A stretch of DNA of 33,974 bases, from NCBI GenBank assembly GCA_016765685.1, contig JAESPR010000104.1:1-33974 (forward strand), given 5' to 3'. Positions 1 through 33,974 of this stretch are shown one piece after another. Position 1 is the first letter of the stretch. The number at the start of each line of letters is the position of its first letter. The translations under genes were made by a program, and so were the position numbers. Under the pieces are notes generated by a model that was given only the letters and a program-made list of their open reading frames with translations, was not told where the DNA came from and did no database searches. This stretch comes from Colwellia sp. Its GTDB lineage: Bacteria; Pseudomonadota; Gammaproteobacteria; Enterobacterales; Alteromonadaceae.

Positions 1-24
1 CTAGCATTCATAATTCAGTTTCTC

Positions 25-30
25 TATAAT
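25..30 (+). promoter_or_regulatory. Candidate -10 box upstream of rpmB
   Basis: A perfect TATAAT lies about 95 bp before the rpmB start. The -35 region 17 bp upstream is poor (TAGCAT), so the promoter rests on the -10 alone. The leader contains a short GGGG-AAAT-GCCC hairpin (about 66-77), which could be a ribosomal-protein leader structure, but this is not demonstrable here. Confidence 0.4.
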
Positions 31-122
31 ATGCCACCTTTTTCGGGATCCTGAGGCGACGGTCTTGGGGAAATGCCCTTAGAAAAATAAGCTCGAGCTA
101 AAATTAATTTTGGAGTACTCAA

Positions 123-359
123 ATGTCTAAAGTTTGCCAAGTAACAGGCAAAGTGCCAATGGTTGGAAATAACCGTTCACACGCAAGAAACGCGACTCGT
201 CGTCGTTTTTTACCTAACCTTCAATCTCACCGCTTTTGGGTAGAGAGTGAAAATCGTTTCGTTAAATTACGTTTAACTCCGAAAGGAATGCGTATTATCG
301 ATAAAAAAGGTATTGATGCAGTATTAACTGATATCCGTGCCCGTGGCGAAAAAGTTTAA
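123..359 (+). CDS. rpmB: 50S ribosomal protein L28
   Basis: This 78-residue basic protein is the large-subunit ribosomal protein L28, which binds 23S rRNA near the E site. The N-terminus [10 protein letters not shown], the following NNRSHARN segment and the TRRRFLPNL stretch are hallmarks of gammaproteobacterial L28, and the length matches the family. The ATG is preceded by TGGAGT at a normal distance. rpmG follows 35 bp downstream in the same direction, the usual rpmB-rpmG operon, closed by the terminator at 577-605. Nothing about the gene is odd. Confidence 0.98.
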
Positions 360-394
360 CCTAGCGTTAACTTTTATATAAGTAAGGAATTATT

Positions 395-550
395 ATGCGC
401 GATAAAATTCGTTTAGTTTCTAGTGCCGGTACTGGTCATTTTTATACTACAGATAAAAATAAAAAGACTATGCCAGAAAAAATGGAAATCAAAAAGTTTG
501 ATCCAAAGGCACGTAAACACGTAATGTATAAAGAAGCTAAAATTAAATAA
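395..550 (+). CDS. rpmG: 50S ribosomal protein L33
   Basis: This short gene of 51 codons plus stop encodes ribosomal protein L33. The translation begins [19 protein letters not shown] and ends with the [19 protein letters not shown] block seen in L33 of enteric and marine gammaproteobacteria. It lacks the CxxC zinc pairs, so it is the Zn-independent type. The start ATG has AAGGA 8-9 bases upstream. It is co-transcribed with rpmB and ends 26 bp before a strong intrinsic terminator. Confidence 0.97.
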
Positions 551-576
551 ATATTTAACTTTTACTTTATACAAAT

Positions 577-605
577 AAAAAACCCAGTTTCTACTGGGTT
601 TTTTT
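577..605 (+). terminator. Intrinsic terminator of rpmB-rpmG
   Basis: AAAAAACCCAG (577-587), a TTTCTA loop and CTGGG followed by seven T form a classical rho-independent terminator. The A-run on the left arm would also allow some function on the other strand, but no minus-strand gene points here. Confidence 0.93.
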
Positions 606-610
606 ATGTT

Positions 611-745
611 CAGGATGAACGGACAGTTTTTTGCTCCTGCAAAAACTGAACTTCCACCATCCATGACGGTCGTATGTCGCGGTGCCATGACGTTACATGG
701 AGGTAACTTATGAGGGCAATGCAGGATGCAATTGTCCTGATGGCA
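611..745. repeat. Hairpin-rich intergenic element, possible dispersed repeat
   Basis: Three small hairpins lie in a row: 624-648 (CAGTTTTT(T)GC / GCAAAAACTG), 685-700 (CCATG / CATGG) and 722-739 (CAGGA / TCCTG). The stretch has no convincing ORF, is more GC-rich than its surroundings and sits just after a terminator, as dispersed intergenic repeats often do. No second full copy was seen in this window, so repeat status is inference. Confidence 0.4.
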
Positions 746-873
746 AAGAGCGTGTATGCCTCAAAAATGCTTTTTTACTATTCTGTACTACACTTATGTT
801 TTATGTCGCGTGAATTAATTTCGGCGGCACTTAAAATGAAGGAGCAGCCCCCCGCTCAGTGGACGAGGTAGTA

Positions 874-2610
874 ATGTCGATGAATATTCTTATTGTTGAT
901 GATGATCAAGTAGATAGAACCCATATTAAACGTATGATGAGGCGTATTGATTCAAGCAATATCATTACCGAAGCTGAAGATGCAGATTCTGCTTTAGTGC
1001 TGTTAGTAGAGCAAAATTTTGATATTGTGTTATTAGATTACACCATGCCGCAGAAGAATGGTTTGGAGTTATTGAAGGAAATTCAAGACCAAGATATTAA
1101 AAAGCACAGTGCCATCATCATGATGAGCACCTCTGAGCAAGAAGAATTAGCGTTAAGTTGTTTAAAAGCTGGCGCCCATGATTTCATTATTAAATCTGAC
1201 ATTACCGGTTATCGCTTACGTCGAGCAATTTTAGCGGCCCAAGCTCGATTTGATATGGAAACAAAACTAAAAGAAAGTTATGACAAGGTAAAACAATTAG
1301 CCGAACAAGATTGTTTAACTAAGCTCGCCAATCGCTATTTTTTCGATGAATCTCTAAAAGTTACTATTTCTAACAATGAGCGTCAGCCACATAAAACGGC
1401 CTTATTATTATTCGATTTAGATCACTTTAAATATGTCAATGATACCCATGGTCATGATGTGGGTGACTTATTGTTGCAAAAAGTGGTGCACAGAATACAT
1501 ACTTGTTTGCGCGGTAATGAAGTTTTTTCTCGCTTGGGCGGTGATGAATTTGCCATCATCTTAAATCATGTTGACCGTGTTGGTGATGCAGAAAAAGTCG
1601 CTTTAAGAATACTCAAGGTATTAATTAAACCTTTTTGCATCAATGGTGCAGAAATTAATATGGCCGCGAGCATTGGCATCTCTTTCTACCCTGACAACGC
1701 GAATAGTGCTAGCGATTTATTCAAAAAAGCAGATATTGCAATGTATAAAGCGAAACATTTAGGGCGCAATCAAATCGCTTTTTTTGAAGATGAAATGCAA
1801 CAACAATTTTTGAACCGTTATCGAATCGAAAATAATTTAAAACAAGCGTTATACAAGCAACAGTTTGAACTTTTTTATCAGCCGGTTTTCAACTGTGCCG
1901 ACAGTTCCATCATTGGTTTTGAGGCTTTGCTTAGATGGCATAGTAATGATGGGTTGATAAGCCCCGAGGTATTCATTCCTATTGCCGAAGAAAGCCGACT
2001 TATTAAACCCATTGGTCGTTGGGTTATTAGCCAAGCTTGTCAGCAAATCAGCCTGTGGCAAGCGCACTGTCCAAGTTTGACCATGGCAATTAATTTATCA
2101 CCAGTACAATTGTTAGACAATTTGTTGCTGTCGCATATAAAAAAATGTTTTAAAACGTATGATATTAATCCTCAAACTATTGAATTTGAAATAACCGAAA
2201 CCGCACTTTTAGATGACTCTTGGCAAACACAGGCGGTCATTAAAAACCTTAGCGAGTTAGGCTGCAAAATAGCGCTTGATGATTTTGGTACTGGCTTTTC
2301 CTCGCTATCGCATCTCCACCATTTCCCCATTAATACCGTTAAAATTGATAAATCGCTAATGCCGGTTAATGAAGTTGACTTTTCCAATGAGAAATTAATT
2401 CATGGCTTGGTCATTATGTTGCAATATTTAAACCTTAATATTGTTGCTGAAGGGGTAGAGTTTCAATCTCAGTTAGCCCTGTGCCAGTCATTGCATATTC
2501 AAAAACTGCAAGGGTATTTATTATCAAAACCCATTCCACCGGATGAAATAAATAAATTTTCCCTGTTTGCTAACTATCCCAAGATAACACCTTGTGTTGT
2601 TAGACAATAA
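874..2610 (+). CDS. Response regulator with GGDEF and EAL domains (c-di-GMP turnover)
   Basis: A receiver domain (residues 4-120; acidic pair D9/D10, phospho-acceptor D55 in LLDYTMP) is followed by a GGDEF domain (about 145-305, motif GGDEF at 222-226) and an EAL domain (about 325-570, EAL at 350). The EAL active-site landmarks are present: EALLRW, INLS, EITE, DDFGTG, KID, AEGVE and QGY, so phosphodiesterase activity is expected. GGDEF is also intact, but the upstream inhibitory site reads RGNE where RxxD is usual. I chose ATG 874, which has GAGG five bases upstream; a GTG at 859 in frame has no well-spaced ribosome site. The gene is followed after 18 bp by a histidine kinase and then a single-domain regulator. 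The protein presumably makes or degrades c-di-GMP depending on phosphorylation. Confidence 0.93.
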   Translation: MSMNILIVDDDQVDRTHIKRMMRRIDSSNIITEAEDADSALVLLVEQNFDIVLLDYTMPQKNGLELLKEIQDQDIKKHSAIIMMSTSEQEELALSCLKAGAHDFIIKSDITGYRLRRAILAAQARFDMETKLKESYDKVKQLAEQDCLTKLANRYFFDESLKVTISNNERQPHKTALLLFDLDHFKYVNDTHGHDVGDLLLQKVVHRIHTCLRGNEVFSRLGGDEFAIILNHVDRVGDAEKVALRILKVLIKPFCINGAEINMAASIGISFYPDNANSASDLFKKADIAMYKAKHLGRNQIAFFEDEMQQQFLNRYRIENNLKQALYKQQFELFYQPVFNCADSSIIGFEALLRWHSNDGLISPEVFIPIAEESRLIKPIGRWVISQACQQISLWQAHCPSLTMAINLSPVQLLDNLLLSHIKKCFKTYDINPQTIEFEITETALLDDSWQTQAVIKNLSELGCKIALDDFGTGFSSLSHLHHFPINTVKIDKSLMPVNEVDFSNEKLIHGLVIMLQYLNLNIVAEGVEFQSQLALCQSLHIQKLQGYLLSKPIPPDEINKFSLFANYPKITPCVVRQ

Positions 2611-2628
2611 TAAGACATTAAATAGTTT

Positions 2629-5604
2629 ATGAATAAAAAATTGAAACTTTATTTTGTCATTTTAGTCTCTTTTAGTTGTATTTTACCATTGACGTTAAAT
2701 TTATTAGGCTTTGATTTTAGCTCAATTTCGCCGCCGCTTAATTTAGCCGGTGCTAACTTAGACATTTCACCAGACCAACAGTTTTATGCGTTAACTGGCG
2801 CCTTACATCATGCTTTGCTTGAATGGAGTGCGGTAACTTTGGCGATGATTGTTGGCGTTGGGGCATTTGTTCATTATTATCAAAATAAAGATATTTCTAT
2901 TCCTATTATTGGGCTTGCTCTATTATGCGCAGGTGTTACCGATGCTTTTCATACCTTGGCAGCAACCAGAATAATTTCAGCGAGTGTGCCTAATGGGGAC
3001 TTTATTCCTTTTACTTGGGCATTTTCCCGAATATTCAACGCCAGTATTATGATTTTTGGGGTGCTGATAAGTTTATGGCTTACCAGAGCGTCTGGGCAGC
3101 AATATTTTGCGAAAAAAACTAACATTGATGGTAATGCCGCTACTCGGGGCATTGGGCAAACTCAAACGCTGTTTATCATTTCTATATTATTTATTACCCT
3201 AGCGATTAGTGCGGTAATTTGGGCAGCAACCAGCCAGCACTTACCGCAAACAACCTTTAAAAATGCGTTTATCACTAGGCCCTACGATGTGGTTCCGTTA
3301 GCTCTTTTTATCTTATCTGCAGCATTAGTGTGGATTTGGTACCAGAGAAAAGCCAGCGTCTTGAAGTTTTCTTTGTTATTAAGTCTTATCCCTGAGGTTG
3401 TTACCCAGTTACATATGAGCTTTGGCTCTACTGCGTTATTTGATAATCATTTTAATATCGCCCACTTTTTAAAAATAGTCGCTTATGGGGTGCTAACCCT
3501 TGGTATTTTGATTACATTATTGCAAAGCTCTAAAGCTTTAGTTAGCCAACATCAAAGCTCAAATAAAGGACGTATTAGTGAGTCTTCCTATGCCGTGGAG
3601 GCCACAGAAGGATTGCTTGACGTTGGTAAGGCTAAATATTCACAAGTATTGGTATTCTCATCATTCACTTTTATTTTGGCAATAATTGTTAGCGCCTTGG
3701 TCAGTGGTATATATTATATTGATGCGATAAAAGTAACCCAAGCACAGCAGCATAAAATACTTATCAACCAAGGTGATTTTATTGAGTTACTGTTAAAAAA
3801 TATTTATCAACAGCCTAAAAAAGAGTTGGGTTTTCTAAGTGATAGTTTAACAATACCATCAGTAACTCACTCTAAAAACAAGCAGAATGTAGTTAATAAT
3901 GCGTTGTGGCATCAACGCTTTATAGGGCATTTCTCTGACGACTTACATCAATTAAAACTAGCCGAATTAACAGACAAAAAAATGTTTTTTGCCGATGAGC
4001 AAGGGCACATTATTTATCAAGTACATTCTAGTAAAAATGACGTTTCAGCATCCATGCAAAGCATTGTAACCTTGTCTCAGTTATTTCCGGCGCTAACCCA
4101 TGTTATCACCACAAATCAAACGCAATTTCAACTAGGTATGGAAAAGGGTTTTGTTATAAATAGTAGTATTAAAGGCCATTACCGCACGATAACATTACCC
4201 TTTGAGCAAAGGGATACTGTGATTAGGTTGTTTATTCAAATGGATCAAAAAGCGTCCCTTGCTGAAATCGATACGGTTCGCAATCGCAGTTTACAAATCG
4301 GCTTTGGTTTAGCTATTGTGGCGTTGGCTATCGCTTTAGTCATGAGTCGTCGGCTGTCTAGTGCGTTACAAACCATCACCACTCAGGTTACTCAATATAG
4401 CCATACCGGTGAAATAAAACATTTACCTATTGATGCGCCAGATGAAAGCGGAGTACTAGCCAGAAGCTTTCACAATTTGCTGATAACGCAAGCCGCGCAA
4501 GATAAAGCGTTATTACAACAAAAATGGGCGTTGGATGAGCATGCCATTGTTTCTATCGCGGATATCAAGGGCAACATTACGTATATTAACGAAAAGTTTT
4601 CACAAATTAGCGGTTATAGCGAAGCAGAATTACTGGGTAAAAATCACAGAATTCTCAACTCGAATCATCACCCCAAAAGCTTCTTCACTGAAATGTTCAA
4701 ACAGATAACGCAAGGTAAAACTTGGCAGAGTGATATTTGTAATAAAGCAAAAGATGGTCATTTATATTGGGTAAATACTACCGTTGTTCCGTTTATGAAT
4801 AATAACGGCCGACCAGAGAGTTATATCTCGATTAGAACGGACATTACGCATAATAAACATCAGAGTGAATTGTTGCTAGCTGCCAAGGTTGAGCTGTCAA
4901 AGCAGGTTGATAAGTTAGAAGCTGTGAATGTAGAGTTGAATCAATTTGCCTATGTGGCCTCTCATGACTTGAAATCACCTTTAAACGGTATTTCACAGCT
5001 GGTGATGTGGTTAGAAGAGGATTGTTATGAAATATTGCCAGTAGAATCTCAAGAGCACTTAAGGTTATTAAAAAACCGCAGCAAACGCATGATAACCTTG
5101 TTAAATGATCTATTGAATTATTCGCGCGCAGGTAGAACAGAATATCATGCAGAAGAATTTAATTTGGCGGTAGTCGTCAATAATATTTTTGATTTACATG
5201 GCAACAGAGATGGATTTAGTTGTGTAACGCAAGATATTAACTTGTTTCTACAAAAAGTGCCCTTTGAGTTAATCATTAGAAATTTAATTTCTAATGCCCT
5301 CAAACACCATGATAAAAACCATGGTTGTATCGAAGTAAGTGTAAAAAACAACGTTGAGTTTGGTCAAAACTATTACCTTATTCATGTGCAAGACGATGGC
5401 CCAGGCATTCCCGTTAATATGCATGAAAAAGCGGTGGAAATGTTTCAAACCTTGCAATCAAGAGATAAAACTGAGGGTAGTGGTATGGGGTTAGCCCTAG
5501 TAAAAAAAACCATAGAGCACCAAGGAGGCTCGCTTAGCATAAAGGTAAATGAAGGTAGAGGCACGCTCATCATAGTAAAATGGCCATATGTGAATGCGAG
5601 TTAA
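2629..5604 (+). CDS. Membrane-bound PAS histidine kinase with multi-helix sensor domain
   Basis: The 991-residue protein begins with about seven to eight hydrophobic helices (residues 5-300) containing a DAFHTLAATR motif, like MASE-type membrane sensor domains. A further helix near 345-368, an extracytoplasmic region of about 180 residues and a helix near 555-575 follow, then a HAMP-like stretch, a PAS domain (about 633-745; NITYINEKFSQISGY), a coiled linker and the kinase core. The phospho-acceptor is H779 in SHDLKSPL, as in phytochrome-type kinases. The ATPase domain has NLISNALKH, DDGPGIP and GSGMGLALVK. No GAF/PHY or bilin site is seen, so it is not a photoreceptor on this evidence. Neighbours on both sides are response regulators, the likely phosphotransfer partners. 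The signal sensed is unknown. Confidence 0.9.
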   Translation: MNKKLKLYFVILVSFSCILPLTLNLLGFDFSSISPPLNLAGANLDISPDQQFYALTGALHHALLEWSAVTLAMIVGVGAFVHYYQNKDISIPIIGLALLCAGVTDAFHTLAATRIISASVPNGDFIPFTWAFSRIFNASIMIFGVLISLWLTRASGQQYFAKKTNIDGNAATRGIGQTQTLFIISILFITLAISAVIWAATSQHLPQTTFKNAFITRPYDVVPLALFILSAALVWIWYQRKASVLKFSLLLSLIPEVVTQLHMSFGSTALFDNHFNIAHFLKIVAYGVLTLGILITLLQSSKALVSQHQSSNKGRISESSYAVEATEGLLDVGKAKYSQVLVFSSFTFILAIIVSALVSGIYYIDAIKVTQAQQHKILINQGDFIELLLKNIYQQPKKELGFLSDSLTIPSVTHSKNKQNVVNNALWHQRFIGHFSDDLHQLKLAELTDKKMFFADEQGHIIYQVHSSKNDVSASMQSIVTLSQLFPALTHVITTNQTQFQLGMEKGFVINSSIKGHYRTITLPFEQRDTVIRLFIQMDQKASLAEIDTVRNRSLQIGFGLAIVALAIALVMSRRLSSALQTITTQVTQYSHTGEIKHLPIDAPDESGVLARSFHNLLITQAAQDKALLQQKWALDEHAIVSIADIKGNITYINEKFSQISGYSEAELLGKNHRILNSNHHPKSFFTEMFKQITQGKTWQSDICNKAKDGHLYWVNTTVVPFMNNNGRPESYISIRTDITHNKHQSELLLAAKVELSKQVDKLEAVNVELNQFAYVASHDLKSPLNGISQLVMWLEEDCYEILPVESQEHLRLLKNRSKRMITLLNDLLNYSRAGRTEYHAEEFNLAVVVNNIFDLHGNRDGFSCVTQDINLFLQKVPFELIIRNLISNALKHHDKNHGCIEVSVKNNVEFGQNYYLIHVQDDGPGIPVNMHEKAVEMFQTLQSRDKTEGSGMGLALVKKTIEHQGGSLSIKVNEGRGTLIIVKWPYVNAS

Positions 5605-5634
5605 TTTTTTAAAAGTAATGACAAGGATAATAAA

Positions 5635-6051
5635 ATGAATCATGAAGCACTAACTATTTTGATGGTAGAAGATGATGATGTCGATGCTCAAGGCATGCAG
5701 AGAAGTTTTCAAAAAAGGCGAATAGTGAATACTATTGTCAGGGCTCATGATGGTTTGGAAGCCTTAACGCTATTAAAATCAGGCGGTATTCCTCATCCTT
5801 ATATTATTTTATTAGATTTACAAATGCCTAGGATGAATGGCATTGAGTTTTTAGCAGAAATCAGAAAGGATGATGTATTACAATCAAGTGTTGTTTTTGT
5901 GTTAACCACTTCACAAGCGGAAGAAGATATTACGGCAGCTTTTAAAAAACAAATTGCCGGTTACTTTGTTAAAGATGACGTTGGATCGAATTTTTGTGAA
6001 ATGCTCGACATGCTTGAAGGATATTGGCGAATAGCATATTTACCACAATAA
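5635..6051 (+). CDS. Single-domain response regulator (Rcp1-like)
   Basis: This 138-residue receiver domain stands alone. It has the acidic cluster EDDD (13-15), phospho-acceptor D61 in LLDLQMPRMNG, the Thr of VLTTS and the conserved Lys of GYFVKDD. The extended length and the long loop before the acceptor strand resemble Rcp1-type regulators, which pair with kinases having a phytochrome-type HisKA, as the upstream gene does. It lies 30 bp after the kinase with AAGGAT in front of the start, so the two are probably one operon. It converges with the minus-strand cassette that ends 9 bp away. Confidence 0.92.
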   Translation: MNHEALTILMVEDDDVDAQGMQRSFQKRRIVNTIVRAHDGLEALTLLKSGGIPHPYIILLDLQMPRMNGIEFLAEIRKDDVLQSSVVFVLTTSQAEEDITAAFKKQIAGYFVKDDVGSNFCEMLDMLEGYWRIAYLPQ

Positions 6052-6060
6052 TAGCCATCA

Positions 6061-6297
6061 CTAGTTTTTGTTTTTTTCTATCCGCTTCATCGTTAACCAC
6101 ATCAATACAAAATGAATAACAATAGGTAAAAAAATCCAATATGAGTAGCTGTTAAACAAATTTCGAAAGGATTCTTTAAGTATTGCAACATAAAAAGCAC
6201 CAAAGAAAAGCAGGATATAAAGATAGATGTTGTAAAATTTGGCAGCTATAAAACCTAAAGGTATGCCTAAAATAGCGATTAAAAACATCTCAATCAT
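6061..6297 (-). CDS. Small three-helix membrane protein, paralog 1 (candidate immunity protein)
   Basis: The 78-residue product has three predicted membrane helices (about 3-20, 25-43, 51-71) and a short basic tail (RIEKNKN). It is a clear paralog of the proteins at 6423 and 6708: shared landmarks are FL.AI.GI..G near the start, a central F..LF..Y.YWI.LP block, and H.VLM..T near the end. I do not recognise a named family. Directly upstream, separated by exactly 12 nt, lies a relic of the C-terminus of the secreted protein encoded at 6960-7874. That arrangement suggests the protein belongs functionally with that secreted protein, for example as a cognate immunity protein. This role is inference. 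Confidence 0.75.
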   Translation of the reverse strand: MIEMFLIAILGIPLGFIAAKFYNIYLYILLFFGAFYVAILKESFRNLFNSYSYWIFLPIVIHFVLMWLTMKRIEKNKN

Positions 6298-6309
6298 AAT
6301 GCTTGCTCT

Positions 6310-6357
6310 TTATTGAAGGTAACAAACTTGCTGTCCATCGAATTCACCATTAGTAGC
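6310..6357 (-). pseudogene. Relic of the 3' end of a second copy of the secreted Gly-rich protein gene
   Basis: Read on the minus strand, these bases give ATNGEFDGQQVCYLQ and a stop, which aligns with the last residues of the intact gene at 6960-7874 (TADGDLIPQQICYFQ, stop). The stop is followed by 12 nt and then a small membrane-protein start, exactly the spacing found after the intact gene (6948-6959). Upstream in this frame a TAG appears four codons earlier, so only the tip survives. Seen directly; homology is inferred from matching residues, position and spacing. Confidence 0.65.
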
Positions 6358-6422
6358 TCTATGCTATTGCTTCCCAGTCAGTGATAAAAAAGGCAAGACA
6401 AAAGACATGCCGATAAAATTAT

Positions 6423-6665
6423 TTATTGATGCTTGTTGCGGTTGCCTATATGCCTAGCAGTGCATTCCATCAAAACTAAGTGAATAACGACGGGTAAAAT
6501 AATCCAATAGGAATATACTGCAAAGAGTTCTTGAAAAAACATTGCAATTGATTTGGATAAAAAAATACTGAAAAATATTATAATAAAATAATATTTTTCA
6601 TTGATTTTTGGAACTACATAACCTAAAACTATGCCTGAAATTGCTATTAAAAACATCGACATCAT
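6423..6665 (-). CDS. Small three-helix membrane protein, paralog 2 (candidate immunity protein)
   Basis: The 80-residue product starts MMSMFLIAISGI, has three hydrophobic helices and a basic C-terminus (HIGNRNKHQ). It shares its N-terminal 12 residues almost exactly with paralog 3 (6708-6947), and the YSYWIILPVVIHLVLM block with both others. The middle helix is the most divergent part, the pattern expected if that region sets specificity. It follows paralog 3 by 42 nt, with no toxin relic between them. No named family is recognised. Confidence 0.75.
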   Translation of the reverse strand: MMSMFLIAISGIVLGYVVPKINEKYYFIIIFFSIFLSKSIAMFFQELFAVYSYWIILPVVIHLVLMECTARHIGNRNKHQ

Positions 6666-6707
6666 ATTGTTTATAAACCTTTTATTTTACTTGCTACTTA
6701 CAATCAT

Positions 6708-6947
6708 TCATTTTTTATTTCTTTTCTCTATGAACTTAATAGTTAACTCCATCAATACTAGATGAGTAATGATGGGTAAAATAATCCAATAGCCATATAA
6801 AGCAAAGAGATCTTGAAAAAATTCTTTGGCTGAAAAGGCAAAAGCGCAAGCAAAAATCATAGCAGTATACATATATATATTATCAACTTTTGAAGATATA
6901 TAGCCAATAGGTATGCCTGAAATTGCCATTAAAAACATCGACATCAC
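6708..6947 (-). CDS. Small three-helix membrane protein, paralog 3, adjacent to the secreted protein
   Basis: This 79-residue membrane protein is the copy lying immediately after the intact secreted protein gene (12 nt gap), so it is the most likely cognate partner. The first codon is GTG at 6947, and an ATG follows at 6944. Three helices, the YGYWIILPIITHLVLM block and the tail FIEKRNKK match the two downstream paralogs. Tight spacing implies co-transcription from the promoter upstream of 7874. Function is unknown; an immunity role is inferred from architecture only. Confidence 0.75.
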   Translation of the reverse strand: MMSMFLMAISGIPIGYISSKVDNIYMYTAMIFACAFAFSAKEFFQDLFALYGYWIILPIITHLVLMELTIKFIEKRNKK

Positions 6948-6959
6948 ATTGTTTATTCT

Positions 6960-7874
6960 CTATTGAAAGTAGCAGATTTGTTGTGGAATGAGATCACCAT
7001 CAGCTGTTTTAGTGTAAACAATTTTGCAAACTAACACTACTTGACCTAAATTTGCGAACATATCTGCAAGTGTTAGTCCTTGGTTTATATTGCCGCCGCC
7101 AAAGCCACCACCTGAAACTCCTCCTGCACCACCATTTGAACCACTCCCTGCCCGAATAACTTTGGTTACTTTACCGCCTTGTAAATTAATCACATCACCG
7201 ACCTTTAGTCCATCATTCAACATATCTTTAATGATACCTGTTAGTTCTATCCCTAATGCTACACTTACAGTATTAGATATTCTTAGGGCAATTTTTTTAG
7301 AAATAACATTTACTGCGAAAACTGTTAACAGCTGACCAAATTTAGCGCTAGGTGTTATCGCAAGCATACCCGCAATAAAGCTTGCAGCATACTCATTGGA
7401 GTCTAACATTTTTTGCGTGATTGTAATTGAAAACTCTACTTCATTTAGATATTTAGACAAGATTGCAAGATCTCTGTTTTCATTCCATTGCGCACAACTG
7501 AAGTTGCTATCACCTTCACATGATAAGGCACCATCAAAGAATGTAATCTCATTGTTGTTTGTTTTGATTCGATTACTGCTTTTTTTGACTTTTGGCTGTT
7601 CATAGTTAGCTAAAAAGTCGTAAATAGTCGTTGAATATTTTTCTATGCCATTTTTTTGTACAATAATTCTTTGGTGTGAAAAAGAAAAATTGGCACGTTT
7701 AATTATATAATCATGAACAAGTTTTTTTGAATCACATTGATTAAAACATTCGAGGATAATATCTTCTAAAGGAGTCAGAAATAAATCATTATTATTCTGA
7801 CTATAAACATTCATTGATAATAAAATTAAACACAAACTGGCGAGTGTTTTTTTGCAAGACATTATATATTTCAT
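6960..7874 (-). CDS. Secreted Cys-paired, Gly-rich protein of unknown function (candidate toxin)
   Basis: The 304-residue product has a signal peptide (basic MKYIMSCKK, hydrophobic core, probable cleavage after NVYSQ). The mature part has Cys in pairs (C43/C47, C119/C127, C283/C301), suggesting disulfides outside the cytoplasm. Two neighbouring hydrophobic segments (about 163-191 and 195-215) could insert into a membrane. A Gly-rich stretch (243-261) follows, then a C-terminal module ending QQICYFQ. I recognise no named family. Downstream come three paralogous membrane proteins and a degenerate second copy of its own C-terminus, an architecture typical of toxins with immunity arrays. A pore-forming bacteriocin-like or effector role is possible but unproven. 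Three 11-bp repeats lie upstream. Confidence 0.8.
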   Translation of the reverse strand: MKYIMSCKKTLASLCLILLSMNVYSQNNNDLFLTPLEDIILECFNQCDSKKLVHDYIIKRANFSFSHQRIIVQKNGIEKYSTTIYDFLANYEQPKVKKSSNRIKTNNNEITFFDGALSCEGDSNFSCAQWNENRDLAILSKYLNEVEFSITITQKMLDSNEYAASFIAGMLAITPSAKFGQLLTVFAVNVISKKIALRISNTVSVALGIELTGIIKDMLNDGLKVGDVINLQGGKVTKVIRAGSGSNGGAGGVSGGGFGGGNINQGLTLADMFANLGQVVLVCKIVYTKTADGDLIPQQICYFQ

Positions 7875-7958
7875 TGTATTTGGTATTCCCTGAGTAATTA
7901 ATTGAAATTAGCGATAATATATTGACACTAATGTTATGCCGAAATATGCTAGAACCAA

Positions 7959-7991
7959 ATGTTACTAAAATGTTACTAAAATGTTACTAAA
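7959..7991. repeat. Three perfect 11-bp tandem repeats upstream of the secreted protein gene
   Basis: ATGTTACTAAA occurs three times head to tail (7959, 7970, 7981), followed by a partial ATGT. The array lies 85-117 bp upstream of the minus-strand start at 7874. The 11-bp period is about one helical turn, which suits cooperative binding of a regulator on one DNA face. Slippage of a neutral AT-rich sequence is the alternative. Confidence 0.75.
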
Positions 7992-8074
7992 ATGTCAAAG
8001 AGTTGTTTTGTGAAAAGCCAACGTTAAAAAGAGTACCACTTCATTTAATAAATAACTACTGTACGTTGTAGAGG

Positions 8075-8767
8075 TTAGCTTGGTAAATTATCTCGTAATT
8101 TATTGCCAACGTCTGTCATTACCTGGCTTTTAAAAATATCATTATCAACGGTATTAAACTGCTGTTTATAAGTGACTAAATCTACCATTTCTAAATTAAC
8201 GTTGATGGTTTTAAAAATCTTAGGCAGTTTGTCACCGGGGGCTTGAATATGGTGTAAACCGCCGCTGTATAAAAAAAGTATTTTTCCATGATTGAGTTTT
8301 TGTAATATATCTACAAAACCTGATCGCACCGTCATGGTTTTGCCCTCCTTGTCTAAACCATTACGACGCTTCATTCTGCCTTCAGGTAAAATTGCGGTTA
8401 TTTTGTCGTCATTTACTTGGCTTAAAAAATACTGCCAAGTATCATCTTTTTTACGGCTAATAGGGATGCAGCCGGGAATGAGTAGGTGCATTATTTTACC
8501 AACAATGGGTCTGTCAAAAGTAACGTCGGCACCGGGAACAATTAAGTGGTTGGCAAGGCGCCATAAAAAAGAAAAAGGCGCGATACGAATAAATAGCGTT
8601 TCAAACAAGCTGGTATGATTCAAAAAAATAATGAAATTAACCTCTCGCCATTGTTGCTTCGTTGCGCTTGAAAGCCATCGTTCTTTAAAACGATAAAACA
8701 CCATGACTATTAATTTTAAGCAGACAAGTATTGCGAAGCGAATTAGCGCTAATACAGTGTTTTTCAT
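8075..8767 (-). CDS. 1-acyl-glycerol-3-phosphate acyltransferase-like protein (PlsC family)
   Basis: The 230-residue protein has an N-terminal membrane helix (about 5-26) and the PlsC-fold motifs: NHTSLFE (H51), a GCIPISRKK stretch near 99-107 and LPEGR near 127-131. It should transfer an acyl chain to a lysolipid or related acceptor at the inner membrane. The catalytic HX4D motif reads H51-TSLF-E56, so the Asp is replaced by Glu. It starts 6 bp after ubiB and is probably the last gene of the ubiE-ubiJ-ubiB operon. The acceptor cannot be deduced. Confidence 0.8.
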   Translation of the reverse strand: MKNTVLALIRFAILVCLKLIVMVFYRFKERWLSSATKQQWREVNFIIFLNHTSLFETLFIRIAPFSFLWRLANHLIVPGADVTFDRPIVGKIMHLLIPGCIPISRKKDDTWQYFLSQVNDDKITAILPEGRMKRRNGLDKEGKTMTVRSGFVDILQKLNHGKILFLYSGGLHHIQAPGDKLPKIFKTINVNLEMVDLVTYKQQFNTVDNDIFKSQVMTDVGNKLRDNLPS

Positions 8768-8773
8768 TAACGT

Positions 8774-10423
8774 TTATTTATTAAAAGCAAGCACAGTAAA
8801 TACGGCTGCAGCACTGGCACTGATGCCAGTAAAAACCATATTGTGCTGGTTTAATAACAGTGCGCTACCAATAACAAAACTAGCAGCCAATACACTGTAT
8901 ATCAAACGTTGATTATTGGCTTGCTGCTGCCGGTTCATCTGCTCAAATAATTGTTTTTGTTGTTGATGGTTTTCTCGGCCGGCTTTTAAATAGTCGTAAA
9001 TTAAATCAGGTATCTCGGGCAGTTTTTCATTCCAAAAAGGTAAGCTGTCTTTAACCTTAGTAAATATGGCTTTAACGCCCATTTGTTCTTTGACCCAGTT
9101 TTCTAAAAAGGGTTTAGCGGTTTGCCATAAATCTAATTGTGGATAAAGTTGACGACCTAAGCCCTCAATATAAAGTAAGGTTTTTTGTAATAAGACTAAC
9201 TGCGGTTGCACTTCCATATTGAAACGTCGGGCAGTATTGAATAAGTTGACCAACACTTGGCCGAAAGAAATTTCAGCTAAGGGTTTGTTAAATATCGGCT
9301 CACAAACAGTGCGAATGGCAAACTCAAACTCATCAACACAGGTTGATGCCGGCACCCAACCTGAGTCAACATGCAATTGTGCTACTTTGCGATAATCGCG
9401 ATTGAAAAAGGCGACAAAGTTTTCAGCTAAATAACGCTTGTCTTCGCGATTTAAGGTGCCAACAATGCCATAGTCTATAGCTATCCAAGTGGGATCGGCG
9501 GGGTTGTCGGCATTAACAAAAACATTACCGGGGTGCATATCGGCATGAAAAAAACTGTCGCGGAATACTTGGGTGAAAAAGACCGCCACGCCGCGTTCGG
9601 CTAGTAATTTCATATCAACACCTAGACTTTTTAAGGTGTCAATTTCAGCGACGCCAATGCCGTAAATGCGCTCCATAACTAAGACGTTTCTATGACTGTA
9701 TTCACTGAAAATTTCAGGAACATAAAGTACTTTGTCGTACTCACTGCCTTGTTCGAAATTACGTTTCAATTGAATGGCATTAGCGCCTTCGCGGTTAAGA
9801 TCTAGTTCGTCTAAAATGGTTTTTTTATACTCGGCGACTACTTCAACGGGGCGCAAGCGTTTACCGTCAGGTAACCAGCGGGCGACAAGGGCTGCGAAAC
9901 GAGACATTACTTTTATGTCGGCCAAAATCGTTTTACTGATGTTAGGGCGTAATACCTTAATGACAATCTTCTGTGTTTTTTGTTGTGGTGCATCGCCTTC
10001 AATTAAGGTTGCCGTATGTACTTGGGCGATAGAAGCGGATGCGAGTGGTGTACTATCAAAATCACGAAAGTGTTGTTCAAAAACATCAATGCCCATGGCT
10101 TCAATAATTAATTGTTTGGCTAGTTCGCCATCAAAGGGAGTGACTTGATCTTGTAACAACGCTAATTCGTCAGCGAAATCGGCGGGTAATAAATCGCGGC
10201 GAGTAGACAGCATTTGCCCAAACTTAATGAAAACAGGGCCTAAGTCTTCAATCGCCAAACGAAAACGTTGAGCAAGCGCTTTATTTTTGTGCTTATTCCT
10301 GAGCCAAAATAGCGAATAACGCCCTAGTTTGGCATACCAAGGCAACATTTTTTTCGGTACCATGTCATCTAAACCATAGTTTAAAAATGTTTTTATAATG
10401 CAATACAGTCGTGTGCTACTCAC
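8774..10423 (-). CDS. ubiB: Ubiquinone biosynthesis atypical kinase/ATPase UbiB
   Basis: This is UbiB (ABC1/ADCK family), an atypical protein-kinase-like ATPase needed for coenzyme Q synthesis. Visible landmarks are the KxGQ motif ([11 protein letters not shown]), the Ala-rich loop ASASIAQVH, the Lys of IKVLRPN, an ExD-type ELD, the catalytic loop [11 protein letters not shown] and the metal-binding AIDYGIVG. Two hydrophobic helices at the C-terminus (about 505-545) anchor it in the inner membrane. The 549-residue length is typical. Its start overlaps the ubiJ stop by 4 bp, implying translational coupling in the order ubiE-ubiJ-ubiB. Confidence 0.97.
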
Positions 10424-11028
10424 GTGTTGGCAAGTCCTTTCGTTAATTGGTTAATGCGCGTAGTAATTTCATCTACTTGTTTACTTACTTGGTCAACTTG
10501 CTGATTAAAATGATCAATTTGGCTGCGAGTAACCACTAACCGTTTTTCATGAACAATATATTCGCTAGCGTCAGCTTGAATTTGTTTGGCAGAAAATTGC
10601 AGTTTGTTAACCACTTTTTTGCCTAATTGCATTAATTTATGCGTTGGTACATCGCCAATGTGAAGCGCTAATTCACTTTGCCAATCAATATTAAGGTTTT
10701 CTGCAATACTAGCAAATTGTTGGGCAATTTTAATGTCGCCAGTTAAGTCGAGTTTGTCTTGTTTAATCAGCTCGGTTAATTGCTGATTGGTTTTTAATTC
10801 TTGCAAGGTTTGCATACTGGTCTTTAGGGTGCAGTCTGCACGGTTTGTTAATCCCGACACTAATACTTTATTATTATTTACACTCAAACTGATGGGAAAG
10901 TTTAACTCAGACAAAACGATCGTTAATGTTTTTTGTTCTAATTTATTCAGCCCAATAGGAGTAGTATTTAATGATAAGGTTTTATTAATCAATAATTCTA
11001 ATGATGAAAAAAATGCTTGCTGTAACAT
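10420..11028 (-). CDS. ubiJ: Ubiquinone biosynthesis accessory factor UbiJ
   Basis: The 202-residue product has the SCP2-like lipid-binding domain of UbiJ (about 10-115) and a charged C-terminal coiled coil (about 155-200, with [15 protein letters not shown]). UbiJ helps organise the soluble Ubi complex and is thought to bind the polyprenyl intermediates. Its position between ubiE and ubiB is the conserved gammaproteobacterial order. The gene starts 24 bp after ubiE ends and overlaps ubiB by 4 bp. Confidence 0.92.
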
Positions 11029-11052
11029 TAAAGTGACCTTGCTTGAGTTAGC

Positions 11053-11844
11053 TTAAAACTTATAACCTTTATGTAAAGCAACCACGCCGCCGGTTAAGTT
11101 TTTAAAACTTGTTTGCTCAAAACCGGCATCGTTCATCATAGTTTTTAAAGTTTCTTGATCAGGATGCATACGAATAGACTCAGCCAAATATTGATAACTA
11201 TCACCATCTTTTGCGACTAACTCACCTATTTTCGGTAAAATATTAAAGGAATAAAAATCATAAGCCTTGTTAAGCAATTCGTACTCAGGTTTAGAGAACT
11301 CTAATACCAATAAACGCCCGCCCGGTTTTAATACCCGATAAATTGAGCGTAACGCCATGTCTTTGTCGGTAACATTACGTAAACCAAAAGCGATGGTAAC
11401 AATGTCAAAACTGTTATCTTCAAACGGTAAATATTGGGCATTGGCTTGCACGTAGTTAATATTTTTCACTAAGCCTTTATCGCGTAACTTGTCGCGACCC
11501 ACATTAAGCATTGAGCTATTAATATCAGCCAATACTACCTTACCGTTTTTACCCACTAATTGTGAAAACTTGGCGGTTAAATCACCTGTGCCGCCAGCTA
11601 AATCTAATACCTTATTGCCGGGGCGCACGCCACTGGCATCAATAGTAAAACGCTTCCATAAACGGTGCACACCAAACGACATTAAATCATTCATCACGTC
11701 ATATTGTTTGGCTACCGAATGAAAAACCCCCGCAACCATAGACACTTTATCTTTTTTATCAATGGTTTTGTAACCAAAGTGAGTAGTATTGTCTGACGTT
11801 GAATTTTTCGTGTCTGGATATTGATTTTGTTGTTGGTCTGACAT
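11053..11844 (-). CDS. ubiE: Ubiquinone/menaquinone C-methyltransferase UbiE
   Basis: UbiE methylates the quinone ring carbon (2-polyprenyl-6-methoxy-1,4-benzoquinol and demethylmenaquinol) using S-adenosylmethionine. The class I methyltransferase motif I is [11 protein letters not shown], followed by [35 protein letters not shown] and a C-terminal [12 protein letters not shown], all characteristic. At 263 residues it is slightly longer than E. coli UbiE because of a polar N-terminal tail rich in Gln, Asn and Thr. It is the first gene of the minus-strand ubi operon. Confidence 0.97.
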
Positions 11845-12059
11845 CTACTGTTCACTGATAACGGAAATTGATAATAGTTTACTGTATGTCACAGGGATAA
11901 CCAAATATCGACGGTCTTTTTGTTGATCTAAAACAGTGCCTGTTTGCAAGCAAGTGCATTAAGAGCAAAGAAGCAAGTTCGTTGGATGAATTTAACTGTG
12001 ATGCCTTATTTTAGGGTTATTTTATTTTTTAGCTAGATGACTACCCTTTTGATGGAGTA

Positions 12060-13457
12060 CTAAGGAGTCAATTTACCTTCTTTATTCTTTTCAATAGCGG
12101 CCTTAGTATCAGTAAAACCTTCTAATGCCGCTGTTGAGTTAGGAAATTTAGCGATTAAAAATTTAAAAGCAGGTAGCGAAAATGCAGCCCCGCTACCATA
12201 TCTCAGCGCATAGGCACGATAAAGAAAAAAACGTTCTATTGATGCTTTATCACCATCGTAAATGTTCGATACCGCTTGGTATATTGCTGGCAAGTCGTTA
12301 ATCTTTTTTTCCAAAATAGCAGTCATAAATTGCTCTTTAAGCGTTGCCATTTTAAATGCTTCGGGATCAACAATCGACATTAAGCTTTCTGCCAAAACAT
12401 CGGTCCATACGTTATTGGCATTGCCATTGGTAAGATAGGCAATGGTGAAATTATCCAAACTATTTTCTGTGTTGAAATAATGACGTAGTTTCACTCGGTT
12501 GCCGCCATCATGGCCAGCTTGGTAATAACCATCTTCAAAAGAATATTCAAAGCCAAGGGCATAACGACCATTTTTGCCGTTTGCCAATTTCATTGGTTGC
12601 CAAAATTTTGTTAAAGTACTTTGGCTGATAAATTGACCAGTGACTAACGCGGTCATAAACGTTGTTAAGTCTTCAGGCGTAGAATAGAGCGCAGAGTGAG
12701 CATAGGTATATTCAGGCCAATCGATATCAATGTTCCTTTTAATTATTCCGTTTGCGCCTTGATAGCTAGTGACCATGTTGTTGATGATGGCTTTTGCACT
12801 TGCATGTCCGGTATTCTTTAATCCCAGCGGCTTAATAATTATTTCAGTAACCAACGCTTGATAAGATTTACCGGTTTTTGATTCCAAAATGGCTGAAAGC
12901 AGCAGAAAATTAGTATTGTTATAACTATTTTTTGTACCGAGTTTAAAGTGTTCTGGTTCATCAATAAGTGACAAGAAAACCGCTTTTTTAGTGGGTAAAA
13001 AATTGCGGCTTTCCATTGCGATGTCAAAATAACGAGGAATACCAGAGGTGTGACTCAGCAGATGCTCGACAGTAACTGCTTGCCAGCGCTTGGGCAGGTA
13101 AGGTAAATATGTGCGTATTGAACGTGTTAAGTTAATATTACCATTATCAACTTGCTGCATTATCAAAACACTAGTTAATAGCTTGGTAATAGAATAACTG
13201 GGAAAAAGGTGCTGGTCGGTAATCGCTACGCCAAGTTCTATATTTGCGAAGCCATGCTGCCCCCGATATATTTGCTGATGGTTTTTTAGAATCAATACCG
13301 CTTGACCAACCACCCCATATCGTGCAGCATTTTTTGCTAGTTGTTGATCCAATGAAATTCGCATCGAAGGGCTGATTTCCTCAACCGCATAAGTTAGCTT
13401 TAAACTAGTTAAAATAAATAATGCAGTAACGAGTAGTATTGATATTAAATACTTCAT
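12060..13457 (-). CDS. Secreted serine hydrolase, beta-lactamase/class C family
   Basis: The 465-residue protein has a signal peptide (hydrophobic core 4-24) and the penicillin-binding/class C hydrolase fold. The nucleophile motif SxxK is S89-I-T-K92, the Tyr motif is YNN in the SYNNTNFLLL stretch near 185, and the third motif reads GHDGG. Such proteins act in the periplasm or outside as esterases, D-aminopeptidases or peptidases; the substrate cannot be told from sequence, and resistance is not implied. About 90 extra residues at the C-terminus form a helical, probably repeat-like tail. It is a single gene with its own leader. Confidence 0.88.
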   Translation of the reverse strand: MKYLISILLVTALFILTSLKLTYAVEEISPSMRISLDQQLAKNAARYGVVGQAVLILKNHQQIYRGQHGFANIELGVAITDQHLFPSYSITKLLTSVLIMQQVDNGNINLTRSIRTYLPYLPKRWQAVTVEHLLSHTSGIPRYFDIAMESRNFLPTKKAVFLSLIDEPEHFKLGTKNSYNNTNFLLLSAILESKTGKSYQALVTEIIIKPLGLKNTGHASAKAIINNMVTSYQGANGIIKRNIDIDWPEYTYAHSALYSTPEDLTTFMTALVTGQFISQSTLTKFWQPMKLANGKNGRYALGFEYSFEDGYYQAGHDGGNRVKLRHYFNTENSLDNFTIAYLTNGNANNVWTDVLAESLMSIVDPEAFKMATLKEQFMTAILEKKINDLPAIYQAVSNIYDGDKASIERFFLYRAYALRYGSGAAFSLPAFKFLIAKFPNSTAALEGFTDTKAAIEKNKEGKLTP

Positions 13458-13608
13458 TGTTTTCCTTGTTAATTGATGAAATCATTACTTTGACGAAATA
13501 AATAGCTAAAAGGTTTAAACTATATAGTACCTTACTTCTTCGTCGCTAATTTTAGCCAACAAATTTTTGCCTCTTGATGAGGCGTTAAATTGCTTCTGGA
13601 CACCTATT

Positions 13609-13893
13609 ATGAATTTGGATAAATCGACAAAACGTATAGCAAAAAGAGTCAAAAAGGGATTTCAGGGTTACCCTCAAATTTCACTAGCCTATTTTGGCGT
13701 ATCATCTAGTTGCGCAACCGAAGTAGTTGTTGGTTTTACCTCAGAAGAGGGAGCTGCTGCTCAAGAGCAAAAGTTTTCCAGTAAAGGCGATGTTAGAAAA
13801 GACGAAACTATTCAAACGACATTGTTAAAAATTATCGAACGGGCAGACGCAAAAACAGTTGTAGAGGTTGCCGGTGTTTCAATTATCAATTAA
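13609..13893 (+). CDS. Small conserved protein of unknown function
   Basis: The 94-residue product has a basic N-terminus (STKRIAKRVKKG) followed by GFQGYPQISLAYFG and an alternating strand/helix pattern. This N-terminal block resembles a family of small hypothetical proteins I recall from marine gammaproteobacteria, in which a Cys/His-rich tail usually follows. Here the protein ends at VVEVAGVSIIN with no such tail, so it may be a shortened member. I prefer ATG 13609; a TTG 42 bases upstream is in frame but has no better ribosome site. Function unknown. Confidence 0.65.
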   Translation: MNLDKSTKRIAKRVKKGFQGYPQISLAYFGVSSSCATEVVVGFTSEEGAAAQEQKFSSKGDVRKDETIQTTLLKIIERADAKTVVEVAGVSIIN

Positions 13894-14034
13894 TCCCCGT
13901 TGTGGATCTTCGAAAATTTCAAGAATAGGTGATCAGGGTCGATAAGCGCTGTTTTCCAAGTGCTAATCTGAACCTTGGTAGTTGAAGAGGGAAGTAGTTT
14001 CTTTATAATTACAAGTTTCAAATGAGTCTGAATA

Positions 14035-14063
14035 TTTACTTTAGTGTCAAATGGGGCTATGCT
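14035..14063 (+). promoter_or_regulatory. Candidate sigma-70 promoter of the Xre/RES pair
   Basis: TTTACT (14035-14040) and TATGCT (14058-14063) are separated by 17 bp, each matching four of six consensus bases. Transcription would begin near 14070, 25 bp before the antitoxin start. Confidence 0.45.
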
Positions 14064-14084
14064 GTCATTATTGATCAACTTGTA

Positions 14085-14095
14085 AGGGTTACCCT
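14085..14095. promoter_or_regulatory. Palindrome overlapping the antitoxin ribosome site (candidate operator)
   Basis: AGGGT-T-ACCCT is a perfect 5-bp inverted repeat ending at the base before the antitoxin ATG and containing its Shine-Dalgarno sequence. Xre-type antitoxins commonly repress their own promoter, so this is a plausible autoregulatory operator. A translational effect through a hairpin over the ribosome site is equally possible. Confidence 0.45.
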
Positions 14096-14494
14096 ATGAC
14101 TACTCTAACTACAAAAGAAAATACATCACACATCAATTCTGGTGCTGCGTTTCGATTGTGTAATAGCATATTAGATAAGTGGGGTTGTTCTACTAATGAA
14201 AAACAAGCGATTCTAAGGTTAACTAAGAGCAGTTATCACCGTTACAAAAAAGACAATGATAGTGCATCTTTATCTAGTGACCAGTTAGAGCGTATTAGTT
14301 ATATAGCTAACATCCACCAAGCCTTAAGATTGGTATTTTCTAATCCTGATAATGTTTATGGTTTTATGCGTATGAAAAATGATAACCCATACTTTAATGG
14401 TAACTCTCCTCTATCACTGATTAGTTCGGGTAACTTTGGCGCCTTGTATGAAGTATTTAAGCGTATAGACGCGATGCGAAGTGGGCAGTGGTAG
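14096..14494 (+). CDS. Xre/MbcA/ParS-type antitoxin of a RES toxin
   Basis: The 132-residue protein has an N-terminal helix-turn-helix-like region (about 15-65; GCSTNEKQAILRLTKSSYHRYK) and a C-terminal domain whose end reads NPYFNGNSPLSLISSGNFGALYEV. The latter matches the toxin-binding domain (DUF2384) of Xre antitoxins, where it blocks the NAD-binding site of the RES toxin. The stop lies 14 bases inside the following RES reading frame, so the two are translationally coupled. A palindrome overlaps its ribosome site. Confidence 0.88.
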   Translation: MTTLTTKENTSHINSGAAFRLCNSILDKWGCSTNEKQAILRLTKSSYHRYKKDNDSASLSSDQLERISYIANIHQALRLVFSNPDNVYGFMRMKNDNPYFNGNSPLSLISSGNFGALYEVFKRIDAMRSGQW

Positions 14495-15164
14495 AGTGAA
14501 TAACACCGTAAAGGTTATTAATCAGATTGCTTACCGATTAGTCAATTCTAAGTTTCCACCGATCACTCTTTTTGATGATGTCGTGAGTGCTGCTGATTTT
14601 GAAACAGTTTACGCTATTCAATCATTAACTAATCCTAGAGCTTTAAATGAACTTGGTGATATTTCATTATTATCAAGTGATGAAATTCCTTTTGGCATTG
14701 ATGGGGTTAATTATGTTACCGCACCATTTACCCATGTAAACCCTGACGGATCACGTTTTAGTGATGGCTCCTTTGGAATCCTTTACTTGGCGGATGATGT
14801 TGATACTGCCATTAAAGAAACGCTTTACCATCAAGAAAAGTGTTTTCAAAGCATTCATGGTTTACATTACGATACGGTTGATATGCGCTGTTTACAGATT
14901 AAATTTAGTGCAAATGTTGTTGACTGTACAAGTGTGGAGAACATTTATCATAGTGATGATTATTCAGTGCCTAGAATTTTAGGTGCGAAGCTGCAGAAAG
15001 CCAACAATCAAGGAATTCAGTACAATTCAGTACGTAACAAACATGCTATCTGTTGGGGGTTATTTTCACCTATTCATGTATCCTCTGCTATACAAACAAA
15101 GCATTTTGAGTTTGTTTTTGATGGTAAAAGCATCTCCGGCGTAAGAGAACTCGTCAACAAGTAA
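14481..15164 (+). CDS. RES-domain toxin (NAD-degrading or ADP-ribosylating)
   Basis: The product is a RES-domain protein of about 227 residues. The domain starts at AYRLVNSKFPP with the conserved Arg, continues with GSRFSDGSFGILYLADDVDTA and a conserved Glu in KETLYH, and ends at FEFVFDGKSISG. Characterised members hydrolyse or phosphorolyse NAD or modify targets with ADP-ribose, causing growth arrest until bound by the Xre partner. The first codon is GTG 14481; another GTG at 14496, just after the antitoxin stop, is also possible. All conserved blocks are present, so it appears intact. Confidence 0.87.
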   Translation: MGSGRVNNTVKVINQIAYRLVNSKFPPITLFDDVVSAADFETVYAIQSLTNPRALNELGDISLLSSDEIPFGIDGVNYVTAPFTHVNPDGSRFSDGSFGILYLADDVDTAIKETLYHQEKCFQSIHGLHYDTVDMRCLQIKFSANVVDCTSVENIYHSDDYSVPRILGAKLQKANNQGIQYNSVRNKHAICWGLFSPIHVSSAIQTKHFEFVFDGKSISGVRELVNK

Positions 15165-15309
15165 AAATACAATTGGGAATAGTGCCTGTCTGACGTACAA
15201 CTTATTGTGAGTTGGTCTTTTAACTAAATATATAGCCCCACTATTATGCATTTTTTAAATAGTATTAAGCGGAAAATCATAACGTTTTATCCAAAGTAAC
15301 CTCGGTAAC

Positions 15310-15519
15310 TTAGTTGACCATATTTAATACTATTCTTTGCTGCATGTTGCCATTGATAAAAAAGTTACCATAAAGAAAGGTTACATTATCTTCTGTAATA
15401 TCAAAGATTTTAGCTATTATGTACTTATTTTTAGGCCGAAGCTTATCACTTAACAATCTAAAGTCTAAAAAGTAAATATCATTAATTAACTTTCGTTGTT
15501 TTAGCGTTATATTATTCAT
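15310..15519 (-). CDS. Small protein overlapping the permease 3' end, unknown function
   Basis: A 69-residue reading frame opens at an ATG overlapping the last codons and stop of the ABC permease gene (8-nt overlap), the usual arrangement of a coupled operon gene. It encodes no signal peptide or membrane helix, and a beta-rich pattern is visible (KNKYIIAKIFDITEDNVTFLYGNFF). I recognise no family. The overlap and compact composition argue for a real gene; its short length argues for caution. Confidence 0.5.
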   Translation of the reverse strand: MNNITLKQRKLINDIYFLDFRLLSDKLRPKNKYIIAKIFDITEDNVTFLYGNFFINGNMQQRIVLNMVN

Positions 15520-17932
15520 AACGCAATATCAGTGATGGTCTAGTACTCGCGGTTTTAAAAGCCAAGCTAGCAACCGTTAACCAAGTAATAAAGGTAACGA
15601 TTACAGCCGAGACCAAGTATACCCATACAGCTTGCTCGATACGTTCATTAAAATTAGCCAGCCAGTCTCCCACCAACCAGTAACTTAACGGAAAAGCGAT
15701 AGTAATACTTATTGCTAACAACAATAAAAACTCTCTGGCTAACAAATTCACTATGCTAATACGTGATGCGCCTAGCACTTTGCGCATGGCAACTTCTTTT
15801 TGACGGCGTAAGGTGGCAAAAGAAGCCAAGCCAAAAGTACCCAAACAAGTTAAGAAAATGGCTAACAGGCTAAATACTGTCACCATTTCTAACGCTCTGT
15901 GCTCATTTTTATGGGCGTTGGCGTAATCATCAATTAATTGGCTAATAACTACATCGCTTAAATGTAGTTCTTCTTTTATTAACTGTTGTAGCTGTTTGCT
16001 AAGTACTGCCATATCGACATTGCTCGTTTTTATCACGAGGTCGCTGGTCACACTTAGGTCAAAAAAACCTAAATTTAATGACATCGGCAATACTTGTTGC
16101 CGCGCAGAGCCAATTTTGACATTTTCGATAACACCCACAACTTTCGCCTTCATATTATTGAATCTTGGCACTATTAGCGTTAAGCCTATAACCGAATCTA
16201 GGTCTTGATAACCTGCTAATTCAGCCATACGACGACTAACAATAACACTGACGGTACGATTGCCATCTTCATCCATTTGATACCAATCACCACTGAATTC
16301 TGGGGAGAAATCACGTCCGGAAAGTAAGTTAAGCCCCAAGGTTTTAATAGGATAATAGCCAGTTGAAATAGTGGGTTGCATACCACTTAATACCTCTCCG
16401 TTTGGCCACGTGAATTGCAGATTAAATTCCATATCATCGGTAAGATTGGTATTGGAAGCGGTAACTTGCTCAACACCAGATAAGTCTTGAATCGCATCGA
16501 ACAAACTATTGTGCTCTTGTTTATATAAAGCATCACTCGGTAGTGACTTAACTATTAACCTTGATGATTTTTCATAGCCCACGGATAAATTATCGATCAA
16601 CTGCATTTGTTGAGTTAAAGAGACAGCGGCGATAATTAAACCAATAGACATAGCGCCTTGTAAACATAGGGTTAATTTGCGAACAAAAGTAGCAGTGCCG
16701 CCACGCACTAAGTCACCACTAAGCACGCGCTTGGCACTAAAAGAAGCGATAAAAAGTGCCGGATATAAGCCCGAAAGTAGCCCTACCGCTGAAATAACAG
16801 CAATGGTCACCCACATAAATGATGAACCGTATTGCAAGCTAAGCTCTCTATCCATCAGCATATTAAAATCAGGCAAGGTTAATTCAACAAGTGCAAATGC
16901 AGCCAGTCCGGCAAGTGTGACAACCACAAATGATTCCGTAAGAAATTGTGTAACCAGTTGTGCCTTTGTTGCGCCTAAGGCTTTACGCACTCCCACTTCT
17001 TTAGCGCGCCTTGCCGATTGGGCAATATTAAGATTAATAAAGTTGATACTGGCAATAACAATTAATACCACACTTAAGCCAATGCATATTTGCAAAACGG
17101 TTGACGAACCACCGGTTTTCATTGCCGCTGGATCATCGCCATTAAGGTGTAAGTATTCCATATTGACTAATGCCATTTTCACATTTTGTTTAGCTTGCCA
17201 AGGAGAATGTATATGGCTTTCTTTAATCAGTTGCTGAGTAAATGTCGATATATCAATACCAGACAATACTTTGTAATAAACATAACCGTAACTCTCTTGC
17301 ATTAATTTAGTTGGCATATAAATCAGGCTATCAAACTTAAAATGAGTACTTTCAGGTAAATCTTCAAAGATTGCACCAATGGTGTATTGCTCTTCATCAT
17401 GATTTAATGTCTGACCAACGACTTGGCTTATTGCTTGATGATGACCAAAAAGCCGAGTGGCTTCATATTCACTTAACACTAATTGATTTGGCTCTGATAA
17501 CGCTTGAGTAATATCACCCGCAATAGTGGTTAAGTTAACAAAATCAAGAATATTAGCCGATGCCATATAAAAGTCATTTAATCGATGATAGTCGCCTGAC
17601 ACCTCAACTAAATTACTCATTCCTTGTCCAATTTCCTGCGTATTAGCAAGCATGAATAGTGATTCGACCTGATTATGATTTTTAAATTTTTCGGCAAGCT
17701 TAAAACTACTAATAGAGATGACTTGTAAGCCTACCGCAGTATAATCAGTATGACCTAGATAAACCCGTTCACTATCAGGATGTTGTTTATCATAGGACAA
17801 TTCATGTTGAGCAAACAAAGCCATTAAAATGGCTGCTGCCAAGCCAATACTAAAACCAATTAAATTGAGAAAAAAGTGCTGTTTATCTTTTTGTATCGCC
17901 CGCACAGCAGTAACTACATAATTTATTATCAT
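15512..17932 (-). CDS. ABC transporter permease, MacB/FtsX family with two core domains
   Basis: The 806-residue protein has two copies of the MacB periplasmic core plus FtsX arrangement: an N-terminal helix (about 20-40), a large extracytoplasmic domain, a helix bundle with the REVGVRKALGA-like block (AKEVGVRKALGATKAQL), then a second periplasmic domain and a second bundle with QKEVAMRKVLGAS. Such permeases drive mechanotransmission across the periplasm rather than moving substrate through the inner membrane. I start at ATG 17932, one base after the ATPase stop, with GAGG upstream; the longer in-frame ATG at 18004 would lie inside the ATPase gene. It forms an operon with the adaptor and ATPase genes upstream. 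Confidence 0.9.
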   Translation of the reverse strand: MIINYVVTAVRAIQKDKQHFFLNLIGFSIGLAAAILMALFAQHELSYDKQHPDSERVYLGHTDYTAVGLQVISISSFKLAEKFKNHNQVESLFMLANTQEIGQGMSNLVEVSGDYHRLNDFYMASANILDFVNLTTIAGDITQALSEPNQLVLSEYEATRLFGHHQAISQVVGQTLNHDEEQYTIGAIFEDLPESTHFKFDSLIYMPTKLMQESYGYVYYKVLSGIDISTFTQQLIKESHIHSPWQAKQNVKMALVNMEYLHLNGDDPAAMKTGGSSTVLQICIGLSVVLIVIASINFINLNIAQSARRAKEVGVRKALGATKAQLVTQFLTESFVVVTLAGLAAFALVELTLPDFNMLMDRELSLQYGSSFMWVTIAVISAVGLLSGLYPALFIASFSAKRVLSGDLVRGGTATFVRKLTLCLQGAMSIGLIIAAVSLTQQMQLIDNLSVGYEKSSRLIVKSLPSDALYKQEHNSLFDAIQDLSGVEQVTASNTNLTDDMEFNLQFTWPNGEVLSGMQPTISTGYYPIKTLGLNLLSGRDFSPEFSGDWYQMDEDGNRTVSVIVSRRMAELAGYQDLDSVIGLTLIVPRFNNMKAKVVGVIENVKIGSARQQVLPMSLNLGFFDLSVTSDLVIKTSNVDMAVLSKQLQQLIKEELHLSDVVISQLIDDYANAHKNEHRALEMVTVFSLLAIFLTCLGTFGLASFATLRRQKEVAMRKVLGASRISIVNLLAREFLLLLAISITIAFPLSYWLVGDWLANFNERIEQAVWVYLVSAVIVTFITWLTVASLAFKTASTRPSLILRYE

Positions 17933-17933
17933 G

Positions 17934-18644
17934 TTAAGCAACCTCAACGGTCTGTGATAGCGGTGATGTCTGAGTCGCTTTGTCCACCATAATTTGGCCA
18001 TCAAACAAGCGCACTAAACGATCGGCATAGTTACCCTCTTTTTCTGAGTGGGTCACTATAATTACCGTGGTTCCCTGTTGATTTAACTCCCGTAACATCG
18101 CCATTACTTCATCACCATTTTTTGAGTCTAAGTTACCCGTGGGTTCATCAGCTAATATCAGCTTTGGCTTACCAATTAGGGCGCGTGCTACTGCCACACG
18201 CTGTTGTTGACCACCTGAGAGTTGCTGTGGTAAATGATCGGCGCGATGGTCAATGGCAAAGCGTTTTAAAATAGCTTCTACCCGCTGCTTGCGTTCGACC
18301 TTTGAAATTTTTTGATATTGCAGTGGCAACTCAACATTTTCATAGACGGTGAGTTCATCAATTAAATTAAAATTTTGAAAAACAAAGCCAATTGAGGCCT
18401 TACGTAAGTTGGCTAATTGTTTTTCACTGTAACGGGCAATATTGTTACCCGAAAACTCAAAATTACCACTTGTTGGAGAATCTAACATGCCCAATATAGA
18501 TAACAGTGTTGATTTACCACAACCCGAAGGCCCCATGATGGCAACAAACTCACCCTCACTAACGGTTAAATTGATATTACTCAGTGCTGTGGTTTCTAAG
18601 TCTTGGGTGCGAAAAACTCGGCTTAAGTTAGTTAATGTGATCAT
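17934..18644 (-). CDS. ABC transporter ATPase, MacB/LolD family
   Basis: The 236-residue ATPase shows Walker A GPSGCGKST, Q-loop VFQNFNLI, signature LSGGQQQR, Walker B LILADEP with D-loop GNLDS and the switch His of VTHSE. The subfamily is the lipoprotein-release/MacB type, which pairs with FtsX-like permeases such as the next gene. AAAGGA precedes the start. It stops one base before the permease start and begins 14 bp after the adaptor gene ends, so all three are one transcription unit. Confidence 0.95.
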   Translation of the reverse strand: MITLTNLSRVFRTQDLETTALSNINLTVSEGEFVAIMGPSGCGKSTLLSILGMLDSPTSGNFEFSGNNIARYSEKQLANLRKASIGFVFQNFNLIDELTVYENVELPLQYQKISKVERKQRVEAILKRFAIDHRADHLPQQLSGGQQQRVAVARALIGKPKLILADEPTGNLDSKNGDEVMAMLRELNQQGTTVIIVTHSEKEGNYADRLVRLFDGQIMVDKATQTSPLSQTVEVA

Positions 18645-18658
18645 GTTTATTCCTTTTA

Positions 18659-19933
18659 TTATTGTAATCTGAGTTGTTGTGCTTGATCGAAATTCCCATA
18701 GCTTGAAGTGATAACTTGCTCACCCAAAGTCAGACCTGATAGCACTTCGAAATAATTTTGGTTCTTTTTACCTAAGTTAATATTACGCCGTGTTGCTTTG
18801 TCACTATCTGCCGTTAGTACGTAAACCCAATGACCGCCACTGCTGGTAAAAAAAGCCCCTCGACTAAGCAGTAGTGCATCATTATTATCACCACCCAACA
18901 TAAGTTCAGTATTGATACTTTGCCCGCGTTTAATACCCTGTGTATTTTTAGGTAGACCCACTTCAATTTGAAATTGCGACTGACTAACTCTACTATCAAT
19001 TTTACTGACTACGGCATTCACTGTGCCGCTCTCTAATTCAACCGCTACAGTCATGCCTCGCTGTACTTGATTTAAGTAAAATTCATCTAGGCGTATTACC
19101 AATTTATATTCATTAGGGATATCGATTTGCCCTAAGCGCGAGCCACGACTTTTAGATTCGCCAATTTCAACATTAAACTCACTTAAGTAACCTGAAATAG
19201 GGGCTTTAATAAGCAACTTGTCGAGATTTTTACGTGCAAATTGCAAGTTGTCCTGTAGCATTTTGGCACTATCTTCAAGTTGTGCTACTTGTACCTTACG
19301 AATACTAGTTTCTTGTTCTTGCCGTTCTATAGTCAATGCTTTTCTAGCTCTGTAATAGGCTAGCTCGTCTTTAATTTCTGCTAGCCTATCTTTGGCAAGT
19401 ACACCTTTGGCTACCAATGGCTCTGATTGTTTCAAACGCCTTTGCAAGTGACTAATCTGCAAATTAATTTCCAGTAAATCACGACGTAAATTTAGTCGGT
19501 TATTTTCCATGTTCATTTGAGTATTACGCAAAAAATTAAGCTGCTCGGTAACCTGAGCCTCTCGACCCATCACATCGAGCTGCAAGCTTGTGTTACTTAA
19601 ACGCACGAGTGGTTGCCCTTTTGTTACCAGTTCCCCTTGTTCAGCTAAACGTTGTTCTACCTGACCACCAGCAATAGTGTCGAGATAAACTGTTGTTTTG
19701 GGCACCACCTGACCACGCAAGTTCAAAGCATCAATAAAGGCACCCTGTATGACTGGACTAATGGTAATATTACTAACCTCGATATTTTGACTTCTTGCAC
19801 CTATTGCAGCCTGGCTCAAGCCATAAACTGAGGAGATTAGACTTAAAAATACCATGGTAAACAGGATCTGTTTTAAATACTTTTGTAGTGGTGTTAGGGT
19901 TATTTTTTTGTCCATAGCGATAATTTCTGGCAT
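18659..19933 (-). CDS. Periplasmic adaptor (membrane fusion) subunit of the ABC exporter, MacA-like
   Basis: The 424-residue protein has one N-terminal membrane helix (about 22-45), a split biotinyl-lipoyl domain (GGQVEQRLAEQGELVTKGQPL and the IKAPISGYLSEFNVEIGE half), a long coiled-coil hairpin between them (about 120-225), and beta-barrel and membrane-proximal domains. This is the HlyD/MacA class of adaptor linking an inner-membrane ABC transporter to an outer-membrane channel. It is the first gene of the operon and faces a candidate sigma-54 promoter. An ATG six codons downstream (19915) is an alternative start. No TolC-like gene is in the window. Confidence 0.9.
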   Translation of the reverse strand: MPEIIAMDKKITLTPLQKYLKQILFTMVFLSLISSVYGLSQAAIGARSQNIEVSNITISPVIQGAFIDALNLRGQVVPKTTVYLDTIAGGQVEQRLAEQGELVTKGQPLVRLSNTSLQLDVMGREAQVTEQLNFLRNTQMNMENNRLNLRRDLLEINLQISHLQRRLKQSEPLVAKGVLAKDRLAEIKDELAYYRARKALTIERQEQETSIRKVQVAQLEDSAKMLQDNLQFARKNLDKLLIKAPISGYLSEFNVEIGESKSRGSRLGQIDIPNEYKLVIRLDEFYLNQVQRGMTVAVELESGTVNAVVSKIDSRVSQSQFQIEVGLPKNTQGIKRGQSINTELMLGGDNNDALLLSRGAFFTSSGGHWVYVLTADSDKATRRNINLGKKNQNYFEVLSGLTLGEQVITSSYGNFDQAQQLRLQ

Positions 19934-20008
19934 TTCCTTTTTAGTTCACTTGGTGGTTTTGCGTAGCAATCTTTGCAATAACGTTGGTAATCATTTTATT
20001 AATAGATG

Positions 20009-20026
20009 TTACAAGAGTTATGCCAA
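20009..20026 (-). promoter_or_regulatory. Candidate sigma-54 promoter of the ABC export operon
   Basis: On the minus strand TTGGCAT-AACTC-TTGTA matches the -24/-12 consensus TGGCAC-N5-TTGCA except that the -24 final C is T and the -12 GC is GT. The key GG is spaced ten bases from the -12 G. Transcription would start near 20000, about 65 bp before the adaptor start. The divergent gene is an NtrC-type activator, which makes the assignment plausible, but the -12 deviation lowers confidence. Confidence 0.45.
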
Positions 20027-20083
20027 CTAAAATAATAGATTAAAAACAGTGTGTTAGTTGTTTGTTAGATGGATGTTAAAGGT

Positions 20084-20140
20084 TAACTGTCCGCTTATAG
20101 AACACTTTAAATAGTATGAACTGTCCATTTGTGGACGGTT
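20084..20140. promoter_or_regulatory. Repeated AACTGTCC sites and a 9-bp hairpin in the divergent promoter region
   Basis: AACTGTCC occurs at 20084-20091 and 20119-20126, 35 bp apart. The second copy begins an inverted repeat AACTGTCCA-TTTG-TGGACGGTT (20119-20140, one G-T pair) followed by TTT. The hairpin resembles a weak terminator, but no plus-strand gene ends here. Binding sites for the adjacent response regulator are a reasonable alternative. Confidence 0.35.
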
Positions 20141-20199
20141 TTTGCTAGACGACGGATTTAAAAGTAGGATAGACTAAAAATATATTTAGAGAGTGGATT

Positions 20200-21603
20200 A
20201 TGGAAATGAAGCAAGCGGGCTCAATTTTAATTGTTGATGATAACCCTGATATTTTAATAGCAGTCCAGTTATTGCTCAAACAACATTATCAAACGGTCAT
20301 AACCACAAATAACCCTTTTGACATCGAACAGGTGCTTAACGAGCAGAGAATAGATGTGATCTTGCTCGATATGAATTTTAATCATGACGCAATAAGTGGT
20401 CAAGAAGGTTTTTATTGGCTAAAGAAAATTCTTGCTCAAGATCCCTCAATTGTTGTGGTACTCATGACCGCCTATGGTGATATTCAGTTAGCCGTTGATG
20501 CGATAAAAGCGGGCGCTTCCGATTTTGTGGCCAAACCTTGGAAAAATGAACAATTATTGGCTTCAATTACCGCTGCATTTTCTCATGCAAAAGATAAGCA
20601 ACAACTCAGTAAGCTCACTCGTCAAACGCAAGGTTTGAATCAAGCACTTCTTAATGGACAGCAATTTGAATTTTTAGGCCAAAGTGTCGCCATGCAACAG
20701 GTGTTTGATACTATCGAAAAAGTAGCCAAAACAGATGCAAATATATTAATAACAGGTGAAAGTGGTACGGGTAAAGAATTGGCTGCGCATGCGATACATT
20801 TGGCAAGTCATCGAAGCGAACAAGCTTTTATTAGCTTGGACATGGGTTCGGTTTCTCAAAGTATATTTGAAAGTGAGCTTTTTGGTCATAAAAAAGGTGC
20901 ATTTACGGATGCAAAAAATGATCGTGCCGGACGTTTTGAACTCGCCCATGATGGCAGTCTCTTTTTAGATGAACTAGGCAATTTACCCTCGAAGCAGCAA
21001 GCGACTTTACTTGCTGCATTGCAAAACCGTCAAATAACTCCGGTTGGTGGCACCAAGACTATTAAGGTAAACATTCGACTCATTTGCGCCACCAATGAAA
21101 ATCTAGCACAGGCAGTACTGGAAGGTCGCTTTAGACAGGATTTACTTTACCGTATTAATACCGTAGAAATACGCTTGCCGCCATTACGTGATCGTGTTGA
21201 TGACATCCCATTACTTGCACAGTATTACCTTGAATACTTTAGCTATAAATATAAAAGAACTGTAACCATAACACCTGATGATATGCAGTTACTTTGCCAG
21301 TATAGTTGGCCAGGTAATGTACGTGAACTCGCTCATGTTATAGAGCGTTCCGTTATTTTAAGTGATACAGATATAGTTGATATTCGTACAGTGGTTGGTG
21401 CAGATATTGAACCAGCGCTAACTCAATTACCGACTGATACTGACGCTAATAATGGCGATGATATTTTTAATTTAGAAGTGGTGGAGCAACGCACTGTTCG
21501 TGCAGCCTTAAAGTACCATCAAGGGAATGTGACTAAAACTGCTAAATCACTTGGCTTAACGCGAGGCGCAATGTATCGACGCTTAGAAAAGTACGATCTT
21601 TAA
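20200..21603 (+). CDS. NtrC-type sigma-54-dependent response regulator
   Basis: The 467-residue protein has a receiver domain (2-125; acidic pair D13/D14, acceptor D57 in ILLDMNF, LMTAYGD, VAKPW), an AAA+ domain (about 155-390; Walker A GESGTGKE, Walker B LFLDELGN, Arg-finger region FRQDLLYRIN) and a Fis-type helix-turn-helix at the end (GNVTKTAKSLGLTRGAMYRRLEK). It should activate sigma-54 promoters when phosphorylated. The sigma-54 contact loop reads GAFTDA rather than GAFTGA. The kinase gene follows one base later, and the divergent operon encodes a MacAB-like exporter, its likely target. Confidence 0.95.
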   Translation: MEMKQAGSILIVDDNPDILIAVQLLLKQHYQTVITTNNPFDIEQVLNEQRIDVILLDMNFNHDAISGQEGFYWLKKILAQDPSIVVVLMTAYGDIQLAVDAIKAGASDFVAKPWKNEQLLASITAAFSHAKDKQQLSKLTRQTQGLNQALLNGQQFEFLGQSVAMQQVFDTIEKVAKTDANILITGESGTGKELAAHAIHLASHRSEQAFISLDMGSVSQSIFESELFGHKKGAFTDAKNDRAGRFELAHDGSLFLDELGNLPSKQQATLLAALQNRQITPVGGTKTIKVNIRLICATNENLAQAVLEGRFRQDLLYRINTVEIRLPPLRDRVDDIPLLAQYYLEYFSYKYKRTVTITPDDMQLLCQYSWPGNVRELAHVIERSVILSDTDIVDIRTVVGADIEPALTQLPTDTDANNGDDIFNLEVVEQRTVRAALKYHQGNVTKTAKSLGLTRGAMYRRLEKYDL

Positions 21604-21604
21604 T

Positions 21605-22948
21605 ATGAATATGTTAACTAATCGTCCTCAATTATTATTGGGTATTAATCTTGTTGCGTTAATGGCTGCTGTAACACTGCTAAGCAGCCTTTTTGTAACC
21701 AAAGGCGTGTCAGCAGTTTGGCTATTACTGCTTATTGTCACGGCCTTATTATCAGCCTCTTTATTTTTATTGTTTAAACGTCAAGACAGACAAATAATAC
21801 AAGTGATAAGAGCGCTCGCCAATGGTGATAATACCTTAGGTTTTAGTGCCGAACATCCAATGCGAATACATTTTGATGAAGTTAAACAGCAGATGCAGAC
21901 GGCGAGATTCAATGCTGAGCAACAAGGTGAATTCTTTAAAACACTTTTAGTGCATGTAAATCTTGCTGTTATGGTGTGTGACGCACAAGGCAAAATTATT
22001 GAATATAACCCAGCGGTTGCCAGATTACTTGGTAAAACTGTCAAACACCTTAATGATTTGAGCCATATAGGCACAATGATTTTAACCACGGATAAGAATT
22101 TACATAGCACAGTACAATGGCAACATGGCGAGCAACAAGATACGTTAGCATTGCAAGTGAGTATTGCCGAGATTCAAGGGCAAGAGCGTAAAATTATTAC
22201 CTTGCAATCTATTCATGAGCTGTTGCTTAATAAAGAACAACAAGCGTATAAACGCTTAACTTGCGTACTTACCCATGAAGTTGCTAATACTATTACACCG
22301 TTAGCTTCTCTTGCACAAACCTGTCAGGGACTTATGCCGGATAAATTGTGTTTTAGTGATAAAGAAAACAAACAAGACTTACACTTAGCATTAACAACCC
22401 TAGCTTCACGTACTGAGTATTTAGGCGAATTTATTGCCCGCTTTAGGCAGATTAGCAGCTTACCCCTACCAACATTAATTCCTACTCAAATAACACCTGT
22501 TTTAGAGCGTATAGGTGCCTTTCATCAGCAGCAATTAGCAGCAAATAATATTACTCTTGATATTAAAATTAAAAATCAGCAGTTAGTGATGTTAGATAGT
22601 GGCCAAGTTGAACAAGTACTAATCAATTTAATAAAAAATGCCATTGAATCAGTTGTTTTAGGTAATGAACAGCAAAGTGACCGAGATGAAAAAATTCTTG
22701 AACAAGGATCAATCAGCTTAACTGTAGGACAAAATAGTGCTCAACAACTCTATATTGAGGTGGCAGATAACGGTGCTGGTATCGCAGGACATGTTATCGA
22801 TATGATTTTTGTACCATTTTTTACCACTAAACAGCGGGGTTCTGGCATAGGATTAAGTCTCTCAAGGCAGGTAATGATTAACCATGGTGGCGACTTACTT
22901 TGTCTCAACCGCCCTAAAGGGGCTTGCTTCAGGTGTGTTTTTGGTTAG
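21605..22948 (+). CDS. Membrane sensor histidine kinase partner of the NtrC-type regulator
   Basis: The 447-residue kinase has two closely spaced N-terminal helices (about 10-33 and 37-58) with almost no extracytoplasmic loop, so it senses within the membrane or cytoplasm. A PAS domain (about 112-205; GKIIEYNPAVARLLG) precedes the phosphoacceptor H224 in LTHEVANTITPLASLA. The ATPase domain shows NLIKNAIES, ADNGAGI and GSGIGLSLSRQ. The architecture is NtrY-like. It lies one base after the regulator gene, and the pair likely responds to envelope stress or to a compound exported by the divergent ABC system; that last point is inference. Confidence 0.92.
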   Translation: MNMLTNRPQLLLGINLVALMAAVTLLSSLFVTKGVSAVWLLLLIVTALLSASLFLLFKRQDRQIIQVIRALANGDNTLGFSAEHPMRIHFDEVKQQMQTARFNAEQQGEFFKTLLVHVNLAVMVCDAQGKIIEYNPAVARLLGKTVKHLNDLSHIGTMILTTDKNLHSTVQWQHGEQQDTLALQVSIAEIQGQERKIITLQSIHELLLNKEQQAYKRLTCVLTHEVANTITPLASLAQTCQGLMPDKLCFSDKENKQDLHLALTTLASRTEYLGEFIARFRQISSLPLPTLIPTQITPVLERIGAFHQQQLAANNITLDIKIKNQQLVMLDSGQVEQVLINLIKNAIESVVLGNEQQSDRDEKILEQGSISLTVGQNSAQQLYIEVADNGAGIAGHVIDMIFVPFFTTKQRGSGIGLSLSRQVMINHGGDLLCLNRPKGACFRCVFG

Positions 22949-23418
22949 AAATAACTGTTAGGATTCAAAGGTTGTACTTATTACAACGTACAATAAATCA
23001 GTTCATTACTGAAAGCATGAATAAACTTGGTCAAAACTTAGATTTTGAGAAATTTTACATTTGTGGATCTTCATAACTTATGAGAATTCTTGAATCATAT
23101 TTCCTGAGCCGTAGCTAGATTGGTAACAAAGAATTAAAGTTCTTGCGTCAAAAGTCGTGGGGAAATTATAAAAAACTTCACAAATCGCAAGAAAACAATG
23201 GCAACTAAGTGCGCTTTTAGAGTGGCGTTAACAGAAGTAACAAAATCGTTTTACTTAATGTCTGCTTCAAGCTACATTGCTGCCAGTCGAATTTTGTTTC
23301 GTAACACTCACTTTTAGCCATAAGCTGACGTTAGCTTTTGCAAATTCATGAGCATATTAGGGGCAATTTTAATCAAAAATCACTACATGTTTGAGGGGCT
23401 GCTGTAAGCTCATTGCCC
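22949..23418. other. Long gene-free stretch after the kinase
   Basis: No ORF of credible length or composition is present on either strand. A weak hairpin TTGTAC (22972-22977) / GTACAA (22988-22993) follows the kinase stop but lacks a T-run. The rest is AT-rich and shows no recognisable RNA gene. It may hold decayed coding sequence, but I could not identify any. Confidence 0.4.
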
Positions 23419-23471
23419 TTGACACGCTATCTATAGACACTACTTTTTCTATTTAAGTAATAGGATATAAT
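23419..23471 (+). promoter_or_regulatory. Candidate promoters for the arrest peptide-secDF operon
   Basis: A perfect TTGACA (23419-23424) is followed after 16 bp by a weak TACTTT. A perfect TATAAT (23466-23471) lies a little downstream but with a poor -35. Either could start a long leader that runs through the MITE-like element to the gene at 23852. Confidence 0.4.
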
Positions 23472-23524
23472 CGTCTCAACTAATATTCACTTAGAAGTAT
23501 AAATATGTCAAATATTCACTAAAA

Positions 23525-23776
23525 CCCACATTCCGCACCAATTTTAGAAATAAAAATAATTACAAGAAACTATGTTTTTCAAGACTCAGGGCTTGATTGA
23601 AAGTGCTTTTGTAAACACGGTAAATTCAAATAATCACCTCAAATTCGGAGTTTATTGATGTACTTATCTTTTTAAGCAAAATTATAATTTTTCATTTATC
23701 TCATAAAAACTTTAACAAATTGTTTTTTAATAACTTTTTAATTATTTATTTTTTACTTTTTGGTGCGGAAGACGGG
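23525..23776. mobile_element. MITE-like element with 17-bp terminal inverted repeats and 6-bp target duplication
   Basis: The left end CCCACATTCCGCACCAA (23525-23541) and the reverse complement of the right end, CCCGTCTTCCGCACCAA (23760-23776), agree at 14 of 17 positions, including 11 consecutive bases. Immediately outside both ends is CTAAAA (23519-23524 and 23777-23782), a perfect 6-bp direct repeat as expected for a target-site duplication. The 252-bp interior is very AT-rich and has no ORF, so any transposition must have used a transposase encoded elsewhere. It sits in the leader of the arrest-peptide gene. The insertion sequence family was not identified. Confidence 0.8.
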
Positions 23777-23851
23777 CTAAAACTAAAAAACTATTGAAAT
23801 AACGATAAAGAACCATATATCATTGATTATCTTAGAGGAGAGTTTATTTTC

Positions 23852-24271
23852 ATGTGGCGTAAATTAACACTAATGTTATTTTTATTAGTATTAGCTCAAA
23901 CAGCTAATGCATTGCCGAGTCCGGAACCCTCAAGTGATGCACCATCGCATCATGTTTATATTCCTCAAATTGAACAACAAAGTGCTTTAAATTTTGATAG
24001 TGATGAATCGGAAGGTTTATTTAATCTACCAAGACTAAATAGGCTTAGCCCTTCACTATTTACTGCTGAAATACAAACAACCCCAAACTACGTATTAGTC
24101 ATAGAGTTTTTCAAAATCAAACTGACTGCTGGGTTGTTTAAAAACTTAGCAAACCCTCCTGTTAATATTCAATGGTTTGAAAAACTAAGTCATAACGCTA
24201 ATTCATCTCGGCTTTCTGGCTGGAAAGACGGCAACTTCTTATATTCATCTCGCACTACTTACCACAGTTAA
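23852..24271 (+). CDS. VemP-like secretion-monitoring arrest peptide upstream of secDF
   Basis: The 139-residue product has a signal peptide (MWRKLTLMLFLLVLAQTANA, cleavage near 20) and a polar mature part. Its end reads R120-LSGWKDGNFLY-131 and stops eight residues later. The Vibrio VemP arrest motif, as I recall it, contains RI-x-GWKETNAMY in the same place: Trp143 lies 13 residues before the stalled Gln156 of a 159-residue protein, while here Trp124 plus 13 is residue 137 of 139. VemP sits directly upstream of secDF2 in Vibrio, as this gene does here. VemP stalls its own ribosome until its export resumes, exposing the secD2 ribosome site. Function here is inferred from motif, signal peptide and synteny. 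GAGGAG lies 11 bases before the start. Confidence 0.78.
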   Translation: MWRKLTLMLFLLVLAQTANALPSPEPSSDAPSHHVYIPQIEQQSALNFDSDESEGLFNLPRLNRLSPSLFTAEIQTTPNYVLVIEFFKIKLTAGLFKNLANPPVNIQWFEKLSHNANSSRLSGWKDGNFLYSSRTTYHS

Positions 24272-24277
24272 TTCATC

Positions 24278-24423
24278 AACTCACAGTACAGTAAAATGAT
24301 AAATCCGCATTTTATACACTGTAAAAATCAACTATTTACCCTTTTACAATACTGATGTTAAACCATCGGTTACTTGCCGTATTTGCTTTATAACAAATGA
24401 GTTGTAGCAATTTATGGTGAGTT
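24278..24423 (+). promoter_or_regulatory. Intercistronic RNA with alternative pairings before secD
   Basis: Seven nt after the arrest-peptide stop, CAACTCAC (24277-24284) can pair with GTGAGTT (24417-24423) near the secD ribosome site, or with TGAGTTG (24398-24404). A local hairpin TAAAATG/CATTTTA (24292-24298 with 24308-24314) lies between. A ribosome stalled at the end of the upstream gene would cover the left arm and could change the fold. The pairings are seen; their role is inferred. Confidence 0.45.
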
Positions 24424-24439
24424 TTTATTTAGAGATTTT

Positions 24440-26272
24440 ATGATGAATTCACGTACAACTAAGCATGTAAGACATGCTAAATGGAAAAATATTGTCATTA
24501 TTTTCATATTACTATTTATGCTCATTAGCGCATTACCAAACTTATATTCCGATAAAGTGAATATACACCTTATAAACAACAACACTCAAAGCGAACAAAT
24601 ATCACCACACGCTATTAATACTCTGTTAGCGAAGCATAAACTTGCTGTGGATGAGATTAAGTCATCTACCAATAGTACTTCTGTAACATTGGCAAATAAA
24701 ACAGACCAACATGTTATTGAAAAAATGCTCACACAAGAGCTAAGGGGTAAATATTCTATTGAAAGCTCAATTGAAAATAATGCTCCGGCTTGGTTAAAGT
24801 CATTAAAGGGGGAATCGATAAAATTAGGTTTAGACCTCAGTGGAGGTGTGTTATTTGTACTAGATGTCGATACCGAACGTGCATTATCTGACAGGCTAAA
24901 GAATATTGCTTTAGACGTTAGTTCTTTAGCGATAGAAAACCGTATTAGGATAAATAAAATATCACAGCCAAATAACCATTCAATTACCATTGATTTTTCT
25001 TCTTCTAAGTCGAATAACAAAGGTCAGCTATTAACGACAATCAAGAAAAACTATCCTGAGTTGACCCATAAACAATTGGATGAAAACCAAGTCACTTTAA
25101 CTTACTCCTCTAAAGAGCAAGTTAAATTTCGTCAAGAAACAATGAAGCAAACACTTAAAACGATGAGAGGGCGAATAGAAGAATTAGGTATCACCGAAGC
25201 GGTTACCCAAAAACAAGGGAAAAATAGAATTCGAATAGAGTTGCCTGGTGTTCATGATCCTGAAGAGGCCAAAAGGATTATTGGCGCTACAGCTTCTCTA
25301 GATTTTTATCAAATGGCTGAACATTCAAAAGCGGTTGGTATTCTACAAATGACTGATGACAATGGTCGAAAATTGAGAATGAATAGTAAGGTAGTCTTCT
25401 CTGGTAGTAGCATTAAAAATGCGCGTGCAGGTCAAGATGAAATGGGTATGCCATTAGTGAAGCTGACATTAGACAGTGTTGGCGGTAAGAAAATGTCTGC
25501 GTTCTCCAAGAAAAATATTGGCAAACCCATGGTGACGGTATTTTCTGAATTTTATCGCAATACCAAGGATGAAATGATTAAGAAAAGCAAAGTGATTAAT
25601 GTTGCCACTATTCAACAGCACTTAGGCTCACAATTTAGTATTACCAATATGTCTAGCTCACAGGCTGCACAAGAACTAGCGTTACTTTTACGTGCAGGTT
25701 CATTAACGGCACCAGTAACGATTGTAAAACAGCGAAGTATTGAAGCGACACTTGGCGTTGACAATATAGATAATGGTATCAAAGCATTGACCATAGGTAT
25801 TTCTTTTACTTTATTATTCATGGCCTTTTGGTATCGCACATTGGGCGTTATCGCTAATGTAGCATTGGCTTTGAATTTAGTTAGTTTACTTGGTTTAATG
25901 TCACTCCTTCCCGGTGCTGTTTTAACACTTCCAGGTATAGCGGGTTTAGTGTTAACGGTAGGTATGGCAGTTGACACAAACGTACTTATTTTTGAACGGA
26001 TAAAAGAAGAATTAAAGCGTGGTCGTCAGGTGCTTTCTGCGATTGAAAATGGTTATAAAAGCGCGTTTTCAACTATTCTTGATGCCAATATTACCACGAT
26101 GATCACAGGGATAATTTTATACTCCATCGGTTACGGCCCCGTAAAGGGTTTTGCCATCATTCTATGTTTAGGGATATTGACCAGTATGTTTACTGGGGTA
26201 TTCGTTTCAAAAGCATTAACCAATATTGTAATTCGTGAAAACAAGTCTCAGCTACTTGGAGTTAAATTATGA
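24440..26272 (+). CDS. secD: Protein translocase subunit SecD (second, SecDF2-type copy)
   Basis: SecD with SecF uses the ion gradient to pull exported proteins from the Sec channel. The 610-residue protein has an N-terminal helix (about 17-35), the conserved KLGLDLSGGVLFVLDVD block (near 128-143; the housekeeping copy usually has LRGG), the periplasmic P1 domain with GRIEELG and RIRIELPGV, and a six-helix RND-type region. The ion-relay motif VGMAVDTNVLIFERI is intact. The start could be ATG 24440 or 24443; AGAGA is the only, weak, ribosome site. It lacks the usual yajC/tgt neighbours and follows a VemP-like gene, so I take it for a regulated second copy. It overlaps secF by 4 bp. Confidence 0.95.
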   Translation: MMNSRTTKHVRHAKWKNIVIIFILLFMLISALPNLYSDKVNIHLINNNTQSEQISPHAINTLLAKHKLAVDEIKSSTNSTSVTLANKTDQHVIEKMLTQELRGKYSIESSIENNAPAWLKSLKGESIKLGLDLSGGVLFVLDVDTERALSDRLKNIALDVSSLAIENRIRINKISQPNNHSITIDFSSSKSNNKGQLLTTIKKNYPELTHKQLDENQVTLTYSSKEQVKFRQETMKQTLKTMRGRIEELGITEAVTQKQGKNRIRIELPGVHDPEEAKRIIGATASLDFYQMAEHSKAVGILQMTDDNGRKLRMNSKVVFSGSSIKNARAGQDEMGMPLVKLTLDSVGGKKMSAFSKKNIGKPMVTVFSEFYRNTKDEMIKKSKVINVATIQQHLGSQFSITNMSSSQAAQELALLLRAGSLTAPVTIVKQRSIEATLGVDNIDNGIKALTIGISFTLLFMAFWYRTLGVIANVALALNLVSLLGLMSLLPGAVLTLPGIAGLVLTVGMAVDTNVLIFERIKEELKRGRQVLSAIENGYKSAFSTILDANITTMITGIILYSIGYGPVKGFAIILCLGILTSMFTGVFVSKALTNIVIRENKSQLLGVKL

Positions 26273-27189
26273 ACAATTCCCTATTAAAACAAACTGAAAC
26301 TTTAAGCAAGTTTCGTGTAGTCAGCTTCTATTGTGCCGCAGTATTTGTTTTATTTTCTTTACTCGGTTTATTTAATAATGGGCTTAATCTTGGTTTAGAT
26401 TTTACGGGTGGATACCTAACAGAGTTCTCAACTGAACAATCGATAACCCAGAACAAAATGCAAGGGTTATTGACGTCATATTTACCTGATACATTTCAAT
26501 TGTCTTCTGCTGAAAATGGAACGCACTGGAGCGTACAGCAAGCCGATAATAATAGTAGCTTGAAAGGAAAAACATGGTTAACCGAATTTTCCGAGCAAAG
26601 CGGATTAACAATCACACCACAAGATGCTATTTATATCGGTAGCCAAGTAGGTGAAGAGTTAATTAATCAAGGAGGGTTAGCGTTATTAACTTCAGTGATA
26701 GTGATATTGCTTTATTTATCGTTAAGGTTCGAATGGCGCTTGGCGGCAGGTTCTGTCATTGCGCTTTTTCATGATGTGATTATCGTGCTTGGCATATTCG
26801 CATGGTTTGAAATTTCATTTGATTTAACCATCCTCGCAAGTTTGCTCGCCATCATCGGTTATTCACTAAATGATTCAATAATCGTCGGTGACAAGATAAG
26901 AGAAATAATGAAAAGAAATAATGAAACCGATATAGATTCCATTATAAATCTCGCCATAAAATCAACCATCGTTCGCACCTTGATAACTTCAGGGACAACG
27001 CTTGCTACGATATTAGCAATATGGTTTTTTGCAGGGGAATCACTAGCTGGTTTTTCTATTGCGCTCTTCACGGGGATTTTAGTCGGTACGTTTTCATCTA
27101 TTGCAATTTCGGCAACTGTGCCACAATTATTTGGTTTAAAGGCAGATTATTATCAAAGAAAAGAGGAAGATATTTGTCAATTACCCTGA
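26269..27189 (+). CDS. secF: Protein translocase subunit SecF (second copy)
   Basis: The 306-residue SecF partner has an N-terminal helix (about 18-38), the LGLDFTGGYLTEF block, a small periplasmic domain and five further helices. The conserved LLAIIGYSLNDSIIVGDKIRE segment, carrying the functional Asp, is intact. Its ATG overlaps the secD stop (ATGA), a translational-coupling arrangement typical of secDF. The C-terminus is short and polar. Confidence 0.95.
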   Translation: MNNSLLKQTETLSKFRVVSFYCAAVFVLFSLLGLFNNGLNLGLDFTGGYLTEFSTEQSITQNKMQGLLTSYLPDTFQLSSAENGTHWSVQQADNNSSLKGKTWLTEFSEQSGLTITPQDAIYIGSQVGEELINQGGLALLTSVIVILLYLSLRFEWRLAAGSVIALFHDVIIVLGIFAWFEISFDLTILASLLAIIGYSLNDSIIVGDKIREIMKRNNETDIDSIINLAIKSTIVRTLITSGTTLATILAIWFFAGESLAGFSIALFTGILVGTFSSIAISATVPQLFGLKADYYQRKEEDICQLP

Positions 27190-27570
27190 TTGAATTTTAA
27201 ATATTACTCCTGTTAGTTTATAAGGTATCTATTTATCGATGGATACCTTAACTGTCTTGTCTTAACCGATAAGTCATGCCAATACAAATACGTGAACGAC
27301 CGCTATGGTGTGTGAGTATCAAGATGAAGGTAGCTCAACGTCTAATGAACACTAAAAACAGCTCGAAAATCTATTGATGTTAACGTCGGCTATCGTATCA
27401 AAGTGATCGTTAGGATGGGTGATTTTGGTTCGTGAATTAGGTCGGCTTTGTGGTATTAGTGATCATACAGGAAGTTTATTTCAAAGATTAGGAACAATCA
27501 CAAAACGTAACTAATATGTTAAATTTTCTCATTACTTGTGACGATCCGCACATTAACCACATCTAATAGA
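27190..27570. other. Gene-free stretch after secF, with possible degraded coding sequence
   Basis: An inverted repeat TAAGGTATC (27221-27229) / GATACCTTA (27242-27250) could end secDF transcription, although no T-run follows. Between about 27275 and 27530, short reading-frame pieces look coding-like: YKYVNDRYG, VAQRLMNTKNSS and VIVRMGDFG, in different frames and broken by stops. They faintly resemble a GGDEF domain in the right order. This is a suggestion only. Confidence 0.3.
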
Positions 27571-27571
27571 T

Positions 27572-27585
27572 TTGATCTGGATCAA
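27572..27585. promoter_or_regulatory. Perfect FNR-type binding site
   Basis: TTGAT-CTGG-ATCAA is a perfect match to the FNR/ANR consensus TTGAT-N4-ATCAA. Its centre lies about 72 bp upstream of the start predicted from the promoter at 27615-27644, a spacing used by class I activators on the same DNA face. It points to oxygen-dependent control of whatever is transcribed from there. Confidence 0.7.
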
Positions 27586-27614
27586 AATAAATAGAGTATT
27601 TGTACTATTTATGC

Positions 27615-27644
27615 TTTACATGGATAGAGCTGTTACTCTATAAT
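27615..27644 (+). promoter_or_regulatory. Sigma-70 promoter of a candidate small RNA
   Basis: TTTACA (27615-27620) and a perfect TATAAT (27639-27644) are 18 bp apart, giving 11 of 12 consensus matches. No ORF with a ribosome site follows before the terminator at 27711-27737. Confidence 0.7.
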
Positions 27645-27650
27645 AGCTTT

Positions 27651-27737
27651 GTTCCTAACCGAGCACTTATTGTAATAATTTTATTCTAGCTTCCCCATAG
27701 CTTACACATGCCAGTAGTCTTGCTACTGGTTTTTTTT
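27651..27737 (+). ncRNA. Candidate FNR-regulated small RNA (about 87 nt)
   Basis: A strong promoter, an FNR box centred near -72 and a perfect intrinsic terminator frame a transcript of about 87 nt. No start codon with a ribosome site opens a plausible ORF in it. A C-rich unpaired stretch (CTTCCCC around 27690) could be a seed for binding mRNA ribosome sites. By analogy with enteric FnrS, an anaerobically induced sRNA is possible, but no sequence similarity to FnrS is claimed. Confidence 0.55.
27711..27737 (+). terminator. Strong intrinsic terminator, plus strand
   Basis: CCAGTAG (27711-27717), loop TCTTG and CTACTGG (27723-27729) followed by eight T form a perfect 7-bp stem terminator. The minus strand has no T-run after the stem, so it does not serve the LanC-like gene. 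Confidence 0.93.
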
Positions 27738-27790
27738 GCCTGAAATTTGCCTAGCGGAACAAAAGAATATTTTATATCGACAATACCGCA

Positions 27791-28996
27791 TTAAAATAAA
27801 TCTAAGCCTGGGATAGCCGCTTCGTTTGGATGTAAACAATGATGCAAATAAATGGCAAGACCAGCGTCACCTGTCCACAAGGTATGCCTGCCTTGACCGT
27901 AACGTAAACGATCTTTCTGGCATTGCTCAATGGCGTGAATTGCAAACTTCCTTGCTCTTTCAAGCCAAATTAAATCCCCCCACCTTTTATATAGATATAA
28001 AAAAGCATAACCGTTACCCGAAGTACCATGACAAATATTAGCGCCTTTTACTAGCGGTCCTGCTTGCCACACTAATTCACCCGTTTTTTCTAACAAATTA
28101 TCAAGTAGTTTAGAGTGGGGTGAATTGTTTTTAGGGGTTCTTGCCATTGCCGTAACAATGCCTGCAGCGCCATGACACCACTGTACAAGTAGTTTATCAA
28201 TGTTGGGTTTGGTGCATAAAGTCCAATTAATTAAACCGTTTTCTCTTTTCGCAGATATATTTAGTGTCGCAATAGTGCGTTCTATAATCGCCTCAATGCA
28301 ACTATCTGATAATAAATCTGCACCTTGTAAAAGAATATTAGCGTTACCCGTTATACCGTGGCAGGCACCGTAATAATGACGTTTTAGCCCAAATACCTGA
28401 CTTTGCCAAAGCCATTCACCTGTTTCAGTATCTTGTTGCCAATTATCCATTAACGATCTTGCGCCTTTAACAAACATATTTTTCCAGCAAATGTTACCTG
28501 TTTTACGGTATAGCGCTAAAGCCACATGCATCATGCCACTTTGGCCGGACGTTATTTCATAAAGAGGAAGATCTATTGTTTCTTCCATGCACTTTAAAAG
28601 GTGCTCTAAGACATATTGATTATCAGGTTCAGCTAAAATTAGGGGCATCAAAATACCAATTTCACCTATTTGCAATCCCGGCTCTACTGATACGTCAGGA
28701 GACTTTAAGAATGACGAGTGAACGGTGGCAAGTAAATGTGATAAGTCGTTTGTTTTATAGCCGTAATATTTTAAAATTTGTAGTGCATGTATAGTACCAG
28801 CCGCACCCGCATAGGCAGACCATTTAGGCCCAATCCTAGAATAGCTTTCAGCATCAAGAGGATGTGTCGGCCAGCAAGCGTTAGGTAATAGTGATTGTTC
28901 AACATCATCAATAATCGATGTTATTGCTTTTTGAACAATAATCTTGTTCCAAGATGTTGTGGTCAGTAATTCATGACGCTTTCTATCAAATAACAT
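27791..28996 (-). CDS. Orphan LanC-like lanthionine cyclase-family protein
   Basis: The 401-residue protein is an alpha/alpha toroid with repeated GxxG turns (GAAGTIHAL, GEIGIL, GQSGMMH, GITGN, GAAGI, GTSGNG, GDAGLA), the LanC fold. The zinc ligands of LanC are present: C274 in WCHG and C322-H323 in ICHG. A further C212-H213-G matches the position of the catalytic His of NisC. The catalytic Asp region reads YEITSGQSG, so Glu seems to replace Asp. LanC enzymes close thioether rings in lanthipeptides, but no dehydratase (LanB/LanM) or precursor-like short ORF was seen nearby. It may act as a stand-alone LanC-like protein on another Cys substrate. Ribosome site AGGGG lies unusually far (13 bases) from the ATG. 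Confidence 0.88.
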   Translation of the reverse strand: MLFDRKRHELLTTTSWNKIIVQKAITSIIDDVEQSLLPNACWPTHPLDAESYSRIGPKWSAYAGAAGTIHALQILKYYGYKTNDLSHLLATVHSSFLKSPDVSVEPGLQIGEIGILMPLILAEPDNQYVLEHLLKCMEETIDLPLYEITSGQSGMMHVALALYRKTGNICWKNMFVKGARSLMDNWQQDTETGEWLWQSQVFGLKRHYYGACHGITGNANILLQGADLLSDSCIEAIIERTIATLNISAKRENGLINWTLCTKPNIDKLLVQWCHGAAGIVTAMARTPKNNSPHSKLLDNLLEKTGELVWQAGPLVKGANICHGTSGNGYAFLYLYKRWGDLIWLERARKFAIHAIEQCQKDRLRYGQGRHTLWTGDAGLAIYLHHCLHPNEAAIPGLDLF

Positions 28997-29196
28997 TATT
29001 CTATTATTTCCCCTAACGTTGTTGAAAATTCTGCGGGTTGGTATTACATAGCTTATCCTTTGAAATTATACTCACTAACTGTCACTAAATTCTGTTGCAA
29101 TGTTTTGTCATAGTTATTCGTAGTAACTTATTGTATATTCTAAGCGTATTGATTATATTATTTCATATGACTTATGGACATATGTACAAGGAAATT

Positions 29197-29874
29197 ATGT
29201 CAGAATTAAATGCTCGTGAAAAAACGCAAATATTTGAATTACAGCCCGGAAAAAGTATGGATCTTCAAATAAATCACCCCGTGCCTTTGCGGTTAAAGTT
29301 GCAGTTGGTGGGTTATGATATTGGCAAATATATTCTGTTGAAATATCCTCGGGTTACTAGCACTTCTGAATACAAAGACGTATTGGTTGAAGGTAATGTT
29401 ATGATTGTACGTTATCTTATGGAAGGTAATAAAGGCGAGTGTTTTGCTTTTCGTTCTACCATTAAACATATTACTATTTATCCTGAAAAATTTCTTTTTC
29501 TCGAATACCCTAAAAAAATAGAAAATCGTCAGTTAAGAACGCAGCAAAGAACCAGCATTCATATACCGGCAGTTATTATGATTGAGGAAGATGAAAATAA
29601 CAAAGAGATGAGAATAAATGGTGCTATTAGTGATATATCACTTAAAGGTTGTGGTTTTTCATTCAAAAGTAAAAGTAGCAGCACTAATGTAAACAAACGC
29701 AAAGTGTTCATTTGTTTGCAAAGCCCAGCAGGAGTTGATATGAAAATATCATCCGAAGTGTGTAATAGTCGTAATAAGCAAGGTGTAGTTAATGTTGGTA
29801 TTAAGTTTTTAGAAGTTGATGAACATTTACCCGAATTATTAGAGCAACTATTTATTAATACTAATGACAGTTAA
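29197..29874 (+). CDS. YcgR-like PilZ domain protein (c-di-GMP receptor)
   Basis: A beta-rich N-terminal YcgR-like domain (about 1-105) precedes a PilZ domain (about 108-220). The c-di-GMP binding motifs are complete: RTQQR (RxxxR) and DISLKG (DxSxxG). Such proteins couple c-di-GMP level to motility or surface behaviour. I place the start at ATG 29197, which has AAGGA at proper spacing; the longer frame from 29095 adds a hydrophobic leader with no ribosome site. The gene stands alone and converges on engB. It could read the c-di-GMP controlled by the GGDEF-EAL protein at 874. Confidence 0.88.
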   Translation: MSELNAREKTQIFELQPGKSMDLQINHPVPLRLKLQLVGYDIGKYILLKYPRVTSTSEYKDVLVEGNVMIVRYLMEGNKGECFAFRSTIKHITIYPEKFLFLEYPKKIENRQLRTQQRTSIHIPAVIMIEEDENNKEMRINGAISDISLKGCGFSFKSKSSSTNVNKRKVFICLQSPAGVDMKISSEVCNSRNKQGVVNVGIKFLEVDEHLPELLEQLFINTNDS

Positions 29875-29894
29875 TTTTGAGTGCTACATCGTGT

Positions 29895-30518
29895 TTATTG
29901 CTCAGTTTCGGTTAGAAACCAGTCACAAATAACGGCATTGGCCTGTTCAGTGCCAGTATATTTTAGAGAAGAAAAAGCTTGAACTTTAATGTCACCATTA
30001 AGCTCTGCCAGTATTTTTTTCACTTTCAATACTTCTGCGCTACGTTTACCTTGCGATAACTTATCAGATTTGGTTAACAATGCTAATACAGGCAACTCAC
30101 TATCAACCGCCCATTCGATTAAATCCATGTCTAAGTCTTTTAATGGATGCCTAATGTCCATCAATATCACTAAGCCTTTCAAGCTTTCACGTTTTTCTAA
30201 ATATTCACCGAGCGCTTTTTGCCATTTCTTTTTCATTTCTAAAGGCACTTTAGCAAAACCATAACCGGGTAAATCGATTAAACGTTTGTTTTCTGCAATT
30301 TCAAAAACATTAATTAATTGCGTACGACCTGGGGTTTTACTGATGCGAGCTAAGCCTCTTTGATTGGTCAAGGTGTTGAGTGCACTTGATTTTCCAGCAT
30401 TAGATCGGCCAGCGAACGCCACTTCAATACCCGTGTCTTCGGGTAATTTTCGAATATCTGGCGCACTGATGGTAAAGGTGGCTTTGCTTAAATGTATAGC
30501 TGAAGAAGGCAAGGGCAT
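29895..30518 (-). CDS. engB: Ribosome biogenesis GTP-binding protein EngB (YsxC/YihA)
   Basis: The 207-residue TRAFAC GTPase takes part in assembly of the large ribosomal subunit. Motifs are G1 [10 protein letters not shown]2 region TPGRTQ, G3 DLPGYG, G4 TKSDK and G5 SSLK. Length and the C-terminal WFLTETEQ are typical. It is divergent from the cytochrome c gene, the engB-cytochrome c4 neighbourhood common in gammaproteobacteria. A TATAAT on the minus strand (30554-30559) may be its -10 box. Confidence 0.96.
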
Positions 30519-30642
30519 AACTCGGTTAATGTAAAAGGAATAAATAAAGCGTCATTATAACGGCTTTCGAAATTTATTTGCTTAAAAAAATAAACAAATG
30601 GGTGAAATACTGTGTTTTTTAAGGAAAATTTTGGGTGATGCT

Positions 30643-30671
30643 GTTACACATCGACTATATTAGTGTAAAAT
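30643..30671 (+). promoter_or_regulatory. Candidate sigma-70 promoter of the cytochrome c gene
   Basis: GTTACA (30643-30648) and TAAAAT (30666-30671) are 17 bp apart. The predicted start lies about 50 bp before the ATG at 30727, which is preceded by AGAGAG. Confidence 0.5.
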
Positions 30672-30726
30672 GCGTCACTTAGTTATTTGAATTTAATTTA
30701 TTTTTCGACAAGCAGAGAGCAACTCA

Positions 30727-31674
30727 ATGAAAAAAATAATCTTTTCACTATTGTTAACCGTGGGCGCCATGAGTACTGCCAATGCAGTAGAAGGTAATGC
30801 CGAAGCAGGTAAAAACAAAGCAGTGATGTGTGCTGCTTGTCATGGGGCTACGGGTATTAGTGCTATTCCTACTTACCCTGATCTTGCCGGTCAAAATGCA
30901 CTATATTTTGTTAAACAATTGGTTGATTTTAAATCAGGCGCTCGTACCGACATGATGATGGCGCCCATGGCGGCTAATTTATCTGAACAAGATATGGCTG
31001 ATTTAGCCGCTTTTTTTGCTAGCCAAAAACGTGCGAGCGAACAGGCCGTTGCTGCAGATGATAATACCGCTCCTGCTGCTTCAACTTCTGCGGGCAATGT
31101 AGACGTGGTCACATCAACGCCGGCTAAAGCACTTTATGCGGGTAATGTAAAATCAGGCCAAGAAAAATCAGCAATGTGTGCCTCTTGCCATGGTGTTGAC
31201 GGTAATAGCCCTGTCGCTATTTATCCTAAATTAGCAGGTCAAAGCGCTAGTTATACCGCTAAACAGTTAGCTGATTTTAAATCAGGTGAACGTAAAGACC
31301 CAGTGATGATGGGTATGGTTGCCGCGTTATCTGAACAAGATATGAATGATATAGCAGCCTATTTTGCTGTGCAAACGCCAACTGTAGGTATAGGTGAATC
31401 TAGTGCCTTAGGTCATAAATTATATTTTGGTGGTGACGCTAAAAAAGGCATTACCGCCTGTGTTGCTTGTCATGGTGTACAAGGTAAAGGTATGGCACAA
31501 GCCGGTTTTCCTGCACTTGCTGGCCAAAATGCCGATTACTTGAAAAAACAAATTGCTAGTTTTCGCGATGGTAGTCGTGGTAACGATAGCAATAACATGA
31601 TGCGTGATATTGCTATTAAAATGTCTGATAGTGATATTGAAGAGTTAGTTAGTTATATGTCTGCACTTAAATAG
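30727..31674 (+). CDS. Three-haem c4-type periplasmic cytochrome
   Basis: The protein has a signal peptide (cleavage after A20) and three CxxCH haem sites: C35-AAC-H39, C151-ASC-H155 and C245-VAC-H249. Each lies in a c553/c4-type domain of about 90 residues with a Met-rich stretch that can supply the sixth ligand (MMAPM, MMGM, NNMM). Classical cytochrome c4 has two such domains and about 200 residues; here there are three and 315 residues. It should carry electrons from the bc1 complex to terminal oxidases in the periplasm. An Ala-rich linker (about 110-135) separates domains 1 and 2, which are the most alike (SEQDM repeats), suggesting a duplication. Confidence 0.92.
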   Translation: MKKIIFSLLLTVGAMSTANAVEGNAEAGKNKAVMCAACHGATGISAIPTYPDLAGQNALYFVKQLVDFKSGARTDMMMAPMAANLSEQDMADLAAFFASQKRASEQAVAADDNTAPAASTSAGNVDVVTSTPAKALYAGNVKSGQEKSAMCASCHGVDGNSPVAIYPKLAGQSASYTAKQLADFKSGERKDPVMMGMVAALSEQDMNDIAAYFAVQTPTVGIGESSALGHKLYFGGDAKKGITACVACHGVQGKGMAQAGFPALAGQNADYLKKQIASFRDGSRGNDSNNMMRDIAIKMSDSDIEELVSYMSALK

Positions 31675-31700
31675 TACTCAGTATTTACTAACAACTTGAT

Positions 31701-31727
31701 AAAAGCAGCGTTAATCGCTGCTTTTTT
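31701..31727 (+). terminator. Intrinsic terminator after the cytochrome c gene
   Basis: AAAAGCAGCG, loop TTAAT, CGCTGC and six T form a strong hairpin 26 bp after the stop. Confidence 0.92.
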
Positions 31728-31781
31728 GTTTATATCGCCTAATATATTAGGGTTTTCAGCGATAAGTAGAGTAAGTATAGT

Positions 31782-32408
31782 TTGACTAAAATCGTCAACA
31801 ATAAACAGTTAATCGCCTGCCAACAGTGTGATGCCTTATATGACAAGCCAGAATTAAAACAAGGCCAAAGGGCAAAGTGCGTGCGTTGCGGTAATGTGAT
31901 GGCAGAACGGAAAGTTAACTCAATTGAGCGCAGTTTTCATTGGTCATTGGCGGGTACTTTATTGCTGGTGCCTGCTATTTTACTCCCATTGATGGGCGTG
32001 ACGTTGGCCGGACAATATCATCATGCCTCATTGCTTGATTGTGTGGTAGTGCTTATTGAACGTGAATATTTTATGATTGCCATGTTAGTATTTTTATTTG
32101 CTATTGCCGTGCCTGTGGTGCGTTTAGCGGGCGCTTTATATATATCCTATAGTTTTAAATTTAATCAACTGAAGCCCTCATTATTGCATTTTTGCAGAGC
32201 CTTTCATCATTTAGATAATTGGGCAATGCTTAACGTATTTATGTTAGGTATTGTTGTTTCCATGTATAAACTACTTGATGATACCCAACTGTCGGTCAAT
32301 ATGGGCTTGTTGGCTTTTATTCTTTGGTTGTTCAGCTCAACCATGGCAGCTGCTGCTTTAGATCAAGATTATATCTGGCAAAAACTGGAGGATGAATTTG
32401 TCGATTAA
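31782..32408 (+). CDS. pqiA: Paraquat-inducible protein A, first half protein
   Basis: The 208-residue protein begins with a zinc-ribbon-like CQQC...CVRC pair, then four membrane helices, which is one PqiA domain. E. coli PqiA carries two such domains; here they are split over two consecutive genes. The start is TTG 31782; no ATG is available before the Cys motif. PqiA with PqiB and PqiC forms an envelope-spanning lipid transport system of the MCE type. The 3' end overlaps the next gene by 17 nt. Confidence 0.85.
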   Translation: MTKIVNNKQLIACQQCDALYDKPELKQGQRAKCVRCGNVMAERKVNSIERSFHWSLAGTLLLVPAILLPLMGVTLAGQYHHASLLDCVVVLIEREYFMIAMLVFLFAIAVPVVRLAGALYISYSFKFNQLKPSLLHFCRAFHHLDNWAMLNVFMLGIVVSMYKLLDDTQLSVNMGLLAFILWLFSSTMAAAALDQDYIWQKLEDEFVD

Positions 32409-33054
32409 TACGGCCAAAGAAAATAATCTTGCCCTCTGTCCAGAATGTCATAAATTGAATCATTTATTAGCTGAGGTCACAAGTAAAAAAAAAATACAGT
32501 GTGTTCGCTGTCATGCTTTTTTTTATCAACGTAAACCCCATAGTTTACAGTATACTTTAGCGTGGAATACCGCCGCATTAATCGCTTTTATCCCTGCCAA
32601 CCTTTACCCAATTATGATTATATATTCATTGGGTATTGGTGATCCAGCAACCATACTTTCGGGCATTGGTCAGTTTATTGATCAAGGTTTATATCCCATT
32701 GCCGCTATTATTTTTACCGCCAGTATTATTGTGCCATTAATCAAAATTATCGGTTTGTATTTACTGGTTTATCGAGTGCATACTGGGGTACGATTAAGGC
32801 CAATTAAACACACTAAGTTTTATCATGCATTAGAGTTTTTAGGGCCTTGGTCTATGCTTGATGTTTTTGTCGTTGCGTTACTTGTGGCCGTGGTTCAACT
32901 TGGTTTTGTTACGTCAGTTGCAGCAGGGCCAGCGATAAATTATTTTACCCTCACGGTGATTTTTACCATGATAGCGGCAAATAGCTTTGATCCCCGACTC
33001 TTATGGGATAAAAAGCAAACTATTGAAAGTTTTAAGGAAGAAAATGACAAGTGA
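32392..33054 (+). CDS. pqiA: Paraquat-inducible protein A, second half protein
   Basis: This 220-residue protein repeats the pattern of its neighbour: CPEC...CVRC zinc-ribbon-like motifs and four membrane helices, including the SLGIGDPATILSGIGQF segment. ATG 32392 directly abuts GGAGG (32387-32391), which is too close; the in-frame TTG at 32398 has ideal spacing and may be the true start. It overlaps the MCE-domain gene by 11 nt. The two half proteins probably act together as one PqiA. Confidence 0.87.
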   Translation: MNLSINTAKENNLALCPECHKLNHLLAEVTSKKKIQCVRCHAFFYQRKPHSLQYTLAWNTAALIAFIPANLYPIMIIYSLGIGDPATILSGIGQFIDQGLYPIAAIIFTASIIVPLIKIIGLYLLVYRVHTGVRLRPIKHTKFYHALEFLGPWSMLDVFVVALLVAVVQLGFVTSVAAGPAINYFTLTVIFTMIAANSFDPRLLWDKKQTIESFKEENDK

Positions 33055-33974
33055 AGAATCGGTTACTAAGTATGATAGACGAAAAGCATCTGCCGAAGTT
33101 GTGCCTCGCCAAGGCATCTCAATTATTTGGTTTGTTCCTTTTATAGCGCTCATTTTTGGTGGTTGGTTAGGTATTAAGGCGCTATCTGAGCAAGGTGTTT
33201 TCATCACCATTGAGTTTGAAAGTGGCGCGGGTATTGTTCCTAAAAAAACCGAAGTACGTTATAAAGGTCTAGTCACGGGCATCGTTCATAAAGTGGAGCC
33301 TTCTGATGATTTACAGTCGGTTATTGCCGAAGTAGAAATGACCAAGTCATTTAAAGATTACCTTACTGAGCACACTCGGTTTTGGCTGGTCAGTGCTGAT
33401 ATTTCCTTACAAGGTGTTTCTGGTTTAGATACGTTAATTTCAGGTAGTTATATTAATATTTTGCCTGATAGTGGCAAGAACGGGGATAATCAAGATAGCT
33501 TTATTGCCCTTAAAGAAGCCCCACAATTAGATATGAGTACACCGGGTTTACATTTAACCTTGCAAACCCGTGTGTTAGGCTCTATCAATGAAAACTCCCC
33601 CATTACCTTTAAGCAAATTCCGATAGGTTACGTTACCGGTTATCATTACGTTGAACAAAACCAAGCGATAAATATCAATATTTTTATTGAGCAAGAACAT
33701 GCTCATTTAGTCAAAGAAAACTCACTGTTTTGGAATACTAGTGGTGTGCAATTCACCGCGTCTATTGCTTCTGGTATTAAGGTGAATACCGACTCTTTAG
33801 CATCAATTATTGCCGGTGGCATTGCCGTTGATACCTTGAGTTATCAAAAGAAACTGTCTCCGGCTAAAAACGGTCGAGTCTTTCCACTGCATGCAGATTT
33901 TCAGTCAGCAGAGACTGGTCATGAAATTGAATTAACCTTAGATTGGAATTCAGGTATAGATAATAATGCCGCTA
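33044..33974 (+). CDS. pqiB: MCE-domain intermembrane lipid transport protein PqiB (cut by window end)
   Basis: Translation from ATG 33044 gives a short cytoplasmic tail, one membrane helix (about 24-46, SIIWFVPFIALIFGGWLG) and then MCE domains. The first starts with GVFITIEFESGAGIVP and KTEVRYKGLVTGIV; the second with GLHLTLQTRVLGSINENSP and a pore-region IPIGYVTGY. About 310 codons are visible and the frame is open at the window edge. PqiB forms hexameric rings and a long needle that bridges inner and outer membranes. It overlaps the second pqiA half by 11 nt, so the genes are one operon. Confidence 0.92.
   Translation, partial: MTSEESVTKYDRRKASAEVVPRQGISIIWFVPFIALIFGGWLGIKALSEQGVFITIEFESGAGIVPKKTEVRYKGLVTGIVHKVEPSDDLQSVIAEVEMTKSFKDYLTEHTRFWLVSADISLQGVSGLDTLISGSYINILPDSGKNGDNQDSFIALKEAPQLDMSTPGLHLTLQTRVLGSINENSPITFKQIPIGYVTGYHYVEQNQAININIFIEQEHAHLVKENSLFWNTSGVQFTASIASGIKVNTDSLASIIAGGIAVDTLSYQKKLSPAKNGRVFPLHADFQSAETGHEIELTLDWNSGIDNNAA

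Follow-up and report, generated by a model that had tools for sequence, protein, structure and literature searches.

The open reading frame (uORF) immediately upstream of a second secD-secF pair in Colwellia sp. very probably encodes a secretion monitor of the VemP class, and it carries a C-terminal tail of its own conserved subtype. The window, that is, the whole stretch of 33,974 nucleotides analysed (GenBank GCA_016765685.1, contig JAESPR010000104.1), contains the following features.

23852..24271, + strand: VemP-like uORF, 139 aa plus stop, ATG start.
23852..23911, + strand: signal peptide, codons 1-20 (MWRKLTLMLFLLVLAQTANA), assigned by eye.
24020..24034, + strand: F57-N-L-P-R61, candidate counterpart of the VemP F-N-T-Q-R85 element.
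24209..24262, + strand: putative arrest block R120-LSGWKDGNFLYSSRTT-Y137, conserved.
24260..24265, + strand: predicted stall codons, Tyr137 in the P site and His138 in the A site.
24270..24278, + strand: 5' arm of the anti-start helix, AATTCATCA, whose first base is base 2 of the uORF stop codon.
24431..24435, + strand: candidate Shine-Dalgarno sequence of secD, AGAGA, weak, picked from the sequence.
24440..26272, + strand: secD2, 766.8 bits against NF009545 (cut-off 728).
24441..24449, + strand: 3' arm of the anti-start helix, TGATGAATT, covering the secD start codons.
26269..27189, + strand: secF2, 257 bits against TIGR00966 (cut-off 160).
27221..27250, + strand: 13-bp hairpin 3' of secF2, by consensus match only; a possible operon end.

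Several claims of an earlier, sequence-only reading of this DNA were borne out. A secreted-type ORF of 139 residues does lie directly 5' of secD-secF and ends with R120-LSGWKDGNFLY-SSRTTYHS; the pair is the second of the genome, a SecD paralogue 40% identical to SecD2 being encoded on contig C24; and the secD ribosome site, AGAGA at 24431-24435, is weak. Promoter-like matches were not enriched in the window (16 found, 19.5 expected from shuffles). By eye, the N-terminus resembles a cleavable signal peptide, with a basic n-region, a hydrophobic core and ANA at 18-20; across 10 aligned sequences, A15, N19 and A20 are each conserved to at least 90%. Neither the uORF nor VemP itself has a Pfam or NCBIfam match. 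The entire uORF protein found no match in the PDB, and its last 25 residues matched only lectins, which we rejected as unrelated.

Across relatives, the R..GWK..N..Y block is kept upstream of secDF, as the proposal of a VemP-like peptide needs. In 196 sampled genomes of the window's family, a uORF ending in [RK]xxGW[KQ][DE]xNxxY precedes all 36 SecD2 loci that score above cut-off, the window included and without dereplication; this count includes three loci with K in place of R and one with Q in place of K. Five SecD loci of the family that fall below the cut-off have a uORF without the W-K pair. No such uORF was seen at the SecDs of two other families, f15 (three loci read) and f25 (four loci read, one below cut-off). 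At the level of the order, a nucleotide pattern for the motif, with G or A before W, gave 72 matches in 70 of 394 genomes, and its reversed control gave none in the same 394.

The position of the motif was also as expected. The sequence-only reading had given the VemP tryptophan as residue 143 of 159, and this was right: the uORF of locus L060, a match to the nascent VemP chain in PDB 5NWY (E 3.4e-70), is 159 residues long and has its Trp at position 143. In the window it is residue 124 of 139, leaving 15 residues to the C-terminus versus 16 in VemP, a spacing that fits, and the distance of 15 is the same in 37 of 37 family loci. The system of V. alginolyticus (VemP/secD2-secF2, PDB 5NWY) likewise has a secreted-type uORF directly 5' of a second secDF. 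The two share the block R-[IL]-S-G-W-K-[ED]-x-N-x-[ML]-Y, sequestration of the start site, an Arg about 60 residues before the Trp, and SecD2 proteins of one clade: the window's SecD2 groups with that of Vibrio and away from the single SecD1 used as root.

Profile comparison indicates that the uORF is homologous to VemP. It matches a VemP-type set of seven sequences, which includes one each from families f6 and f2 and one differently tailed Vibrionaceae sequence, at 98.7% (E 2.1e-16, 78 columns). Against the four Vibrio VALN-type VemPs alone, the match is 93.0% (E 3.5e-7) over 28 C-terminal columns, with no direct match to these four outside the C-terminal block; a pairwise BLASTP with VemP gives 24.3 bits. 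Because the Vibrio-only match shrinks to the block, common descent beyond it would follow from the intermediate families and from synteny.

Differences from VemP are clear at the residue level. Relative to the published arrest motif HRIxGWKETNAMYVxLNxx, 6 of the 15 specified positions are identical, 3 carry a similar residue (L in place of I, D of E and L of M) and 6 differ, so that the full motif is absent. Leu153, needed in VemP according to PMC5449182, is replaced in the window, as is Asn154. PMC11470409 describes a further VemP element, a short hydrophobic segment three residues ahead of Arg-85. The window's LFN-L-P-R61 resembles VemP LFN-T-Q-R85, yet MAFFT puts the two arginines in different columns; Arg61 is at least 90% conserved and lies 63 residues before the Trp, VemP Arg85 58 residues before its own. 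Inspection of the alignment by eye showed nothing conserved where the (hydrophilic)xP element of VemP would lie, about 18 residues ahead of Arg61. The window uORF is also the shorter protein.

The tail, SSRTTYHS in the window against VALNSQFSA in VemP, had been described as divergent. It does differ from VemP, but it is no ad hoc divergence, since Thr at Trp+12 and Tyr at Trp+13 are conserved in 37 and 39 of 40 family loci, respectively; by this alignment the tail belongs to a conserved Thr-Tyr subtype. The Tyr at Trp+13 takes the place of the P-site Gln-156 of VemP. We thus predict, drawing on PMC5449182, a stall in which Tyr137 occupies the P site and His138 the A site. With this different tail, the residues that lie near the peptidyl transferase centre would not be those of VemP, nor would the one predicted for the P site (Tyr versus Gln).

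Conservation along the uORF is highest at its extreme C-terminus. In 17 sequences, the last 22 codons have a pN/pS of 0.16 with a pS of 0.42, which points to strong purifying selection on the C-terminal block, whereas residues 21-55 of the same sequences have a pN/pS of 2.0. These values bear on whether the uORF is simply a secreted protein with a function of its own, which shares a transcript with secDF by accident or because it is a client. Some mid-protein residues are indeed conserved in the 10-sequence alignment (P60, F70, Q75, E85 and W108). Such a protein would hardly be expected to leave residues 21-55 essentially unconstrained, to vary between 137 and 227 residues across the family, and to hold the distance from Trp to its end fixed, and we regard this explanation as very improbable.

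How stalling might act on secD2 is suggested by the mRNA. Nine bases at 24270-24278, starting inside the uORF stop codon, complement 24441-24449 at the secD start; 65 of 20,000 placements of the same geometry in the window do as well. Across 59 loci, the arms pair better with their own partners than with permuted ones (mean -9.85 kcal/mol versus a permuted mean of -7.87, the lowest of 20,000 permutations being -9.29). Taken singly, 14 of the 59 loci beat 95% of shuffles, and upon partner swaps 14 rank in the best tenth and only two beat every swap. When the intergenic region of the window was folded by itself, much of it paired in other helices, and the result did not settle the matter. With the RNA masked up to 24270 the fold stayed as it was, and masking up to 24276 freed the start codon only partly. 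In these models, the secD start can be sequestered by a structure that a stalled ribosome could open, the opening being partial in the fold.

The 5' arm adjoins the uORF stop codon, and a terminating ribosome would therefore disturb it too. Ordinary translational coupling, or RNA thermosensing, could accordingly be imagined, in which the helix opens upon uORF translation or in response to temperature, without any stalling by the C-terminal peptide; the loss in the window of VemP tail residues L153 and N154 would agree with this. Against it, the peptide itself is under selection, with abundant synonymous change, and at a Paraglaciecola-type locus (L028) and a Pseudoalteromonas-type locus (L281) the amino-acid block is kept although the helix sequence is entirely different. 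Coupling or thermosensing without arrest is in our view improbable. Regulated stalling upstream of secDF, as first proposed, is largely supported by spacing, selection, the SecD2 clade and the helix; the arrest itself we infer.

In the proposed mechanism, the trigger would be a translocon, probably with the primary SecDF, that fails to pull on the nascent chain. Residues 120-137 would then lodge in the exit tunnel, and elongation would halt while Tyr137 occupies the P site. By covering the bases right after the uORF stop codon, the stalled ribosome would free the secD2 start region, and more SecD2 and SecF2 would be made. Once export was restored, the nascent chain would be pulled and the arrest released.

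Related cassettes are found before other genes. One of them, in most cases with a TYH tail, lies before dedA/yqjA in Serratia, Yersinia, Hafnia, Edwardsiella and relatives; chaA-like antiporter genes of Vibrionaceae, and possibly S41-peptidase-like genes of family f16, have VemP-type ORFs with other tails in front of them. The Thr-Tyr(-His) tail is common to the secD2F2 leaders of the window's family, of f7 (Kangiellaceae) and of f11, and to the leaders of yqjA (with mzrA). As a separate observation, mzrA, the gene after yqjA, is related to the SecD N-terminal domain. In the Enterobacteriaceae-type family f18, 12 of 197 genomes match the pattern; upstream of E. coli yqjA (one strain read) the motif is not kept, and only an annotated 27-codon ORF is present. 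The dedA-type profile matches the four Vibrio VALN-type VemPs at 91.2%, over 17 columns only, and the Serratia-type uORF has no NCBIfam match. Evidence for the helix is absent at the chaA-type loci L155, L201 and L277 and at L193, and at 10 of the 12 dedA-type loci scored the anti-start helix is not significant singly.

The dedA/yqjA, chaA-like and S41-peptidase-like genes have, to our knowledge, no direct role in Sec translocation. Their cassettes would suit an arrest that is real but answers to general translocation strength or ion-motive force, rather than to a switch by which sodium selects SecDF1 or SecDF2. Against this, the window's lineage still has SecDF as the target, and we consider a general input a serious possibility, if somewhat short of an even one. 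It seems fairly probable that the VemP-type arrest peptide is an order-wide cassette with switched targets and a second tail type besides that of Vibrio, coupling translocation or ion-motive force to envelope functions.

Published systems show comparable designs. A 2024 survey (Fujiwara et al., PMC10987492) screened uORFs of secA, secDF and yidC and gathered 339 VemP-like sequences with the loose motif RxxxWKxxNxxY into one cluster; its main-text passages on the cluster name no taxa beyond Vibrio examples. The window uORF has the features used there (an RxxxWKxxNxxY-like motif, here R120..W124K125..N128..Y131; a localization signal, by eye; and a position upstream of secDF). The sequence-only reading had placed the peptide outside Vibrio. 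It is found across the window's family, but with those 339 sequences in print its occurrence beyond that genus may be nothing new. In 2024, too, a JBC paper still described the operon as specific to Vibrio species, and literature searches pairing VemP with Colwellia, Alteromonadaceae or Shewanella returned nothing relevant (the one Colwellia match was an author's surname, and the Shewanella matches were judged by titles and abstract starts). In the same survey, uDF_RQH_Enterobacterales of Alteromonas naphthalenivorans is an arrest peptide that opens a stem-loop in which the SD sequence is sequestered and so induces secDF2, much as proposed here; unlike the window's GWK..N..Y, it uses an RGPP motif. 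SecM-secA and MifM-yidC2 follow the same logic, a secreted or inserted monitor with C-terminal arrest and a derepressed downstream gene, with unrelated arrest sequences and targets. A search for 'arrest peptide' and 'DedA' did not find the two together, and the cassette before dedA/yqjA is apparently new.

The Thr-Tyr peptide would be a natural variant of VemP in which the mid-tunnel block R..GWK..N..Y is kept and the neighbours of the peptidyl transferase centre are replaced. It thereby offers a way to ask how VemP silences that centre, with a concrete prediction for the P site, Tyr137, and with the putative secD2 switch placed on defined bases. Reuse of the cassette before yqjA, in genera easy to handle in the laboratory, suggests that envelope genes outside the Sec machinery, too, are controlled by force-sensing arrest. 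If so, recycling of undecaprenyl phosphate, cation transport and upkeep of the envelope would be coupled through the cassette to translocation force or ion-motive force.

The window carries an upstream ORF (uORF) and then a secD-secF pair, an arrangement that the sequence-only reading had described and that we found as follows:

23852-24271, forward strand: uORF, 139 codons
24440-26272, forward strand: secD, 3' of the uORF
26269-27189, forward strand: secF, after secD

The uORF ends in R120-L-S-G-W124-K-D-G-N-F-L-Y131-S-S-R-T-T-Y137-H-S-stop. A second SecD, 40% identical to the window SecD, is encoded elsewhere in the same genome, whose assembly is 77% complete. Within the genus the uORF is patchy: 9 of 39 genomes, window included, match strongly, with E values of about 1e-23 or lower. 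Genus-mates include Colwellia piezophila, which fits the Colwelliaceae lineage guessed earlier; on its contig NZ_KB905166.1 the uORF end is identical to that of contig 7 of genome G008. A PAS/HATPase sensor histidine kinase gene lies 5' of the operon (21605-22948, forward strand), and a gene for a LanC-like protein adjoins it (27791-28996, reverse strand; PF05147, 123 bits).

Conservation of the R..GWK..N..Y block upstream of secDF in relatives had been set beforehand as a test. In the window's family, the cut-off of the SecD model NF009545 (728 bits) was passed in 36 of 196 sampled genomes, the window SecD among them, and at all 36 loci, window included and counted without dereplication, the block was kept: an upstream ORF ended in [RK]xxGW[KQ][DE]xNxxY, with K replacing R in three and Q replacing K in one. 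The motif was also present at L126, a locus whose SecD is just under the cut-off. Among eight other below-cut-off family loci, the motif was kept at three, at one of them with Y in place of G, and the other five had a related uORF without the W-K; this reading left out genome G077 (726.6 bits) and many lower-scoring SecD matches. At family loci L284-L288, the uORFs before SecD-like genes end in DNCQPANLTYR or NDCQPANLTYR plus a short tail, keeping N..Y and not W-K, and are possibly a further core variant.

Order-wide, the NF009545 cut-off was passed in 98 of 394 genomes, and ten further families were read with the loosened motif Rxx[GAS]WKxxNxx[YF]. It was found at every locus read in Kangiellaceae (f7), in the family that includes Moritella (f2) and in families f6, f11, f12, f16 and f21, and at three of five f9 loci; one f9 locus has C before the W. 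Upstream of SecD it was absent from f15 (0 of 3 loci read) and f25 (0 of 4). By eye, the f6 uORF ends like those of named Shewanella loci.

Chance was gauged with a nucleotide pattern (R, two codons, G or A, W, K, D/E, any, N, two codons, Y), which gave 72 order-wide matches in 70 of 394 genomes and none in the reversed control. At class level it was found in 2 of 274 genomes, both from the window's own family, and in 0 of 271 class-level genomes outside the order. A scan of named genomes gave at least 118 matching stretches, 80 of which were turned into loci. Among the matches listed, the frame ended 17-31 residues after the Arg (counting it) in 68 of these 80 loci; the remaining 12 look like chance matches, because the motif is far from the stop or interrupted by one. 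A SecD motif followed within 2.6 kb in 45 of the 68. The other 23 listed loci lay before dedA (12), a chaA-like gene (2), an ABC-type permease gene (1) or rodA (1), were too short to judge (5), or were L134, which shows a SecD start, and L193, with a dedA-like gene 451 bases downstream.

How is the window uORF related to VemP? One uORF of family f21 (L060) matches the nascent chain of PDB 5NWY with E 3.4e-70 and is thus VemP itself. Pairwise, the window uORF and VemP have in common the C-terminal block (24.3 bits) and a weak match in the signal region. A window-family profile of 10 sequences matched a set of seven VemP-type sequences (four Vibrio ones with a VALN-type tail, L117 from Vibrionaceae with another tail, one from f6 and one from f2) along 78 columns, at 98.7% with E 2.1e-16; against the four VALN-type VemPs alone it reached 93.0%, E 3.5e-7, over 28 C-terminal columns. 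As the direct match is limited to the block, common ancestry beyond it rests on the intermediate families, synteny and SecD. A tree of 108 SecD sequences had as its root the window genome's own SecD1, the sole SecD1 used. It grouped the window and Vibrio SecD2 in a single clade of 101 sequences (support 0.98), with f15 and f25 outside, and placed the window within a subclade of 55 (support 1.0). The clade of 101 also takes in the motif-less loci L091, L093 and L284-L288.

According to excerpts of PMC11470409 and PMC7793623, VemP has a short hydrophobic segment, LALF, followed after three residues by Arg85. The window has L-F-N-L-P-R61, kept in most of the 17 sequences compared, and the distance from Arg to Trp is 63 residues against 58 in VemP. 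MAFFT does not place R61 and R85 in one column, so we treat the likeness as a resemblance. By eye, no (hydrophilic)xP element like that of VemP was seen in the window family. We consider it very probable that the uORF truly belongs to the VemP class of leaders and that its tail is of a separate type with a wide distribution; its arrest and release are predicted, and our confidence is slightly lowered by the confinement of the direct Vibrio VemP match to the block.

The tail SSRTTYHS does differ from that of VemP, as had been claimed, but it is a widespread type and not an isolated divergence: among 40 window-family loci read, Tyr is found at Trp+13 in 39 and Thr at Trp+12 in 37, with His (26) or Leu (11) at Trp+14. 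Tyr at Trp+13 recurs in Kangiellaceae (4 of 5), f11 (3 of 3) and dedA-linked uORFs of the Enterobacteriaceae-type family f18 (11 of 12), with Phe in the exceptions from these two families, f7 and f18; f2, f6, f9, f12, f16 and f21 have other residues at Trp+12 to Trp+14. R120, G123, W124, K125, N128, Y131, T136 and Y137 are invariant in a ten-sequence alignment. VemP stalls at Gln156, that is Trp143+13, according to an excerpt of PMC5449182. Since four of the five Kangiellaceae uORFs terminate directly after Trp+14, the ribosome would stall with the Tyr137 codon in its P site. VemP L153 and N154, near the peptidyl transferase centre, are replaced in the window uORF, so arrest is not to be assumed from VemP data alone.

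In 17 sequences including the window (L120, whose start did not fit, was left out), the signal region had a pN/pS of 0.76 and residues 21-55 one of 2.0; the ratio was 0.40 for residues 56-105, 0.38 for 106-117 and 0.16 for 118-139, with a pS of 0.42 in this last stretch. Judged from these ratios, conservation in residues 118-139 acts on the peptide and not on the DNA.

Two short stretches are complementary at every base: 24270-24278 (AATTCATCA), which begins in the uORF stop codon, and 24441-24449 (TGATGAATT), which lies over the start of secD. Among 20,000 random placements of the same geometry within the window, 65 were equally complementary. The arms co-vary in relatives: AATTCATTA / TAATGAATT at L053, AAATTCATTA / TAATGAATTT at L052, GTTCATC / GATGAAC at L054, TCGTTCTC / GAGAACGA (the latter over the SD) at L028, and TTTTCCTTATT / AGTAAGGAAAA at L281. 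Helix scoring was tried on 109 loci, of which 85 were scored, 59 of them non-redundant; the 24 left out, start or motif not being found, include all 7 of f15 and f25. Some of the secD starts were probably miscalled. For the 59 loci, own arms averaged -9.85 kcal/mol, against -7.87 (sd 0.33) with permuted partners and a lowest mean of -9.29 in 20,000 permutations. Single loci give weak evidence, with 14 of 59 scoring better than 95% of shuffles, 14 falling in the best tenth of swaps and 2 surpassing every swap. Folding the window RNA without the bases up to 24270 changed nothing. The bases up to 24276 reach roughly as far as the edge of a ribosome that has stalled at codon 137. With these removed, five of the six bases making up the two start codons became more likely to be unpaired (probability 0.38-0.64, up from 0-0.18), and the first became less so (0.70, down from 0.98).

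Serratia, Yersinia, Hafnia, Edwardsiella, Enterobacillus and Edaphovirga also have secreted-looking uORFs, ending for example in RLGGWKESNMLYRGTLTYHS, at 84-330 bases before a DedA-family gene (loci L133, L135, L146, L152, L171, L174, L175, L200 and L279 among them), most with the TYH tail. An mzrA-like gene follows the DedA-family gene wherever enough sequence was seen. In Serratia L133, the DedA-family protein has a VTT domain (76.4 bits), scores too low to pass the DedA model of NCBIfam, and is 72% identical to an E. coli homolog annotated yqjA; the next gene is mzrA (149 bits, cut-off 89). At other loci DedA was assigned by eye or by sequence pattern. A pattern search of f18 matched 12 of 197 genomes and 11 of 154 genera, with none in the reversed control; 11 of these 12 showed dedA, which was recognised by sequence pattern in 7 and by eye in 4, the twelfth being L296.

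The dedA-type profile (7 sequences) aligned with that of the window family along 81 columns, reaching the final residue (97.8%, E 1e-12), and its invariant R73 fell on the window-family LPR; against VALN-type VemP it reached 91.2% over 17 columns. With pN/pS of 0.24 at the C-terminus and 2.2 in the middle (10 sequences), the dedA-type C-terminus is under purifying selection. In Serratia, CCGGTGT after the uORF stop faces ACACCGG at the dedA start. Over 12 dedA-type loci, not dereplicated, 2 reached p 0.05 singly and partner permutation gave 0.013; a thirteenth, L146, was left out, its start not being found. MzrA (L133:5127-5498) has a SecD-TM1 domain (PF13721, 73.8 bits) and matches NF009545 weakly, a hint that mzrA and secD may have a common ancestry. 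In E. coli, an annotated 27-codon hypothetical ORF just 5' of yqjA (L290:1380-1463) is without the motif and contains YQDSNNI.

VemP-type uORFs precede a chaA-like gene in Photobacterium frigidiphilum (L155), Vibrio proteolyticus (L201) and an f21 genome (L277). Two of these chaA-like genes were scanned and reached 324-325 bits, where the cut-off is 505, and the third was called by eye; no stop-proximal helix was found at these three. By eye, a dedA-like gene comes after the antiporter gene in L155 and L277. Two f16 genomes (L275, L276) have a VemP-type uORF 71-83 bases upstream of a secreted protein, and bases after the uORF stop are complementary to the SD region over 13 bp and 10 bp (p 0.004 and 0.012). 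The first 120 residues of the L275 protein match an S41-peptidase N-terminal model marginally (27.3 bits, cut-off 26.6), and the L276 protein is called S41-peptidase-like by resemblance. A Photobacterium ORF of about 155 residues 5' of rodA (L172) contains RLGGWKEANIQY close to its C-terminus and a hydrophobic stretch late in the protein, as does the ORF of L149, where the sequence stops before the downstream gene. In Pseudohongiella (L148), an ABC-type permease gene lies 97 bases downstream of an ORF that ends in RLSGWKDGNFQYRSLALAHG.

A VemP-like peptide outside Vibrio, as proposed from the sequence, is indeed present in Colwellia. Excerpts of PMC10987492 describe a screen of uORFs before secA, secDF and yidC with 339 VemP-like sequences and an RxxxWKxxNxxY-like motif, and name, where they treat VemP, Vibrio as the only genus, so the distribution outside Vibrio was probably partly known already. 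In our literature search no paper joined 'arrest peptide' with 'DedA', and among the matches listed for yqjA, mzrA and chaA (titles and abstract starts) no such leader was found. As far as these searches reach, three things seem to be new: the Thr-Tyr subtype, the start-site helix with its co-varying arms and, most of all, the fact that such leaders are reused in front of dedA/yqjA and further genes.
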